Source: Acidobacteriaceae bacterium (GTDB taxonomy: Bacteria > Acidobacteriota > Terriglobia > Terriglobales > Acidobacteriaceae). From it: a stretch of DNA of 64,000 nucleotides. The notes under the pieces were generated by a model. The model worked only from the letters and a program-made list of their open reading frames with translations. It had not been told where the DNA came from and ran no database searches. The stretch covers positions 1-64,000 of the forward strand of contig JAJPKO010000053.1 of assembly GCA_021323655.1 (NCBI GenBank), given 5' to 3'. The number at the start of each line of letters is the position of its first letter. The first letter of the stretch is position 1. The translations under genes were made by a program, and so were the position numbers. Of this stretch, positions 1 through 64,000 are shown one piece after another.

Positions 1-1784
1 GAGAAGTCATAGCTGCCATCATACGGATCGGGCGACATCCAGCGACCCTGGGCCGGAGAATACTGCCGGAAGTGGGCGTCGTTCGTCGCGGTTTCGGCGT
101 TGTAATCCAAATCGCCAAAGCGATGGAAGTCCCAGTCCGCCTCATTCTCAGAGCTTGTCACCGTACCGCCGTCACCAAAAGCTGCTGATGTAAAAACGGC
201 CGCACTCGCGCCGCTGGCGTCGGTGTGGACGCGGTCTGTATTCACCCAGTCCTTGTGAGTAAAGAAGGTCAGCCCGGTCCCGGCGCGGAAGGCAATCTGC
301 AGTCCGTCCCAGAAAATGTGCGACTCGGCATTATCAGACGGAGGCCCGCCCAGCGACGTGATCCGCCCCCAAGCGTCATAAACATACTCCACCGTCTGCT
401 GGGAAGCAGGCAGTTGGATACGGATTTTATGGTTCAGCGCATCATAGACATAGCTGGCTGTATTGCCCCCATCCACCGCGGTGATGTTTCCTTCTGCATC
501 GTACGTGTAGCTGTGAAAGCCATCGCTGGTCAGATTCCCGGCTGCATCATAGCTATACCCGCCCGCGCTGATTCGGTTGGTGCTGAGGTCGAAGGAAAGA
601 GATGAGGTAGATCCGCTTCCCGCCGTCACGTTTTGTTGCCAGCGGTTGCCATAGCGGTCGTAGACATAGCCAAAGCTTGACGGCAGTCCGAGATTGGAAA
701 CCACCGAGGCGAGCCGACCCAAGTTATCGTAACTGTTCGCGCTGCATTCGTTCACAGATGAATCGCACATGGACGTAAGATACGGTCCCTGCCACCCACT
801 GTCGAAGCCGTAGACCATGGTACCGCCCGAGCAATTGATCTGGGAAGAGCCCTTACAGACCCATCCCGAAGATACGCGACCTAGGCCATCATAATATTGT
901 GCTCCGGTCAGCCCATTGGCCAGTTGCCAGGTTAGTGGCCCATTCGGCCCATATTGAATATTGGAAACGAGAGCGGTCGGGCCTGTATAACGCGCTCGCC
1001 CTCCTCCATAGGTTAGTACATCATAGTAAATTTGATTTCCATTGGTACTCTTAACGGTGGGAGTACGCCCGAGCGTATCGACAAGATTTCCATTGCTGTC
1101 GCTCGAGAAATAGTTGCCATTAGGGTCCTGTATCGCAGGATAAACCTCATTCCCGACGCGATCGTAGATCGTGATTGTTGGACTAGTTTGACTGTAGTAG
1201 CCAGTAAGGGAAATCGTATATCCGCTCGAATCAATTGCGTTCCCCGACGCCTGGACTGGTGAGCTGCTTATTTTTGAAGGGCAAATAGTGCTGGTTTCAT
1301 AGTCCCAAAGTACGTTGAATTGGTGAGTTGTACCAGCGGGGTCAGTCCAAAAGAACTGATATTTCTGATCGTTAATAGTTGCCCCATATGTGTATGGTGA
1401 ACCGCATTCGATCGTAGCAGCGGGGCCGGAGATTGCACCCCACGCCCTTCCGGTGCCTTGGCCAGATTGGAATGTCCACCCACCCATGGAGTTCGGGACA
1501 TTGGTTGGCTGCCAAGAATATCCGCTGTTATTCACGATCTTCCAAATACGGCTGTCGTAGACCAAGCGTTCATCCAACTGGAGACGCCCACGTTGCGGAT
1601 GGGTTGCAAGCGGTATTTCAATGTGAATTTCGCCATTGTTCACATTGATAAAGCCGTTCTCAATCGGAATTTGCGTGCTGAAGGTAGGATTTCCAATAGC
1701 GTAAACATAATTCTGGGCATACAACTGCTTTATGTAGATGGCAGAAACCACAAGGCAGAAAAGAGCAGCGGTAAACTTTTTCAT
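1..1784 (-). CDS. Secreted RHS-repeat protein, 5' part (cut by left window edge)
   Basis: The frame is open without a stop from the ATG at 1784 to the window edge, about 594 codons. Residues 1-24 form a Sec signal peptide ending LYA, followed by QN. The middle is rich in YD-type RHS repeats (YDGLGR, YDRYGN, YDAAGN, YDAEGN, YDALNH, YDAWGR). The last visible part holds the RHS core signature RQYSPAQGRWMSPDP. In RHS proteins this signature ends the conserved shell and precedes a variable, sometimes toxic, C-terminus, which here lies outside the window. The gene starts 9 bases after the stop of the upstream gene, so the two are probably co-transcribed. Family assignment is firm; export and any toxin role are inference. 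Confidence 0.88.
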   Translation of the reverse strand, partial: MKKFTAALFCLVVSAIYIKQLYAQNYVYAIGNPTFSTQIPIENGFINVNNGEIHIEIPLATHPQRGRLQLDERLVYDSRIWKIVNNSGYSWQPTNVPNSMGGWTFQSGQGTGRAWGAISGPAATIECGSPYTYGATINDQKYQFFWTDPAGTTHQFNVLWDYETSTICPSKISSSPVQASGNAIDSSGYTISLTGYYSQTSPTITIYDRVGNEVYPAIQDPNGNYFSSDSNGNLVDTLGRTPTVKSTNGNQIYYDVLTYGGGRARYTGPTALVSNIQYGPNGPLTWQLANGLTGAQYYDGLGRVSSGWVCKGSSQINCSGGTMVYGFDSGWQGPYLTSMCDSSVNECSANSYDNLGRLASVVSNLGLPSSFGYVYDRYGNRWQQNVTAGSGSTSSLSFDLSTNRISAGGYSYDAAGNLTSDGFHSYTYDAEGNITAVDGGNTASYVYDALNHKIRIQLPASQQTVEYVYDAWGRITSLGGPPSDNAESHIFWDGLQIAFRAGTGLTFFTHKDWVNTDRVHTDASGASAAVFTSAAFGDGGTVTSSENEADWDFHRFGDLDYNAETATNDAHFRQYSPAQGRWMSPDPYDGSYDF

Positions 1785-1793
1785 GGCTGGTCT

Positions 1794-2672
1794 TTAAAAC
1801 TGAAAATAGGAAATATTTACGGAAGGTTGGAGATTAGGATCGTTCAACTGCAATGTCCATTGAGGCTGCCCATTTAGGGTCTGGCTGTAGCTGAGTGGAA
1901 GAAGGCTGTCTTTAACTTTTTGGTAGCCACCATACGTGAGAACGATTAAGTATCGTTGTCTGTCCGTTGGATCAAGCTGAACTGCCGATGCACTCTTGAG
2001 CAGGAGATGAGTGGCTGGATCAAAATAGAGATCAGTAACATTAATGTCGTGCTGTGCAGCGTTGGTGGAATCATCGAACACCGGCTCCTCGGCCGTAATT
2101 CTGTGCATTGTTTTTCCATCAATCTGGACCCATCCACGATCAATGAAAGCCGCGTTGGCGGAAGGAAAAGTTGAAGCAAGTAAGCGGGGGAATGCCAGCA
2201 ATCCGGCCTTAGCTGTGACTGGAGGGATTAAAAAACTCTTTCCGTCCGATTCGAGAGTTTTTCCAGTACTGCCGCTAACGCGCGTGCTGCGCGGCCCATT
2301 CGGTGTTTCTACATCGAGCCTGAAATGGTCGCCGTTGAGAATGCTCAGACTAGCCGGATCGCTATTTCCTGAAATGTCAGTAAGCCTACCTGATGCCTGC
2401 ATCCCTTTCCAATCAGTGATGTTGACGGCCTCCAGATAATCAATCAGCTCCTGCAGAGCACCCGGGTCTTTCTGGCCGAGTACACCAATGAATGTTGGCG
2501 TCGGAACTGTCTGGTCTCCCGTGCCATAGATGCGAGTGAAATCCTTCTGGGCATAAACAGGTAGAGCAAGCCATAACAGCAATATCAGGTGGACTTTTTT
2601 CAGTGCGCGGGAGGACAAAGCAAGAAAATATCGCTTCCAGTTCGATCTGGTAAGCGCGGAGGGAGATTGCAT
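1794..2672 (-). CDS. Secreted protein of unknown function, possible LolA-like fold
   Basis: 292 residues. The reading frame is open to 2939, but the ATG at 2672 has GGAG seven bases upstream and leads straight into a signal peptide (LLLWLALPVYA, then QK), so I place the start there. The mature part has alternating strand-like segments and ends with a segment resembling LolA/outer-membrane lipoprotein-sorting folds (YFDPATHLLL, then SYSQTLNGQPQWTLQ). I do not recognise a named family. It sits directly upstream of the secreted RHS gene with 9 bases between them, which suggests an operon and perhaps a shared role at the envelope. Function unknown. Confidence 0.7.
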   Translation of the reverse strand: MQSPSALTRSNWKRYFLALSSRALKKVHLILLLWLALPVYAQKDFTRIYGTGDQTVPTPTFIGVLGQKDPGALQELIDYLEAVNITDWKGMQASGRLTDISGNSDPASLSILNGDHFRLDVETPNGPRSTRVSGSTGKTLESDGKSFLIPPVTAKAGLLAFPRLLASTFPSANAAFIDRGWVQIDGKTMHRITAEEPVFDDSTNAAQHDINVTDLYFDPATHLLLKSASAVQLDPTDRQRYLIVLTYGGYQKVKDSLLPLSYSQTLNGQPQWTLQLNDPNLQPSVNISYFQF

Positions 2673-2814
2673 AATCGATCTCCAAAGCAGAGAGCCTAAC
2701 AGATGAAGGCACGTTACATGAAAAGACTCTGCGCAGCAAGAAAATATTTGAGCATGAAGGCATCGGACCACAGTAACCAAATGCAAGATAGAGCATTTAC
2801 CCATGCTTGCTGAT

Positions 2815-2879
2815 CTGAGTCTTGAGCGAAGCCGAAGGACCCGCACCGTAAGGTGCGATTTGTTGCGCATCAACAACCC
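2815..2879 (-). repeat. Dispersed intergenic repeat, copy 1
   Basis: Read on the minus strand this matches the sequence at 49081-49148. Shared blocks are GGGTTGTTG, then TGCGCAACAAATCGCA, then a short variable stem-loop, then a GGTCCTTCGGCTTCGCTCA-like end. Here the variable part is a perfect 6-bp stem with a four-base loop (2842-2857). Both copies are intergenic. Confidence 0.7.
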
Positions 2880-2893
2880 ACAAAGCCCCCCCT

Positions 2894-2908
2894 TATAATC
2901 ATGGTTTG
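2894..2908 (+). promoter_or_regulatory. Possible -10 box directly upstream of the murJ TTG start
   Basis: A perfect TATAAT lies at 2894-2899, six bases before the TTG at 2906. Usual spacing would start the transcript at about the start codon, giving a leaderless mRNA. There is no ribosome site before the TTG, which agrees, but no convincing -35 box is present at the right distance. Confidence 0.35.
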
Positions 2909-4498
2909 AGCCAGACCGCTGCACACAAACCAGCCGCATCCAGGGCCGCCGCCCCTGCCGTAGCTGCCGGAATTCTTTTGAGCCGCCTCATTGGGCTGGT
3001 GCGCGAACGCGTCTTCGCCCACTACTTCGGCACCTCAGCCGCTGCCGATGCTTTCCGCGCCGCCTTTCGCATCCCCAATTTCCTGCAGAACCTCTTCGGA
3101 GAAGGCGTACTCTCCGCATCCTTCATCCCCGTCTACGCCCGTCTCCGCGCTGAAGGCAAACACGAGGAAGCATCCAGGGTGGCTGAAGCTATCTTCGCGC
3201 TGCTGTTCTTGGTTACATCCGTCCTGGTAGTCGCGGGAGTCTTCGCCGCTCCATGGCTCATTGACGCCATCGCACCCGGCTTCCATGGGGAAACGCGTCA
3301 GCTCACCATCCGCCTTGTCCAGGTGCTCTTCCCCGGAGCGGCCCTTCTGGTCTTATCCGCCTGGTGCCTCGGCATTCTCAATAGCCACCGCAAGTTCTTC
3401 CTCTCTTACGTGGCGCCGGTCGTATGGAACATATCCATCATCGCCATTCTTCTCTGGAAAGGCGGCCATCTGGCTGAATCAAAACTGGCCATAGCCACCG
3501 CCATCGCCTCGGTCATCGGCAGCGGACTTCAGTTCCTCGTGCAATTGCCCACTGTCATGCGCTACCTGTGGCCGCTCCGCATACATATCCATCTCGGCTC
3601 CGAACAGGTGCGCGCCGTTACCCGCAGCTTTACTCCCGTTTTCATCAGCCGCGGCGTAGTCCAGATCAGCGCCTATGTGGACTCCATGCTCGCCAGCTTC
3701 CTTCCGCAGGGAGCAGTCGCCGCCCTCAGCTACGCACAAACCCTTAGCCTGCTCCCCGTCAGCCTCTTTGGCATGGCAATTTCCGCCGCCGAACTCCCTG
3801 CCATGTCCAGCGAGCTCGGCTCGCAGGAGGAAATCGCATCCGCTCTCCGCAATCGCCTCGCACGAGGTCTTGAGAACATCTCCTTCTTCGTCATCCCCTC
3901 CGCCGCCGCTTTTGTCATTCTCGGAGACCTGGTGGTCGCCACCATCTATCGCTCCGGCCACTTTCAGGGCCACGATGTTTCGCTCGTATGGAAAGTATTG
4001 GCCGGCTCCGCCATCGGCCTCCTCGCCTCCACCTCAGGACGCCTCTATTCCTCCGCCTTCTACGCTCTGCGCAACACCCGCACGCCACTCAACTTCGCAC
4101 TCATTCGTGTCACACTCACTCTTGCCCTGGGATATTTCTTCGCTCTGCCCCTCCCCCGCATTCTGGGAGTGGACCGCTTGTGGGGCGTCGCCGGACTCAC
4201 GCTTTCCGCTGGCGTCGCCGGCTGGGTCGAATTCGCTCTTCTGCGCCGTGCCCTGCATGCCCGCATCGGCAAAGTTGGGTTTTCCGCAACAAGACTGGCA
4301 AAGCTCTGGATAGCAGCTACCCTGGCCGCAGCAGCAGGATACGGCCTGAAACATATCTCCCCCATCCATCAGCCCCTTGTCCTCGGCTCCGGAGTGCTCG
4401 CGGCCTTCGCCCTGCTCTATCTCGCCCTTGCCGTCATTTTTGGAGTTGCCCCTCCCGCCCGCATCAAAAGGCCTCTTCCCCATCGGCAGAAAAGATAA
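2906..4498 (+). CDS. murJ: Lipid II flippase MurJ (MviN family)
   Basis: 530 residues, about 14 hydrophobic segments, the usual length for MurJ. It is predicted to flip the peptidoglycan precursor lipid II across the inner membrane. The N-terminal family signature is clear: SRLIGLVRE at 26-34 with Arg27 and Arg33, and ADAF with Asp48, corresponding to functional residues of the central cavity in E. coli MurJ; the arginine of the LLRR segment in E. coli is replaced here (LQNLFGEG). The start is TTG 2906: the ATG at 2901 is out of frame and no other usable start precedes the conserved segment. It stands alone, with a promoter-like sequence immediately after its stop. Confidence 0.93.
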   Translation: MSQTAAHKPAASRAAAPAVAAGILLSRLIGLVRERVFAHYFGTSAAADAFRAAFRIPNFLQNLFGEGVLSASFIPVYARLRAEGKHEEASRVAEAIFALLFLVTSVLVVAGVFAAPWLIDAIAPGFHGETRQLTIRLVQVLFPGAALLVLSAWCLGILNSHRKFFLSYVAPVVWNISIIAILLWKGGHLAESKLAIATAIASVIGSGLQFLVQLPTVMRYLWPLRIHIHLGSEQVRAVTRSFTPVFISRGVVQISAYVDSMLASFLPQGAVAALSYAQTLSLLPVSLFGMAISAAELPAMSSELGSQEEIASALRNRLARGLENISFFVIPSAAAFVILGDLVVATIYRSGHFQGHDVSLVWKVLAGSAIGLLASTSGRLYSSAFYALRNTRTPLNFALIRVTLTLALGYFFALPLPRILGVDRLWGVAGLTLSAGVAGWVEFALLRRALHARIGKVGFSATRLAKLWIAATLAAAAGYGLKHISPIHQPLVLGSGVLAAFALLYLALAVIFGVAPPARIKRPLPHRQKR

Positions 4499-4501
4499 AG
4501 A

Positions 4502-4530
4502 TTGACAAGCAACTTCCGGAGACTTATTGT
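4502..4530 (+). promoter_or_regulatory. Sigma-70-type promoter after murJ
   Basis: A consensus TTGACA at 4502-4507 is followed after 17 bases by TATTGT at 4525-4530. It begins four bases after the murJ stop and points toward the dehydrogenase/hopanoid cluster. The leader to the ATG at 4791 would be about 250 bases and includes a pyrimidine-rich tract near 4604-4680. Confidence 0.5.
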
Positions 4531-4790
4531 CATCTCGATTTGAGCTTCGTGAAAGCCTGCGAGAATGAATTCAGCCATCGTTAAAGGCTGCGTGTTTACC
4601 ACTGTTCCTGTCCTGGTTTCTCTCGTCTGTGTCTTCTCCTCCTTCACCCGATCTCCCCTTTAGCTTCCGCTTCCACAACTCCCGGACTGCTCTCCACCTC
4701 AGGCCAAACTCCAAACCATGCTCTGCCATGGGGTAATCTGATAGGGTGTTCACGCCCACAGCACAAAGCAAACAGACAATTCCGGCAACC

Positions 4791-5855
4791 ATGAAAGCCG
4801 CGGTGTACCGTGGCATCGATGACGTGAGCGTCGAAGAAGTTCCAGTACCCGAAATCGGCCCCGGCGAGGTCCTCATCCACGTCCATTCCTGCGGCATCTG
4901 CGGAACGGACCTCAAAAAGATCCACACCGGCTCGCACTCTGCACCGCGTATCTTCGGACATGAAACAGCAGGAACCATCGTCCAGACCGGCAAAGACGTG
5001 GAAAACTTCGCAGTCGGCGACCGCGTCATGGTCTTCCATCACATTCCCTGCGGCCAGTGCTACTACTGCCGCAAAAAGACCTTCGCCCAGTGCCCGGTCT
5101 ACAAAAAAGTCGGCTGCACCGCTGGCTTCGAGCCTTCCGGCGGAGGCTTCGCCGAATATGTCCGCGTCATGGGCTGGATCGTCCGCTCCGGCGGCCTGGT
5201 AAAAATTCCTGACGGAGTACCCTTCGAACAGGCCGCCTTTGTTGAGCCGGTCAACACTTGCCTGAAGGCCATCGTCAACCTGAATCTCGCCGCCGATGAA
5301 ACCGTCCTCGTCATCGGCCAGGGACCCATCGGCATCATGCTCGCCGCCCTCGCCGCACGCACCGGAGCCAAAGTCCTCACCTCTGACCTCTTCGCCGAGC
5401 GCCATCAGATCGCGGCAGCCTACGGCCTGAACCATCCAATTGATGCAGCAAAGGAAAACGTCGTCGAAGTGGCAAAGCGCGAATCCGAAGGGCGCGGCGC
5501 CGATGCTGTCATCCTTGCCGTCGGCGGAAATTCCCTTATCCGCTTCGCCATGGATGCAGCCCGGCCCGGCGGCCGCGTGCTTCTCTTCGCCCAGACGCAG
5601 CACGGCGAAGCCGTTATTGACCCGGCCGCCGTTTGCATGGATGAAAAGACGCTCATGGGCAGCTACAGCGCTTCGGTTGAAATTCAGGACCAGGGCACAC
5701 AGCTGGTCTTCGATGGCTACAGCAAAGGCTTTGACCTGACCCGGCTCATCTCTCACCGCTTCCCGCTCCAGAAAGCGGTCGAAGCCATCGAGATCGCCTC
5801 CAATCCGACCGCCAGTTCCATGAAGGTCTTCCTCCAGCCCGGCCTCAAAGTCTGA
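4791..5855 (+). CDS. Zinc-dependent medium-chain alcohol dehydrogenase family protein
   Basis: 354 residues from the ATG at 4791, where family members begin (MKAAVYRG); a GTG at 4746 would add 15 residues. It carries the catalytic-zinc segment CGICGTD (Cys37) with GHE at 56-58, a structural-zinc quartet Cys87, Cys90, Cys93, Cys101, and a Rossmann motif GQGPIG at 176-181 for NAD(P). It belongs to the threonine/sorbitol dehydrogenase-like group; the substrate cannot be read from sequence. It is the first of two related dehydrogenases immediately upstream of hpnCDE, with 11 bases to the next gene, so a shared transcript is likely. A role in isoprenoid or hopanoid metabolism is only a guess from position. 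Confidence 0.88.
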   Translation: MKAAVYRGIDDVSVEEVPVPEIGPGEVLIHVHSCGICGTDLKKIHTGSHSAPRIFGHETAGTIVQTGKDVENFAVGDRVMVFHHIPCGQCYYCRKKTFAQCPVYKKVGCTAGFEPSGGGFAEYVRVMGWIVRSGGLVKIPDGVPFEQAAFVEPVNTCLKAIVNLNLAADETVLVIGQGPIGIMLAALAARTGAKVLTSDLFAERHQIAAAYGLNHPIDAAKENVVEVAKRESEGRGADAVILAVGGNSLIRFAMDAARPGGRVLLFAQTQHGEAVIDPAAVCMDEKTLMGSYSASVEIQDQGTQLVFDGYSKGFDLTRLISHRFPLQKAVEAIEIASNPTASSMKVFLQPGLKV

Positions 5856-5866
5856 GAAAATAGAAG

Positions 5867-6913
5867 ATGATGGCGAACACGATGACAGCCGCCGTGCTCT
5901 ACGGTAAGGAAGACCTGCGCGTCGAAAAACTCCCTGTGCCTTCCGCCGGGCCGGGCGAAATCATCGTCCGCGTCGCAGCCGCGCTCACCTGCGGCACTGA
6001 CCTTAAAGTCTACCGCCGCGGCTACCACGCCAAAATGCTCAAGCCACCCATCCCTTTCGGCCACGAACTGGCCGGGACCGTCGAAGAAGTGGGCGCTGGC
6101 GTCACCGATTTCCAAATTGGCGACCGCGTCGTCGCGCTCAACTCCGCCCCTTGCGATCAGTGCTACTTCTGCAAGCGAGGACAGCAGAACCTCTGCGATG
6201 ACCTCATCTTCAACAACGGAGCCTACGCCGAATACATCCGCATCCCGGCGCGCATTGTCGAAAAGAACACATTGCATATTCCCGACGGAGTTCCCTTCGA
6301 GCACGCCGCGCTCACCGAGCCGCTTGCCTGCGTCGCTCGCGGACTGGAGGAATCCAACCCGCAGCCAGGCGATTCCATCGCCGTCATCGGCGCGGGCCCC
6401 ATCGGCCTTATGTTCATCCACGCGGCCCAGCTTGCCGGGCTGCGTGTCATCGCCATAGTCAAGCACGATGAGCAAATTGAAGCAGCAAAGATCTTCGGCG
6501 CAGAAGAAGTCGTCCAGATCACTGCAGTCAAGGACGTGGTCGCCGCTGTACGCGCGCTTACGCCAGACCATCGCGGCGTAGACATTGCCATCGAGGCCGT
6601 CGCCACCCCCGCCACCTGGCAACAGGCCATCGAACTGGTCCGGAAAGGCGGTACGGTCAACTTCTTCGGCGGATGTGCCGCCGGCACAAAAGTCGAGCTC
6701 GACACGAACCGTCTGCACTACAACGACATCATCATGAAAGCCACCTTCCATCACACGCCCGGGACCGCTCGCCGCGCCTTCGATCTGATTATCAGCGGCC
6801 GTTTCAAATGCCGCGAATACATCACCGGACGCGCGCGCCTCGCCGACATCGGCCAGGTCTTCCGCAAACTGATGGACCGCTCCAACGACATCAAGACTGC
6901 AATCATTCCGTAG
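5867..6913 (+). CDS. Zinc-dependent medium-chain alcohol dehydrogenase family protein, second copy
   Basis: 348 residues. Same architecture as its upstream neighbour: LTCGTD catalytic-zinc segment, GHE, a structural-zinc cysteine cluster CDQCYFCKRGQQNLC, and a GAGPIG nucleotide-binding motif. The two proteins are clearly related yet diverged, so this is an old duplication or a deliberate pair with different substrates. The stop is five bases before the ATG of hpnC, which argues for co-transcription with the squalene genes. Substrate unknown. Confidence 0.88.
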   Translation: MMANTMTAAVLYGKEDLRVEKLPVPSAGPGEIIVRVAAALTCGTDLKVYRRGYHAKMLKPPIPFGHELAGTVEEVGAGVTDFQIGDRVVALNSAPCDQCYFCKRGQQNLCDDLIFNNGAYAEYIRIPARIVEKNTLHIPDGVPFEHAALTEPLACVARGLEESNPQPGDSIAVIGAGPIGLMFIHAAQLAGLRVIAIVKHDEQIEAAKIFGAEEVVQITAVKDVVAAVRALTPDHRGVDIAIEAVATPATWQQAIELVRKGGTVNFFGGCAAGTKVELDTNRLHYNDIIMKATFHHTPGTARRAFDLIISGRFKCREYITGRARLADIGQVFRKLMDRSNDIKTAIIP

Positions 6914-6918
6914 GCCCC

Positions 6919-7863
6919 ATGACCGCGTACGCCCCATCTGAACTCATCGAAAAAGGCTGGGCCGCTCTGCCAGCGGAATACCGCATTCCGGACCGCACGC
7001 CAACGCTTGAAGAAGCCCGCGCCTATTGCCAGCGCCTCGCTGAATCGCATTACGAAAATTTTCACGTCGCCTCCTGGTTTCTTCCCAAACGCCTTCGCCC
7101 GCACTTCCACAGCATCTACGCCTACTGCCGCATCTCCGACGATCTCGGCGATGAGGTCGGTAACCGCGAGCAGTCTCTCGCGCTGCTTGATCTCTGGCAG
7201 CAGGAGCTCGATGCCTGCTATCGCGGAGAAACACGCCATCCCGTCTTCGTCGCATTGGCAGAAACCATCCGCGCCTGCGACATCCCCAAAGACCCATTCG
7301 CCGATTTGCTCGTCGCCTTCCGGCAGGACCAGACCATCACCCGCTTCCCGGCCATGGATGACGTGCTCGCCTACTGCCGCTACTCCGCCAATCCTGTCGG
7401 CCACCTCGTGCTCTACACCTGCGGCTACCGCGATGCCGAACGCTTCCGCCTCTCCGACTACACCTGCTCTGCGTTGCAGCTCGCCAATTTCTGGCAGGAC
7501 GTCACCGTGGACTACGCCAAAAACCGCATCTATTTTCCGCTTGCCGACATGCAGCGTTTCGGCGTGGATGAAGCCACCATCGCCAGCCGCACCTTTACCC
7601 CACAGTTCCGCGAGCTCATGCGCTATGAAGTCGACTACGCCCGCCGCATGTTTGAGCAGGGATTGCCGCTCATCCAGATGGTGGACCGTGACCTTGCCGT
7701 TGACCTGGACCTCTTCAGCCGCGGCGGACTGGAAATCCTCAACGCCATCCAGCAGCAGGACTACAACGTCCTTCGCGCTCGTCCGTCCATCTCGAAAACA
7801 AGAAAAGTAGCGCTGCTGCTGCGCGCCGTCAGCAGCAAGTTTCTGCGGCGGAGAGCTGCGTGA
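6919..7863 (+). CDS. hpnC: Squalene synthase HpnC (hydroxysqualene synthase)
   Basis: 314 residues from the ATG at 6919; the open frame continues upstream but only as a shadow of the dehydrogenase. It is a trans-isoprenyl diphosphate synthase of the squalene/phytoene synthase superfamily. The first aspartate-rich motif is DDLGD at 74-78 and the second is QDVTVD with Asp194 and Asp198. In the HpnCDE route HpnC converts presqualene diphosphate to hydroxysqualene. It is followed by hpnD with a 4-base overlap (GTGA) and by hpnE, the classic gene order, which makes the assignment secure. Squalene-hopene cyclase is not in the window. Confidence 0.95.
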   Translation: MTAYAPSELIEKGWAALPAEYRIPDRTPTLEEARAYCQRLAESHYENFHVASWFLPKRLRPHFHSIYAYCRISDDLGDEVGNREQSLALLDLWQQELDACYRGETRHPVFVALAETIRACDIPKDPFADLLVAFRQDQTITRFPAMDDVLAYCRYSANPVGHLVLYTCGYRDAERFRLSDYTCSALQLANFWQDVTVDYAKNRIYFPLADMQRFGVDEATIASRTFTPQFRELMRYEVDYARRMFEQGLPLIQMVDRDLAVDLDLFSRGGLEILNAIQQQDYNVLRARPSISKTRKVALLLRAVSSKFLRRRAA

Positions 7864-8795
7864 CCCCATCCGTTGAACAGGCGTACGCAATCTGTCGGCA
7901 GATTGCCCGCCGCGAAGCGAAAAATTTCTATTTCGCTTTTGTGGCACTGCCAAAGCCCAAGCGCGACGCTATCTGCGCCGTCTACGCCTTCATGCGTCAT
8001 GCCGACGACCTCTCCGACGATGAAAGCAGGTCCCGCGATGAACGCCGCGCCAATCTCGAAGCATGGCTTGCCTCCTGGCACGCCGCAGCGCAAGGCGCAT
8101 CAACCACCGATCCTGTATTCATCGCCCTGCGCGACGCCCAGTCCCGTTTCGCCATCACAACCGAGCTCCTCGACCAGCTCGTGCATGGAACTTCCATGGA
8201 CCTGCACGCTCCCTCAGCGCCGCAAAGCGAGGCCGTGCACACACTCAGGCTCGACACCTACGCGACCTTTGATGATCTGTACCGCTACTGCTACTACGTC
8301 GCATCCATCGTCGGCCTCGTCTGCATTCGCATCTTCGGATACACCGGCTCACGCGCCGAAAAACTTGCCGAAGAAACTGGCATCGCCTTCCAGCTCACAA
8401 ATATCCTGCGCGATGTGCGCGAAGATGCCGAGCGTGATCGCATCTACCTGCCTCTTGAAGACCTGGACCGCTTTGGCGTCTCGGTTGAAGATCTCCTGAA
8501 CCTCAAAGATGGCCACCATCTCACGCTGAACCAGCGCGAGCTGCTCGAGTTTGAGGCGCGCCGCGCCGAACAGTACTACAAATCCAGCGAAGCCCTTCTT
8601 CCTCTCATCTCGCCCGACTCGCGCCCCGCCCTCTGGGTACTGATTACGATTTACCACCGCCTCTTGCAGCGCATTGAGCATCGCAATTTCGACGTCTTTT
8701 CCCAACGCGTCTCCGTTCCCACTGTCACCAAGCTCATGATTCTCGCGTGCGGGCTGTTGCGTATCTTCTTCGCCCGCCTCCGAGGTGGGAGCTGA
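7860..8795 (+). CDS. hpnD: Presqualene diphosphate synthase HpnD
   Basis: 311 residues, starting at a GTG that overlaps the hpnC stop. It belongs to the same superfamily as HpnC, with aspartate-rich motifs DDLSDD at 49-54 and RDVRED with Asp185 and Asp189. HpnD joins two farnesyl diphosphates into presqualene diphosphate, the first step of squalene synthesis for hopanoids. The order hpnC-hpnD-hpnE and the two-base gap to hpnE support a single translationally coupled unit. Confidence 0.95.
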   Translation: MTPSVEQAYAICRQIARREAKNFYFAFVALPKPKRDAICAVYAFMRHADDLSDDESRSRDERRANLEAWLASWHAAAQGASTTDPVFIALRDAQSRFAITTELLDQLVHGTSMDLHAPSAPQSEAVHTLRLDTYATFDDLYRYCYYVASIVGLVCIRIFGYTGSRAEKLAEETGIAFQLTNILRDVREDAERDRIYLPLEDLDRFGVSVEDLLNLKDGHHLTLNQRELLEFEARRAEQYYKSSEALLPLISPDSRPALWVLITIYHRLLQRIEHRNFDVFSQRVSVPTVTKLMILACGLLRIFFARLRGGS

Positions 8796-8797
8796 CT

Positions 8798-10183
8798 ATG
8801 CCCTTGCCTTCCGTGACCGTCGTTGGCGGAGGTGTAGCCGGCATCGCCGCAGCCACAGCGCTGGCCGACTCCGGACATCACGTCCACCTCATCGAGCGCA
8901 GGCCCTATCTTGGCGGACGTGCCTCCTCCTACGAGCATCCCGTCACGGCCGAAGTCATAGACAACTGCCAGCACCTGCTTTTTGGCTGCTGCACTAACCT
9001 GCTCGATCTCTACAGCCGCATAGGCGTCCTCGACAAACTGCGCTGGTTCGATGAAATCAACATGCTCGAGCCCGGCGGCCGCATCAGCATTCTGCATCCC
9101 TCTCCACTGCCCGCGCCGCTTCACGCCAGCATGGCCTTCCTGCGCGCTCACGCTTTTTCCACAGCGGACAAGCTCGCCATCGCCCGCGGCCTGTCTGCGT
9201 TCACAATAGGTCTTCCCACAGAGACAGAAGAGGACTTCGCGCATTGGCTCGTTCGCCACAAGCAAACGCCAAACGCAATCAGGCGCTTCTGGGGGCCAGT
9301 GCTCTATGCCGCACTGAATGAAGAGCTGGACAGGACTTCCGTCTACTACGCAGCAAAGGTTTGTCGCGAACTCTTCCTGCGCTCACCAGAATCAGGCCGC
9401 ATGGCCATCCCTTCCGTTCCCTTGAGCGACCTGTATGGTCAGGCCATGCAGGCACTCCACGCGCGCGGGGCCGAAGTCCTCCTGCGCTCGAATGTCACGC
9501 AAATCGCATGGAACGGGGCATCGCAGCAATGGTCCGTACAGACAGAGACAGACCGCATCCACAGTCATGCCGTCATCCTCGCTCTTTCTTTTGAGGCCAT
9601 GGCGAAGCTGCTGCCTGCCCTGCCCGACGCTGCAGGCAAAGAAGCCCTGGCAGCCCGCCTCGCGCAGTTTACACATGCTCCCATCGCCGCAGTACATCTC
9701 TGGTTCGACCGCGAAATCACCCCGCTCCCGCACGCCTCACTGCTCGATACCACCGTCCAGTGGCTCTTCAACAAGTCAAAGCTCCAGCCACAACGGCACA
9801 CACGCGAAGGCCATTACATTGAGTTGGTCATCAGCGCCCTGCGCTCCGTCATTCCCATGCAGCGGCAACAGCTGATTGATCTCGCTCTGCGTGAGCTCAC
9901 CCTTTTCTTCCCCGCTGTGCGCGAAGCAAAACTGCTCAAAGCCACCGTCACCAAAGAGGCGCGTGCTACCTTCTCCGTGCTCCCAAAGATAGACAGCATT
10001 CGCTCCACCGCCCAAAGCCCCTGGCACAACATCTTCCTCGCCGGCGACTGGACCGCCACCGGATGGCCCGCCACCATGGAAGGCGCCGCACGCAGCGGTT
10101 ATCTCGCCGCCGAGGCCCTCACCGGGCAAAGCTTCCTGCAACCCGACCTGCCTGCCCGTGGCCTCATGCGTCTCTTCCCCTGA
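8798..10183 (+). CDS. hpnE: Hydroxysqualene dehydroxylase HpnE
   Basis: 461 residues. The ATG at 8798 has a good ribosome site (GGTGGGAG) and places the dinucleotide motif GGGVAG at residues 10-15, as expected for an FAD-dependent amine-oxidase-fold enzyme; an earlier in-frame start at 8747 lies inside hpnD. The C-terminus has the FAD-closing segment LAGDWTATGWPATMEGA. HpnE removes the hydroxyl of hydroxysqualene to give squalene. Last gene of the squalene unit; 68 bases separate it from the acyltransferase. Confidence 0.95.
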   Translation: MPLPSVTVVGGGVAGIAAATALADSGHHVHLIERRPYLGGRASSYEHPVTAEVIDNCQHLLFGCCTNLLDLYSRIGVLDKLRWFDEINMLEPGGRISILHPSPLPAPLHASMAFLRAHAFSTADKLAIARGLSAFTIGLPTETEEDFAHWLVRHKQTPNAIRRFWGPVLYAALNEELDRTSVYYAAKVCRELFLRSPESGRMAIPSVPLSDLYGQAMQALHARGAEVLLRSNVTQIAWNGASQQWSVQTETDRIHSHAVILALSFEAMAKLLPALPDAAGKEALAARLAQFTHAPIAAVHLWFDREITPLPHASLLDTTVQWLFNKSKLQPQRHTREGHYIELVISALRSVIPMQRQQLIDLALRELTLFFPAVREAKLLKATVTKEARATFSVLPKIDSIRSTAQSPWHNIFLAGDWTATGWPATMEGAARSGYLAAEALTGQSFLQPDLPARGLMRLFP

Positions 10184-10251
10184 CTAGCCAGCAGGAGCTC
10201 AACGGCGCCGGTCCGCCGACTCGCTGATTTACACTGACATTTATTTCATCC

Positions 10252-11151
10252 ATGCGTGAAAGTCTTGAATTTGCCGTGGTTTGGCTTCTCATGCGCGTTC
10301 TTGGCGCACTTCCGCGCAGTGTTGCGCGTGCCATAGGGGCAGCACTGGGCGCAATCGCCTTTCACGCCGTTCAGCGACTTCGCAAGGTCGCCGAGAAAAA
10401 CCTTGCATTGGCCTTTCCCAAAACAAGCGCCCGGGAACACCAGCAAATCCTGCGCAAGCTCTACCGCAATCTCGGCTGGCAGTTGGCCGAGTTCTGCCAG
10501 ATGAGCAAATACACGCCCGAGAGCACACAAAGCTTCATCCGCTACGAAGGTCTCGAACACTACCTGGCGGCGCGTAGAAAAGGCAATGGCGTCCTCATCG
10601 TCACCGGACATCTCGGCGCCTGGGAGCTCTCCAGCTTTTACCACTCTCTCATGGGATATCCCATGAGCATGGTCATCCGCCGCCTCGATAACGCAAAGGT
10701 GGACTCGCTAGTCAATCACATCCGCTGCCTTCACGGCAATCGTGTTCTGCACAAAGACGACTTCGCCCGCGGCCTCCTTGCGGCCATGCGCAGCGGAGAA
10801 ACCGTCGGTATCCTCATGGACACGAATATGACACCACCGCAGGGCGTCTTTGTTCCTTTCTTCAGCAAGGCTGCCTGTACGGCCTCTGGTCTCGCGCGCG
10901 TCGCAATGAAGACAGGTGCCTCCGTGCTCCCCGGTTTCATGCTCTGGGAAGAATCCGAGCAGAAATACGTTCTGCATTTTGGCGAGGAAATTCCTATGCT
11001 GCGCACCGGCGATGATGAATCCGACGCAGTCACCAACACCGCCCACTGCACCGCCGTCATCGAGTCCTACATTCGCCGCTACCCAGACCAATGGCTCTGG
11101 GTACATCGCCGCTGGAAGACGCGCCCGGAAGGCGAAACCAGATTCTATTGA
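10252..11151 (+). CDS. Lysophospholipid/lipid A acyltransferase family protein (LpxL/HtrB-like)
   Basis: 299 residues with an N-terminal membrane anchor and the family catalytic motif HLGAWE (His120 to Glu125, the HX4E arrangement). Family members transfer acyl chains to lipid A precursors or related membrane lipids at the inner face of the inner membrane. Its place behind hpnCDE fits an envelope-lipid cluster. The C-terminus YPDQWLWVHRRWKT is typical of the family. The exact acceptor (lipid A or another lipid) cannot be told. No ribosome site is obvious before the ATG. Confidence 0.9.
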   Translation: MRESLEFAVVWLLMRVLGALPRSVARAIGAALGAIAFHAVQRLRKVAEKNLALAFPKTSAREHQQILRKLYRNLGWQLAEFCQMSKYTPESTQSFIRYEGLEHYLAARRKGNGVLIVTGHLGAWELSSFYHSLMGYPMSMVIRRLDNAKVDSLVNHIRCLHGNRVLHKDDFARGLLAAMRSGETVGILMDTNMTPPQGVFVPFFSKAACTASGLARVAMKTGASVLPGFMLWEESEQKYVLHFGEEIPMLRTGDDESDAVTNTAHCTAVIESYIRRYPDQWLWVHRRWKTRPEGETRFY

Positions 11152-11212
11152 TCCGCCCGCAAGGTACGCCGATGGCCTTCGCAGGATGCAGAAAGCAGAA
11201 CAATCCCGGGTA

Positions 11213-11243
11213 CCCCATCCTTTCGCAGCGCGAAAGGGATGGG
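11213..11243. repeat. Palindromic intergenic repeat, CATCCTTTCG type (copy 1)
   Basis: A near-perfect hairpin: CCCATCCTTTCGC, three-base loop, GCGAAAGGGATGGG, with one bulged base. It is related to the hairpin at 56550-56579. No T-run follows, so it is not a standard terminator. It lies 60 bases after the acyltransferase stop. Confidence 0.7.
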
Positions 11244-11442
11244 AAAGCTAAATCCCACCCATACACATCCTCCGCCTTCTAAATTCCAATCGGACCTCAT
11301 CTCACAAAATCTTGTAACGCGCCTCGTTTCTGTATCACCATCAGTACAAAAAAAAGAGCATTGCCTTCACATTACCTTTGCAAACAGGCTGCATGGTCTC
11401 TCTTCACTGCATCTAACTAAATCAGTCGTTTGAGGAAGAGAA

Positions 11443-11610
11443 ATGTCATTGAGAAGTAAACAAGAAGTTGCAGAGGCCCCCCTGCCTGCTGAAAAATTCC
11501 GGGTGCCAACTGCGAACGAGATGGCCGCTCGCCCCCCTAAGACCGAGAGAGAACTCCTGGTAGACCACGTGCTCCGTTTTCTCGAGCAATTCGGCTATTC
11601 AGCCGCATAA
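11443..11610 (+). CDS. Small acidic/charged protein, 55 residues, unknown function
   Basis: An ATG at 11443 is preceded by an excellent ribosome site (GAGGAAGAG, four to five bases away) and opens a 55-codon frame ending at 11610. The product begins MSLRSKQEV, has a proline-rich middle and a C-terminal amphipathic helix-like segment (ERELLVDHVLRFLEQFGYSA). No transmembrane segment or signal peptide. I do not recognise a family. It has about 290 bases of its own upstream region, and its stop falls inside a 19-bp tandem repeat shared with the end of the convergent TPR gene. Confidence 0.5.
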   Translation: MSLRSKQEVAEAPLPAEKFRVPTANEMAARPPKTERELLVDHVLRFLEQFGYSAA

Positions 11611-11641
11611 CGGCTATTGCGGCGCATAACGGCTATTGCGG
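11592..11641. repeat. 19-bp tandem repeat, about 2.6 units
   Basis: Units are 11592-11610, 11611-11629 and a partial 11630-11641. The second unit reads CGGCTATTGCGGCGCATAA and the first differs at three positions. The array covers the last codons of the 55-residue gene and the last codons of the convergent TPR gene, so it may have moved the stop codon of either gene. Confidence 0.8.
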
Positions 11642-12589
11642 ATGGTACGGCTGCTCCGCCAGTCTGCGCGACTCATCCTTGCGCGCATTTTGCTCATCGG
11701 CCAGATGCACAGCCAGTGCCATCTCCTTCGCTGACTCCTCCTTGCGCCCGAGCTTCGCCAGTGTCAGGCCATGGTAGTACCGTGCCGTCTGGAAGTCCGG
11801 TGCATACTGCACCGCCTTGTCCAGATCATCTTCGGCCTCCTGATACTGCTTTGCCTGAAACGCCAGAATGCCCAGGCCCGTCCATGCCCCTGCGTGCGCT
11901 GGGTCATTCGCTATCGCCTTCAGATAAAACTGTCTCGCCTGCGCGGCATCACCCGCATTACGCGCAATTTCTCCCAGCCGGTAATACGACTCCGACTGCG
12001 CCGGCTGCAGCTCCACCGATTTCTGAAATTCCGCCCACGCTTCATCCGTTCGTTGCAGCATCTGCAGCAACAGCCCATGGCCATAATGCGCTGAAGCATC
12101 TTCCGGACGCGCCGCCAGATACTTCTTCCACGCATCTTCTGAAGCCTGCATCTGGTTCAGATCCATCTTCACTCGCGCAATCGCATACAGCGTCTTCAAA
12201 TCATCGGGTCGCAGCCGCTGCGCTTCTGCAAGCGTCGCATCGGCATCATGGTCCAGCTTCATCGCTTCTTCCAGCACGCCCGTGTCACGCAGCAGTTCCA
12301 CATCATCCGGCACCCAATACTTCGCCCGCAAAAGATACGCCAGCGCCAGATCATTCTTCCCTGCCTTGCGTGCCGACAATGCCTCCGCAATCCCCGTCTC
12401 AACCTCACCCTTCCGCGCACCAGCATCTTGCGGATGGGCCTTCAGCACCACCTCATAAGCATCCATCTGCGCGCTCTCTGGATTCACTCCGGTCTGCGCA
12501 AATGCCGGAAGCATCAGAGCCAGAGCAGCAAACACGCCTCCCCTCAGAACGAAGGGCATTTTATCTTTGGTCCACGCAAGCAAGGCCAT
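11633..12589 (-). CDS. Exported TPR-repeat protein
   Basis: 318 residues. A signal peptide (LALMLPAFA, then QT) precedes a series of tetratricopeptide repeats from about residue 45 to 290, with typical units such as AHYGHGLLLQMLQRTDEAWAEF and AWTGLGILAFQAKQYQEAEDDL. TPR arrays are protein-binding scaffolds; the partner is unknown. It is transcribed divergently from a second exported TPR gene with only about 24 bases between starts, so the pair probably shares a regulatory region. Its last codons lie within the 19-bp tandem repeat. Confidence 0.85.
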   Translation of the reverse strand: MALLAWTKDKMPFVLRGGVFAALALMLPAFAQTGVNPESAQMDAYEVVLKAHPQDAGARKGEVETGIAEALSARKAGKNDLALAYLLRAKYWVPDDVELLRDTGVLEEAMKLDHDADATLAEAQRLRPDDLKTLYAIARVKMDLNQMQASEDAWKKYLAARPEDASAHYGHGLLLQMLQRTDEAWAEFQKSVELQPAQSESYYRLGEIARNAGDAAQARQFYLKAIANDPAHAGAWTGLGILAFQAKQYQEAEDDLDKAVQYAPDFQTARYYHGLTLAKLGRKEESAKEMALAVHLADEQNARKDESRRLAEQPYHPQ

Positions 12590-12613
12590 TGTCGTTTACC
12601 ATATTATGTCTGC

Positions 12614-13723
12614 GTGGACTCACGATTGTCTCTCTGTCTTGCTTGCTACCTTTTCGCCGCCCACCTGCTTCGCGCACAGAATGCCCAGACCGTGCAATAT
12701 CTCAAAGCCGGCACGGAGGCCATGCGCCAGGGCAATGCCGCTGAAGCGGAAAAGGCCTTCCGCGTGGCCACCGCCTCCGATCCACAATTTGCACCCGCGC
12801 ATCTCGATCTCGGACTCGCCCTCCTGCGTGAAGGAAAACCCGACGACGCCATCACAGCACTAAATAAGGCCATCATGCTTGATCCCTCCGCGCAGGGCGC
12901 GCACCTGTTTCTCGGTATCGCCGAGTACCAGCGCGGCCATGTCGACCAGGCCCGTACCGCCCTCCAGCGGGAAATTGCGCAGTACCCCAAAAGTGTCGAA
13001 GCCCTCACCTGGCTCGGCATCGTCGAGCTGGCCGCCGGAAATCCCGATGCTGCCACCACCTCCCTTGACCAGGCCGCCCAGCTCGCCCCCAAAGACATCA
13101 ACGTACTCGACTATCGCGGTCGCGCTCACAGCCTTGTCGCCGCCGAAAGCTACTCCCGCATGCGCGAGCTTGACCCCGACTCCTGGCATGTTCATCGCGC
13201 ACTCGCTCAGAACTACGCTGACATGGACAATCCCCAGGCCGCCATTAAGGAATATCAGGCGGCCATCGCAAAGCAGCCGAAGAATGCCGATTTATACGAA
13301 TCTCTCGGCGCCGAATATCAGAAACTCAGCCAGTTTACCCAGGCCGCCCAGGCCTACCAGGCTGAGCTGAAGCTAAGCCCCAATAATTCCGTCGCCCTCT
13401 ATAACCTCGGCCGCATTGAAGTCGAAAACGGAGACCCAGCCCAGGGAATCGTCATGCTCCGCAAGGCCGCTCCTCTTCTGCAGGAACCCGCCCCGGCATA
13501 CTTCTACCTCGGCCTGGGACTGGCAAAAACAGGACACGACGAAGAAGCCGTCATCTCGCTCGAAAAAAGCCTTTCCGGCAATCCTTCAAATTTCATTAAA
13601 CAGGGAGCATACTTCCAGCTTGCCCGGCTTTATCAGCGCCTCCACCGCCCAGACGACGCGCAACGCGCCCTCAACGCCCTCAAACAGCTGAAGACCCAAT
13701 CCCCCGCAGAAAAACCCCAATAG
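12614..13723 (+). CDS. Exported TPR-repeat protein, divergent partner
   Basis: 369 residues from the GTG at 12614, chosen because it opens directly onto a signal peptide (LACYLFAAHLLRA, then QN); the longer open frame to 12248 is antisense to the neighbouring gene. About eight TPR units follow (for example AHLDLGLALLREGKPDDAI, LYESLGAEYQKLSQFTQAA, AYFYLGLGLAKTGHDEEAV). Likely a periplasmic scaffold. No good ribosome site precedes the GTG, so the exact start is uncertain. The divergent TPR gene suggests the two act together. Confidence 0.82.
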   Translation: MDSRLSLCLACYLFAAHLLRAQNAQTVQYLKAGTEAMRQGNAAEAEKAFRVATASDPQFAPAHLDLGLALLREGKPDDAITALNKAIMLDPSAQGAHLFLGIAEYQRGHVDQARTALQREIAQYPKSVEALTWLGIVELAAGNPDAATTSLDQAAQLAPKDINVLDYRGRAHSLVAAESYSRMRELDPDSWHVHRALAQNYADMDNPQAAIKEYQAAIAKQPKNADLYESLGAEYQKLSQFTQAAQAYQAELKLSPNNSVALYNLGRIEVENGDPAQGIVMLRKAAPLLQEPAPAYFYLGLGLAKTGHDEEAVISLEKSLSGNPSNFIKQGAYFQLARLYQRLHRPDDAQRALNALKQLKTQSPAEKPQ

Positions 13724-13823
13724 CCTCCAACCTCTGCATGCGCAGAGGAACAAACCCGATGCCTCAGGTTCACGAAGCTGACCTGGGCCGATCCATGCCT
13801 GCGCGAATCGCACTCCAAACAGA

Positions 13824-13848
13824 AACGCCGTCCATTCCGGACGGCGTT
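13824..13848 (-). terminator. Hairpin terminator for the 75-residue gene
   Basis: A perfect 10-bp stem (AACGCCGTCC / GGACGGCGTT) with a five-base loop. On the minus strand it is followed by a T-rich stretch (TTTCTGTTTGG). It lies 26 bases after the stop of the small gene at 13874. Confidence 0.6.
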
Positions 13849-13873
13849 CCCTACACCAGTAGTAATTCCAGAC

Positions 13874-14101
13874 TTACAAAGAAGACTCGATCTCGAAACC
13901 CCACGCTTCCAGCAACGCCTCAGGGATATATTTCGAGTTGCGGTTACGGCGCGCCCATTCACGCAGGCGAGTCGAGCGAACATACTGGTCTGGAGTAAGC
14001 TTATATTCCTTCACTACCTGTTCAAAGGAAGTCACAGTAGGCACAACCGGCCCAATAGGCTCAGGTTTGCCCCAGTTAGGATTGCCACGACGTTTTGCCA
14101 T
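13874..14101 (-). CDS. Small basic protein of 75 residues, probably conserved in Acidobacteria
   Basis: The open frame extends to 14164, but the ATG at 14101 gives MAKRRGNPNWGK, a start I believe is typical for homologues in acidobacterial genomes. The protein is basic at the N-terminus and then reads as a compact helical domain (TSFEQVVKEYKLTPDQYVRSTRLREWARRN). I cannot name a function; a nucleic-acid-binding role is possible from its charge. It has its own terminator. Confidence 0.72.
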   Translation of the reverse strand: MAKRRGNPNWGKPEPIGPVVPTVTSFEQVVKEYKLTPDQYVRSTRLREWARRNRNSKYIPEALLEAWGFEIESSL

Positions 14102-14292
14102 TTTCTTATTTGTACCCCTAGCAGTAAGGTGACGTGCAGAATCTCCGGCGAAGGGCAGGGACATCGTACTACCAGCAAACCCGCCGGGAAGTCACAAACT
14201 CTTTCATTTTAAGAATTTTTAATCCAAAAATCAATAGAAATCCAGCCAGGCGGGCAGACTCCCATACACTTCTTGCCCCTCCACACAAAAAT

Positions 14293-14323
14293 AAAAAAAG
14301 GGCGCCGGAAAGGCCCGACGCCC
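14293..14323 (-). terminator. Intrinsic terminator of the TonB-dependent receptor gene
   Basis: On the minus strand a 9-bp GC-rich stem (14315-14323 with 14300-14308, one G-T pair, six-base loop) is followed by seven T residues (14293-14299). It begins 22 bases after the receptor stop codon, a textbook rho-independent terminator. Confidence 0.85.
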
Positions 14324-14344
14324 GGGAGGCAAACCGGTGGACCG

Positions 14345-17300
14345 CTAGAACAGCAGCTTCAGTGACAGTTGCAGTTGACGCGGGAAGTTCTGCTGCGTGG
14401 ACCCGATGGTGCCGTATCCTGACCACGCACCAGGCTGGTTTGGATTGGCGACGCTGGTATTGCGTTTCGGAGCACTCTCCGGACCACCCGTATTCGGACC
14501 GCCAAAGATCGGCGTGTTGGTCGCATTAAATGCTTCCGCCTTAAATTGCAGGTCCACACCTTCACGAATCAGGAACTTCTTTTCCAGCCCAAGCTCCGTC
14601 TGCTGCGCCCACGGATTCCGGATCGCAGTCGTGCGCGGAAGCTGCGTCACAGCCGTGTAGGGTGGGAAGGTCTTCCAGCATGAAGGGGTGGAATTGTTGA
14701 TGTAGCTGCTCCATGTCTTGTGCGGAGAAAGAATGTTGTACTTTCCATTGCAGTTGTAGATGTCTCCATTCGGAAATCCGACTGGAGTTCCACCGGCGTT
14801 GCTGAATATCCAGTCAAGCTGCCAGTCATTCAGTACCTCGCCCAGTAGGCCATGCGCGTCGCCGGCGATGACTCCTCCTTTGCCAATCGGGAGACCATAC
14901 AGCCCGCTGAAGGCCAGGTCCCAGGGCCGGTCACTGCCGTCAATCGCATAGTACGGGTGCGGATCTACCAGGCCCGCGCCGCCGTTGTTCAGGTAGCCAT
15001 TGGCCGTCATCATCTTTGACCACGTGAACGAGGTCAGGAAGCTCAACCCTTTGGACAAAGCACCTCCGCCGGAAAGACGCTTCTCTGCCTTCACCAGCAT
15101 GGCGTTGTAGTTGCTGTAACCTTCCGGGTTGGTGTAGATGTACAGGTTGCCGTTGTATTGTGGATACGGCACCATCAGATACTTTGCCTGAATGGTCGGT
15201 GTCTTCCCCATGTCAATCGTTGGAGGAAGCACTCCATAGAATGGGTTCGTCACTAGCTGGTTCAGATAGTTTGGATTGGCATGGCCCTTGTAGAAGTCTG
15301 ACGCACTCAGGCCATTGAACTGCTTGGAAGCGCGGAAGTCCGTCCCGTGGTTTCCGAGGTACGTGATCTCCAGCAGCGTCTGCGAAGGAAGCTGTATCTG
15401 GATCCCCAGTGCCCACTCGTGGACGAGCGGAATTTTGCGCTGGCGAAGATCAATTCCGAAGCCTTGCCCCACAAGTGTCATCAATCCCTTGGAGTTACCC
15501 GGAGGCACGGCATAGCCATTTGGGAATGGATTGCCATGATAAAAGTCCAGCGCCGGATGCAGACCGCCATCGGGCGAGGAGTTGTAGTTTGTGCTCTGGT
15601 TCCACGCCGATGCGCCGCCCAACTCAATGCCCAGCGCTTTGCTCAGCGTGTAGCCTCCGCGCAGCAGCAGATTGCGGTTCAGCAGGTATAAGAAGCCGGC
15701 CTTCGGCTGGAAGAGTCCCCAGGTGTTTTCATAAGCCGTGAGCTTGCTGCTTGAAAACTGCACGCCTCCCATGATCGGGTTCACCATATGTGCGCCGTTC
15801 GGCAGCGTGTTGCCCGCCGGAAAGGTGATCAGGTTGGTAATCGGATTGGTGCAGGTGAAACACATGCCCGCCAGCAGCCGGTTGTGCCGCTCCACCGGAG
15901 AAGTCTCCGTGTCCCAGCGCAAGCCAAGATTAAACGTCAGATTGCTGCGCGCCTTCCAGTCATCCTGCACGTAAGCGGCGTAATAGTGGTAGCTCTCGTA
16001 GGGCGGCTGCGTATACTGCACACTGCCTCCGCTGGGATACCCAAGCAGAAGGCTAGCAATAGAAGCTCCGTCGTTATTGCCCTGGAAGGGGTCCCTCTGT
16101 GTAAAGCCCGTGTTCCAGGAGAAGTTTCCGTTCGGCTGCCCTACACCTCCGCTCACATCGTGGTACACCATCACCTCTGCGCCGTAGTGGAAGGTGTGCT
16201 GACGAAAGACCTGCGTCAGTGACGGCGAGATGTCATAGGTTTCATACATCACAGGATCGCCCGTGTTGCCGATGATGCCCGGAAAACCATCATTCAGATT
16301 GATCTCAGGAGCATAGCGGTGCTTCGTCGTGGGAATCTGCGGCATCGAGATTCCAAGCTGCTCCGGAGTAAGGCTGGCCAGACCGGCTGACAGGGTACCG
16401 TTCGGAGCGAGGTTCCACATGCGGTTAAAAGAAACACGAATGTCGCTCACCAGATTGGGATTGAACGTGTGCGTAAGGTCGAGCACCTGCGTAATGCTGG
16501 AGCGGTAATTGTTAATGTTGCCCCGGATCGCCGGCCCGAGCATTCCATTGCTGTTGCGGTATTCATGACCCGACCACCAGGCAAAAATCCCATACAGGCG
16601 CGTTGCGTCGTTAAAGTTATAGTCCACGCGCGCAATGGGCATGTTGTAGTGGTACTGGTCTGAGCCGTTAAAGACGTAATTGTTCACATATCCAGCCCGG
16701 TTCGGAGCAGGAAAAAGCTTCATGATGTTCAGGCCTATCTGGCTGATACGGCTGGCCGGAATCGTGTTGTTGGGAAACTGCTGGCGAACGTAGCCGGACG
16801 CCGGGCATCCATTGACTCCCGCAGTACAGGCCGTCGTCGTGAGCGGATCGTAAATGCCATTCTGCTTTCCGCTGACGCTTGCCAGATAATTGCTGAGATT
16901 TACATTTCCGTTTGCATCGGGAAACATATCAGGCGTAGGAACGGTCGTGACCACGCCGCCCGGCAGCACCTCGCGCCATCCCTCGTAGCTGAAGAAGAAG
17001 AAGCCCTTGTTGTTTTTCAGGAAGGGCCCGCCAATCGTTCCGCCAAACTGGTGCATATTGTGGAAAGGCTTCTTGCTGCCCTGCTGGTTGAGCTGGTAAG
17101 TATTGGCATCAAGAACAGAGTTGCGCCAGAAGTCGTAGAGCGTTCCATGGAAGTGTGGCCCTCCGCTCTTCAGGATCGTGTTCATCGCCCCGCCGCCAAC
17201 GCGCCCATACTGCGCATCGTAGGTGATGGTCATGATCTTGAATTCCTGCACGGCATCAATGGAAGGCGAGATGTTCCACGTACCCGCTCCGCCACCGCCC

Positions 17301-17968
17301 TGCTGTGAAATAGGCGCACCGTTTAGAAAGAACTGGTTGTATGCTCCTGAGATTCCAGTAATGGAGTAGTTGTTCGATTCGTCCCACCCCCGCGTGCCCG
17401 AATAACCGCTCGCGCCAAACTGTGTCTGATTGAAGCGAACGCCCGGGGTAAGCGCCATCATCATGTAAATTTGCCGCCCATTCAGCGGAAGGTTCTGGAC
17501 CTTTTCCGGATCCATCACTGCTCCTACGGAAGCATCGGCAAGGTTCAGCCCAAGTTGGTTCTCCTCGACAGCGACCGTTTCTGAGGTCGAACCAATCTGC
17601 AATGAAAAATTCACGCTGGCCTTTGTGGCTACATCAATCACCACATTCTGCTGGATCGCCTTCTTGAACCCCGGCGCTTCGGCTGTCACTGTATAGGTGC
17701 CAGGCTGCACAAACGGAATCACATAGTTTCCATTCGCGCCGCTTGTAATGTTGTAAGTCTGTTGCGGGCCCACCGCCGTAATAGTGGCTCGCGGAATCAC
17801 CGCACCTTTCGGGTCGGTCACCTGGCCTGAGATGGTGCCGCGATATTCCTGGGCAAACAGAACGGCAGTTGGCAGTACCAGCGCAAAACAGAGCAGCAGA
17901 ATGAATTTGTTTAAACGCTTAATTGGAATCGTTTCCATCTTCGGAAAATGGAGAACATTACGTTTCAT
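14345..17968 (-). CDS. Oar-like TonB-dependent outer-membrane receptor with N-terminal carboxypeptidase-like domain
   Basis: 1207 residues. A signal peptide (LLLCFALVLPTAVLFA, then QE) is followed by a carboxypeptidase regulatory-like beta-sandwich (GTISGQVTDPKGAVIPRA to about residue 125), a plug domain with NLPLNGR near residue 162, and a long beta-barrel ending in LSLKLLF with a terminal Phe. Such receptors import large substrates, often glycans or peptides, using TonB. The start at 17968 has GAGG ten bases upstream. Transcription is probably controlled by a LacI-family repressor: one operator lies in the promoter region and an identical one inside codons 11-16. A strong terminator follows. 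The substrate is unknown; a sugar ligand is suggested by the LacI sites and the downstream SGNH hydrolase. Confidence 0.92.
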   Translation of the reverse strand: MKRNVLHFPKMETIPIKRLNKFILLLCFALVLPTAVLFAQEYRGTISGQVTDPKGAVIPRATITAVGPQQTYNITSGANGNYVIPFVQPGTYTVTAEAPGFKKAIQQNVVIDVATKASVNFSLQIGSTSETVAVEENQLGLNLADASVGAVMDPEKVQNLPLNGRQIYMMMALTPGVRFNQTQFGASGYSGTRGWDESNNYSITGISGAYNQFFLNGAPISQQGGGGAGTWNISPSIDAVQEFKIMTITYDAQYGRVGGGAMNTILKSGGPHFHGTLYDFWRNSVLDANTYQLNQQGSKKPFHNMHQFGGTIGGPFLKNNKGFFFFSYEGWREVLPGGVVTTVPTPDMFPDANGNVNLSNYLASVSGKQNGIYDPLTTTACTAGVNGCPASGYVRQQFPNNTIPASRISQIGLNIMKLFPAPNRAGYVNNYVFNGSDQYHYNMPIARVDYNFNDATRLYGIFAWWSGHEYRNSNGMLGPAIRGNINNYRSSITQVLDLTHTFNPNLVSDIRVSFNRMWNLAPNGTLSAGLASLTPEQLGISMPQIPTTKHRYAPEINLNDGFPGIIGNTGDPVMYETYDISPSLTQVFRQHTFHYGAEVMVYHDVSGGVGQPNGNFSWNTGFTQRDPFQGNNDGASIASLLLGYPSGGSVQYTQPPYESYHYYAAYVQDDWKARSNLTFNLGLRWDTETSPVERHNRLLAGMCFTCTNPITNLITFPAGNTLPNGAHMVNPIMGGVQFSSSKLTAYENTWGLFQPKAGFLYLLNRNLLLRGGYTLSKALGIELGGASAWNQSTNYNSSPDGGLHPALDFYHGNPFPNGYAVPPGNSKGLMTLVGQGFGIDLRQRKIPLVHEWALGIQIQLPSQTLLEITYLGNHGTDFRASKQFNGLSASDFYKGHANPNYLNQLVTNPFYGVLPPTIDMGKTPTIQAKYLMVPYPQYNGNLYIYTNPEGYSNYNAMLVKAEKRLSGGGALSKGLSFLTSFTWSKMMTANGYLNNGGAGLVDPHPYYAIDGSDRPWDLAFSGLYGLPIGKGGVIAGDAHGLLGEVLNDWQLDWIFSNAGGTPVGFPNGDIYNCNGKYNILSPHKTWSSYINNSTPSCWKTFPPYTAVTQLPRTTAIRNPWAQQTELGLEKKFLIREGVDLQFKAEAFNATNTPIFGGPNTGGPESAPKRNTSVANPNQPGAWSGYGTIGSTQQNFPRQLQLSLKLLF
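17924..17937. promoter_or_regulatory. LacI-family operator, intragenic copy
   Basis: TGGAATCGTTTCCA, a near-perfect palindrome with the central CG typical of LacI/GalR operators. It lies within the start of the receptor gene (codons 11-16) and is identical to the upstream site at 18026-18039, with centres 102 bp apart. Confidence 0.7.
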
Positions 17969-18025
17969 TTTTGTTTGGCCTCAAAATGAGTGATATCAAC
18001 AGCGAATGGATAATAACAACATGAT

Positions 18026-18039
18026 TGGAATCGTTTCCA
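18026..18039. promoter_or_regulatory. LacI-family operator upstream of the TonB receptor gene
   Basis: TGGAATCGTTTCCA within the longer palindrome 18024-18041 (ATTGGAATCGTTTCCAAT). It lies about 60 bases before the receptor ATG at 17968, in the AT-rich promoter region, where a bound repressor would block RNA polymerase. No LacI-type gene is in the window. Confidence 0.75.
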
Positions 18040-18151
18040 ATAAAATTTTAATTATTTACAAATAAATAACTTAGTAAGGTGGAGGGCAATGTTTAGCAAG
18101 GCACACCCTGCCCAGGAAGGACTTCACAGGGTAGAATGCGCCACGCTTTTT

Positions 18152-19363
18152 CTAGCGGAAGAAAGACAAGTCAATCGCGTCACCCATGGCTTTGTATCCC
18201 GCATCTTTCGGATGCAGGTGGTCGCCGGAATCATAATCGGACAGAAAAGTATCTGGATGCGCCGGGTCATGCGTGACCTTGTCAAAGTCAATCACTCCAT
18301 CAAATACGCCGCTCGTCCTGATCCATTGGTTATAGGCCTGCCGAATCTGTTCGCCCTCCGGGGTGGAATAGCCCGCTCCCGCATACGGTGTAAGCGTGGC
18401 TCCGAACACTTTGATCCCATGCTGGTGCGCGCGCGCCACCAGTTGCGACAGGCCGAAGATCAGATCATCTGCTGTAATGGGCTTGTCTTCCGGGCCTTCC
18501 GGCCGCTTTAGATGGCCAATATCGTTGATGCCTTCCAGAATAATCAGATACTTCACGCCGCTTTGTGCAATCACATCGCGATCAAAGCGCGCCAAAGCAT
18601 TCGGGCCGTATCCATCATGCAGCACGCGATTTCCCCCAATGCCCTCATTCAGCACGCCCAAATGCGCCGTACGCCTGTCCGCCTGCAACCGTGCCGCCAG
18701 CACATCGGGCCAGCGATGGTTTGCCCCCGGTGCAGAAGCTGCGCCATCCGTAATCGAGTCGCCAAAAGCCACAATGGACGCGGCGTGATCGGAAGCGTTC
18801 GTACTCACGTCCACTCCCTTGACAAAGCACCAGGAACCAATCGCACTCGAGTTATCGGCAGTCGCGGCCGACGTGGCATCGCCCTTCAGGATGTAGTTGG
18901 TCTGGTCTGCGAATGAGTGGCACGTCATGGTGCGGATTTGCTGCTCCGGCAGGTAGACGCTCACGATGAGGTCAGACAGCGGCGCAACCTGCATCGTGAC
19001 AGGATCGCTCAGAATGAATGCTCCCGCAGGAATGGTGGTTGAAGGCTTGCCGCTGAAAGTAAGGGCGTGGTCTGTTCCCTGCTGCTCCGCGCCGCCTCCG
19101 CTACCGGCAGCCACATGCGCTGCGCCCACCACCAGCGGTTCAGTGCCAAACTCATTTGTCAGCTTGATCCGGACAGCCTCTCCACCAAGGCTGATGTGGA
19201 CCACATTGCGGTACGTCGAATTTGCTGGAGATACCTGCACCGGATTCACCGGATGCGGTAGCGGCGAGGCAGCCCATGTCCCGACCCAGTTGCCGGGAGT
19301 CTGCGCAAAAGCCGTCAGACTGGCCAGAGCGAAAATGGCACACGAAAGTGTTTTCTTCTGCAT
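18152..19363 (-). CDS. Secreted SGNH/GDSL hydrolase
   Basis: 403 residues with a signal peptide (IFALASLTAFA, then QT). An N-terminal beta-rich domain (about 25-170) precedes the SGNH catalytic domain: FGDSITDG with Ser203, the GGN block (GIGGNRVL), GINDIGH for the oxyanion asparagine, and a C-terminal DSGDHLHP with the catalytic Asp and His. Members are esterases, often deacetylating or de-esterifying carbohydrates. It lies upstream of the TonB receptor on the same strand, with about 180 bases between them that contain the LacI operator, so they may be regulated separately yet act on related substrates. Confidence 0.9.
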   Translation of the reverse strand: MQKKTLSCAIFALASLTAFAQTPGNWVGTWAASPLPHPVNPVQVSPANSTYRNVVHISLGGEAVRIKLTNEFGTEPLVVGAAHVAAGSGGGAEQQGTDHALTFSGKPSTTIPAGAFILSDPVTMQVAPLSDLIVSVYLPEQQIRTMTCHSFADQTNYILKGDATSAATADNSSAIGSWCFVKGVDVSTNASDHAASIVAFGDSITDGAASAPGANHRWPDVLAARLQADRRTAHLGVLNEGIGGNRVLHDGYGPNALARFDRDVIAQSGVKYLIILEGINDIGHLKRPEGPEDKPITADDLIFGLSQLVARAHQHGIKVFGATLTPYAGAGYSTPEGEQIRQAYNQWIRTSGVFDGVIDFDKVTHDPAHPDTFLSDYDSGDHLHPKDAGYKAMGDAIDLSFFR

Positions 19364-19672
19364 TCTGTTCCTTCCAGGAGAAAAATAACAGTAGGGCCAG
19401 CATAATGCACAGAACGCGCCTTCATGATGCGCAGCCGCTTTGCACCATAAATTTTATGTAAGGCGCTGCGTTCCTTGAGGGAAGAAACACTACAAATTTT
19501 CAAACACGTCCAGCGCACCAGCACATCATGAACAAGGATGACCACCATCACAACCGCCCCCGATGCGCACGCGATGAAGCTTGTCCCAGGTACGGTGTAT
19601 CCGTTGCCGGCCAGGAATTATCAGCAGGCAGTCCGTCTCATAAAATAGAGCTATAGAGGAAAATCCACACAC
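19364..19672. other. Intergenic region between divergent SGNH hydrolase and HAD genes
   Basis: About 310 bases. I see a 13-base palindrome CATAAATTTTATG at 19446-19458, flanked by loosely inverted GCGCAGCC and GGCGCTGCG, which could be an operator or hairpin. A 42-codon frame from 19528 has no ribosome site and is probably chance. A good ribosome site (GAGGAAAA) near 19656 belongs to the HAD gene. Confidence 0.4.
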
Positions 19673-20278
19673 ATGAAATTGAAATTGCCCGCAGGGGAAT
19701 TCCGCGCCTATCTCTTCGATTGCGATGGCACCATCGCCGACTCCATGCCTTTGCATTACGTGGCGTGGAAGACCATCCTGGGCGAATGGGGCTGTGAATT
19801 TGACGAGCAGCTCTTCTACTCACTCGGCGGTATGCCGGTGCGGGAAATCATCGCTCTTCTCAACGAGCGTCATACGCTCTCCATGCCAGTTGAAGAAATC
19901 GCCCGCCGCAAGGAAGGCATGTATTACGAACTGTTGCCCCAGCTCAAGGCCGTCCCTGAAGTGCTCGAGCATATCGAGGACGCCCACGGCCGTGTCCCCT
20001 TCGCCGTTGTCTCCGGAAGCACGCGGCATTCTGTCACTGCCTCTCTTGAAGCGCTCGGCCTCGTGGACAAATTCGACACCCTCGTCTGCGCCGGTGAGTA
20101 CCAGCGGAGCAAGCCGCACCCGGAATGCTTCCTGCTCGCCGCCGAACGACTCGGCGTCCCGCCGCACCACTGTCTCGTCTTTGAAGACACAGAAATGGGA
20201 ATCCAGGCAGCAACAGCCGCTGGCATGGCCTCAGTCAAAGTGCCAATGCCATGGGAAAGGGCCGAAGCATTGGTCTAA
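19673..20278 (+). CDS. HAD-family sugar-phosphatase/phosphoglucomutase-like protein
   Basis: 201 residues. Motif I is DCDGT at 16-20 (nucleophile Asp16), motif II is the Ser of VVSGSTR, motif III the Lys in QRSKPHPE, and motif IV FEDTEMG. A helical cap between motifs I and II matches beta-phosphoglucomutase and fructose-1-phosphatase (YqaB) relatives. Likely a small-molecule phosphatase acting on a sugar phosphate in the cytoplasm. GAGGAAAA precedes the ATG. A palindromic repeat follows the gene. Confidence 0.88.
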   Translation: MKLKLPAGEFRAYLFDCDGTIADSMPLHYVAWKTILGEWGCEFDEQLFYSLGGMPVREIIALLNERHTLSMPVEEIARRKEGMYYELLPQLKAVPEVLEHIEDAHGRVPFAVVSGSTRHSVTASLEALGLVDKFDTLVCAGEYQRSKPHPECFLLAAERLGVPPHHCLVFEDTEMGIQAATAAGMASVKVPMPWERAEALV

Positions 20279-20321
20279 ATTCGTAGCTGTCCAGTAGGGA
20301 TGAGCGAATAGAAATGGGTGC

Positions 20322-20347
20322 CCCACGTCTCGATTTTGAGACGTGGG
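20322..20347. repeat. Palindromic intergenic repeat, CCACRTCTC type (copy 1)
   Basis: A perfect 10-bp stem: CCCACGTCTC, six-base loop GATTTT, GAGACGTGGG. It resembles the hairpin at 56997-57017 and is preceded by GGGTGC, a flank also seen in the other palindromic repeats. It lies 43 bases after the HAD gene stop. Confidence 0.75.
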
Positions 20348-20483
20348 TTTGCGGACCCTGAAAATCCATCCCCCACTCAGAACAAATCCTCTTCCCTCCA
20401 GCTGCATCTTGCAGAATAATCTCTTCCAGAGGACCGGGGCAGTAATCACCACCATTCCATCACCGAAGGCGCGCGTTCGCCGC

Positions 20484-21821
20484 ATGGGCCTTGTTCCCCT
20501 GGTTGCGGCAACCTATTTCATGGTCTTCGGCGGCCCCTATGGTATTGAAGATATCCTCGGCGGTGCCGACTACACCAAAGCGCTGCTCATTCTGCTCATC
20601 TTTCCCTTTCTCTGGAGCCTGCCTACCACGCTCATGCTGGGTGAGCTGGCCAGCGCCATTCCTGCTGAAGGCGGTTTTTATATTTGGGTGCGCCGCGCGC
20701 TCGGTCCTTTCTGGGGATACCAGGAGGCATGGCTTTCGCTCACCGCCAGCATCTTCGACATGGCCATTTACCCCACCATCTTCGTGCTCTACCTGGGCAA
20801 ACTTTTCCCCGCCGGAACAGCCGGCCACCGCAGCATCCTGTGGGAGCTGGCGCTCGTCGCCGCCTGCTGCATCTGGAACCTTTGCGGTGCTCCCGCCGTC
20901 GGCAAAGGCTCAGTTGCGCTTTTTCTTGCGTTGCTGAGCCCCTTCGCTGTCCTGGTTGTCCTCGGGTTTCTCCACCCCCCGCAATGGCACAGCCACACAA
21001 CAGCATTCACCGGCGGAAGCATCAGCACCGCCATCATTGTCGCCCTCTGGAACTACATGGGATGGGACAACGCCTCCACCGTCGCCGAAGAAGTAGACAA
21101 CCCGCGACGGAACTACCCTCTGGCCATGCTGGCAAGCGCTGCCATCGTGGCCATTTCCTACGTGCTTCCGGTAGCGGCCGTCGGCTACGCCGGCATTTCA
21201 GTAGAACAGTTCTCCACCGGCTCATGGGCCGACGCCGCCCGCACGCTCGGAGGCCCATTCCTCGCAGCGGCCATTGTCCTCTGCGGGACCATCAATGGCC
21301 TCGGCATGTTCAACGCGCTGGTACTTTCCTACACGCGCCTTCCCATGGTACTCGCACAGGACGGAATGCTGCCCGCCTGCTTTGCCCTCAAAAACCGCCG
21401 CAACGTGCCCTGGCTGGCCATCCTTGTCTGCGGAGCGGCGTGGGCCGCAGCATTGGGCTTTCGTTTTGAAGAGCTGATTTCCATTGACCTCATCCTCTAC
21501 GGCAGTAGCCTTATTCTTGAGTTCATCGCACTGGCCGCCCTCCGCTTCAAAGAACCAGACTTGCCCCGCCCTTTCCGCGCCGGAAACACATTTCTCGCCT
21601 GCACCCTCGGCATTCCTCCGGCGCTGCTCATCCTGTATGTCATGTACGCCGCGCGCGACGAGCGAATGGCCCGCATGCCCGCGCTGCTCTTCGGTCTGCT
21701 CATCGCTCTTGGCGGACCGCTGTTCTACTTCATCTCCCGCAAACGCTGGACACAGAAAACCAATACCGCTCCCCTGTCCTCTGCCTTGCACGGCAACCAT
21801 CCGCAAAACCAGTCATACTAA
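20484..21821 (+). CDS. APC-family amino acid/polyamine permease
   Basis: 445 residues from the only ATG (20484); the frame is open upstream to a GTG at 20343 inside a palindromic repeat, and a TTG at 20409 is another candidate. The segment before the ATG ends KARVRR, which resembles the basic pre-membrane stretch of homologues, so the true start may be earlier. The protein has about 12 hydrophobic segments, opening with PLVAATYFMVFGGPYGIEDI, a consensus of the amino acid-polyamine-organocation superfamily. The substrate cannot be deduced. The MoxR-like ATPase starts 15 bases after its stop. Confidence 0.87.
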   Translation: MGLVPLVAATYFMVFGGPYGIEDILGGADYTKALLILLIFPFLWSLPTTLMLGELASAIPAEGGFYIWVRRALGPFWGYQEAWLSLTASIFDMAIYPTIFVLYLGKLFPAGTAGHRSILWELALVAACCIWNLCGAPAVGKGSVALFLALLSPFAVLVVLGFLHPPQWHSHTTAFTGGSISTAIIVALWNYMGWDNASTVAEEVDNPRRNYPLAMLASAAIVAISYVLPVAAVGYAGISVEQFSTGSWADAARTLGGPFLAAAIVLCGTINGLGMFNALVLSYTRLPMVLAQDGMLPACFALKNRRNVPWLAILVCGAAWAAALGFRFEELISIDLILYGSSLILEFIALAALRFKEPDLPRPFRAGNTFLACTLGIPPALLILYVMYAARDERMARMPALLFGLLIALGGPLFYFISRKRWTQKTNTAPLSSALHGNHPQNQSY

Positions 21822-21836
21822 TAAGCAGGAGTTCCG

Positions 21837-23357
21837 ATGCCGACTGTTCCCTCTCTGCCGACGACCCTTGGTGACCTGCGCAAGAGGCAGGAATTTTCTG
21901 CAACCCGTCTCGCTGCCCGCAGCGTAAAAGACGAGCTTCGCGAAAACCTGATCGCACGCCTTCGATCGCGCCAGACCATCTTCCCTGGCATTGTGGGTTA
22001 TGACGACACGGTCGTTCCGCAGATCGTCAACGCCATCCTCTCGAAGCAGAACTTCATCCTCCTCGGTCTGCGCGGACAGGCCAAGAGCCGCATCCTGCGC
22101 GCCCTCACAGCGCTGCTCGATGAGCACATGCCCTTCATTGCCGGATGTGAAATCCGTGACGACCCATACAAACCGCTCTGCAAGCGCTGCCGCGATCTCG
22201 TCGCCGAAAAAGGAGACGCTGTCCCCATTGACTACCTGGGCCGCGAAGAACGTTACGTCGAGAAGCTCGCCACTCCGGACGTGACCGTCGCCGACCTCAT
22301 TGGCGACCTCGACCCCATCAAAGCCGCTCGCGGCGGTCATCACCTCGCCAGTGAACTGACCATGCACTTTGGACTGCTGCCCCGCGCCAATCGCGGCATC
22401 TTCGCCATTAACGAGCTCCCCGACCTCGCCGGAAAAATTCAGGTCGCGCTCTTCAACATCATGCAGGAGGGCGACGTGCAGATTAAGGGCTACCCCGTGC
22501 GCCTCGCGCTCGATGTCGCTCTTGTATTCAGCGCAAACCCTGAGGACTACACAGCACGCGGCAAAATCGTCACCCCGCTCAAAGACCGCATCGGTTCAGA
22601 AATCCGCACGCATTACCCTGAAACGCTCGAAGAAGGCATCTCCATCACCGCGCAGGAAACATGGACCAACCGTGGTCTCGGCAAGCTGGAAATTCCCCAG
22701 CACATGCGCGAAATCGTCGAGCAGGTCGCCTTCACCGCGCGCGAAGACAAGAAGGTGGACAAGCGCAGCGGCGTCAGCCAGCGCCTGCCCATCTCCACCA
22801 TGGACCTCGTCATCTCTAACGCGGAGCGCCGGGCCCTCCTGCACGACGAATCCCTCATCATGCCCCGCATTGGAGACATCTACGCCTCTCTGCCCGGCAT
22901 CACCGGCAAGCTCGAACTTGAATATGAAGGCGAAATGCGCGGCGCCGATACTGTCGTCCGCGAAATCCTGCGCACAGCCATAGCAAAAATCTTTGACAAG
23001 TACTTCACCGGCACAAACACGCAGCAAATCGAACAATGGTTCAATCTCGGCGGTACCATCAAATTCGATGACGACCAGCCCGCAAAATTCATCGCAGCGG
23101 AGTTAAAGCAGATCCAGGGCCTGGTCGAAAAACTCGCCCCTCTCGGCGTCACCTCCAAATCTGGCTCGGAACATCTGGTGGCCGCATCTGAATTTCTCCT
23201 CGAGGGCCTGTATGCGCATCACCGCATCAGCCGGACAGAAGAGCGCGCCTTTACCGCAGCCGAGAAAGTACAGCGCAGCGCAGCGCGGCAGGAACGAGAG
23301 CTTGAGCGCGAGATGGAAGAATGGACCCAGCACAAGACCCGCAGAGGATTTAACTAA
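21837..23357 (+). CDS. MoxR/ChlI-like AAA+ ATPase (magnesium chelatase subunit I-related)
   Basis: 506 residues with a ribosome site GCAGGAG. The AAA+ core occupies about residues 30-300. The P-loop is GLRGQAKSR, a departure from GxxGxGK, and the Walker B segment reads FAINELPDL, with Asn where most ATPases have Asp. A cysteine pair lies in the insert (CKRCRDL), and the C-terminal region is helical and charged. These features resemble a bacterial subgroup of ChlI/MoxR-like proteins whose role is not well defined; they often sit next to a VWA-domain partner, which is absent here. Likely a remodelling ATPase; substrate unknown. Confidence 0.82.
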   Translation: MPTVPSLPTTLGDLRKRQEFSATRLAARSVKDELRENLIARLRSRQTIFPGIVGYDDTVVPQIVNAILSKQNFILLGLRGQAKSRILRALTALLDEHMPFIAGCEIRDDPYKPLCKRCRDLVAEKGDAVPIDYLGREERYVEKLATPDVTVADLIGDLDPIKAARGGHHLASELTMHFGLLPRANRGIFAINELPDLAGKIQVALFNIMQEGDVQIKGYPVRLALDVALVFSANPEDYTARGKIVTPLKDRIGSEIRTHYPETLEEGISITAQETWTNRGLGKLEIPQHMREIVEQVAFTAREDKKVDKRSGVSQRLPISTMDLVISNAERRALLHDESLIMPRIGDIYASLPGITGKLELEYEGEMRGADTVVREILRTAIAKIFDKYFTGTNTQQIEQWFNLGGTIKFDDDQPAKFIAAELKQIQGLVEKLAPLGVTSKSGSEHLVAASEFLLEGLYAHHRISRTEERAFTAAEKVQRSAARQERELEREMEEWTQHKTRRGFN

Positions 23358-23463
23358 TCGCACCCACAAATTTTTTTCGTGTCGCGTGTCGTTTTCCGTC
23401 CGGCATCTTCGTTACTGGCATGGAAAAATTCTCTGCAAGGGGAATCTTCCAGAAGGAGCAGCA

Positions 23464-23808
23464 ATGCCACAGTATCTGATTTTATTGCGTAATAACGGGG
23501 AGCCGTTCGACAGCCTCAGCCCTGAAGAAATGCAAAAGACGCAGGAAAAGTATTTCGCCTGGCGAAGCAAGCCATTTGCCGTAGATGGCTCTCGCCTCGA
23601 TCGTGCAGGCCGTGTTATCCGAAAGAAGAACGGCAGCGTCTCTGTCTCCGACGGTCCTTTTACGGAAGGCCGCGAGGTCCTCGGCGGATACTACGCCATT
23701 GAAGCTGCGGACCTTGATGAGGCCGTCAAACTCGCGCTCACCAATCCGCATGTTGACTTCGGAACAATTGAGGTCCGCGAGTTGGTTGCCCGCCCCTCTG
23801 AAAAATAA
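23464..23808 (+). CDS. YCII-related (DGPF) protein
   Basis: 114 residues from the ATG at 23464, which has a strong ribosome site (AGAAGGAGCA); the frame open to 23212 is antisense or overlap noise. The sequence shows the YCII/DGPF fold: MPQYLILLRNN at the start, the eponymous SDGPF block at about 62-66, and a C-terminal EVREL strand. The family is a small ferredoxin-like domain of unclear chemistry. The sigma factor gene begins two bases after its stop, the conserved arrangement of ECF42-type systems, so it likely works with that sigma factor. Confidence 0.88.
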   Translation: MPQYLILLRNNGEPFDSLSPEEMQKTQEKYFAWRSKPFAVDGSRLDRAGRVIRKKNGSVSVSDGPFTEGREVLGGYYAIEAADLDEAVKLALTNPHVDFGTIEVRELVARPSEK

Positions 23809-23810
23809 CA

Positions 23811-25064
23811 ATGTCATCGGACGGACCCGTTGTACTGGAACACCTGTTTCGGCGGCAGGCCGGGAAAATTGTTTCATGGCTTGCCGGGTCCCTCGGCTCC
23901 GAACACCTGCAGCTTGCCGAAGATTCCATGCAGGAGGCCATGCTCCGCGCCCTCGAATCATGGTCCTTCCACGGTACTCCCAAAAACCCGGAAGCCTGGT
24001 TGTTTCGCGTCGCACACAATTACGCTATCTCTGTCTTGCGGCGCAAGGCCAGCTTCCATTCCAAAGCTGAGGCGCTCACCGCCCTGCTGGATGCGCCTGT
24101 GCCGCACATCCTTGATCCCGATCTCGAAGAGCAACTGCGCGACGATGAGCTTCGCATGATTTTCATGTGCTGTCACCCAGCGCTGCCGGAAAATGCTCGC
24201 ATCGCACTCAGTCTGCAACTGGTCAGCGGCTTCGGCTCCAGCGAAATCGCCCGCATCTTTCTTGCTGACGAAAGGACCATTGCACAGCGGCTTGTCCGCG
24301 CCAAGCGCCAGATTCGAGAACAGCAGATACCGATTGCCATGCCCGGCCAGGCACAGCTTTCCGAGCGTCTGGACTCCGTGCTGAATGTGATTTATCTCAT
24401 GTTCAGTGCCGGATATGCTGCACACTCTGGCGAAGAACTCATTCGCCGTGACGTCTGCATGGAGGCGCTGCGCCTGGGCCAGATGCTCGCCGCATCTTCG
24501 CTCGCCCGTCCGCGTGTCCATGCGCTCGTGGCGCTCATGGCCCTGCAGGCTGCGCGGCTGCCCGCCCGCACAGACGCTTCCGGAGATCTGGTCCTGTTAG
24601 AAGAGCAGGACAGAAACCTGTGGGACGACGCTCTGATTGCGACCGGCTTCCGCTTCTTCGACCGCTCGATTGAAGGAGAAGAAATTTCAGAATGGCATGT
24701 GCAGGCCGCCGTTGCCGCCGAATACGCCAGGGCCAAACAAACCGGCTCCATCCGCTGGCAGGCGATCCTCGAACACTTCAACCATCTCGTACAGATCAAT
24801 TCGTCCCCTGTGATCGCTCTGAACCGTGCCGTGGCCATCCTGAAACTTCACGGCGCAGAGGCCGCGTTGGCTGAAATTTTGCCGCTTGAAGCGCATCCCT
24901 CCATGCGCGGATATTATCTGCTGCCTGCCATCAAAGGCCGCTTCCTGCTGGAGATGGGAAGGCCCTCGGAGGCGGCCCGCGCCTTCCATGCGGCGCTCGC
25001 CTGTGATTGCTCGGCACCAGAACGAAGGTTCCTGGAAAAACAACTTGCTCTCACAGGCTGCTGA
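23811..25064 (+). CDS. ECF sigma factor with C-terminal TPR-like extension (ECF42-like)
   Basis: 417 residues, more than twice a normal ECF sigma factor. The N-terminal 170 residues hold region 2 (EDSMQEAMLRALESW, then FRVAHNYAISVLRRK) and region 4 (SGFGSSEIARIFLADERTIAQRLVRAKRQIRE). The remaining 240 residues are a helical extension (DUF6596-type) with TPR-like units, as in the ECF42 group. ECF42 genes lack an anti-sigma factor and lie beside DGPF-protein genes, exactly as here (two bases apart). The extension is thought to regulate activity. Its TGA abuts the stop codon of the convergent SDR gene with no bases between. Confidence 0.9.
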   Translation: MSSDGPVVLEHLFRRQAGKIVSWLAGSLGSEHLQLAEDSMQEAMLRALESWSFHGTPKNPEAWLFRVAHNYAISVLRRKASFHSKAEALTALLDAPVPHILDPDLEEQLRDDELRMIFMCCHPALPENARIALSLQLVSGFGSSEIARIFLADERTIAQRLVRAKRQIREQQIPIAMPGQAQLSERLDSVLNVIYLMFSAGYAAHSGEELIRRDVCMEALRLGQMLAASSLARPRVHALVALMALQAARLPARTDASGDLVLLEEQDRNLWDDALIATGFRFFDRSIEGEEISEWHVQAAVAAEYARAKQTGSIRWQAILEHFNHLVQINSSPVIALNRAVAILKLHGAEAALAEILPLEAHPSMRGYYLLPAIKGRFLLEMGRPSEAARAFHAALACDCSAPERRFLEKQLALTGC

Positions 25065-25877
25065 TCACCCCGCCTTCGGACGGAACACTCGCGCCGCCAT
25101 CCCGGAGACGAACCTGCGCGGCAGAAATCTCTCCATCAGCACTATCCCCTTGCCCGCGCCATAAGGAATGACCCAGTGCTCTCCGCGCACCAGCCCTTCC
25201 AGCCCCCGCCGTGCCACCTGTTCCGCAGACTGGCGCCCTTTCCCAAACTGGCTGCGTGTACCCGCAATCTCATGAAACTCCGATTCCGTCGGCCCGGGGC
25301 ACAGCGCACTTACTTTGATCCCATATTCAGCCACTTCCTGCGCCAGCCCCTCAGCCAGAAACCGGTCAAAGACCTTCGTCGCCGCATAGGTGCTCATATA
25401 AGGAACAGGCTGGTATGAGGCCGTCGATGCCACGATCATCACATGACCGCGCCGCCGCTCCATCATCCGGGGCAGAAATAGGCGCGTCAAATGCACCACC
25501 GCGCCGCAATTTACCTCAACCATGCGCCGCTGCCGTTCCGCATCTCCTTCAGCGAACCGGCCGTAGTAGCCAAATCCCGCATTGTTGATGAGGACTTCCA
25601 CGGCCAACCCCGTCCCTTCCGTGGCGGCAAAAAGCTGCTCAGGGGCAGCCGTATCGGCCAGGTCCGCCGGAACAATCTTCGTCTCAATCCCGTATTGCCC
25701 CTGGAGGCGCAAGGCTATGGCTTCAAGGCGGTCCTGCCGTCGGGCAGTCAGCACCAGATTCGCGCCCCCCGTAGCAAGCTGCTCCGCCAGCGCAAGTCCT
25801 ATGCCAGCGCTCGCACCAGTCACAAGCGCCCATTTGCCATGCAACGCATCTCGCAACAACTTTGAGCTTTGCGTCAT
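25065..25877 (-). CDS. Short-chain dehydrogenase/reductase
   Basis: 270 residues. The cofactor motif is TGASAGIG at 20-27, the catalytic Tyr-Lys pair is in STYAATK, and the NAG segment is INNAGFGYYG. These define the classical SDR family, which oxidises or reduces alcohols and ketones with NAD(P). The start at 25877 has GGGAGGAAA just upstream. Closest in feel to the SDR group annotated as YqjQ/DltE-like. The substrate is unknown. Its 3' end meets the ECF gene with zero spacing. Confidence 0.9.
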   Translation of the reverse strand: MTQSSKLLRDALHGKWALVTGASAGIGLALAEQLATGGANLVLTARRQDRLEAIALRLQGQYGIETKIVPADLADTAAPEQLFAATEGTGLAVEVLINNAGFGYYGRFAEGDAERQRRMVEVNCGAVVHLTRLFLPRMMERRRGHVMIVASTASYQPVPYMSTYAATKVFDRFLAEGLAQEVAEYGIKVSALCPGPTESEFHEIAGTRSQFGKGRQSAEQVARRGLEGLVRGEHWVIPYGAGKGIVLMERFLPRRFVSGMAARVFRPKAG

Positions 25878-25892
25878 TTTCCTCCCATTTCC

Positions 25893-26522
25893 TCACCCGT
25901 GTAGATGGAGGCGCCACGCGGTATAGCTCAGAATTTCATGCGCCATCCGGGAAAAAGATTGCTGCCAATCCAGGCTTCCTGTCACCGGGCGAGGAGAAGT
26001 GAACACATGGAGACCATTCTTTTCGCACAACGCATGAATGCGAAAAAGATGGGTTCCATCGCTCACAACAATGATCCGCGACAGATGGTTCGCGCGGGCA
26101 ATCACCGCAAGCCGTTCGGCGGACTCGGCGGTATTGTTGCTCTGCGTCTCGGCAATAATGGCGGACTCGGGAACTCCGTGCGCGAGAAGATAATCGTGGC
26201 CTACTCCTCCCTCAGAGTGGGTATCGCCAATGTCTCCGCCTCCCAGCGTGATGACCAGCGACGCAAGACCCTGCTGATAAAGTTCGAGAGCGTGGTCCAG
26301 GCGTGCACGCAACACAGGAGAAGGCCTCCCGTCGTATTCCGCAGCCCCGAATACAGCAATCGCATCCGCGGGCCGGGCCTCATCGCGGTCTGCATAATAG
26401 CGAATCTGGCCATAGACCCAGGCCGTCCAGCCGGCAGCCCCTATGAGCGCCAGCAGGACCACACTGGTAATAACCCGCCTGCCGGAAGAGCTTCGCGTCA
26501 GGTTGGTTTCAGGAACAATCAT
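25893..26522 (-). CDS. YdcF/SanA-family membrane protein (DUF218)
   Basis: 209 residues from the ATG at 26522; the longer frame to 26717 overlaps the tsaC gene and is rejected. One N-terminal membrane segment (ITSVVLLALIGAAGWTAWV) anchors a DUF218 domain with the family blocks DAIAVFGAAEYDGRPSPVLRARLD, ITLGGGD and ETQSNNTAES. SanA/YdcF proteins are linked to cell-envelope permeability, perhaps acting on peptidoglycan precursors or S-adenosylmethionine; the exact reaction is unsettled. It lies eight bases after the tsaC stop, so the two may be co-transcribed. Confidence 0.85.
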   Translation of the reverse strand: MIVPETNLTRSSSGRRVITSVVLLALIGAAGWTAWVYGQIRYYADRDEARPADAIAVFGAAEYDGRPSPVLRARLDHALELYQQGLASLVITLGGGDIGDTHSEGGVGHDYLLAHGVPESAIIAETQSNNTAESAERLAVIARANHLSRIIVVSDGTHLFRIHALCEKNGLHVFTSPRPVTGSLDWQQSFSRMAHEILSYTAWRLHLHG

Positions 26523-26530
26523 GGTAAGGC

Positions 26531-27175
26531 TCAACGATGCAGCGCCAGCGCGATTTCGTGCGTTGCAATTGCCCCTTCGCGCAGAATCTGCCAGCGCCCT
26601 TTGCCCTCGGAAAGGTTCACAATTGTAGTCGGGAGACTGCGTCCCGTAGGGCCTCCATCCACAATCACCGGAATGCGGTCGCCAATCTGGTCGCGCACGC
26701 AAGCAGCGTGGGTGCATTCGGGTGCCCCTTGCAAATTGGCTGAAGTGGCCGTGACCGGCAGACCAAAGGTCTGTGTTACCGCGCGCGGAATGGCCGCATC
26801 CGGAATACGCAAAGCAACGTTGCCTGTATTGGCTGTCACTCGCAGAGGCAGCCGTGAGCTGGCCTTGACAATCAGTGTAAGAGGCCCCGGCCAGAAGCGT
26901 TCGGCCAACCGGTCAAAATTCGCATCCAGCTCGCGCGCAAGTTCATAGGCTTGTTCCAGGCTGCCAATCAGCAAAGAGAGCGGCTTGTGCTTCAGGCGCG
27001 TCTTGATTTCATAAATGCGCTCAACCGCGCGCAGATTTACTGGATCAACAGCGAGCCCATAGAAAGTGTCGGTCGGCATCCCAACCACTTTTCCGCTCCG
27101 CAGACAGGAAACAACGTATTCCACGCGCTCCGGCTCGGGCTCGTCCGGATGTATGCGCAAAATCTCGGCTGACAA
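26531..27175 (-). CDS. tsaC: L-threonylcarbamoyladenylate synthase (TsaC/YrdC family)
   Basis: 214 residues from a TTG at 27175 preceded by GGGAG five bases away; an ATG at 27232 would overlap the divergent methyltransferase start and lacks a ribosome site. The YrdC core is clear: GKVVGMPTDTFYGLAVD, the basic KTRLKHKPLSLLI, and the C-terminal TSANLQGAPE. The enzyme makes threonylcarbamoyl-AMP from threonine, bicarbonate and ATP for the t6A37 modification of tRNA. It has no C-terminal Sua5 domain. Confidence 0.88.
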   Translation of the reverse strand: MSAEILRIHPDEPEPERVEYVVSCLRSGKVVGMPTDTFYGLAVDPVNLRAVERIYEIKTRLKHKPLSLLIGSLEQAYELARELDANFDRLAERFWPGPLTLIVKASSRLPLRVTANTGNVALRIPDAAIPRAVTQTFGLPVTATSANLQGAPECTHAACVRDQIGDRIPVIVDGGPTGRSLPTTIVNLSEGKGRWQILREGAIATHEIALALHR

Positions 27176-27230
27176 GGCAACTCCCGTCAAAGAAAATTCT
27201 GATGATGGCGCGGCACGGTAGAATTTTCCC

Positions 27231-28064
27231 ATGCCGGCAGCACAAAACCACGCGCCTGTTCGCATTGTACAAAGCCGGCAGAACGCCCGCGTAAAAGAAT
27301 TGCGCATGGCGCTGCGAAAAGCCGAAAAAACCGCTTCGGGACTGGTCGCCATCGAGGGCATTCACCTCGTGGAAGAGGCCCTCCGCAGCGGCCTGCGTGT
27401 ACCCACTGTCTTTGTACGCTCTGGAAGTCTGGGCTTGCTCGACGCATTACGCATTCCGGCAGAAAGCGAGCTGCTGGAGTTGCCGCCAGACATATTCTCG
27501 AGCGCGGTCAGCACGGAGTCACCTCAGCCAGTGGCCGCTCTGGTGGAGGCACCGGCATTTTCGCTCGAAGCCATCCTCTCCGTACCTGGTCCCCTCCTGC
27601 TGGTCTCGGCAGGCATACAGGACCCCGGCAATCTCGGGACCATCATGCGCTCGGCTGAAGCCTTTGGCGCCGCAGGCATTGTCACTCTTCCAGGCACGGT
27701 AAGCGTCTGGAACCCGAAGGCACTGCGCGCCTCCGCCGGATCGGCCTTTCGCCTACCCGTAGTTTCAGCCAGAGAGAATGATGTCTTCCCGTCGCTGCAC
27801 TCGCGTGGGATTCGCACCCTGGCTACCACGGTCGAGGACGGCACTCCCGCACACCAGGTGGACTTTACCCAACCAACTGCCCTGTTCCTTGGGAACGAAG
27901 GCAGCGGCCTCCCGGAAAGCATCGCCCGCGCCTGCGACGCAAGCGTGACAATTCCCTGCCCCGGCCCGGTCGAATCACTCAACGCCGCCGTGGCGGCCAG
28001 CATCCTGCTGTATGAAGCAGTCATGCAGAGGAAACGTCAGGTCAACACGCTGCATGTCCTTTGA
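27231..28064 (+). CDS. TrmH/SpoU-family RNA 2'-O-methyltransferase
   Basis: 277 residues. The N-terminal part is the substrate-binding domain of this family (IVQSRQNARVKELRMALRK, then LVAIEGIHLVEEAL). The SPOUT catalytic part has the three motifs GIQDPGNLGTIMRSAEAFG, LFLGNEGSGLPES and PGPVESLNAAVAASILLYE, which form the knotted AdoMet site. It methylates ribose in rRNA or tRNA; RlmB-like is likely, but the target nucleotide cannot be known. Divergent from tsaC with 55 bases between the starts. Confidence 0.9.
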   Translation: MPAAQNHAPVRIVQSRQNARVKELRMALRKAEKTASGLVAIEGIHLVEEALRSGLRVPTVFVRSGSLGLLDALRIPAESELLELPPDIFSSAVSTESPQPVAALVEAPAFSLEAILSVPGPLLLVSAGIQDPGNLGTIMRSAEAFGAAGIVTLPGTVSVWNPKALRASAGSAFRLPVVSARENDVFPSLHSRGIRTLATTVEDGTPAHQVDFTQPTALFLGNEGSGLPESIARACDASVTIPCPGPVESLNAAVAASILLYEAVMQRKRQVNTLHVL

Positions 28065-28214
28065 GTTCTTCCAGCATCTTTTCGCGGAGCAAGAATTTCA
28101 TCCGTCTCTTCATATCGAATCTATGCAGGGTTACATATACATAGATCGTTAACAAGCCCCATGACTCGTAGAGACATGGACCTGCCCCATCTGTCATCAT
28201 CAACAGATAAGCCC

Positions 28215-29555
28215 ATGGGCCTCTTCAGCAGCACTCCCGGACTATCTTCCACACCGGCCACCGCACCTCTGGCCGAGCGCATGCGTCCGCGTACGCTCGA
28301 TGAATATGTGGGACAGGAACACCTGATCGGGCCAGGCAAACCGCTGCGCATCCAGATTGAGCGCGATGACGCATCTTCGATGATCTTCTGGGGACCTCCC
28401 GGCGTAGGTAAAACCACGCTCGCCAAAATCATCGCCGAAACCACGCGCGCCAGCTTCATCGAATATTCCGCCGTGCTCTCCGGCATCAAGGAAATCAAGC
28501 AGGTCATGGCCGACGCAGAGAAGGCTTCCACCTACGGCTCGCGCACCATCCTGTTTGTAGATGAAATCCACCGCTTCAACAAAGCGCAGCAGGACGCCTT
28601 TCTCCCTTACGTCGAGCGCGGCGCCATCCGCCTCATTGGGGCCACAACTGAGAACCCTTCATTTGAGATCATCTCCGCACTGCTCTCCCGCTGCCGCGTC
28701 TACACCCTGCGCGCGCTCACCGACGAACAAATTCTCTCACTCATCGAGCGCGCTCTCAGCGACAAAGAACGCGGCCTCGGCAACTTGAATCTCACCGCCG
28801 ACCGCGAAGCCCTGGAGCTGCTCGCCAACTATGCAAACGGGGATGCGCGCCGTTCGCTGAACGCCCTTGAAGTCTCCGCCGGACTCGCGCAGGCCGCGGA
28901 CAACCGTATCACCACAGAGATGGCAACCGAGGCCATTCAGCAGCGCGTGCTGCTTTATGACAAGCAGGGCGAAGAGCATTACAACCTCATCTCAGCTCTG
29001 CACAAGTCCGTGCGCAACAGCGATGCCGATGCGGCACTTTACTGGCTGGGGCGCATGCTCCAGTCCGGTGAAGATCCAATGTACGTGGCCCGCCGCGTCG
29101 TCCGCATGGCCGTCGAAGACATCGGTCTCGCCGCCCCCGAAGCGCTGAACCTCTGCCTTTCGGCGCGCGATGCAATGGACTTCCTCGGCTCTCCGGAAGG
29201 CGAGCTCGCTCTGGCCCAGGCAGTGGTCTATCTCGCGCTCGCACCCAAGTCCAACGCGGTGTACGCAGCCTACGGCGAGGTCCAGTCCGACATAGAACAT
29301 ACGCGCGCCGAGCCGGTTCCTCTGCACCTCCGTAACGCGCCAACAGGGCTGATGAAATCCCTCGGCTACAGCAAAGGCTATAAGTATGCGCATGATGAAG
29401 CAGGCCGCGTCGCCGACATGGAATGCCTGCCCGAGAGCCTGCGCGGACGCACCTGGTACCACCCCACCAACGAAGGCCGCGAAAAACTCCTGGCCCAGCG
29501 CATGGAAGAAATTCGGAAAATCAAAGAAGCAAAGAAGTCAGAGAAAGAAAAATGA
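28215..29555 (+). CDS. rarA: Replication-associated recombination protein RarA (MgsA)
   Basis: 446 residues from the ATG at 28215, where the N-terminus MGLFSS matches family members; an in-frame ATG at 28161 would add 18 residues. It holds the SLAERMRPRTLDEYVGQEHL entry block, Walker A GPPGVGKTT at 60-68, Walker B and sensor FVDEIHRFNK, GATTENPSFE, and a C-terminal tetramerisation domain with LGYSKGYKYAHD. RarA is an AAA+ ATPase acting at stalled replication forks. Its end is followed by the region before tRNA-Gly. Confidence 0.92.
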   Translation: MGLFSSTPGLSSTPATAPLAERMRPRTLDEYVGQEHLIGPGKPLRIQIERDDASSMIFWGPPGVGKTTLAKIIAETTRASFIEYSAVLSGIKEIKQVMADAEKASTYGSRTILFVDEIHRFNKAQQDAFLPYVERGAIRLIGATTENPSFEIISALLSRCRVYTLRALTDEQILSLIERALSDKERGLGNLNLTADREALELLANYANGDARRSLNALEVSAGLAQAADNRITTEMATEAIQQRVLLYDKQGEEHYNLISALHKSVRNSDADAALYWLGRMLQSGEDPMYVARRVVRMAVEDIGLAAPEALNLCLSARDAMDFLGSPEGELALAQAVVYLALAPKSNAVYAAYGEVQSDIEHTRAEPVPLHLRNAPTGLMKSLGYSKGYKYAHDEAGRVADMECLPESLRGRTWYHPTNEGREKLLAQRMEEIRKIKEAKKSEKEK

Positions 29556-29565
29556 CCATTGAAGT

Positions 29566-29578
29566 GGGAGACCGGGAT
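29566..29578 (-). repeat. Short copy of the tRNA-Gly 3' end
   Basis: GGGAGACCGGGAT here is identical to 29785-29797, which is the acceptor/T-stem part of the tRNA-Gly gene in the same orientation, 219 bases away. It could be a leftover of integration at the tRNA, or chance. Confidence 0.4.
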
Positions 29579-29781
29579 ACGTATGCTCGGACAACCCTTT
29601 TCAAGCCCATGTCTCAGACGAGCAACGGTGCAAAACCGCTCCTTTCAGGGCGCTCTTCATCTTTATCTTTTTAGTGGAATGAATAAACGCTTGCATGAAA
29701 AGTAGCAAAGCGCAAATTTACTTCTACGTCCGGAGATGATGAACAGGTGATTTTAGGTCGTTCTAACTTGCTGATTAATGG

Positions 29782-29853
29782 AGCGGGAGACCGGGATCGA
29801 ACCGGCGACATTCAGCTTGGGAAGCTGACGTTCTACCACTGAACTACTCCCGC
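29782..29853 (-). tRNA. tRNA-Gly (anticodon CCC)
   Basis: On the minus strand the acceptor arm GCGGGAG (29853-29847) pairs with CTCCCGC (29789-29783). The anticodon arm is TCAGC-TTCCCAA-GCTGA, so the anticodon is CCC, and the T-arm is GCCGG-TTCGATC-CCGGT. The D-arm carries AGTGGTAG. All standard stems close without mismatch. CCA is not encoded. Confidence 0.97.
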
Positions 29854-29959
29854 ACGGTGGTGCAACATCAGTAGTAGTATAGCCCAAGCCAGAATCAAAT
29901 TAATTGGCCGAGCATGGGCGCAATCTCATTCCGCCCATGACAACCCGCACAACACCGCC

Positions 29960-32527
29960 TCACTCCGTCCTCAACGCCTTCACTGGATCAATCGAGGCCG
30001 CCCTCTGCGCCGGAATCATACTCGCCACCAGAGCGCACACTCCAAGTGCGAGCACAGAGATCGCCAGCACCAGCGGGTCCCAGCTACTCACCTGAAAGAG
30101 CTGCGACGCAATCAGCCGCCCCGCGCCAATGGACACCGGAATCCCAATCGCCAGTCCTATCAGCACTTGCAGAAAAGCTCCGCGCAACACCAGCCGGACA
30201 ATGTTTGTGCGGTCTGCACCCAGTGCCATGCGCACGCCAATCTCGCTGGTGCGCCGCTCCACCGTATAGGCCGTTACGCCATACAGCCCAATCGCCGCCA
30301 GTACCAGTGCCAGAAGCCCGAAGAGTCCGGTCATTTGCGCCATGGTCCGCTGCTGGTCGAACCTGGATGCGACCTGCTCCTGCATCGTCTGTATGCGCAC
30401 GATCGTCAGGTTCGGGTCTACTTCGCTGAAGGCGCGCCGAATCTGCGGCTCCAGGTCAACCATGCTGCCGCGTAGGTCCAGCACCGCACTCTCAATCTGG
30501 TGCGAGCGGTCATCCATCCACTGCATCAGCGGATTGTCATAATGCGCGTGCTGCGCCAGCGGAACAAACATGATCGGGCGCCGCCAGTGCCCTGCTGGGT
30601 CCGTGTAGTTCGCAGTGCGCACAACCCCCACAATCTCAAATGTTGAGCTGTACTTCGGAATATCCAGCCCAAAATGGGTGCCGATAGGATCTTCCCCGGG
30701 CTTGAAGAACCTGTGCACGAATTCCTGGTCTACCACAGCAACGTTGCGCGACGACGTTGTGTCCTGGTCCGTGATTGTGCGCCCGCGCACAATCTGCTGG
30801 CCCATGGTTTCCAGATACCCAGGACTCACATGGTCCCACGAAGTGCCTCCATTATCGTTGAATTCTGGAGTGGATTGCCCTTCCCGCACCACCAACTCGC
30901 CCCAGTTGTCCACATATGGCGCGTAGCTCGCCAGAGCGGCGCTCTGCACCCCAGGGATGCGGGCGAGCCGGTCCTGCAATTCGCGATAAAGCGCATCCAG
31001 ATGCTCCTGCGTATAGGTGGCAGGCGGCGGGCTCAGGACGATACTCACACGATGGTCGGTCTGGAAGCCAAGGTCCTGGTGCTCCAGTTTTTGCAGGCTG
31101 CGGATGAGGAACCCTGCTCCGGCCAGCAGAACAATGGAAAGTGTGGCCTGCACCACGACCAGTGTTTTTTGCGGAAGCGAAGTGTTGTCATGCGTGCTGT
31201 GGCCAGATCCGCGCAGGGCCTCCGCTGGATCAGTATGAGAGGCAAACCACGCCGGGGCCGTTCCAAACAGCAGGCCCGTGATGAGCGCCAACCCAAATGC
31301 AAACGCCAGAACGCTCAGAGACGGCGAAGCATCAATCGGCACATACTGCGCGCTGCGAAAAGCCACCGCAAGAATGAACTTGACACCAAGATAAGCTACG
31401 GCAATCCCGGCGGCTGCGCCGAATACTGAAAGCACCACGCTCTCCGTAAGCGATTGCTGGATCAGCCTCCTCCTTGAAGCGCCAAGCGCAAGCCGCACAG
31501 AAGTCTGGCTGCGCCGGGCCGTGCCCCGCGCAAGCAGCAGGTTGGCAATATTGGCGCACGCTATCAGCAGTACCAGGCAGCAGACAATCAGCAGAATACG
31601 CAGGCTGTCCTCGTAATTCGCCTTCATCTCACTTACGCCGGAACTGGCCGGAATCACCTTCACAAATTGCTTGGGAATCGAAGCCTTGATCTGGTCCGCA
31701 AAACTCTGCGGCGCGCTCGTGTCACGAATGAAATCCGCCTGCAGCCACTCCCGCACCATCGCGGTAAATCGCGCGGCCATACCATTTACATTCGCCCCGG
31801 GACGCAGCCTGCCAATGATGCGCAGCCATGCCGATGTTGGTTTCCTCACCAGAGAATTCTGCCCCTGTATCATCGGTTCCTGCTGCATCGGAAGCCAGAG
31901 ATCGGGTGGGTTACTGCGCAAGGTCTCGCCAAAAAATCCGGGAGGAGTAATGCCTACAACTGTGAAGGGATGGCCCTCGACAATAAGGGACGAACCGACG
32001 ACGGATGGGTCCGAACCATAGTCCTGCTGCCAGGCGCGGTAGCTCAGCATCGCTACCGGGGCCGCAGATGCCTGATCGTCCGCCGGTGTGATCGTGCGTC
32101 CGGCAAAGGCCCGGATTCCAAACGTCGAAAAGTAATTTCCCGTCACGAACTCGCCATAAATAGGCCGTGCCTGGCGCTCTGTCTTTTCGCGGCGAACGCT
32201 GTATTGCCACGCCCCTGCCTGAAAGGCCGTGACTTGCTCGAACTCCGGAGCGGCATCTTTGATGCGCAGGTACAACGAATAAGGAAACATGCCCCACTCA
32301 TCCTGCGGTCCACCTTCCACGCAACAGTCATTTCCGCTGCCCACACGATAAAGGCGCGAGGGGTCTGCCACTGGCAGCGACTTGAGCATGACGGAATGGA
32401 TCAGGGAAAAGATGGCCGTCGTCGCACCAATGCCAAGCGCCAGAGTCAGCATGGCCGTCAGCGTAAAAACGGGCGCGCGGCGCATCTGGCGCAGCGCATA
32501 GAAAATGTCTTGTCGCAGAGTTTGCAT
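29960..32527 (-). CDS. ABC-type permease of the MacB/FtsX kind (acidobacterial duplicated orphan permease)
   Basis: 855 residues from the ATG at 32527, which has GAGGG seven bases upstream; the frame is open to 32578. It begins with the ADOP N-terminus (DIFYALRQMRRAPVFTLTAMLTLALGIGATTAIF), then two repeats of a periplasmic MacB-type domain and FtsX-type membrane segments (LLIACANIANLLLARG, and ALVLAAIGLYGVTAYTV near the C-terminus). ADOPs are numerous in Acidobacteria, have no adjacent ATPase gene, and their substrate is unknown. The promoter region has a candidate sigma-54 site and two tandem inverted repeats, so an NtrC-type activator may control it. No ATPase or regulator gene is beside it. 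Confidence 0.9.
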   Translation of the reverse strand: MQTLRQDIFYALRQMRRAPVFTLTAMLTLALGIGATTAIFSLIHSVMLKSLPVADPSRLYRVGSGNDCCVEGGPQDEWGMFPYSLYLRIKDAAPEFEQVTAFQAGAWQYSVRREKTERQARPIYGEFVTGNYFSTFGIRAFAGRTITPADDQASAAPVAMLSYRAWQQDYGSDPSVVGSSLIVEGHPFTVVGITPPGFFGETLRSNPPDLWLPMQQEPMIQGQNSLVRKPTSAWLRIIGRLRPGANVNGMAARFTAMVREWLQADFIRDTSAPQSFADQIKASIPKQFVKVIPASSGVSEMKANYEDSLRILLIVCCLVLLIACANIANLLLARGTARRSQTSVRLALGASRRRLIQQSLTESVVLSVFGAAAGIAVAYLGVKFILAVAFRSAQYVPIDASPSLSVLAFAFGLALITGLLFGTAPAWFASHTDPAEALRGSGHSTHDNTSLPQKTLVVVQATLSIVLLAGAGFLIRSLQKLEHQDLGFQTDHRVSIVLSPPPATYTQEHLDALYRELQDRLARIPGVQSAALASYAPYVDNWGELVVREGQSTPEFNDNGGTSWDHVSPGYLETMGQQIVRGRTITDQDTTSSRNVAVVDQEFVHRFFKPGEDPIGTHFGLDIPKYSSTFEIVGVVRTANYTDPAGHWRRPIMFVPLAQHAHYDNPLMQWMDDRSHQIESAVLDLRGSMVDLEPQIRRAFSEVDPNLTIVRIQTMQEQVASRFDQQRTMAQMTGLFGLLALVLAAIGLYGVTAYTVERRTSEIGVRMALGADRTNIVRLVLRGAFLQVLIGLAIGIPVSIGAGRLIASQLFQVSSWDPLVLAISVLALGVCALVASMIPAQRAASIDPVKALRTE

Positions 32528-32552
32528 GGAAGTCCCTCTGTCTCGCTGTACG

Positions 32553-32568
32553 AGCACGGGAAGGGCCA
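32553..32568 (-). promoter_or_regulatory. Candidate sigma-54 promoter of the ADOP permease
   Basis: On the minus strand TGGCCCTTCCCGTGCT fits the -24/-12 layout (TGGC, then TGC with the GG and GC ten bases apart). A transcript start about 12 bases further would leave a short leader with the GAGGG ribosome site before the ATG at 32527. The match is 6-7 of the usual key bases. Confidence 0.45.
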
Positions 32569-32631
32569 GGTTCTGCATACGCTAAGTTGCTGATAACAAA
32601 GCCGAGTCCGGTAAGCCACCCCCCAAAATTC

Positions 32632-32668
32632 TGTTCACTTCCGGACAAGGGCTGTCCATTTCCGAACA
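32632..32668 (-). promoter_or_regulatory. Two tandem 16-bp inverted repeats upstream of the ADOP gene (activator sites?)
   Basis: On the minus strand TGTTCGGAAATGGACA (32668-32653) and TGTCCGGAAGTGAACA (32647-32632) share the form TGTYCGGAARTGRACA and repeat every 21 bp, two helical turns. They lie about 65-100 bp upstream of the candidate -24 element, where sigma-54 activators bind. Confidence 0.6.
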
Positions 32669-32833
32669 AGAAATCCAGAAATCTTGGAGGCCCGACGAAC
32701 GCCGCCGATCACGCCATTTGAGTCAAGCCTTACAAAAGTAACGGAGCATTCTCATCAATAATAGAAATAGAAGCCACACATGTGTGCCGAAAATTCCGCT
32801 TTGTACAAAACAGGGAGAGGGGGTGAGCATGGC

Positions 32834-33628
32834 CTAACTCCCAGCAAACAACCGGCTGAAGAATCCCTTTTTCTGTTTGCCTTCGAGTTCCCCATCCAGT
32901 CCCAGCAGATCCGGTTGCGGAGGCAGTGGCGCGCCTTCAAATGCAGCCCTGGGATTTTCGACGCACAGCCGCTGGGCGGTTTCCCTGCCGTATTTGTCCT
33001 CGAGGATCTTATATGCCTCGCTCATAATGGGAGGACGCGAGGTGAGGTTATGTGCGTCTGTGGCGATGAAGTGTACCCAATTCTTGTCCAGAAAATCGAA
33101 AGCAAACGACTGAGCAGTGCGACCGAAGCGTCCCGTCAACGATGAGGCCGTAATCTGGACCAGGCAGCCTTCCCGCAGCCACGCAACCATGCGCTCAGGA
33201 TGCCGCTGAATAGTGAAATTTCGCTCAGGGTGGGTGATGATGGGGCGCAGACCCCGCACTCCCATCTCATAGAAAGATTCATTGATGGTCGCCGGGATCA
33301 TCAGGTCGGCGAATTCCACCAGCAGATAAGTCTTCTGATTGATGGTGTACTTGGTTGGGTTCTTCAGCGAGTCTTCAATATTGTCATAGGAAAGATGAAA
33401 ATCGCATCCCAGGCCCAGGCTGATTTTCCCATTCACGCGCTCTTCGAGCGCAGCCAGGCGTTCACGGTTGACCGCAGGGTCGAAATGGTAGCGATCATTT
33501 GCATGCGGCGTACAGACTATGTGCGTAATACCATCATTGGCTGCCATTTCTGCCATGGCCGCTGAGGTATCAAGGTCTGTGGAACCGTCGTCGAGCCCGA
33601 ACAAGAGGTGGTGATGAATGTCAATCAT
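32834..33628 (-). CDS. CpsB/YwqE-type PHP-domain tyrosine-protein phosphatase
   Basis: 264 residues. The N-terminal metal-binding motif is MIDIHHHLLFGLDDGS, with later PHP motifs CTPHAND, ITHPERN and FIATDAHN. This set defines manganese-dependent phosphatases that dephosphorylate the bacterial tyrosine kinases controlling exopolysaccharide and capsule chain length. The C-terminus KKGFFSRLFAGS is basic. No kinase or polysaccharide genes are nearby. It starts 15 bases after the purQ stop, so it is likely co-transcribed with purQ despite the unrelated role. Confidence 0.9.
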   Translation of the reverse strand: MIDIHHHLLFGLDDGSTDLDTSAAMAEMAANDGITHIVCTPHANDRYHFDPAVNRERLAALEERVNGKISLGLGCDFHLSYDNIEDSLKNPTKYTINQKTYLLVEFADLMIPATINESFYEMGVRGLRPIITHPERNFTIQRHPERMVAWLREGCLVQITASSLTGRFGRTAQSFAFDFLDKNWVHFIATDAHNLTSRPPIMSEAYKILEDKYGRETAQRLCVENPRAAFEGAPLPPQPDLLGLDGELEGKQKKGFFSRLFAGS

Positions 33629-33643
33629 GCGATCTTGGACCTG

Positions 33644-34372
33644 CTATCGAACCGCCATCTCCTGCGAAGCTGGGCCTTCTTTCACTCCAAGATACTTCAC
33701 GAGCGACGCGAAGATCTTGTATCCATCAGAGGACCCAAGCAGCGGTTCTGCCGAGCGGTCTGGATGAGGCATCATGCCCAGCACATTGCGCCCCTCACTC
33801 AACACACCGGCAATGTTGCTCAGGGAACCATTGGGGTTCGCTTCGGCGGTAATTTCGCCCGCAGGCGTTGAATACCGAAAAGCAATGCGGTCTTCTGACT
33901 CCAGTCTGGCCAATGTTTCCGCGTCGCAGAAGTAATTGCCTTCCATGTGTCCGATGGGGATTCTGATGACCTCGCCCTTTCTAAGTGTCTGGGTATAGGG
34001 CGAATTGGTCGTTTCCGTACGCAGGTATACCTGTTTGCAGATGTACCGCAGCCCGGCATTGCGCATCAGGGCCCCGGGAAGCAGTCCGGCTTCGCAGAGG
34101 ATCTGGAAACCATTGCAGATGCCAAGCACCGGGCCGCCTTCTGCGGCAAACTTCTTTACCGACTGCATGACCGGCGAAAACCGGGCAATCGCGCCCGTAC
34201 GCAGGTAATCGCCATACGCAAAGCCTCCCGGAACGAGGATCGCATCGCAATTTTCCAGGCTCGCGGAGTCGTGCCAGAGAAACGTTACCGGCTGCTGCGC
34301 AATCTCAGAGATGACGTGATAGGTATCGTAGTCACAGTTAGAGCCGGGAAAGACGAGCACGCCGAATTTCAT
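33644..34372 (-). CDS. purQ: Phosphoribosylformylglycinamidine synthase, glutaminase subunit PurQ
   Basis: 242 residues, a class I glutamine amidotransferase. Nucleophile Cys86 lies in GICNGFQ, and His203 and Glu209 in [11 protein letters not shown] complete the triad. The N-terminus [14 protein letters not shown] is the PurQ signature. It supplies ammonia to PurL in the fourth step of purine synthesis; purL and purS are not in the window. It starts a two-gene unit with the CpsB-like phosphatase. Confidence 0.94.
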
Positions 34373-34496
34373 ACTGGTTATAGGCTAACAGCTTTAGGCA
34401 GGATGTGTGGCAATTCTGTCTGCGCGCCCAATGTCGCAAATTTCGACCATCTTTTACGCTCTTCCCTGCCTCTAAATCTCAGCTCACACTTTTGCT

Positions 34497-34991
34497 ATGG
34501 CCAGGTTCGATATCAAATCTACGGGCCGGACCGCTGGCACCGCGCTGGTGAACTGGTGGAGGGCGGTGTCGCTGGAAGCGCTCTGTGTTGCGGTCATGTG
34601 GTTGATCGGCTTGTGGCTGCTACATGTTCCACTCTTCGCCGTATGGGCGCTCATTGGCGGACTGATGGCGTTTGTGCCCAACTTTGGCGGAGTCATCGCG
34701 CTGCTTGGCCCAGTCTTCAGCATTCTTTTCAGCGGGAAAGACATAGAGCGGCTCGGCTTTGTCCTGGGACTGTACGCAGTCATCGTGATTGTAGATCAGG
34801 TCCTCATCCAGCCCGCGCTCATGAAGCGCACAGCGCGCGTCCCCATCTGGATCTCGATTCTTGCGCCCATCGTGCTGGGAATCGTGATCCCCTTCTGGGG
34901 TGTCCTGCTGGCGCCGCCCCTGCTGGCCGTGATCTACGCCTTCAGAAAACCCAAGGGAAAACAGCCCGCTACATCACTTCCGGAGCGCTGA
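34497..34991 (+). CDS. Half-size AI-2E-family membrane protein
   Basis: 164 residues with four to five hydrophobic segments. It aligns by eye with the C-terminal half of AI-2E/PerM-type transporters: GGLMAFVPNFGGVIALLGP, the YAVIVIVDQVLIQPALMKRTARVPIW block and LLAPPLLAVIYAFRKPK. A stop codon lies 22-24 bases upstream in frame, so the N-terminal half is missing, through truncation or because this is a short form. Its last 23 bases overlap the end of convergent argS. Transport activity is uncertain. Confidence 0.78.
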   Translation: MARFDIKSTGRTAGTALVNWWRAVSLEALCVAVMWLIGLWLLHVPLFAVWALIGGLMAFVPNFGGVIALLGPVFSILFSGKDIERLGFVLGLYAVIVIVDQVLIQPALMKRTARVPIWISILAPIVLGIVIPFWGVLLAPPLLAVIYAFRKPKGKQPATSLPER

Positions 34992-36951
34992 TCCCTAGCC
35001 AGGACAAAGCACGAATCAGCTCACGCTGTGTTACCGCGGCTGTGGCCAGCAGGAACTTCTTCCTTGCCGGATCAGCCTCAGTCAGTATGTGGTGCTTGCG
35101 GTAAAAATTGCTGAACTCCTTCGCAAGCTGGAAGGCGTGCTTCGCCAGATAGGCCGGTTCGGCTGTGGCAATGCACTGATCAAGGAGCAGTGATGTCCTG
35201 GCCGCGCGCAGCCACACCTGCCAGATGCCATCGCCGTCCTCTCCTGTGAGATACGGTGTTGCGTCCACTCCGGCAAAATCGGCCAGCGCCTGCTCGGCTG
35301 TGGTTCCGGCCTTGCGGAAGATACTGCGCGTGCGTACGACGGCATATTGCATGTAGGGCCCGGTTTCGCCCTCAAAGCTCAGCGCTTCATTGAAGTCGAA
35401 GGCGATGACGGTATTGCGCGTGTACTTCAGCATGAAGTAGCGCAGCGCGCCAACGGCAATCTCCTTTGCAATCTGCTCCCGCTCCTTGGCGATGAGTTCC
35501 GGGTGGCGGCTGTCCACTTCTTTTTGTGTGGCAGCGATGAGCTTGTCGATCAGATCATCGGCCTTCACGCCAAAGCCCTTACGGCCAGAGACTTCGATGT
35601 AAGGCCGGCTGCGGTCTTCGTCCGAAATTTCATAGCCCAGTTCTTCGGCGCAGCGCGGCGTCAGCGCAACCATCTCATAAGAAAAATGCGTGTATCGGCT
35701 GGCCTGCTCGGTATAGCCAAGACCGCGCAGCGCTTCGACTACATTCGCCTGCGGGTCAGCCTGACGTGAATCAATGACGTTGTAGATGGCCTGCGCTCCG
35801 CCAAAGTGCGGATGCTCCGGCTCGCCTGTTTCTGCAGAGATCCAGCAGGTGTGGTCCGCGTACTCGAAGAATTTGCGATAAGCAAAGTCGCGACCAAGCA
35901 GGCCGAATTTCCAGAGATGGTAGGCAATGTCCTTGCCCACGTAGGTCACGGTTCCGTTGGAGCGGACAATGACCTTGGCATCTTCATCCGGACCATCTTG
36001 ATCTTCGGCCTGACCAGCCCCCGCGCGTTTCATCACCCAGCAGCCTTTGTTTTTGCCCTCTTCTTCGTAGTAAAGGACGCCGCTTTCTTTCAGTTGCTCA
36101 AAGGCCAGGTTCCAGAAGTGCAGGTGAAGGATCTCGCTTTCACGTGGAAGCAGGTCGTACTCAATGCCGAGACGCAGCATGGTTTCAAGGTGACGCTTGA
36201 GGATAGCGGTAGAGACGAGGTCCGCGACGCGGGCCGCATCATTTCCGCCGTTTTCAATGGCGTGGAGCGTGTCCAGACGGACCTGTTTGCGGGCCTGTTT
36301 CTCTGCTTCGTCTGCCTCATACCACTGCGAAACGCGAGCATAGAGGTCCCAGCAATAGTAGTCAATTTTTTCGCCGCGCTGCTCAAGCTGCTGCATCAGC
36401 GTTTGGACGGCCTCGAGCGAAAGCTTTTCAAGATGCATGAGGCCCACAACCACATCGGCCACCTGCACTCCGGTGTTGTCAATATAGTTCTGGACGTCCA
36501 CCTGGTGGCCGGCGGCGCGCAGCAGGCGAACAAAGGTGTCGCCAAGTATGGCATTGCGCAGATGGCCTACGTGTGCAGCCTTGTTTGGATTGATGCTGGT
36601 GTGCTCCACCAGCGCATGCAAAGGAGTTTCCGGGGCGATCTTTTCCGTTCCGGAAGCAATTTCCCTCGCTGCTCTGCCGCGATCGAGCTTTGCGTTGATA
36701 TATCCCGCGCCGGCCACCTCGAACCCGGCGAAGCCTTCGAGTGGAGACAGCTCCGCGATGATTTCTTCGGCGATCTTGCGCGGGGCCTTCTTCAGCAGGC
36801 GGGCCAGTTCAAAGGCAACAGGAAGAGCATACTCGCCAAACTTAATGTCAGGCGGCTGCTCGATGGCCAGGTTTTCCAGCTCAATCTGGTACTTCACGCG
36901 CAGAACATCGCGCAGGCGGTCAAGCAGTTTCCTCTGTTCTTGTAAGTACAC
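34969..36951 (-). CDS. argS: Arginine-tRNA ligase ArgS
   Basis: 660 residues from the GTG at 36951 (MYLQEQRKLL); a TTG at 36969 would add six. The N-terminal Add-1 tRNA domain leads to the HIGH motif HVGHLRNAILGD. The KMSKS position reads GRKGFGVKADDL, the degenerate form common to many ArgRS, and the C-terminal DALR anticodon-binding domain carries RYFMLKYTRNTVIAFDFNEAL. It charges tRNA-Arg. Divergent from metG with about 157 bases between. Confidence 0.95.
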   Translation of the reverse strand: MYLQEQRKLLDRLRDVLRVKYQIELENLAIEQPPDIKFGEYALPVAFELARLLKKAPRKIAEEIIAELSPLEGFAGFEVAGAGYINAKLDRGRAAREIASGTEKIAPETPLHALVEHTSINPNKAAHVGHLRNAILGDTFVRLLRAAGHQVDVQNYIDNTGVQVADVVVGLMHLEKLSLEAVQTLMQQLEQRGEKIDYYCWDLYARVSQWYEADEAEKQARKQVRLDTLHAIENGGNDAARVADLVSTAILKRHLETMLRLGIEYDLLPRESEILHLHFWNLAFEQLKESGVLYYEEEGKNKGCWVMKRAGAGQAEDQDGPDEDAKVIVRSNGTVTYVGKDIAYHLWKFGLLGRDFAYRKFFEYADHTCWISAETGEPEHPHFGGAQAIYNVIDSRQADPQANVVEALRGLGYTEQASRYTHFSYEMVALTPRCAEELGYEISDEDRSRPYIEVSGRKGFGVKADDLIDKLIAATQKEVDSRHPELIAKEREQIAKEIAVGALRYFMLKYTRNTVIAFDFNEALSFEGETGPYMQYAVVRTRSIFRKAGTTAEQALADFAGVDATPYLTGEDGDGIWQVWLRAARTSLLLDQCIATAEPAYLAKHAFQLAKEFSNFYRKHHILTEADPARKKFLLATAAVTQRELIRALSWLGISAPEVM

Positions 36952-37108
36952 GTGGGAAGAATAGACCAATCGAAGAAGTTGATTTTACTGCCTGATTTTA
37001 TCAGGGAACAGGAGCACCACACCCGCAGGAGATGTGGGAGCGGATGCCATGTCACCCGCATTGCTCATGTTCTAAGATAAAAAGAGCACCACCTGAGCCT
37101 TTTTTCGC

Positions 37109-39121
37109 ATGTCGAATCCTGGTAAGTATTACCTCACTACTCCGATTTACTATGTCAACGCCCGTCCGCATATCGGACATGCGTATACGACCATCGTGGC
37201 CGACGTCATTGCGCGCCGGAAACGGGCGCTTGGCTTCGATACCCGGTTCCTGACCGGGACCGACGAACACGGCCAGAAGATTGAGCGCTCGGCGCGTCAG
37301 GCCGGAATTGCTCCGCAACAATTTACCGATACTGTTGCTGCGGAATTCAAGGGTCTCTGGGACCGCATGGGCCTGAGCTATGATGACTTTATCCGCACCA
37401 CGGAGCCGCGCCACAAACGTGCCGTGCAGAAGTTCTTCACCCTGCTGAAAGAACGCGGATACATCTATAAGGGCACCTACACCGGCCAGTACTGCGTCTT
37501 CGACGAGCTGTATGTGGACGCCCCTCCCGGCTCGCCATGCCCAGATTGCGGACGCATTACAGAAACGGTCAGCGAAGAGAACTACTTCTTCAAGCTCTCA
37601 GCCTTTGAGCGGAAACTGCTTGAGTTCTACGACCGGAATCCGGACTTCATCCGCCCGGAAACGCGCCGCAATGAGGTCATCTCTTTCGTGCGCAGCGGCC
37701 TCAGGGACCTCTCGGTCAGCCGAACCAGCTTCAAATGGGGCATTCCTGTTCCGGACGACGAAAAGCACGTCATTTACGTCTGGCTGGACGCGCTGGCCAA
37801 CTACATCACGGCCCTCGGATGGGGCAGCGACGATGCGAAAGAGCGGGCACGCTTTGAGAAGTTCTGGCCCGCTGACCTGCACATTATCGGCAAGGAGATC
37901 AGCCGCTTCCACTGCGTCTACTGGCCTGCGTTTCTGATGGCCGCCGGGCTGCCGCTACCCAAAAGCATCGTGGCCCACGGCTGGCTGCTCTTTGAAGAAA
38001 GCAAGATGTCGAAGTCCCGCGGCAACATCGTCCGCGCAGAGACGATCCTCGAGGTCCTCGGCGCCGACGCGCTGCGCTACTTCCTGCTGAGGGAAATCGT
38101 CTTCGGGCAGGACGGCAGCTTCTCCTTCGACGCATTGGTGCAGCGGTATAACAGCGATCTCGCAAATGGATATGGCAATCTCGCCAGCCGCACTCTGGCC
38201 ATGATTCAGCGGTACTTCGATGGCACGGTTCCAGGCGCTGCGGCTTGTGATCCAGGACTGTGCCAAGATGCCGCGGACTATATCGCACAGTTTGGCAAAG
38301 AGTTTGAAGCACTGAATTTCTCCCGCGCGATCGAAACGCTCTGGAGCTATATCGCCGCAGTAGACGGCTTTCTCACCGCGCGCGCTCCGTGGAAGACACA
38401 TGGCGATGTGAGCGAAGAAGACCTGAAGCAGTATCGTGCTGACGTGCTCTATACCGCAGCCGAGGCCATCCGCATCATTACCGCCCTCGTCTGTCCCATC
38501 CTTCCCGATGCTGCGGCGAAAGTATGGTCGCAGCTCGGTCTCGGAGACATCAGGAAGGCTGATCTTAGAAACATCCAATGGGGGGGCCTCCAGCCCGGCA
38601 CGAAGCTGGGCGAGCTTGGTCCTGTCTTTCCCCGCGCAGAAAAGGACGCAATTACACGTATGCAGGAACTCGAACAGAAGAACAACGCACAGAAACCAGA
38701 AGAGCAGAATCCCACTATTGGGCCTGCTCCGGCAGAAGCAAAAGGGGTGGAGGCGGCTGCGGGACAGGTCGCTCCCCATGCGCAGGCCAACGAGAAGATC
38801 AGCATTGATGACTTTATGAAAGTCGAGCTGCGCGTGGCCCAGATTAAGGTTGCCGAGCGCGTTCCCAAAGCCGACAAGCTGCTGCGTCTCGAAGTGGACC
38901 TCGGCTATGAACAGCGGCAGATTCTCGCTGGAATCGCCGAAGCCTATGAACCGGAATCGCTCATCGGACGCAAAGTTGTCATCGTCGCCAATCTTGCGCC
39001 GCGCAAGCTGCGCGGGCTTGAATCGAACGGCATGATCGTTGCCGCTTCTCTGGACGAAAAAGGAAAACCAGTGCTGGCCGGTTTTCTGGAAGAGGTAGAG
39101 ATCGGGGCGCGCCTGAAATAG
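37109..39121 (+). CDS. metG: Methionine-tRNA ligase MetG with C-terminal tRNA-binding domain
   Basis: 670 residues. HIGH-type motif PHIGHAYT at about 20-27, a CPDCGR knuckle, KMSKS in ESKMSKSRGNIV, and an anticodon-binding helical domain. From about residue 567 there is an appended EMAP-II/Trbp111-like tRNA-binding domain (DFMKVELRVAQIKVAERVPKADKLL), joined by a low-complexity linker rich in Glu, Pro and Ala. The appended domain usually makes the enzyme a dimer. The end is 18 bases from the stop of the convergent oligopeptidase gene. Confidence 0.95.
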   Translation: MSNPGKYYLTTPIYYVNARPHIGHAYTTIVADVIARRKRALGFDTRFLTGTDEHGQKIERSARQAGIAPQQFTDTVAAEFKGLWDRMGLSYDDFIRTTEPRHKRAVQKFFTLLKERGYIYKGTYTGQYCVFDELYVDAPPGSPCPDCGRITETVSEENYFFKLSAFERKLLEFYDRNPDFIRPETRRNEVISFVRSGLRDLSVSRTSFKWGIPVPDDEKHVIYVWLDALANYITALGWGSDDAKERARFEKFWPADLHIIGKEISRFHCVYWPAFLMAAGLPLPKSIVAHGWLLFEESKMSKSRGNIVRAETILEVLGADALRYFLLREIVFGQDGSFSFDALVQRYNSDLANGYGNLASRTLAMIQRYFDGTVPGAAACDPGLCQDAADYIAQFGKEFEALNFSRAIETLWSYIAAVDGFLTARAPWKTHGDVSEEDLKQYRADVLYTAAEAIRIITALVCPILPDAAAKVWSQLGLGDIRKADLRNIQWGGLQPGTKLGELGPVFPRAEKDAITRMQELEQKNNAQKPEEQNPTIGPAPAEAKGVEAAAGQVAPHAQANEKISIDDFMKVELRVAQIKVAERVPKADKLLRLEVDLGYEQRQILAGIAEAYEPESLIGRKVVIVANLAPRKLRGLESNGMIVAASLDEKGKPVLAGFLEEVEIGARLK

Positions 39122-39139
39122 GGCGTCCCGCCTTCGACC

Positions 39140-41212
39140 CTAAATCCCTGGTCCCAGCTCCTGAAGAAGAAACGCGTAATCCATCGCGATTTCGCGCAGG
39201 TAATCGTATCTGCCGGAGGCCCCTCCGTGTCCTGCGGTCATATTGGTGTGCAGCAGGAGCGGGCGGTTGTCCTTCTTGAGCGTGCGCAGCTTGGCAACGT
39301 ATTTGGCTGGTTCCCAATACATGACCTGGCTATCGTAAAGCGAGGTCTTGACGAGCATGGCTGGATACTCTTTGGCCTCTAGGTTGTCATAGGGCGAGTA
39401 GCTCAGCATGTACTCGAAGAACTCCTTCTCGTTCGGGTTTCCCCATTCCTCATACTCGGGCACGGTGAGCGGAAGTGATGCATCGAGCATCGTGTTCATC
39501 ACGTCCACAAAGGGAACATGGGAGATGACGGCGCGGAAGAGGTCCGGCCGCAGGTTGCTGACAGCCCCCATGAGCAGGCCTCCGGCGCTTCCGCCTTCAA
39601 TGGCGACACGCTTCGGGTCCCCATAGCGGTTTGCTGTCAGGTGCTCGACGATGGCGATGAAGTCGGTAAAGGTGTTGCGCTTGTGCAGGAGGCGTCCTGC
39701 ATCGTGCCATGGTTTGCCCAGGTCACCGCCGCCGCGGATGTGGGCGTAGGCCATGACAAAGCCGCGATCGAGCAGACAAAGGCGGTTGGAGTTGAATCCT
39801 ACCGGAAGCGAATAGCCATATGAGCCATATCCGTAGACATAAAGCGGGTTTTTGCCGCGTTCGAATGTGTCTTTCCGATAAACGAGCGAAATGGGGACCT
39901 TTACTCCGTCCGGCGCAGTGGCGAAGATACGCTCCGAGACGTAATTCGTCCGGTCGAAGCCGCCGGGGACCTCCTGCTGCTTGAGGAGCTTCGATTGTCC
40001 GGTGGCGATGTCATATTCGTAGACCGAGCTGGGCGTGACCAACGATTGGTACGCATAGCGGAAGACGTTCGTATCAAAAATGCGATTGATGTGCGGATGC
40101 GCGCTGTAGACCGGCTCAGGAAAGGTGATCTCCTGGCCCGGAGCAGTTTCAGTGCCGCTCCCGGTGAAGCGGCGGATCTGCAGATGCTGGATGCCTCCTT
40201 CCCGCTCGCAGGCCACGTAAAATCCGTGAAATAGCTCGACATCTTCCAGCATTACATCGGGCCGGTGTGGAAGCAGCTCCGTCCAGTTTTCCGGCTCCGA
40301 TTTTTCAACCGGAGCGGTGACCAGACGAAAGTTGCGCCCCGTGTCATTAACGCGGATAAACCACAGCCCGTTGCGATGGTCGAGGTAGTACTCAATGTTG
40401 TCGCGGCGCGGCGTCACCAGGTGAAACTCGCCTTCCGGCGCACCAGCTGAGATAAAGCGTGCTTCGCTGGTGGTGTGGCTTGAGGATTCCAGCACGATGT
40501 ATTTGCGGTCGCGCGTGCGGTCGGCCCCAATGTTGAAGCGCTCGTCGGCTTCTTCAAAGACGAGCACGTCCTGCTGGTGTGGAGCGCCCAGAACGTGCCG
40601 GAAGAGCTGGTACTGGCGCTTCTGGACTTCGTCTTCGACAGTATAGAAGAGGGTCTTGCTGTCTGCCGCCCAGACGATGGAGCCAACTCGCTCGACCTGC
40701 TCCGGCAATATCTTACCGGTTCGCAGATCTTTCACATGCAGCGTGTACTGGCGGAAGCCCTTCGTATCGGTCGAGTAGGCGAGCAGATTGCCGTCATCGG
40801 AAACGGTGAAAGCTCCGATGGCCATGAAGCTTTCGCCTCGGGCCAGTTCGTTCACATCGAGGATGATGGTTTCCTCAGCATCGAGGGTCTGGTACTTGCG
40901 GCAGTAGATGGGGTACTGCTTCCCCTCCTCGGTGCGGGAGTAGTACCAGAAGTCACCGTCGCGAAACGGGACAGAGACGTCCGTTTCCTTGATGTGGCCG
41001 AGCATCTCGCGATAAAGCTTTTCCTGAAGCTTAACGGTAGGCTGCATGACGGCCGCAGTGTAGGCATTTTCGGCTTCAAGATATGCAATGGTTTCCGGAC
41101 TCTCCCGGTCGCGGAGCCATGCAAAGTCATCCACCAGAGTGCGGCCGTGAATGGTGGTTTCCTTGCGCTCGGCGCGTGCCCGTGGAGGTGGAATCTGGGT
41201 GGTCAGGGTCAT
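39140..41212 (-). CDS. ptrB: Oligopeptidase B (S9A prolyl oligopeptidase family)
   Basis: 690 residues. The N-terminal two thirds form the seven-bladed propeller (starts RTLVDDFAWLRDRESPETIAYLEAEN), the C-terminal third the alpha/beta hydrolase. The nucleophile Ser is in EGGSAGG, with the charge-relay Asp in KTSLYDSQV and His in NMTAGHGGASGR. It cuts short peptides after basic residues. No signal peptide, so cytoplasmic. A hairpin of five C and five G around TTTTGTAT lies in the leader (41235-41254), just before the weak ribosome site AAAGG. Confidence 0.93.
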   Translation of the reverse strand: MTLTTQIPPPRARAERKETTIHGRTLVDDFAWLRDRESPETIAYLEAENAYTAAVMQPTVKLQEKLYREMLGHIKETDVSVPFRDGDFWYYSRTEEGKQYPIYCRKYQTLDAEETIILDVNELARGESFMAIGAFTVSDDGNLLAYSTDTKGFRQYTLHVKDLRTGKILPEQVERVGSIVWAADSKTLFYTVEDEVQKRQYQLFRHVLGAPHQQDVLVFEEADERFNIGADRTRDRKYIVLESSSHTTSEARFISAGAPEGEFHLVTPRRDNIEYYLDHRNGLWFIRVNDTGRNFRLVTAPVEKSEPENWTELLPHRPDVMLEDVELFHGFYVACEREGGIQHLQIRRFTGSGTETAPGQEITFPEPVYSAHPHINRIFDTNVFRYAYQSLVTPSSVYEYDIATGQSKLLKQQEVPGGFDRTNYVSERIFATAPDGVKVPISLVYRKDTFERGKNPLYVYGYGSYGYSLPVGFNSNRLCLLDRGFVMAYAHIRGGGDLGKPWHDAGRLLHKRNTFTDFIAIVEHLTANRYGDPKRVAIEGGSAGGLLMGAVSNLRPDLFRAVISHVPFVDVMNTMLDASLPLTVPEYEEWGNPNEKEFFEYMLSYSPYDNLEAKEYPAMLVKTSLYDSQVMYWEPAKYVAKLRTLKKDNRPLLLHTNMTAGHGGASGRYDYLREIAMDYAFLLQELGPGI

Positions 41213-41234
41213 CCTTTTCAGAATACCCTCCCCT

Positions 41235-41254
41235 CCCCCCTTTTGTATGGGGGC
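41235..41254 (-). other. Hairpin in the leader of the oligopeptidase gene
   Basis: CCCCC at 41236-41240 pairs with GGGGG at 41249-41253 around an eight-base loop, 22-42 bases before the start codon. Further upstream a perfect 16-base palindrome GCTTGTTGCAACAAGC lies at 41419-41434, downstream of pgeF. Neither has a T-run; they could be operators or mRNA structures. Confidence 0.45.
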
Positions 41255-41456
41255 CTTTATTTTCAGTAGCTTAAAGGAGATGCCTTATACGGTAACGTTT
41301 ATTTTCGATGGTTTAGACGTGTCTGTAATTTATGGATCAGTAAATCTGCAGATAGATGCTGGGCCGGAAGTGGTTTCACTATTCAAAAATAACAAATGCA
41401 GAGATAATTTCAGACATTGCTTGTTGCAACAAGCTTTTCCGTATCCTCCGCCAGCT

Positions 41457-42344
41457 TTATGTGTGACTTATTCCGATGACCGACAGCATTCTGCCGGTAA
41501 AGCCGTGCTCTGCGCGATACGAGAAATAGCGGTCGGTACGGCAACTGGTGCAGTCACCTTGCACGAAGACGTTTTCCGCGGGCACGCCTGCATCCAGAAG
41601 CTGACGGCGGTTCGCTTCCACCAGGTCCAGATGCATGCTGGGTCCGAGGTTGGAGTGGCCGGGTGCCCTGGCCGTCAGAAACAGCATGGGATATTTTTCT
41701 TTGATTGGGTCGGAATCATAGACCTCGCGGAAAAGGTCGGCAGCATAGGCAAATTGCGAGGAGAACTCATCGCAGACCTCCTCTCCCACGGCGTAGCAGC
41801 ACTGGCGGATTCCAGGGCCGATGGCTGCGATCAGATCTTCGGGCCGGCTCCCAAATTCAATACGCATGCGTCCGACACCTGTCTCGGTAATGCGCCTGAC
41901 TGTGCCACGCCATCCAGCATGGAAGGCCGCCACTGCGCGCCGCCTGCAATCTGCCACCAGCACCGGAATGCAGTCCGCGGTCTGGATGCCCAGCAGAAGG
42001 CCGGGTTCGGCGGTCATCATGCCATCGCCCTGCGGAACAGGTTCTTTTCCGCTGATGACATGAACGATTGCCGAATGGACCTGCTGCAGCGTGATCAGTG
42101 ACAGTTCAGGAGATGTGTTCCGGGTCAAAGCGCGAAGAAATTTTGCGCGGTTGGCCAGAACGGTTTCTCGTGTGTCACCTGGAGTGAAGCCCAGATTCAG
42201 ATCCCTCGATTTCTGGCCGGCAGTATAGACCCGTGTTTCCCCACCCTGGCGGGTGCTGAAGCCATGCAGCAGCCACGGAATTTGAAGCCATGACTGGCAC
42301 TGTGCAATCTCAACTTTTCCGGACACGGGAGTGGCGGCAGGCAT
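41457..42344 (-). CDS. pgeF: Purine nucleoside phosphorylase/laccase-domain protein PgeF (YfiH family)
   Basis: 295 residues from the ATG at 42344; a TTG at 42362 is possible. Metal-binding and family motifs are LQQVHSAIVH, QTADCIPVLVAD, AFHAGWRG and AIGPGIRQCCYAVGEEV. YfiH proteins were called multicopper polyphenol oxidases. They are now known to act on purine nucleosides or, as PgeF, to edit misincorporated serine in peptidoglycan. A strong hairpin lies directly upstream of the start (42368-42389). Confidence 0.88.
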   Translation of the reverse strand: MPAATPVSGKVEIAQCQSWLQIPWLLHGFSTRQGGETRVYTAGQKSRDLNLGFTPGDTRETVLANRAKFLRALTRNTSPELSLITLQQVHSAIVHVISGKEPVPQGDGMMTAEPGLLLGIQTADCIPVLVADCRRRAVAAFHAGWRGTVRRITETGVGRMRIEFGSRPEDLIAAIGPGIRQCCYAVGEEVCDEFSSQFAYAADLFREVYDSDPIKEKYPMLFLTARAPGHSNLGPSMHLDLVEANRRQLLDAGVPAENVFVQGDCTSCRTDRYFSYRAEHGFTGRMLSVIGISHT

Positions 42345-42651
42345 ACCAACATTATGAGACAAGGCAAGGGCCCGCCTTCCAGCGGGCCCTGCTCAGAGGC
42401 ATTGTGCGAGGGAAGCCATAGGATGGTGTCAACTGAGGATCCGCTTGCGCGGACAAATCAAGAGTGAACTCAACAACATTGGTGAGGTGTACTGCTTCAT
42501 TTTGAAGTTGCCTCTGAGTGTTACTGATATGAATGCTGGTTTTGCCAGAAAGTTGCCTTCCAGGATGTGTGGAAAATAAATTTTGCGAGTTACGGTTGGC
42601 TGCGTGGACCGCTGACCGGTACTAGCTGAATTGTTTCGATACACTTGCAGG
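42345..42651. other. Intergenic region between pgeF and the DUF1175 gene
   Basis: About 307 bases between divergent genes. It holds the GC hairpin next to pgeF (42368-42389); the rest is unremarkable, with an AT-richer stretch at 42540-42600. No RNA gene or ORF with a ribosome site was found, and no clear promoter pair. Confidence 0.4.
42368..42389 (-). other. Strong hairpin just upstream of pgeF
   Basis: A perfect 8-bp GC stem GGGCCCGC (42368-42375) and GCGGGCCC (42382-42389) with a six-base loop. On the minus strand it ends six bases before the TTG at 42362, so it would sit where a ribosome site should be. It may limit translation or mark a terminator of unknown origin. Confidence 0.55.
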
Positions 42652-43659
42652 GTGAAACGGAGCGCCGCAACCATTTCTCTTACGATTCTGCTGTGTGGCG
42701 TATTGATCTGCCTGGTACTTCCACGCGCTGGGCGGCCCGTCGCGATTCCCAACCGAATTACATTGCCGGCAGATGGACGCTTCCATTCCGCCTTTCTGGT
42801 TCGCGCGGCCAGGCATGTGACCCTTTCCATTGGAGAGTTCCGCTACACCGCCGGGGACCTCCGTTTGCGACAGATAGACAAGAACACGGTGCAGGCACAG
42901 TTGCGTTCCCCGGTGATGCCGCAGCAGCAGGTGGTTCGTCTGGCCTGGAAAAACAGGCACCTCATGGTCCTTGCGCAATTTGTGCCCGACTTTGCGGACA
43001 GCTATGGTGACGGCACTCCCGATTTTTTGCGGCTGCACACGGAAGAAGACCGCCGTGCCTTCCGCGCCTGGTTTACGGCCATTGCCGAGCTGGAAGCAGC
43101 CAAGGCGAAAGATGCTCTTCCCGGTGAAATTGATGACTGTGCCGCGCTGCTGCGTTTTTGCTATCGAAACGCGCTACATGCGCATGATGCCGCATGGCCG
43201 GCGGCAGAGCATCTGGAGGCGCTGGGCGGACTGCCCTCGGTTGCACAGTATTACTATCCGGACACACCGCTTGGGGCATCGCTGTTTCGCGTCAGGCCGG
43301 GGCCGTTTCTGCCGGAAGACCTGACGAACGGAAGCTTTTCTCAATTTGCTGATGCGAAAAGCCTGATGCTTTTTAACACTCATTTCATCAGCCGCGATGT
43401 CCACATGGCAAGGCCCGGCGATCTGATTTTTTTTCGCCAGCTTGAGCAGAATTCGCCGTATCATTCAATGGTTATTACTGGCAGTAACGCAGATTGGGTT
43501 GTATACCACACTGGGCCGATCGGGAAGGCAAAAGGCGAGATGCGCCGGGTCGCAATGGAAGACCTGCTGCATCACCCGGATGCGCGATGGCGACCTGTGG
43601 CGGAAAATTCTAACTTTCTCGGGGTCTACCGGTGGAACATCTTGCGCGACGGAGACTGA
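42652..43659 (+). CDS. DUF1175 family protein (YfaT-like), exported
   Basis: 335 residues from the GTG at 42652, chosen because VKRSAATISLTILLCGVLICLVL gives a signal anchor at the N-terminus; a TTG at 42631 is possible. The domain matches DUF1175 (YfaT) by features such as SYGDGTPDFLRLHTEEDRRAFRAWF, DCAALLRFCYRNAL and ARPGDLIFFRQLEQNSPYHSMV. That last stretch, with the Cys earlier, recalls NlpC/P60-like hydrolases, so a peptidoglycan or peptide hydrolase role is possible. In E. coli yfaT lies next to the A2M gene yfaS; the same pairing here, with a 28-base overlap, supports a shared function. Confidence 0.87.
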   Translation: MKRSAATISLTILLCGVLICLVLPRAGRPVAIPNRITLPADGRFHSAFLVRAARHVTLSIGEFRYTAGDLRLRQIDKNTVQAQLRSPVMPQQQVVRLAWKNRHLMVLAQFVPDFADSYGDGTPDFLRLHTEEDRRAFRAWFTAIAELEAAKAKDALPGEIDDCAALLRFCYRNALHAHDAAWPAAEHLEALGGLPSVAQYYYPDTPLGASLFRVRPGPFLPEDLTNGSFSQFADAKSLMLFNTHFISRDVHMARPGDLIFFRQLEQNSPYHSMVITGSNADWVVYHTGPIGKAKGEMRRVAMEDLLHHPDARWRPVAENSNFLGVYRWNILRDGD

Positions 43660-46600
43660 GCAGTACCAGGTTCGTTTTCTTTATCTTCTTGCTGATGGCT
43701 CTCGCTGGCCCATGCATGCTGCGGGCCGAGCGGGCGGTTTCCTTCAACCTAAGCACCAGCCGCACGTTTTCACCAGACGAGAAGCCTTCGATCCACCTGT
43801 ATACGCATGACGTAGACGAACTGGAGTTCCGTGTATACCGCATCAACGACCCGGAGAAATTCCTTTCGGGGCTGCGCGACCTGCACAGTTTTGACAATGG
43901 CCAGCCGTGGGCGCCGAAAGAACAGATTGATGAGCGGACGTGGCTGGAGCGCTTCCATGACTGGAAGCACCACCTGTGGTTTCTGGTAAGGCAGTTCTTC
44001 CGCAACCAGTTTTCATATGAGACACGCGACCTGCTGCGCGCAAAGCAGGCATCGCTGGCACACCGGAGCCGCATTGTCGGCGTGGCGCAGTTTGCACAGA
44101 TCCCTCTGCTGAATGACCAGCAACTGGTGGCGCGCTGGCGGCAGGAAGTACCGCCGACCTACATCTCAGATTCGCAGGATTTGCCGATTGATCCACTGCC
44201 TGCGGGCTTTTATCTGGTGGAAGCCACCGATGGGCATTACAAGGCGTACACCGTACTGATGGTAAGCCGCATTGCGCTGGTCACCCGCACCAATGCCGGG
44301 CAGGTGCTGGCCTTTGTGGTAGACCGCCAGAGCGGAACGCCCGTTTCTCACGCGCAGGTAAAACTGGGCATTGGTGCGCAGGAGCAGGCCAGCGCTGAGA
44401 CCGATACCGACGGACTGGCGGAGCTTCGCGGCCCTGCCACGCAACAGGAGCGCGACAATATCTGGGTGCTCGCGTCCGTGGGCAAGGACGTGGCCGCTGT
44501 CACGCCGGCGAGCTATGCCTTCAGCGCGATGCAGGGTAACCACTGGGCGTCGTTCGTTTACACGGACAGGCCCGTGTACCGCCCGGGGCATACCGTCCAC
44601 TGGAAGGCGATTTTGCGCGAACGCGTGCAAAACCACCTGGAGCTGCCGAAAATCAGCACGATTCACGTCGTGGCATCGGACCAGGAAGACCACTCCGTTT
44701 TTGACAAGGAGCTGCCCGTTTCAAGAGATGGCACGGTGACGGGCGACATTACGCTGGCCAATAACGCTCCGCTTGGCTACTACACGATACGGCTGGGCGA
44801 TGTAACGGATGCAGCGGCAGGCAGCTTCCGCGTGGAGGAGTACAAGAAGCCGGAGTACCAGGTGCGCGTGCTGCCCACGAAAGCGCGTGTACTTCAGGGC
44901 GAAACAAACCAGGTAGTGATTGATTCGCGTTATTTCTTTGGCGAGCCGGTTGCGAATGCAGATGTGAAGTACCGAATCTACCATTCACCGCACTACTGGT
45001 GGGACGAAGGCGGGCCGGATGACAATGCCGGGGGCGCTCCGGCGGTGGGTGAAGATGAGCAGCAGCCTGACCTGGATGACTCGGAGCAGGAATCGGAACG
45101 GACGGGGAAGCTGGATGCGAATGGAAAGTTGACCATATCCGTTCCGACAAAGTTCGACTCCAGCGGCAAGCAGCGCATGGACGAGGACTTCACGATTGAG
45201 GCGGGAGTGACGGACGCTGCCAACCGCGAGATTACCGGGCGCGGGCGTTTTCTGGCCACATACGGGAGCTTCCGCATCCATGTAGAACCTACCAGCTACG
45301 CAGTTCGCGCTGGCGGCAATGCAAGCTTCCGCGTGACGGCGCTGGATTACGACAACAAGCCGGTGCAGACGCAGGTACACGTGCAGCTTGTCTATCGCCG
45401 ATGGGTGAACGGCAAGACCGAGACCACCAATGCCGGATCTACGAACGTGACTACAGACGCTCAGGGGCAGGCTACGGCTTCGCTCCCGGCACCGAATGCG
45501 GGCAGCGCGGAGATTGAAGCCACGGCGAACACTCCGGAACAGCGCACGGTGCGCGATTCAAGCTGGCTGTGGGTGATGGGCAATGGCGGAGAAGCCTGGT
45601 ACGGCAGCTCGCAGAACCTGCAGATTATCGCTGACAAAAAGACGTATGCGCCTGGAGATACGGCGCACCTCAGCATCATCTCTGAGGAGGAAAATTTCCA
45701 TGCACTGGTCGTGGCAGCCGGGTATTCGGTCGAGTTCAAAAAGGTGCTCTCTTCCGATGGCAAAACGCTGAGCTTTGATCTGCCGATTACCTCTGACTCG
45801 CAGCCGAACCTTGATGTAAGCGCGGTATTTATCCAGAACGGGCAGATGTATCAGGCGAACAAGCAGCTGAAGGTGCCTCCGGTGCAGGAGCAGTTGCAGG
45901 TGGAGATTGCTCCGGCGGGCCAGGTCTTTCAGCCGCAGCAGTCTGCCACTTACGACGTATACACGCGCGATTACCAAGGCAAGCCTGTCAGCGCTGACCT
46001 GAGCTTTGGGGTTGTGGATGAAGCGCTCTATTACCTTTATCCCGACATGAGCGGCGATATTGTGAAGCGGCTTTATCCGGAGCGATATGTTTATGCGCCG
46101 TTTGATTCTTCGCTCGAGTATTACTTCAGCGGCCGGGCGGGACTGAAATCACCCGCAATCGCGGAGCGGGAGTCACGCTATCGCCCGCAGCTTGCGCAGG
46201 TGAAGCCAGGAAACGATGTCGTGCAGCCGAAGGTGCGCAAGGCATTTCCTGACACGGCTTACTGGGTACCGAGCTTGCATACCGACTCGCAGGGTCATGC
46301 GCGCGTGAGCTTCAACTTCCCGGATTCGCTGACGACGTGGCGCACGACAGTCCGCGCTGTGACGCCTGACTCGAAGGCAGGAGCGGCGGTCAATCGCGTG
46401 CTGGTACGCAAGAACATCATTGTACGCATGGGCGCTCCTCGCTTTATGCGCAAGGGTGATGAGCTGACGATTCCGGTGATCGTCCATAACTATCTGGACC
46501 AGGCGAAGCAGATACAGCTCTCGCTTGAGGTCCATGGCCTCGATACAGTAGCGGGCTCGCCGCAGACGATCTCGGTCGCCAGCAAGGCGGACGGGACAGT

Positions 46601-48347
46601 GCTGTGGCGCGTGCACGCATCGCAGATTGGCACGGCCACGCTGCTGGCGAAGGCCCTGAGTACACAGGAGTCCGATGCGCTCGAAATCAGCTTCCCGGTT
46701 GGGCCTTCCGGCGTAGTGCAGAAGATCAATCAGCTTGGCTCGGTGGAAGACGTGAACGGGCAGGCCAGCACGACGATCAACTTCCCTGCGAATACAGACC
46801 CAGCGGCGCATAAGCTGCACATCGAGGTCAGCCCTTCGATTGCCGGCAGCATCTTCTCTGCGCTCGATTATCTGACGGCGTATCCCTATGGATGCACGGA
46901 GCAGACAATGTCGAGCTTCCTGCCCAATGTGATTATTGCCGAAACGCTAAAGAAGCTGAATCTGCCTTCGCGCGCAGACATGAACGATCTGGAACAGAAG
47001 GTGCGCGCCGGGCTTGACCGCCTTGTCGATTACCAGCACGACGACGGAGGCTGGGGATGGTGGAAGGAGGATGACAGCCGCGTCTTCATGACGGCCTATG
47101 TCGTCGGCGGAGTCGCACGCGCAAAGCAGACGTATGCCCTCGATGATGCAAAGCAACAGATGCTCCGTAAAGGTGTCGAGTATCTGCAAAAGGCCATTGC
47201 CGAGCACCCACGCATGGTTCCTGATTTGCGCGCGTATGTGATTTATGCGCTGACGGAAGCTGGCGCGAGCAATACCGGCGATTCACTGAATACGCTGTGG
47301 TCGCGCCGCAATGATCTGTCGGACGAAGGCCTTGCGCTTACCGGACTGGCGATGCTGCATAACTCTGATGGACGCGCTGCGCAGATTGCAAAGCTGCTTG
47401 AAGACAAGGCAAAGCGTGCTGGAACGCTGGCATACTGGCCGTCCAACTACAATCCGCTGCTTGATCTTTACTATGACAATGATGCGGAGAGCACGGCTTT
47501 TGCCATGCGCTTCCTGGCCCATGCGGACCCCAAAAATCTTCTGCTGCAACAGGCCGCACAATGGCTTGTGCTGAACCGCAACAGCGGATACTGGTGGGGC
47601 TCCACGGAGCAGACGGCGATGGTCATCTTCGGGCTTGCCGATTACCTGGCCGCCTCGCAGGAACTGAATGCTGATTTCGATGTGGAGGTGCTGGTGAATG
47701 GGCGTTCGGTCGCAAAACGCCACTTCAACTCGACCGATGCGGCCAATGGCGCCAGCCTTCAGGTAGACATTGCTGCCACAGACCTGCAGGAGCAAGGCAA
47801 CATCGTCCAGGTAGTGAAGCACGGGACGGGCCGCGCATACTGGTCAGCGCAGGGCGCATATTACTCGACTGAATCAAAACTGTACCAGAAGGGCAATCTG
47901 TCCCTGAACCTTACGCGCGATTACTTCAAGCTGGTTCCTGTGCAGAAGAAAGACCAGATCGTCTATCAGCTGCAGCCGCTGAAAGGCCCGGTCTGGCCCG
48001 GAGATGTTCTTGCCGTTCACATTGCCGTCAATGGATCACCCGTGAAATACCTGATGATCGAAGACCCTGTTCCTGCTGGCACTGAATTTATTCAGAACAG
48101 TGATAGTTACCATATCGTGGACCAGCCTGATACATGGCGCTACTGGTACACGCGTCAGGAGTTCCACGATGACCGCGCTGCCATGTTCGCGACTGAATTT
48201 GACAGTCGGCACGAATCCTTTTATCTGCTGAAGGTCGTCAACCCGGGAAGCTTCAGCATCAGTCCGGCGCGCGTTGAGCTGATGTATCAGCCTGGGGTAG
48301 AAGCCACGAGCGACGCACTGCATCTTGACGTGGAGGCCAGGCAATGA
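43632..48347 (+). CDS. Bacterial alpha-2-macroglobulin family protein (thioester type)
   Basis: 1571 residues starting at a GTG inside the DUF1175 gene. A signal peptide (FLLMALAGPCMLRA, then ER) precedes several beta-sandwich MG domains, an MG2-type stretch (YTDRPVYRPGHTVHWKAI at about 315), the bait region and the A2M core (DTAYWVPSLHTDSQGHARVSF near 875). The thioester motif PYGCTEQ is intact with Cys1088, followed by an alpha/alpha toroid. Bacterial A2Ms trap attacking proteases at the cell surface. PBP1C, the usual partner of one subgroup, is absent; instead DUF1175 and a membrane protein flank it, as in the YfaS type. Confidence 0.94.
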   Translation: MEHLARRRLSSTRFVFFIFLLMALAGPCMLRAERAVSFNLSTSRTFSPDEKPSIHLYTHDVDELEFRVYRINDPEKFLSGLRDLHSFDNGQPWAPKEQIDERTWLERFHDWKHHLWFLVRQFFRNQFSYETRDLLRAKQASLAHRSRIVGVAQFAQIPLLNDQQLVARWRQEVPPTYISDSQDLPIDPLPAGFYLVEATDGHYKAYTVLMVSRIALVTRTNAGQVLAFVVDRQSGTPVSHAQVKLGIGAQEQASAETDTDGLAELRGPATQQERDNIWVLASVGKDVAAVTPASYAFSAMQGNHWASFVYTDRPVYRPGHTVHWKAILRERVQNHLELPKISTIHVVASDQEDHSVFDKELPVSRDGTVTGDITLANNAPLGYYTIRLGDVTDAAAGSFRVEEYKKPEYQVRVLPTKARVLQGETNQVVIDSRYFFGEPVANADVKYRIYHSPHYWWDEGGPDDNAGGAPAVGEDEQQPDLDDSEQESERTGKLDANGKLTISVPTKFDSSGKQRMDEDFTIEAGVTDAANREITGRGRFLATYGSFRIHVEPTSYAVRAGGNASFRVTALDYDNKPVQTQVHVQLVYRRWVNGKTETTNAGSTNVTTDAQGQATASLPAPNAGSAEIEATANTPEQRTVRDSSWLWVMGNGGEAWYGSSQNLQIIADKKTYAPGDTAHLSIISEEENFHALVVAAGYSVEFKKVLSSDGKTLSFDLPITSDSQPNLDVSAVFIQNGQMYQANKQLKVPPVQEQLQVEIAPAGQVFQPQQSATYDVYTRDYQGKPVSADLSFGVVDEALYYLYPDMSGDIVKRLYPERYVYAPFDSSLEYYFSGRAGLKSPAIAERESRYRPQLAQVKPGNDVVQPKVRKAFPDTAYWVPSLHTDSQGHARVSFNFPDSLTTWRTTVRAVTPDSKAGAAVNRVLVRKNIIVRMGAPRFMRKGDELTIPVIVHNYLDQAKQIQLSLEVHGLDTVAGSPQTISVASKADGTVLWRVHASQIGTATLLAKALSTQESDALEISFPVGPSGVVQKINQLGSVEDVNGQASTTINFPANTDPAAHKLHIEVSPSIAGSIFSALDYLTAYPYGCTEQTMSSFLPNVIIAETLKKLNLPSRADMNDLEQKVRAGLDRLVDYQHDDGGWGWWKEDDSRVFMTAYVVGGVARAKQTYALDDAKQQMLRKGVEYLQKAIAEHPRMVPDLRAYVIYALTEAGASNTGDSLNTLWSRRNDLSDEGLALTGLAMLHNSDGRAAQIAKLLEDKAKRAGTLAYWPSNYNPLLDLYYDNDAESTAFAMRFLAHADPKNLLLQQAAQWLVLNRNSGYWWGSTEQTAMVIFGLADYLAASQELNADFDVEVLVNGRSVAKRHFNSTDAANGASLQVDIAATDLQEQGNIVQVVKHGTGRAYWSAQGAYYSTESKLYQKGNLSLNLTRDYFKLVPVQKKDQIVYQLQPLKGPVWPGDVLAVHIAVNGSPVKYLMIEDPVPAGTEFIQNSDSYHIVDQPDTWRYWYTRQEFHDDRAAMFATEFDSRHESFYLLKVVNPGSFSISPARVELMYQPGVEATSDALHLDVEARQ

Positions 48348-49069
48348 TCAGACCAAAGTTCCACACCGGGGTCTTCTGGCTGCAATGGATTGGAAACCTC
48401 CTGCTCATCCTGCCCTGCTTTGCGTGGCTCCAGATCCCTGATTCGCATGTCTGGCAGTTCGCGTTCTCGATCGTCTCTGCCATCGTGCTGATCGTGGCGT
48501 TTCTCTGGCTGTATTCACATACTTTCAGAAGCTTGTACAAAGCCGGGACTGCCGCGCCCGTCTGGCAGCGATGGCTGGTGCTGATCATTGTCATCCTTGT
48601 TGGCTATCTGTTGCTGCAGGGGCTGGGTGTTCTCCGCAGCCATGAGTCTCTGTACGCCGGATACTGGAACTCAAAACTCTCGGCTGGAATGCGCACCTTC
48701 TTCACCTTCCCTCGGCTGGTGAGCTGGCAGGACCACTTCTACGACTTTCTGCAATGGCTTTTCGCGGCACTCCTGCTCCCCATGGCATTTGTAGGCGCCG
48801 GATTGGGCCTGCACAATGAGCGCTGGAAGGAGACGGGCCGCGTCTACCGCAGGATTGGGTATTGGGTCTTTGCGCTGGCCGCTGCTTTTGTCGGTACGTG
48901 GCTGACGGCGCTTCTGGTTGGATGGAAGCCCACGGGTAAACCAGCAGCTGAGATCGTCAGCGTGCTCCTGCGTGTGGGTATGGCGTATACGCTGGACATC
49001 ATTCTCTGGGTGTTGGTGCTTGGGGTGGTCGCGGGTTACCTTGAGACGCCAAGACCGGATGAAGACTGA
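48344..49069 (+). CDS. Polytopic membrane protein, third gene of the A2M operon
   Basis: 241 residues, about six hydrophobic segments (WIGNLLLILPCFAWL, IVSAIVLIVAFLWLY, WLVLIIVILVGYLLL and others). The ATG overlaps the stop of the macroglobulin gene (ATGA), so it is translationally coupled. I do not recognise a family. From context it may anchor or help export the macroglobulin or the DUF1175 protein. A dispersed repeat follows the gene at 49081. Confidence 0.78.
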   Translation: MIRPKFHTGVFWLQWIGNLLLILPCFAWLQIPDSHVWQFAFSIVSAIVLIVAFLWLYSHTFRSLYKAGTAAPVWQRWLVLIIVILVGYLLLQGLGVLRSHESLYAGYWNSKLSAGMRTFFTFPRLVSWQDHFYDFLQWLFAALLLPMAFVGAGLGLHNERWKETGRVYRRIGYWVFALAAAFVGTWLTALLVGWKPTGKPAAEIVSVLLRVGMAYTLDIILWVLVLGVVAGYLETPRPDED

Positions 49070-49080
49070 CATCCTGCAAA

Positions 49081-49148
49081 GGGTTGTTGCTGCGCAACAA
49101 ATCGCATCGCAATGCGCAATGCGGTTCCTTTGCTCCGCTCAGGATGAC
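49081..49148 (+). repeat. Dispersed intergenic repeat, copy 2
   Basis: Same element as 2815-2879, read on the plus strand: GGGTTGTTG, TGCGCAACAAATCGCA, a GC stem with TCGCAATGCG, and GGTTCCTTTGCTCCGCTCA. It follows the A2M operon, and its right end runs into GGTGGGGCACCCC (49178-49190), a flank like that of the palindromic repeats. Confidence 0.7.
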
Positions 49149-49190
49149 GCGGTTTGTACGCGCATCGTAAATCCTGGTGGGGCACCCCGC

Positions 49191-50795
49191 TCAATGCACT
49201 GCAATTTCGCCGCCGCCACCGGGTTTATTTCGGCGCAGCAGCAGGCTCAGCGGAATCATAACCAGCGAGGCCGCGCACAGGATGAAATACATGTCTTTAT
49301 AGGCCAGCGTCTGCACCTGCCGCAGCAGTTCATTGTAGATCCGGCCCTGCGCCAGAAAATCAGCGTTGGCTGACCCGGCGCTGGCTGCCAGTGTGCTGCT
49401 CATCGCACTCACCTGTCCCTGAAGGTTTGCGCTGGAAGGCGTGAGGTGCTTCAGCATCTGGTTATGGTGGAACTGTCCCAGTTCAGTGATGCCGGCATTG
49501 GTAAGAGAGATGAGAATGCTGCCGCCGATATTGCGCACAAAGTTGATGAGGCCCGAGACCTGATTGTTCTTCTCCACCGGCAGTCCAAAATATGCGGCCG
49601 TGGTAATGGAAATAAAGACAAACGGTATGGCGAAGATCTGGACGATTCTCAGCCAGGAAGCCATGCCGAAGCTCAGGCCAAGGTTGATACGTGTTGCCGT
49701 GAAGTAATAGGAGAAGGCAAAGCAGGTAAACCCAAACAGAATGATGTTGCGTGCTGGAAAGCGGCTGACCGCCTGTCCGGCGAGCGGCATCATCACGAGC
49801 AGAACCAGTCCTCCGGCAGAAAGTGACAGGCCAGCGATGGTCGCAGTGTATCCAAGCTGGGCCTGCAAAAACTGTGGCTGCAGAACGGTGGTTGCATTCA
49901 GCAATCCACCGGTGAAGAGCATCAGGAAGCAGCACGTGGCGAAGTTCCTGTTCTTGAAGAGGCGCAGCTCCATGACGGGGTTCTTCGCAAACCACTCCCA
50001 CAACAGCAGCGCTGCGAATGAAACTACAAACGTGATGCCAAAGAAGCGGATGAAATCAGACTGGAACCAGTCCTTCTCTTCGCCTTTGTCCAGTGTGATC
50101 TGCAACGCGGCCATGGAGATAATCAGCAGCGTGATGCCCAAGCCGTCCACATGACGCAGGCGATTGCGATCGGCCTTGATCCACGGCGGGTCATCCACCA
50201 TCCGCTGTACAAGCGTGAGCGCCAGAATGCCGACCGGGATGTTGATGTAGAAGATCCAGTGCCAGCTGTAGTTATCGGTGATCCAGCCGCCAAGGGTAGG
50301 GCCAATGGATGGCGCGAGAATGGCGACGATACCGTAGAGGGCGAAAGCCAGACCGCGCTTGGAAGGCTCAAATGAGTCGGCCATGATGGCCTGCGCCATA
50401 GGTTGCAGGCCACCGCCGCCGGTCCCTTGCAATACGCGTGCAATCAGGAGAAATCCAAGGGTTGGCGCAATGCCGCAGAGAAAGGAGCTGAGCGTGAAGA
50501 TGGTGATGCAGAACATGAAGAAGTTCTTGCGGCCCATGACGCTCGCGGCCCATCCACCCATGGGCAGGACAACAGCATTGGAGACAAGATAGGCCGTGAG
50601 TACCCAGGTGCTTTCATCCTGGCTGGCGCCCAGGCTGCCGGCAATGTGCGGAAGCGCAACGTTTGCAATGGAAGTGTCCAGCACCTCCATAAACGCGGCA
50701 AGGGCCACCGTGGCAGCAATGGCCCAGGGGTTGGCACGAGGATGCCACCTTTCCATTGCGACAAGTTTGGATTGTGCCAGGGTTTGCGTCGCCAT
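49191..50795 (-). CDS. DHA2-family multidrug efflux MFS transporter (EmrB/QacA type)
   Basis: 534 residues with 14 membrane segments. It opens with the DHA2 blocks VALAAFMEVLDTSIANVALPHIAG and WVLTAYLVSNAVVLPMGGWAA, then the motif-A-like GWAASVMGRKNFF. EmrB-type pumps extrude hydrophobic drugs with an EmrA-type adaptor; no adaptor gene is adjacent. The C-terminus is basic. Starts at 50795; no obvious ribosome site. Substrates cannot be predicted. Confidence 0.92.
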   Translation of the reverse strand: MATQTLAQSKLVAMERWHPRANPWAIAATVALAAFMEVLDTSIANVALPHIAGSLGASQDESTWVLTAYLVSNAVVLPMGGWAASVMGRKNFFMFCITIFTLSSFLCGIAPTLGFLLIARVLQGTGGGGLQPMAQAIMADSFEPSKRGLAFALYGIVAILAPSIGPTLGGWITDNYSWHWIFYINIPVGILALTLVQRMVDDPPWIKADRNRLRHVDGLGITLLIISMAALQITLDKGEEKDWFQSDFIRFFGITFVVSFAALLLWEWFAKNPVMELRLFKNRNFATCCFLMLFTGGLLNATTVLQPQFLQAQLGYTATIAGLSLSAGGLVLLVMMPLAGQAVSRFPARNIILFGFTCFAFSYYFTATRINLGLSFGMASWLRIVQIFAIPFVFISITTAAYFGLPVEKNNQVSGLINFVRNIGGSILISLTNAGITELGQFHHNQMLKHLTPSSANLQGQVSAMSSTLAASAGSANADFLAQGRIYNELLRQVQTLAYKDMYFILCAASLVMIPLSLLLRRNKPGGGGEIAVH

Positions 50796-50903
50796 TCTTT
50801 GCTTATCTTTTCGTCAGAACTTCAATAGATGCGCCAAACAACTGTGATGACGCAAAGGATGGCCTAAAAAGCAGTGAAATTGCAAAGTATTTTTTATCGG
50901 AGT

Positions 50904-52004
50904 TCAGGGCACCGAATTTCTGTCTGTCGCATCGCTCACCGCCCAATAACTGGTCCGGGCAATTACATGCGCGCTGTAGTCATCATTCAGCTTTACTTCA
51001 ATGCGGTGCAGGCCCGGAGTGAGGTCTGAAGGGCGAAAACTCAAAATATAGCGGTTGCGCGCATGGCTTGCCATTTCTGCAACCCGGTCCTCAAACCCCT
51101 TTTCTTTTGTAAAGGCCGCGGACTCACCACCGCTCATCACTGCCATTTCGCGCGCCGCGTTCTTTTTTACCGCAGCGACCGCCATCATAAGCGGAGCAAG
51201 CACGTTGATGCCTGCTCCTCCCTCTGCATTCCCTTTGCCCCACTCCATCAGCCCCGCCTTTGTGGGAGAAAATGTGAGGCTAAGAACCAGCGTATTGCTT
51301 GTGCCGATGCGCTCCACCAGGTCCTGCGCACTGTAGCGCTTGCTGCCGTGGTCGCGCGATTCGCTGATAAGAAGCAGAATGCGGCGGTGGTCGGGCGGCT
51401 GGTGCTCCAGCAGGTCAACGGAATAGCCAACGGCATCGAGAATCGCTGCTCCGCCATCTCCTGGACGGAGCTGCTGCAACCTCTCCGTAATTGTGCTGGT
51501 GTCGCGCGTAAAACCTTCCAGATATACAGGCTTCGAGTCAAAGACCACCAGCGCCGCCTCTCCGCGCTCGCCAGCGGTAAACAGATCAAGCAGCGGACCC
51601 AGCCGCGCATACTTGTCAAACTCCAGCCCTGCGGAGCGTCCGCGCTGAATGCACACCACAAGTGAGACAGGCTGCGCATCCAGATCATCATCCACATGAA
51701 TGTTCTGCCTGACGCCGTTGTCTTCCAGCGTGAAGTCCTTCTGCGTCAGCCCATAGACAATCTCACCTGTAGATTTTTCAACCAGCGTAGGCACGAGCAC
51801 CACACTGGTGTTCACACGAATAGTAGGCGGCGGCTCCGGCAGTGGCGGATTCTGCGCAGGCTGCTGTTGCCGCTGCTGAGGGGCGCTCGCCGGCTCTCCC
51901 GGAAACGGCTCCTGCGCGGCGCATGCCAGTGTGACTGCCGTGAGCCAGCAAAGGAAAGATGCCCGGCTGAGAAAAGAAAGCATTTGATTCACAGAGTAAC
52001 GCAT
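50904..52004 (-). CDS. VWFA-related secreted protein
   Basis: 366 residues with a signal peptide (LCWLTAVTLACA, then AQ) and a proline/glutamine-rich linker. The domain of acidobacterial VWFA-related proteins follows: TIRVNTSVVLVPTLVEKSTGEIV, GLTQKDFTLEDNGVRQNI, and a VWA fold in which the MIDAS-like segment reads VCIQRGRSAG rather than DxSxS. The C-terminus YILSFRPSDLTPGLHRIEVKL is conserved in the group. These proteins are abundant in Acidobacteria; their partners are not known. The missing MIDAS Asp suggests metal-independent binding. Confidence 0.85.
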   Translation of the reverse strand: MRYSVNQMLSFLSRASFLCWLTAVTLACAAQEPFPGEPASAPQQRQQQPAQNPPLPEPPPTIRVNTSVVLVPTLVEKSTGEIVYGLTQKDFTLEDNGVRQNIHVDDDLDAQPVSLVVCIQRGRSAGLEFDKYARLGPLLDLFTAGERGEAALVVFDSKPVYLEGFTRDTSTITERLQQLRPGDGGAAILDAVGYSVDLLEHQPPDHRRILLLISESRDHGSKRYSAQDLVERIGTSNTLVLSLTFSPTKAGLMEWGKGNAEGGAGINVLAPLMMAVAAVKKNAAREMAVMSGGESAAFTKEKGFEDRVAEMASHARNRYILSFRPSDLTPGLHRIEVKLNDDYSAHVIARTSYWAVSDATDRNSVP

Positions 52005-52046
52005 GCAGCAGCAAGGACACCGCCCCGCTCCCTTACACTAAAAGTT

Positions 52047-53549
52047 ATGAGAACCGCACTGCAATCCGGCAACGCCGCCGGAACGGAAACCGAACTCCTC
52101 GTCGTATTCACCGTTGATGCTGCCAGCACCAAAGATGGAAAACCAGAGATTACGCTTCTGACGGAAGAACCAGCTGTGCAACAGGCCGCCGCTCCATTTC
52201 TGACCAGCGGAGAATTTTCAAGTAATCCAAATGAAACCCTGCTGCTGCATGCTCCGCAGGGACTAAAAGCGAAGCGCCTGCTTCTTGTAGGGCTGGGAAA
52301 AGCTGCGAAAGCCACCATCCACCACCTTCGCTGCGCGGCCGGAACAGCAGTACGTTTCGCCAAACAGCGCAAGTTGCGCGGACTTTTTTTCATCGCACCC
52401 GCAGGTCAGGTATTTACGGGCGCCACAGAACGGGCCATTGTGGAAGGAGCAATTCTCGCCGACTTCGATCCGGACACGTACCGCAGCGACCGCAAGGACC
52501 AGAGCGTTCAGTCGCTCACCATCATCATTGCTGCCAGCGCGGACCACAAGGCCGCCGAAGAGGCGCTGCGCGAAGGCACAGTAATTGCTGAATCGCAGAA
52601 CTTTACCCGCTCGCTGGTGAACGAGCCGGGGAACCGTCTTACTCCTGCCATCTTTGGCCAGAGGGCCGCGGAAATGGCGCGCGAAGCTGGCCTGAAGTGC
52701 GAAGTATACGGCGCGGAAAAACTGCATGAACTGAAGATGGGTGCATTCTGGAGCGTTGCGCAGGGTTCGGATGAACCGCCTGCACTGATCGTGGTGACGT
52801 ATGAGCCGGAAGGCGCTGCGGAAAGGCCTGTGCTCGGACTGGTTGGCAAAGGCATTACGTTTGATACGGGCGGAATTTCCATCAAACCTTCTGACAACAT
52901 GGAGAAGATGAAGTATGACATGGCCGGAGGCGCAGCCATGCTCGGCGCAATGCGGGCCATCGCGCAACTGAAGCCAAAGGTAAAAGTGATTGCCGTGGTC
53001 TGCGCTACGGAAAACATGCCTTCCGGCAAGGCGCAGAAGCCGGGAGACGTGCAGATCGCCATGTCCGGCAAGAGCATTGAGATTATCAATACCGATGCGG
53101 AGGGCCGTCTCGTTCTGGCCGATGGTCTTGCGTACGCAAAGCAGCTTGGGGCAACGCACCTGATTGATGCTGCAACACTCACCGGAGCAGTCGCCGTGGC
53201 CCTTGGACAAATCAATGCAGGCGTCTTCTCCAATAATGAAGAGACGTATCAGCGCTTCAGCAATGCAGTGTCGAAAACAGGTGAGCGCTTCTGGCGTCTC
53301 CCGCTCGAAGAAGAGTACCGCGACCTTATCCGTTCCGATATTGCCGACATCAAGAACACCGGAGGACGTTACGGTGGCGCCATCACTGCAGCAATGTTCC
53401 TGAAGGAATTTGCCGAAGATACTCCGTGGATCCATCTCGATATCGCGAGTATGGCGTGGCTGGATGATGCGAAGCCCTGGATCGCCAAAGGACCAACAGG
53501 GGTGGCTGTGCGGAGCATCATCGAGTGGGTGAGGAGCTACGCTGAATAG
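52047..53549 (+). CDS. pepA: Leucyl aminopeptidase (M17 family, PepA)
   Basis: 500 residues from the ATG at 52047; upstream in-frame codons are antisense to the VWA gene. The C-terminal catalytic half has two metal-binding segments: VGKGITFDTGGISIKP and the family signature NTDAEGRL at about 348-355. These M17 enzymes remove N-terminal residues from peptides in the cytoplasm and form hexamers. The N-terminal half is divergent as usual. A palindromic repeat lies 33 bases after the stop. Confidence 0.94.
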   Translation: MRTALQSGNAAGTETELLVVFTVDAASTKDGKPEITLLTEEPAVQQAAAPFLTSGEFSSNPNETLLLHAPQGLKAKRLLLVGLGKAAKATIHHLRCAAGTAVRFAKQRKLRGLFFIAPAGQVFTGATERAIVEGAILADFDPDTYRSDRKDQSVQSLTIIIAASADHKAAEEALREGTVIAESQNFTRSLVNEPGNRLTPAIFGQRAAEMAREAGLKCEVYGAEKLHELKMGAFWSVAQGSDEPPALIVVTYEPEGAAERPVLGLVGKGITFDTGGISIKPSDNMEKMKYDMAGGAAMLGAMRAIAQLKPKVKVIAVVCATENMPSGKAQKPGDVQIAMSGKSIEIINTDAEGRLVLADGLAYAKQLGATHLIDAATLTGAVAVALGQINAGVFSNNEETYQRFSNAVSKTGERFWRLPLEEEYRDLIRSDIADIKNTGGRYGGAITAAMFLKEFAEDTPWIHLDIASMAWLDDAKPWIAKGPTGVAVRSIIEWVRSYAE

Positions 53550-53581
53550 CCGGAATAGCCGGCCCAAACGCACATTCTCGG

Positions 53582-53615
53582 CACCCCATACAGCCTTGTT
53601 CGGCTTGTGGGGGTG
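53582..53615. repeat. Palindromic intergenic repeat, imperfect
   Basis: CACCCC at 53582 pairs with GGGGTG ending at 53615, with an inner ACAGCC/GGCTTGT stem around TTGTTC. The left flank GGCACCCCA resembles the flank of the other palindromic repeats. It lies between the convergent pepA and PfpI-type genes and could also serve as a bidirectional terminator. Confidence 0.5.
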
Positions 53616-53621
53616 TTCCAA

Positions 53622-54185
53622 CTAAGCGGCCGCTCGGGAACTCTGGCTCTTTCCTAATTCTTCAATGACCGCTTTACAAAATGCGGGAATGTCCTCTGGT
53701 TTGCGGCTGGTAATGAAGTTCCTGTCCACGGCCACTTCCCTGTCCACCCAGTTTGCACCTGCATTGCGCAGATCGGTTTTGATCGAAGGCCATGAGGTCA
53801 TGGTCCGGCCTTTGACGACATCGGCCTCGACCAGCGTCCACGGTCCGTGACAGATTGCCGCTACCGGCTTGCCAGAACCGGCAAAACTCTTCACAAACTC
53901 GACTGCGCTCTCATCCATGCGCAGGTGGTCGGGGTTCATCACACCGCCCGGCAGAAAAAGCAGGTCATAGTCGGATGCTGAAGCGCTCTTCAGCACCTTA
54001 TCTACCTTGACGGAATCGCCCCATTCCTTGAACTTCCACCCTTTGATCTGCCCCTCCTTCGGAGAAATCACCTCCGTCCTCGCGCCCGCCTTCTCAAAGG
54101 CCTTCTTCGGCTCGGTCAGTTCCACCTGCTCAAATCCATCGGTAGCGAGAATCGCAATCTTTTTTCCTTTCAGCTCGTGTGCCAT
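53622..54185 (-). CDS. DJ-1/PfpI-family protein (type 1 glutamine amidotransferase-like)
   Basis: 187 residues. The ATG at 54185 has a near-perfect site (GGAGGAAAAC) and leads to MAHELKGKKIAILATDGFEQVEL, the PfpI start. The nucleophile Cys is in AAICHGPWTLVEA, with an acidic residue in FLPGGVMNPD and Arg/His context typical of PfpI. Members are stress-related peptidases, deglycases or chaperones, and the activity is debated. The final residues are hydrophilic. Divergent from pstS. Confidence 0.9.
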   Translation of the reverse strand: MAHELKGKKIAILATDGFEQVELTEPKKAFEKAGARTEVISPKEGQIKGWKFKEWGDSVKVDKVLKSASASDYDLLFLPGGVMNPDHLRMDESAVEFVKSFAGSGKPVAAICHGPWTLVEADVVKGRTMTSWPSIKTDLRNAGANWVDREVAVDRNFITSRKPEDIPAFCKAVIEELGKSQSSRAAA

Positions 54186-54340
54186 GTTTTCCTCCATTGT
54201 TTCCTTCACACTAGGAAGGAGCCGCGTGCGGGGCGAGTTGCCATTTCCTCGTGCAGGCTGCTGGAAAAGTATGTAAATTTTCTGGTGAGAAAGCATCCCA
54301 TCTGCCGTGAACTACAACTGATTTGACAGGAGGAACCTAC

Positions 54341-55414
54341 GTGTACGATCTCTTTTCCCGAAAACTGACCGTGGCCGCAATCGCCGCTGCTGCTCTCATC
54401 AGCACCGCAGGATGTAAGTCCGGCAACAACAGACAGGAAAGCGTCATGCTCTCCGGAGCTGGCAGTACGTTTGTCTACCCTGTCATGACGCGCTGGATCC
54501 AGGACTATTCGCAGCAGCACTCGAATGTGCGCGTCAACTATCAGTCCATTGGCTCCGGCGGCGGTATTCAGCAGGTCAAGATGGGAACGGTGGATTTCGG
54601 CGCCTCCGATGCCGCGCTGGATGACGGCCAATTGAAGGAAATGAAGCCTGTCATCCAGATTCCCGAGTCAGCCGGACCCGTCTGCATTACCTATAACCTG
54701 CCGGGCCTGAAGGAACCACTGAAGCTTTCTCCGCAGGCGCTTGCCGCCATCTTTCTGGGCACAATCAAGAGCTGGCAGGATCCTGCCATCACCAAAGACA
54801 ATCCCGGCGCGCAGATGCCCAAGCTTCCTGTCATCGTAGCGCACCGCGCGGACGGCAGCGGAACCACGAATATCTTCACGACGTATCTGTCCGCAGTCAG
54901 CTCTGAGTGGCAGTCGAAGGTCGGCAAAGGCAATTCCGTAAGCTGGCCCGTCGGAATCGGCGGCAAAGGCAGCGAAGGCGTCACCGGAAACATCCGCAAT
55001 TCACCCGGCGCCATCGGCTATGTAGAGCTTACTTATGCTGAGCAGAACCACCTGCCTGTGGCAAAGATCAGGAACCAGGCCGGCGAATACATTGCTCCAA
55101 CCGCGCAGGCCGCAACTGCCGCCATCAACGCATTCAGCAGCCAACTGGCTCAGGACCCGCGCAGCCCGATCGTGAATCCGCCTGCCACAGCAAAAGATGC
55201 TTATCCAATTGCGGGAATGACCTTCCTGATTATTCCCAGGGACGGCTCGGACAAGGTAAAGCGTTCTGCACTGAAAAGCTTCGTCCAGTACATCATTACC
55301 GATGGGCAAACAACAGCCGGTTCGCTCAATTACGCGCCCTTGCCCGATGGCGTAAAGCAATATGACCAGCAACAATTGCAGGAAATGACAGCAAACGGGC
55401 TGCCGCTCCAATGA
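54341..55414 (+). CDS. pstS: Phosphate ABC transporter substrate-binding lipoprotein PstS (orphan)
   Basis: 357 residues from a GTG at 54341 with a perfect ribosome site (AGGAGGAACCTAC). The leader AAALISTAGC is a lipobox with Cys at about 24. The domain begins SGAGSTFVYPVMTRWIQDY and has the phosphate-binding loops YQSIGSGGGIQQVK, DFGASDAAL and RADGSGTTNIF. PstS binds phosphate in the periplasm for PstCAB, but those genes are not adjacent. A hairpin follows at 55422-55457. Confidence 0.9.
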   Translation: MYDLFSRKLTVAAIAAAALISTAGCKSGNNRQESVMLSGAGSTFVYPVMTRWIQDYSQQHSNVRVNYQSIGSGGGIQQVKMGTVDFGASDAALDDGQLKEMKPVIQIPESAGPVCITYNLPGLKEPLKLSPQALAAIFLGTIKSWQDPAITKDNPGAQMPKLPVIVAHRADGSGTTNIFTTYLSAVSSEWQSKVGKGNSVSWPVGIGGKGSEGVTGNIRNSPGAIGYVELTYAEQNHLPVAKIRNQAGEYIAPTAQAATAAINAFSSQLAQDPRSPIVNPPATAKDAYPIAGMTFLIIPRDGSDKVKRSALKSFVQYIITDGQTTAGSLNYAPLPDGVKQYDQQQLQEMTANGLPLQ

Positions 55415-55421
55415 CCCTTGT

Positions 55422-55457
55422 TTCCTGCGCAAGACCTGCTCCGGTTTTGCGCAGGAA
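55422..55457 (+). terminator. Hairpin after pstS
   Basis: A perfect 11-bp stem (TTCCTGCGCAA and TTGCGCAGGAA) with a 14-base loop, seven bases after the pstS stop. There is no T-run, so termination is only a possibility; it may instead stabilise the mRNA. Confidence 0.4.
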
Positions 55458-55496
55458 CTCGTGCACCCGCCTCCGTCTCTGCCGCATCTCTCCACC

Positions 55497-56537
55497 ATGG
55501 AATACAGACAACTTGGCTATTCAGGATTAAAGGTCCCTGCCCTCAGCTTTGGCGCAGCGACCTTCGGCGGTGGAAACGAGTTCTTCAAGGCCTGGGGACA
55601 GACCCAGGAAGATGAAGCCCGGCGGCTCGTTGACATCTGCCTCGACGCAGGGGTGAACCTCTTCGATGTCGCCAATGTTTATTCAAACGGGCTGGCGGAA
55701 CAGGTACTGGGCAAGGCCATCCAGGGCAAGCGGGACAAGCTGCTCATCTCCACTAAGGCCACGTTCAGCATGGGCGACGGGCCAAACGACTCCGGCTCTT
55801 CGCGTTACCACCTTATCCAGCAGTGCGAGGCCAGCCTCAGACGCCTCGGTACGGATTACATTGACATCTACCACATGCACGGATTTGACGCGATCACGCC
55901 GGTCGAAGAAGTGCTTGATACTCTGAACACGCTCGTCCATCAGGGCAAGGTGCGCTATATTGCCTGCTCCAATTTTTCCGGATGGCATCTGATGAAGTCG
56001 CTTGCCATCTCAGAGCGTTACGGATGGGCGCGGTACGTGGCGCATCAGGTTTACTACTCGCTGGTGGGCCGCGAATACGAGTGGGAGCTGATGCCTCTTG
56101 GCCTCGACCAGAAAGTTTCCGCTCTCGTCTGGAGCCCGCTGGGCTGGGGTCGTCTGACGGGAAAAATCAGGCGCGGGCAGCCTTTGCCTCCTGTCAGCCG
56201 CCTGCACAAGACGGCGAAACAAGGCCCCCCAGTGGCAGACGAATACCTCTACAACGTGGTGGATGCACTCGATGCCGTCGCTAAAGAGACGGGAAAAAGC
56301 GTTCCTCAGGTTGCGCTGAACTGGCTGCTGCAGCGGCCGACGGTGGCCAGTGTCATCATCGGTGCGCGGAATGAAGAGCAGCTCCGGCAAAACCTGGGAG
56401 CAACGGGCTGGCAATTAAGCCCGGAACAGATTGCAAAACTGGACGCAGCCAGCGAAGTGACCCCGGTCTATCCTTACTGGCATCAGCGCCAGTTTGAGAC
56501 TCGCAATCCATCGCCTGTTCCTGCCAGGAAAAAATAG
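55497..56537 (+). CDS. Aldo/keto reductase
   Basis: 346 residues from the ATG at 55497 (MEYRQLGYSGLKVPALSFGAATFG). The TIM-barrel family is identified by DVANVYSNG with its catalytic Tyr, STKATFSMGDG, IDIYHMHGFD, and the C-terminal NADPH-binding SVIIGARNEEQLRQN. It reduces aldehydes and ketones with NADPH; the substrate is unknown. It follows pstS with a hairpin between. A GTG at 55461 would add 12 residues. Confidence 0.92.
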   Translation: MEYRQLGYSGLKVPALSFGAATFGGGNEFFKAWGQTQEDEARRLVDICLDAGVNLFDVANVYSNGLAEQVLGKAIQGKRDKLLISTKATFSMGDGPNDSGSSRYHLIQQCEASLRRLGTDYIDIYHMHGFDAITPVEEVLDTLNTLVHQGKVRYIACSNFSGWHLMKSLAISERYGWARYVAHQVYYSLVGREYEWELMPLGLDQKVSALVWSPLGWGRLTGKIRRGQPLPPVSRLHKTAKQGPPVADEYLYNVVDALDAVAKETGKSVPQVALNWLLQRPTVASVIIGARNEEQLRQNLGATGWQLSPEQIAKLDAASEVTPVYPYWHQRQFETRNPSPVPARKK

Positions 56538-56549
56538 CGGCCCCTGTGC

Positions 56550-56579
56550 CCCATCCTTTCCTTTTTGCGAAAGGATGGG
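56550..56579. repeat. Palindromic intergenic repeat, CATCCTTTCG type (copy 2)
   Basis: A perfect 11-bp stem: CCCATCCTTTC (56550-56560), eight-base loop, GAAAGGATGGG (56569-56579). It matches the one at 11213-11243 over the stem, and it too is preceded by GTGCC or GGTAC. Confidence 0.75.
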
Positions 56580-56662
56580 CAGCGGCCTTGCGTCCTTTAT
56601 TGCCGCTGGCGCATCTGCTAATGTATACGGGAACCGGAATTTCCAAAGGGACAAGAGAACGA

Positions 56663-56947
56663 ATGGCAAAAGCAGTCTGGAATGGAAAAGTACTTGCTGA
56701 AAGTGAGACTTACGAGATGGTTGAAGGAAACATCTACTTTCCTGAGAACACCGTGAACCGCGAGTTCCTGCGCCCCAGCTCCACCACTTCAACCTGCCCC
56801 TGGAAGGGCCTCGCCCGCTACTACAGCATCGTGGTAGACGGCCAGGAAAACCAGGACGCGGCATGGTATTACCCCGATCCGAAGCCCGCCGCCCGCAAAA
56901 TCAGAAACCACATTGCCTTCTGGCGCGGCGTGGAAGTCGAAAAGTAA
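56663..56947 (+). CDS. DUF427 domain protein
   Basis: 94 residues from the ATG at 56663 (MAKAVWNGKVLAES). The short beta-rich domain carries the DUF427 blocks GNIYFPENTVNREFLRPSSTTSTCPWKG and AWYYPDPKPAARKIRNHIAFW. The family is widespread and uncharacterised. The frame is open upstream to 56546 but passes through a palindromic repeat, so the ATG at 56663 is preferred. It stands between repeats and the low-GC region. Confidence 0.85.
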   Translation: MAKAVWNGKVLAESETYEMVEGNIYFPENTVNREFLRPSSTTSTCPWKGLARYYSIVVDGQENQDAAWYYPDPKPAARKIRNHIAFWRGVEVEK

Positions 56948-56996
56948 TCCCGAAGGGAGGATCACCCTAAAGGCGCATAAAAACCGCCCCGGACGC

Positions 56997-57017
56997 CCAC
57001 ATCTCGAAGAGATGTGG
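56997..57017. repeat. Palindromic intergenic repeat, CCACRTCTC type (copy 2)
   Basis: A perfect 9-bp stem: CCACATCTC, three-base loop GAA, GAGATGTGG. It resembles the hairpin at 20322-20347 (one base change per arm). It lies 50 bases after the DUF427 gene. Confidence 0.6.
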
Positions 57018-57165
57018 AAATTTGCAGGACTTAAACCACTCCCCGTGTGGCCTCCCTCCTTTGCCCGCCCGGGGACCCCAAAACGCGCGATTTCTGCGTT
57101 TTGCGGTGGGCAGCAAAGGTTGGGGAAGGCAGAATCCAGGACGTTGTAACAGCCACCTGTTCTCC

Positions 57166-57186
57166 GCATCATATACGCATCATATA
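57166..57186. repeat. Tandem GCATCATATA pair, 11-bp period
   Basis: GCATCATATA occurs at 57166-57175 and 57177-57186, separated by one base. A period of one helical turn suits a protein-binding site for a dimer or tandem regulator. Confidence 0.5.
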
Positions 57187-57291
57187 TTCGTTCCAACAAA
57201 GATCTGCCGGAATTTAGCACTGAAAATGCTATCCTGAAAATAGGGAAAGAATTTGCTCGTACTCAGCCGGTACAAGTCTCGGCCTTCTAAC

Positions 57292-57670
57292 CCCTTATCC
57301 TACAGTACTTTACAGCAAGATCTAAATGTAAATATAGTATTTTCAATACTTTAGAATGTAGGCTTGAATGCTTTTAGCATGTATGCCTTATGGAATCAAG
57401 ACTTTGCTGAATATCGGGGAGGTGGGTACAACACTGGGATCGAATAAATGTGTCACGCACGGTTGATCTAAGTCCTGAAGGATTGAAATCATCTGGACTT
57501 TGCGCAGGAAAAGAAATAAGCCCTTTTGCTGGAAGACTTTACAGCCGCCAAAAAGAATAATCTTAATGTTTTCTAGACTTTAGCGGATTGCAGCCAAGAG
57601 CGTCCGGACGTAAACTCTGTAAGGACAAGACTTTAGCTGATGTACGAGAGGTGGTACAAGACCGGACGGG
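57292..57670 (+). repeat. Diverged duplicated element, two copies 229 bp apart
   Basis: Copy 1 is about 57292-57441 and copy 2 about 57521-57670. Conserved blocks keep their order and spacing in both: CCCTT, ACTTTACAGC, ACTTTAG 41 bases later, CAAGACTTT 53 bases later, then GCTGA and GAGGTGG(G)TACAA. Sequence between the blocks is not conserved. Copy 2 ends in a small hairpin (CCGGA/TCCGG, 57662-57678) followed by T-rich sequence. This pattern fits a structured RNA or a protein-bound DNA element better than a gene. Confidence 0.6.
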
Positions 57671-57785
57671 CCTTCCGGGGTTTTCCTTTCTACCCTTTCG
57701 CTTTGCTAGAGTTTTCCTGGGCATCTGCCGTGCATGGCCGGAAACGCGCAGGGCGGATTTGTCACTAATGTGCAGGAGAAAAGAA

Positions 57786-57869
57786 GTGAGAGTTTTCCGG
57801 CACATCCTTCTAGCATGGGCCACCGTCATCATGCCCGTTTTTATTTCATGGATGGTTCGTTTTTTCTAG
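57786..57869 (+). CDS. Possible 27-residue single-span membrane peptide
   Basis: A GTG at 57786 follows AGGAGAAAAGAA, a good ribosome site at usual distance, and opens a 27-codon frame with a hydrophobic stretch (HILLAWATVIMPVFISWMV) and basic ends. Its last 29 bases overlap the hspR 3' end in antisense. The size and layout match small membrane proteins, but chance is possible. I know no homologue. Confidence 0.25.
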   Translation: MRVFRHILLAWATVIMPVFISWMVRFF

Positions 57870-58263
57870 ATTTCCCCCTGGACTGAGGAACAATTACAGG
57901 ACGCCGCAGCGGCACAATGGCTGCTTCCTGCTGGGGAAAGCCCTGCTGCATCCGGCTCAGCATCTCGGTCCGGACGTAGTCCACAAAGCTCTGCATCTGC
58001 CGGTTCATCTCCTCCATGCGCTCTCGCATCTGGAGAATAATGGCGATGCCGGCGATGTTTACGCCGAGGTCGCGGGCAAGATTCAGAATGAACTCCAGCC
58101 GTTCGAGGTCTTCATCCGTGTAGAGACGGGTGTTCCCTTCCGTCCGCGAAGGTTTCAACAGCCCCTCGCGCTCGTAGAGTCGCAGCGTTTGCGGATGAAT
58201 GCCATACATCTCAGCCACCGCCGAGATCATATAAGCGCCTTTTGACTTGCGTTTGGTTGGCAT
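57841..58263 (-). CDS. hspR: MerR-family heat-shock repressor HspR-like
   Basis: 140 residues. The N-terminal MerR helix-turn-helix reads MISAVAEMYGIHPQTLRLYEREGLLKPSRTEGNTRLYTDEDLERL, and the following helix (FILNLARDLGVNIAGIAIILQMRERMEEM) is the HspR-type dimer arm. HspR represses chaperone operons through HAIR palindromes, with DnaK as co-repressor. Its place in the same operon as dnaJ supports this role. No full HAIR palindrome is visible upstream of the operon; a half-site ACTCAA lies at 59989-59994. Confidence 0.9.
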   Translation of the reverse strand: MPTKRKSKGAYMISAVAEMYGIHPQTLRLYEREGLLKPSRTEGNTRLYTDEDLERLEFILNLARDLGVNIAGIAIILQMRERMEEMNRQMQSFVDYVRTEMLSRMQQGFPQQEAAIVPLRRPVIVPQSRGKSRKNEPSMK

Positions 58264-58269
58264 ATGCGT

Positions 58270-58737
58270 CTATCTTTCAACAAACCAGCGTCCCGCCGCA
58301 TCCTGGACCCGGATGCCGCCAAAACGAACCAGCCGCGGGAAGATGTTGCGAAGAAAGCCTCCACTCATTCTGTACGGAACCAGTGCTTTGATACTGTATC
58401 CACTCTGATGCTCAATCTCTACCATCACGGCATCGGTCTGGCCTTCCGGCGTGGGCTTGTCCAGAGTCACGTTCGCACCAGCGGCTGCCGCAATGATCTC
58501 GCCCTTTCCGGCGCGCTCGGCCAGCTGCCGCTCCAGAAGGTCCAGCAATAAGGCAGGATCGGCAGGCAGGTCTTTGTGCGCCGTGGTTTCGTTGTGAAGC
58601 TTGCGGTCCGGGGAGAGCGAAAATCCAATGGGTGCAAATTCGCCGTATTTTACAAGCATCCGCCGCGCATAGTTCATGATCGCGTTCAGAAGATCATTCG
58701 CGTCGCGTCGTACCTGCTTTTCGTTGATCTCCACCAT
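58270..58737 (-). CDS. Unknown protein between dnaJ and hspR
   Basis: 155 residues starting at an ATG that overlaps the dnaJ stop (TAATG), so translation is coupled. The protein is mixed alpha/beta without signal or membrane segments (VRRDANDLLNAIMNYARRM at the start, a strand-rich end such as GYSIKALVPYR). I do not recognise the family. Being held between a co-chaperone and its repressor, it is likely part of the heat-shock response; the function is unknown. Confidence 0.8.
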   Translation of the reverse strand: MVEINEKQVRRDANDLLNAIMNYARRMLVKYGEFAPIGFSLSPDRKLHNETTAHKDLPADPALLLDLLERQLAERAGKGEIIAAAAGANVTLDKPTPEGQTDAVMVEIEHQSGYSIKALVPYRMSGGFLRNIFPRLVRFGGIRVQDAAGRWFVER

Positions 58738-59939
58738 TACACCCTGGTCCACATCTCCGCCCGCGGATCACCGGGATTCAGCTTGGCGAATTCCCGCAGA
58801 ATCTCTTTGGAGCGCTCATCCTGCACCTGTGGAACCACGATCTCGACGGTCACAATCTGGTCTCCGCGCTTGCCTTCGCGAGTGACTGAAGGCACTCCGC
58901 GCTCGCGCATGCGCAGCTTCTGGCCGGACTGCGTGCCGGGTGGGATGCGAAGCTGTGCCCGGCCGTCAATCGTCGGGACCTCTACCTTTGCGCCCAGTGC
59001 AGCCTCGGTTACGCTCACCGGCACGGTAATGTGAATATCGTCGCCCTGGCGGGAAAAGACCGGGTTGGTTCCGGTGCGAATAATCAGGTACAGATCACCC
59101 GGAGCGCCGCCGTTCCGCCCTGCATTTCCCTTCCCGGCCAGACGGATGCGCTGCCCATCGCGCGTCCCCGGCTTGATGCGGAACTCGAGCGGCTCTGAGC
59201 GCATGACCGCTCCTTCACCGTGGCAGGTCGTGCAGGTGTTCTGTACCTTACCGCTTCCGCCACAGCGCGGGCACTGGATATTGAACTTCATCCGGCCGCC
59301 CATCTGCGTGACCTGACCGTACCCGTGGCACTCCGGGCAGGTATGCGCGCCGCCGATAGTGGCCTTGCCCTTGCAGGTGGGGCAAAGCTCCTGCCGCTGC
59401 ACCTGTACGCGCGCCGATCCGCCCCGGATGGCCGTCCAGAAATCCACCGTTACCTGATATTCAAGATCGGTTCCAGGAACAGGCCCGCGCTGGCGGTCTT
59501 CACGGTTGAATATGCCGGAAAAAATGTCGCGGAAACTGCCCCAGCCGCCGGATTGGGAACTGCCTGCTCCTGCGCCGCCCACGTCCGCTGAAAAATCAGA
59601 GAAATCGAACCCACCAAAGTCAAACGGAACTTCATGCCCGCCCGCCGCTCCGCTTGGATGGGCATGATAGCCGCGGGCCGCAGCCTCTGCCGCCGCCGGG
59701 TCAATCTGGTCAGAATAGAAGCCAAACTGGTCGTAAATCTTGCGCTTTTTCTCGTCGCTGAGAATGTCATTGGCCTCAGAGATTTCCTTGAACTTCTCCT
59801 CGGCCTTTTTATCTCCCGGATTCACATCCGGATGGTATTTTCGCGCAAGTTTGCGGAAGGCCTTGCGGATTTCGTCCGCAGTGGCCGTCTTCTTTACGCC
59901 CAGAATTGCATAATAATCTTTGCTCTGTGTCGCAGGCAT
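58737..59939 (-). CDS. dnaJ: DnaJ-type co-chaperone
   Basis: 400 residues. J domain at 1-70 with HPD at 36-38, a Gly/Phe-rich linker (about 95-140), four CxxCxGxG zinc knuckles ([32 protein letters not shown]), and the C-terminal substrate-binding domain. It stimulates DnaK ATPase and binds unfolded proteins. First gene of the dnaJ-orf-hspR operon; dnaK and grpE are not in the window. Confidence 0.93.
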
Positions 59940-60010
59940 CGCTTACTTATCTTTATCGTATTATGCTGAAGAAACTCCAGCCAATCTCACTCAACCTTTA
60001 GATGCGCAAT

Positions 60011-61408
60011 CTATTGTGCCGGAATCACCAGGTACTGTTCCAGCTTGCCGTCAGGCATGGTATAGGTGGTTACCCGCACCCTCTGCGGGGTGTGAGCAAA
60101 CTCCACAGCGAAGACACGGAAGGTCATGCCGCCGCGCAACTCCTCGGCCACCTGTCGGAAGCTGGTTGGCCCCCCAAGCGGCTTCAGACTGGAGGAGAAG
60201 TCATCCAATGCCTGCTGGCTGAAATAGGCATTGCAATTGTCTGTAAACAGGGATCGGTCAATCTGCCCCTGCTGGAGCCCGGCAAAAATCTTCAGGGCCT
60301 GCGCTTCAGCCTCATCTGCCGCTTTGGTTTCGATGCCCAGAACCAGCGGCGTGAGCTGACGGGCAATGGCCGAGGCTGCGGGAGAAGCGTCCTGATTGGT
60401 GAGGACGGCGATGGCGGCCTTGTCGTCGGGAAAGACGATATTTTCAGAGACGAAGCCGGAAACCTCGCCGGAATGCTCCAGCGCGGCGTGGCCCATACGC
60501 GGAGTTGTAAACACTCCGAGGCCGTAGCCGGAATCCGAACCGTCCTTCAGCTTGACTGAGGTGAACATCTGTTTGTAAGACTCGGCATTCAGCAGCGACC
60601 GGTTCATCACGCTGATGTCCCACAAGGCCAGGTCATGCGCTGGCATGGCCAGCTCTCCTGCGGCAAACATCCAGCCTGCGCCTTCCTTGGGAGCAGGCCG
60701 CAGCGGCCCCAGCGCATACCGGATATAGCCCTGGGCGTCGGTGTCGCCCAGCTTCGATACGTCAGTGTTATAGACCGACTTCATTTCGAGAGGCCCAAAG
60801 ATGTGCTCCTGCAAAAACTTCATCAGCGGCTCGCCGCTGACCTTCTCGACGATGAGGCCCGCGATGACAAAATTTGTATTGGAATACTGCCACTTGGTGC
60901 CAGGGTCGAAATCAAGCGGCTTTTTTGCCCAGGTATCAATGATGTACTGCGCCGTGGTGGGCTTTCGCATGGGAGGCATCAGGTAATCTTCAGGCCAGTA
61001 GTCCTGATAGCCGGAGGTATGCGAAAGCAGCATCCGAATGGTGACCTCATCGCCGCGCGTGAGGCCGGTCACGTACTTCGACACAGGATCGTCAATCGAA
61101 AGCTTGCCCTGCTGCTCGAGAAACAGAATCGCAGCGGCGGTGAACTGCTTGGAAATAGAGCCGATGGAATAGCGCATCTGCGGATCAGCTGTGGTGGGGG
61201 GCTCAAGACGCGCCTTTCCGTAGGCGTGGGTGTAGACGATCTCGCCCTTCTGCACGATGGCAACGGAGGCGGAAGGCACTCCGGTCTGCTCCAGGATCCT
61301 GGTCGCGACGTCGTCAATCCTGCCGCGCAGGTCGGGCGGCAATTTGTCTATGGTCTGAGCAAAAGCACTGCAACAACAGAGCAGAAAAGCACAGAGAAAG
61401 CGTCGCAT
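60011..61408 (-). CDS. Secreted beta-lactamase-fold serine hydrolase
   Basis: 465 residues with a signal peptide (FLCAFLLCCCSAFA, then QT). The SxxK motif is SISK at 84-87, the YxN motif is YSNTN, and the third motif is HSGEVSG in place of KTG. This is the class C/PBP4-like (AmpC/EstB) superfamily. It has an extra C-terminal domain after about residue 350. It may be an esterase or peptidase rather than a beta-lactamase; the physiological substrate is unknown. Confidence 0.9.
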   Translation of the reverse strand: MRRFLCAFLLCCCSAFAQTIDKLPPDLRGRIDDVATRILEQTGVPSASVAIVQKGEIVYTHAYGKARLEPPTTADPQMRYSIGSISKQFTAAAILFLEQQGKLSIDDPVSKYVTGLTRGDEVTIRMLLSHTSGYQDYWPEDYLMPPMRKPTTAQYIIDTWAKKPLDFDPGTKWQYSNTNFVIAGLIVEKVSGEPLMKFLQEHIFGPLEMKSVYNTDVSKLGDTDAQGYIRYALGPLRPAPKEGAGWMFAAGELAMPAHDLALWDISVMNRSLLNAESYKQMFTSVKLKDGSDSGYGLGVFTTPRMGHAALEHSGEVSGFVSENIVFPDDKAAIAVLTNQDASPAASAIARQLTPLVLGIETKAADEAEAQALKIFAGLQQGQIDRSLFTDNCNAYFSQQALDDFSSSLKPLGGPTSFRQVAEELRGGMTFRVFAVEFAHTPQRVRVTTYTMPDGKLEQYLVIPAQ

Positions 61409-61546
61409 CAGAGGTCCTCACAAAAAGTTGAAAGAACCAGCCTAGCAGAAGGCTGCCATTCGGTGCGCGGGAACGCTTCTGCGCCCTTCATTGCCATTCC
61501 CGCATCTAAATGGCATCTTTAATTAGCAGTCCTGCCCGGGAAGACC

Positions 61547-62506
61547 ATGCCTGTAGCGCTCGATTTTTTTGTGAAATACGGTTACTTCATCCTGTTTCTA
61601 TGGGTGTTGGCCGAGCAGCTTGGCGTACCGGTCCCGAGCGCGCCCCTTCTGATTACCACCGGCACTCTTACGGCGACCCATCGGCTGAACCTCGTTCTCT
61701 CGATTGTTGTGGTGGTCCTGGCCTGCCTGGCGAGCGACACCATCTGGTATTACATGGGTAAGCGCTATGGCGGCGCTGTGGTCCGGCTTTTGTGCCGCCT
61801 TTCCATGGAAAGCAACACCTGCGTGAAGAAGACGGAAGGTTATTTTTTCCGCAACGGCGAACGCGCGCTCTTGTTGGCAAAGTTTATTCCAGGACTGGGC
61901 ACAGTTGCCGCACCGATCGCTGGCCAGACCGGAATGGCCCTGCGTCTTTTTCTGGCCTACGACGCGGCAGGATCGCTTCTGTGGGCGATGGCGTTTATTC
62001 TCGGTGGCCGCTTTTTTGGGGATTTCCTGAAACACCACCCCAATATCTTTCCCAGCGTCAGCCATACGGCGGGCGTTCTGTTTGTTCTGCTGCTGATCGG
62101 CTTTCTCATCTACAGATTCTTTCGTCAGCGCGCTTTTATCAAGGAAATGCGCGCGGCTCGCGTTGAGCCCGATGAGCTAAGACAGATGCTCGACCAGCAC
62201 CAGCAGGTTTATATCGTAGACCTGCGGCATCCGCTGGATTACTTACCCGATCCCAGGACGATTCCTGGAGCTGTGATGCTTACGCCAGATAAGCTGGTCG
62301 AAAATACGAGCTCGATTCCGCGCGACCGCGACGTCGTACTCTTCTGTACCTGTCCCAGCGAAGCCACGGCGGCGAAGATGGCACTGACTCTTCGTAAAGC
62401 GGGTATTTTTCGCGTACGGCCCTTGCGCGGGGGCTTTGATGAATGGAAGCGGCTCGGCTATCCCCTGCAGGACATTCACACAGAAGCGATCGTCCATCCT
62501 TCCTGA
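61547..62506 (+). CDS. DedA-family membrane protein fused to a rhodanese-like domain
   Basis: 319 residues. The DedA (VTT) domain covers about 1-195 with the motif FIPGLGTVAAPIAGQ at 113-127 and several membrane spans. From about 205 a rhodanese-like domain follows (QVYIVDLRHPLDY ... VVLFCTCPSEATAAK ... VRPLRGGFDEWKRLGYP). DedA proteins move lipid carriers or other lipids across the membrane. The rhodanese loop has Cys267 and Cys269 but no Arg six residues after either, so it lacks the CX5R signature. The fusion is known in other bacteria. Confidence 0.88.
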   Translation: MPVALDFFVKYGYFILFLWVLAEQLGVPVPSAPLLITTGTLTATHRLNLVLSIVVVVLACLASDTIWYYMGKRYGGAVVRLLCRLSMESNTCVKKTEGYFFRNGERALLLAKFIPGLGTVAAPIAGQTGMALRLFLAYDAAGSLLWAMAFILGGRFFGDFLKHHPNIFPSVSHTAGVLFVLLLIGFLIYRFFRQRAFIKEMRAARVEPDELRQMLDQHQQVYIVDLRHPLDYLPDPRTIPGAVMLTPDKLVENTSSIPRDRDVVLFCTCPSEATAAKMALTLRKAGIFRVRPLRGGFDEWKRLGYPLQDIHTEAIVHPS

Positions 62507-62534
62507 CCAGGGCTGCCCGGTAAAATGAAAATCA

Positions 62535-63026
62535 ATGCGGAAACAATGGACCCTCAGCCTGCTTGCGACCGTCTTTCTCTGCGGAACCGGCGCGACCCTT
62601 CTGTGCCAGGAAAATGAGCCGGTGATTCCCCGCGTAGCTCCGCGCGCTGCAAATACGCTGGTGATGCTGCCCGATGGGTCTACGGTCCATGTAGAGCTGG
62701 CCAAAAGCGAAGCCGAACGCGAGTACGGCCTGATGGGACGTACCAGCCTTCCGCAGGGACACGGAATGCTCTTCATCCATGACCGCCCGGGGGCGTACAG
62801 CTACTGGATGTATCACTGCAAGATCGGCCTCGACATTATCTGGATGAATGCTGATCACCGCATTGTGGAGTTTTCTCCCAATACGCCGCCGTGCAGAGGA
62901 AAGGCTCGCACATGCCCATCCTATGGAGGCCATGCTACCTCGCTGTATGTGCTGGAACTTCCTGTAGGGTCCATCAAGGAACATAATTTAAAGGTGGGCC
63001 AGGTGGTCAACTTTAATCTGGGCTGA
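62535..63026 (+). CDS. Exported DUF192 protein
   Basis: 163 residues, signal peptide (LSLLATVFLCGTGATLLC), and a DUF192 domain with the blocks VHVELAKSEAEREYGLMGRTSLPQGHGMLFI and SYWMYHCKIGLDIIWM. The domain is a small beta-sandwich of unknown activity. It lies 28 bases after the DedA-rhodanese gene on the same strand. Two further Cys sit near the C-terminus (PPCRGKARTCPSYGG). Confidence 0.88.
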   Translation: MRKQWTLSLLATVFLCGTGATLLCQENEPVIPRVAPRAANTLVMLPDGSTVHVELAKSEAEREYGLMGRTSLPQGHGMLFIHDRPGAYSYWMYHCKIGLDIIWMNADHRIVEFSPNTPPCRGKARTCPSYGGHATSLYVLELPVGSIKEHNLKVGQVVNFNLG

Positions 63027-63028
63027 AG

Positions 63029-63430
63029 TTGCACCCGCAGTCCATCGGCCAGCGTCAGTTCCAGGCTGGATTCGTTGCTTACGGTAGCATTTCCGAAGTG
63101 AACCATGCAATGTTCTTCGTGCTGGGCTGCTGGTTTCACTATTCGACGAAGAAGGACTCCTCTATTATCCGTTATGGCGGACGGGAAGTGCTGCTCCGGG
63201 TCTATATTGCTGTGCGCGATGAAAACTGGCAGACCCTCCCTGTCCTGATGCACGATCTTGAAATCCAAAAAAGAAGACATCCGCTCTCTGTGCGGTATCA
63301 GGCACGCACCGTTGGACACGTTCCTTTTGCGTGGACGGCGGGAATTACCGGTGAGCCTTCCGGACGCATTGTTTTCACCACGCACGGACACGCACTTGCC
63401 GACCTCCGCAGAATATACGCAGTCGCTTAA
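63029..63430 (+). CDS. Hypothetical protein
   Basis: 133 residues from a TTG at 63029, two bases after the DUF192 stop; a GTG about 65 bases further is another start. Codon use looks like its neighbours, which favours a real gene. The middle is rich in beta-prone residues (REVLLRVYIAVRDENW, FAWTAGITG). It ends overlapping the stop of the convergent ABC permease. I cannot assign a family. A competing antisense frame overlaps DUF192 and is rejected. Confidence 0.5.
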   Translation: MHPQSIGQRQFQAGFVAYGSISEVNHAMFFVLGCWFHYSTKKDSSIIRYGGREVLLRVYIAVRDENWQTLPVLMHDLEIQKRRHPLSVRYQARTVGHVPFAWTAGITGEPSGRIVFTTHGHALADLRRIYAVA

Positions 63431-64000
63431 TCAAGACGGTATTTGGTTTCAGCGAGATGATAAAGGGGGCGCCAGACGAGGCGGTTGATGGTGACCACCA
63501 TGAGGGCCATGATGATCGTCGCCAGAAGGAGCACAGGAAAATTACCCGAGTCGCTGGCAGCGCTGATCTGAGCACCTAGACCAAGAGTGTGGAGCGTCTG
63601 GTCTTTCAGATGGAAGTATTCGGCGATGATGGAAGCATTCCATGCGCCACCCGAGGCGGTGACGAGGCCGGTGATGAGATAGGGAAAGATTCCGGGGAGA
63701 ACGACCGTTGTCCACCGCTGCCAGTTGGAAAAATGAAAGAGAGTGGCGACTTCACGCATGTCCGATGGGATGGCCATGGCACCGGCAATCACGTTGAAAA
63801 GGATGTACCACTGGGTGCCGAGCATCATGAGTGCGATGGAGCCGATGCCGAGACCCGCACCCAGCTTCATAAGACCGATGAGGATGACGGGAAAGAGCGC
63901 AGTTGCGGGAAATGATGCGGCAATCTGCGCAAGGGGCTGCGCAATGCGGGCCAGTTTTGGATTGAAACCGATGGCCACGCCAACGGGGATGGTCCAGGCG
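63427..64000 (-). CDS. ABC transporter permease (NitT/TauT/SsuC type), 3' part (cut by right window edge)
   Basis: About 190 residues are visible, reading through the window edge (AWTIPVGVAIGFNPK at the margin). The family is shown by LFPVILIGLMKLGAGLGIGS, the cytoplasmic EAA-like loop around REVATLFHFSNWQRWTTVVLPGIFPYLITGLVTASGGAWNASIIAEYF, and the final hydrophobic span. It would form the channel of a nitrate/sulfonate/taurine-like importer. Its substrate, ATPase and binding protein lie outside the window. Confidence 0.88.
   Translation of the reverse strand, partial: AWTIPVGVAIGFNPKLARIAQPLAQIAASFPATALFPVILIGLMKLGAGLGIGSIALMMLGTQWYILFNVIAGAMAIPSDMREVATLFHFSNWQRWTTVVLPGIFPYLITGLVTASGGAWNASIIAEYFHLKDQTLHTLGLGAQISAASDSGNFPVLLLATIIMALMVVTINRLVWRPLYHLAETKYRLD

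Follow-up and report, generated by a model that had tools for sequence, protein, structure and literature searches.

The closest described counterparts of the element treated here are small interspersed repeats, of which BOX, RUP, and SPRITE are described in the part of PMC3049150 that was available. Like the present family, the BOX elements of the pneumococcus are small, modular, and interspersed, with boxes A, B, and C and a suspected effect on the neighboring genes (PMC3049150). According to the same part of this source, BOX possesses IS-like terminal inverted repeats, which were not seen in the present module, and 60.8% of its copies occupy the leading strand, in contrast to the present family with its G-strand mostly on the C-rich strand; both are set apart by description and not by sequence. 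Spacing classes about one helical turn apart, a feature of the present family, were not met in this portion of the BOX description. PMC3733652 reports acidobacterial Y1 transposase genes, among others from Granulicella mallensis and Koribacter, and one repeat family tied to a Koribacter gene. The REP elements with their RAYT or TIRYT genes (PMC3733652) are similar in being dispersed extragenic repeats, and some Y1 genes were near elements here. As described there, however, REPs are palindromes of 20 to 40 bp with a GTAG or CGTC tag, while the present module is not palindromic as a whole, and Y1 genes with the module on either side were not observed. On reading of the module alignments, a short palindrome with a GTAG or CGTC tag, as in REP and REPIN, was not found.

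Correia elements of Neisseria are intergenic repeats with promoters and in this resemble the present module with its promoter-like pair, but terminal inverted repeats were not seen in the latter. DNA uptake sequences exist as species dialects of a short word; the present family also has dialects, but far fewer copies and a longer conserved module. The RNAs Acido-1 and Acido-Lenti-1, listed in the available part of PMC2864571, are acidobacterial noncoding sequences like the present element, and the T-box shares the word GGTGGTAC with it, but an Rfam match to any of them was not obtained. In the accessible portion of PMC5900883, the word “repeat” occurred only in the references, and a description of this element family was not found in the open-access literature searched. 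The module is best classed with the small interspersed repeats, as a variant with boxes that probably bind a protein.

The locus was analyzed within a window of 64,000 nt, the whole stretch of DNA under study. A first-pass annotation had pointed to two similar stretches 229 bp apart with short blocks in the same order and at the same spacing, separated by freely drifting sequence, and all of this was confirmed. The ungapped self-match optimum between positions 56950 and 57839 was at 57288-57425, with a lag of 229 and a score of 26.4, which was reached by none of 300 dinucleotide shuffles (top score, 16.2). Direct reading placed the block ACTTTACAGC at 57307 in copy 1 and 57536 in copy 2, ACTTTAG at 57348 and 57577, which is +41 from ACTTTACAGC in both copies, and CAAGACTTT at 57397 and 57626, with its ACTTT at +53. 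Next come GCTGA, shifted by one base in copy 2, and GAGGTGG(G)TACAA. In an ungapped comparison over a larger frame, 94 of 230 positions agreed. The box spacings within each copy were 41 and 53, and the window spacings relied on below are those of 41, 53, and 94 inside the copies only. An additional box of the same kind, GGACTTTGCG, sits between the copies with AAGTCC before it (Table 1) and looks by eye like the portion of the family module that contains AAGTCC and box C. The layout in the window is a single promoter-like pair and a weak hairpin followed by two tandem box sets with one extra box between them, in an AT-rich stretch (GC content of 0.38 at 57200-57499 vs mostly 0.53 to 0.62 further out).

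Table 1. Features of the element in the window, with boxes and blocks by position
Feature	Position	Strand	Description
Promoter-like pair P1	57207..57235	+	CCGGAA 57207-57212, 17-nt spacer, TATCCT 57230-57235; direct reading
Weak GCCG/CGGC stem, only 4 pairs	57266..57283	+	Stands where relatives have a terminator-like hairpin
Copy 1 of box module	57288..57445	+	TACTTT/GACTTT boxes 57306, 57347, 57400; G-rich block 57416-57426
Extra AAGTCC + box between copies	57466..57515	+	Core 57496, GGACTTTGCGCAGGAAAA; direct reading
Copy 2 of box module	57517..57673	+	Boxes 57535, 57576, 57629; G-rich block 57646-57654
Small hairpin with T-containing tail, after copy 2	57662..57678	+	Terminator-like site scan

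The promoter-like pair P1 was absent from the results of a sigma-70 consensus scan of the window. Two proposals for this region were revised. The stretch 57268-57290, suspected to be a third, partial copy, occupies the site of the terminator-like hairpin in relatives and is read as a weak remnant of this hairpin, and the terminal hairpin with a T-rich tail after copy 2 was at chance level, since two such sites were found vs 1.5 expected from shuffles. The left neighbor of the locus is a DUF427 gene on the plus strand that ends at 56947, the right neighbor a MerR-family gene on the minus strand that is taken to be hspR; two genes beyond it there is a dnaJ gene. The gap between the DUF427 gene and hspR is about 890 nt, and the copies are about 180 nt or more away from the hspR stop. 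In G001, the congener of the window genome, the interval between these two genes measures about 180 nt and contains no such element, and a comparison of orthologous hspR loci of relatives had the same outcome for G001. At 57052-57122, immediately 5′ of the element, there is a large imperfect palindrome, CCTTTGCCCGCC...GGTGGGCAGCAAAGG, with a REP-like look, for which Rfam gave sub-threshold microRNA matches only, and a direct repeat of 30 nt (73%) is located between copy 2 and the end of hspR at 57708-57737 and 57789-57818.

In BLAST searches with the window stretch, relatives, phages, and plasmids gave either no match or short, chance-like ones (a single one for phages, E of 0.3), the module of a relative had no match in plasmids and phages, and a pattern built from the two window copies recovered just those two in 200 family genomes. 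A first, sequence-only profile built from both copies detected weak relatives at two further sites in the same genome and full-length ones in genome G080. None of 23 viral contigs matched it at an E value of up to 10, and these contigs were taken as chance. A second profile, R2, was built from nine sequences and used at an E value of up to 1, with at most 150 candidates scored per genome; near an E value of 1, about one match per genome would arise by chance. G080 had 102 matches, G286 had 122, the genome of the window had 23, and the congener G001 had 7, while six other family genomes had none; at an E value of up to 0.01, there were 62 in G335 and 50 in G325. In the window, R2 matched copy 1 at 57300-57432 (74.5 bits, E of 3.7e-22) and copy 2 at 57528-57659 (70.9 bits, E of 4.9e-21), both copies being among its nine source sequences. 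With 7 to 122 matches in the six matching genomes, the copy number agrees with the tens to hundreds that characterize BOX-like families, G001 being low with only 7. It varies strongly within a genus: in G131, the element was not found, although G080 of the same genus has 102 matches.

Of 348 family genomes, 48 contained a strict pattern, and two genera accounted for 32 of these 48, with a maximum of 34 copies in G286 and 29 in G080, while a backward-read control pattern gave nine hits over all 348 genomes and none in these two. A stricter pattern hit eight contigs in a collection of about 85,000 species; seven were, by their titles, from Acidobacteriaceae (Granulicella sp. L46, Edaphobacter aggregans with two contigs, KBS 146, KBS 89, and two MAGs), and the eighth was a bacterial MAG. 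Such patterns are blind to other box forms, and the set of 89 loci used in the following, selected by the strict pattern, is biased to one box form and few genomes; moreover, L142 and L190 in this set are apparently one locus under two sources. The best reading of the window copies, judged by their sequence, is that of a tandem pair belonging to a dispersed intergenic family in Acidobacteriaceae.

The fullest module is about 250 to 300 bp long and starts with a left box, TGTCAAG, followed by a promoter-like pair and a stretch ending in a terminator-like hairpin. Its right part contains up to three forward boxes, which are variants of AAGACTTTGC, and an inverted half-box AAGTCC, and it ends with a G-tract, GGGGGAGGGGG, usually near a gene start or stop. 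An alignment of 19 of the 21 modules of G325, the other two being left out with no box recognized, revealed by reading TGTCAAG in 17, TGGCGGT in 18, and a recognizable box A in 13 of these 19, and AAGTCC, box C, and the G-tract in nearly all of them. Most had a GC-rich hairpin preceded by a TAAAAT-like hexamer, and neither terminal inverted repeats nor target duplications were visible by eye in any of the 19. Among the 89 loci, a strict terminator-like hairpin was located 5′ of box C in 28 vs 1.8 expected from shuffles, with a TANNNT hexamer just upstream in 27 of these 28 compared to 13% of random windows. Among 22 further loci from the window genome and its congener, 9 had a CCGGAA-like plus TATNCT-like pair before the boxes vs 39 of 1,760 random windows, a comparison that is not independent because the search word was written from those same 22 loci.

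The box itself occurs in genome-typical forms or “dialects.” The form AATACTTTGC was found in 11 of 11 cases in G286, CGGACTTTGC in 7 of 8 in G316, and AAGACTTTGC in 10 of 11 in G325; by eye, the form was AAGAATTT in G001 and AAGATTTTGC at one locus of G041. The forms were mixed, 6 to 5, in G339, and that of G080 was predetermined by the search word. A co-evolving protein or a lineage-specific spread would both explain these dialects.

Upstream boxes clustered at −42, −53, −71/−73, −84, and −94 from box C (53 boxes; four more at −9 were beyond the range tested for periodicity), and the best period in a scan from 5 to 20 bp was 10.3 bp with a Rayleigh z of 28.8. A looser box definition resulted in a z of 24.2 at 10.2 bp (n = 72), and 37 distinct genome/offset pairs in a z of 20 to 21. 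With each distinct offset counted once, the highest z was 8.3, and the value at 10.5 bp was 6.1. A recognized upstream box was present in just 36 of the 89 elements, and the signal came largely from two spacers, A-B with 29 to 31 or 41 and B-C with 42 or 53, which makes the number of independent observations smaller than n. The alternative lengths of these spacers differ by about one helical turn. The phase signal was strong at the loci of the copy-rich genera and weak within the genus of the window genome (V-test P of 0.014 to 0.03, n = 25, including double counts of some overlapping matches); in G000, the spacings were 29, 40, and 69 to 71.

As in BOX-like families, the modular elements were intergenic. 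None of the 89 loci was wholly within a called gene and 5 overlapped one at the right end, as judged by simple purpose-made callers for genes and flank proteins; with an earlier, cruder caller, 2 of 28 elements were overlapped by a called gene. The right gap was smaller than the left one in 64 of 82 cases, with medians of 30 vs 196.5 nt. Of the 88 elements with a called right-hand gene, this gene was in forward direction in 54 and reverse in 34, and 23 of the 34 convergent genes stopped within 12 nt of the pattern end, while some G-tracts were immediately 5′ of a start codon.

The orientation of the modules was compared with the local GC skew, which was calculated as the mean of the three nearest among 20 samples per genome. 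The sample comprised 53 of the 122 matches in G286, 61 of the 62 in G335, and 37 of the 50 in G325 (one contig), with one overlapping match removed in each of the latter two genomes. The G-strand was on the locally G-rich strand in 16 of 53 cases in G286 (P = 0.005), 23 of 61 in G335 (P = 0.07), and 7 of 37 in G325 (P = 0.0002), which amounts to 46 of 151 on the G-rich and 105 of 151 on the C-rich strand (P = 1.8e-6). The skew was kept as a proxy for replication because it did not follow the coding strand (correlations of 0.15, −0.01, and −0.08); dnaA was close to the skew minimum in G286, with a poorer fit in G335 and G325. The leading strand is usually G-rich. On this background, and with the position of dnaA in G286 only, the modules are read as oriented against replication, because the G-strand is mostly on the C-rich strand and the skew is independent of the coding strand. 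The KOPS word, GGGNAGGG, is contained in the G-tract of the present element, but KOPS, a G-rich word of the leading strand, was rejected by the opposite orientation, since only those 46 of 151 G-tracts were on the locally G-rich strand.

In the first-pass annotation, conserved islands with fixed spacing had been taken as a sign of selection on structure or binding rather than coding. The part of this proposal concerning regulatory or binding DNA stood, since the blocks recur at fixed spacing at many loci of related genomes while the spacers drift, even though the element is missing at this locus in G001. A decaying, functionless tandem duplication is hardly credible with this recurrence and with the 41 and 53 spacings kept in both copies, despite the divergence of the copies and the empty locus in the congener. 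The structured-RNA part fared differently. A structured cis-regulatory RNA transcribed from P1, such as an attenuator, a riboswitch, or a T-box-like leader, would agree with the hairpin at 28 of 89 loci and its upstream TANNNT hexamer, and with the G-tract often being just 5′ of a start codon. In 10 of 11 loci of G325, moreover, the terminator-like hairpin had two-sided changes at 4 of its 10 pairs; the box stem of the same 10 modules had none. Rfam gave sub-threshold microRNA matches only for the window stretch with gathering and relaxed thresholds, no match to Acido-1 or Acido-Lenti-1 (RF01686 and RF01687) in the window, no match at an E value of up to 1 for eight loci of relatives, and no T-box match at the gathering threshold in the whole window or at an E value of up to 5 in 56900-57900, which left the T-box lead unsupported. 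A consensus fold of the box region, which took in 36 of the 89 loci, contained AAGTC with GACTT as the sole stem, with a 24-nt loop and −0.55 kcal/mol. Two-sided changes were confined to one pair in three sequences, all from G286; the covariation score was matched by only 3 of 500 shuffles, and the change fits both half-sites of a putative protein site as well as a stem. Given this near absence of covariation in the boxes, and with 34 of 88 elements directed into the 3′ end of a gene, the evidence does not support a structured RNA or T-box, which must be considered very unlikely.

The remaining alternatives concern how the copies came to their places. Among 81 elements compared, the closest pairs within a genome were 74 to 80% alike over about 180 to 265 nt, hairpin included, at unrelated loci, and near-identical copies were not among them; this suggests an old spread and not recent jumping, as far as can be judged from sequence similarity. 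Empty sites with clear edges were not seen. Movement as a nonautonomous single-strand transposon by a Y1/HUH (RAYT-type) transposase, with the boxes as recognition sites and without a host function, would explain the 105 of 151 G-strands off the G-rich strand, as predicted for lagging-strand insertion. Y1_Tnp genes numbered 0 to 3 matches per genome, and in 7 of 14 Y1_Tnp windows of element-bearing genomes, an element was downstream on the same strand within 2.3 kb, a rule that had been noticed before the counting. Two of these seven are, however, one orthologous locus, called genes intervene in five of the seven, and the other windows comprise one with a differently arranged element and six without any. 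Y1_Tnp genes are also present in G131 and G063, where the element was not found and all four windows were empty. The link between the element and Y1 transposase genes is suggestive, but with neither terminal inverted repeats nor recent copies seen, a Y1-driven transposon devoid of host function is quite improbable. The modules could alternatively be purely cis-regulatory, as operator arrays of one global regulator that were selected gene by gene and never mobile, their likeness reflecting a shared function. Conserved boxes with drifting spacers would be expected from this, as would the excess of forward-forward (29) over reverse-reverse (10) gene orders (P = 0.003). Four homologous forward right-hand genes (72 to 83% identical; by reading alone mnmA, a gamma-glutamyltransferase, serA, and an amidohydrolase) bear the element in two species, with a different left neighbor in three pairs and none called on one side in the fourth, and one more pair, of MAGs, has a reverse right-hand gene in common. 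Against operator arrays, 34 of 88 elements face a gene 3′ end, whole modules including the hairpin are alike at unrelated loci of one genome, and most flanking genes are not common to several species, with 14 small clusters found in the 171 flank proteins, some shared genes having the element on another side. A regulon of the same genes in all species was not supported, and operator arrays as a whole appear unlikely.

The reading favored here, with modest confidence, is that of a new family of interspersed intergenic DNA modules, the boxes of which would be bound by a putative protein on one side of the helix. This protein would recognize DNA sequence-specifically, probably as a dimer or an oligomer, and may form with the boxes a nucleoprotein patch at the gene border that could insulate or tune transcription there. 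The modules would once have spread in each genome and later drifted except in the boxes. A more far-reaching version, in which the polar gene-border modules found genome-wide would be an insulator or chromosome-organizing element of an undescribed kind, with its own promoter-terminator, helically spaced dialect boxes, a G-tract anchor, a co-evolving putative protein, and anti-replication orientation, is conceivable but doubtful. If the favored reading is right, some members of a common family of soil bacteria hold a hundred or more copies of an unnamed module, the box of which may serve as a handle for fishing out a putative abundant DNA-binding protein. The family would also allow the interplay of gene borders, replication direction, and repeat spread to be tested in a phylum with few genetic tools, and it cautions that conserved islands with fixed spacing in such genomes can be DNA sites and not RNA.

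Some individual loci had features of their own. At L369 and L372, a Y1 transposase gene is near an ffh-like gene in two species with the element downstream, the transposase gene being apparently stable at an orthologous site. Upstream of several G325 modules (L161 to L164, L168, L169, and L275), there is a second repeat, GGCCGGAGTGAAGCCC...GGGCGAAACGACCC, perhaps a separate REP-type family. At L072 (G000:C5:34589-34758), degenerate boxes form a string that runs nearly up to the start codon of a gene with a product beginning with MAHINSF.
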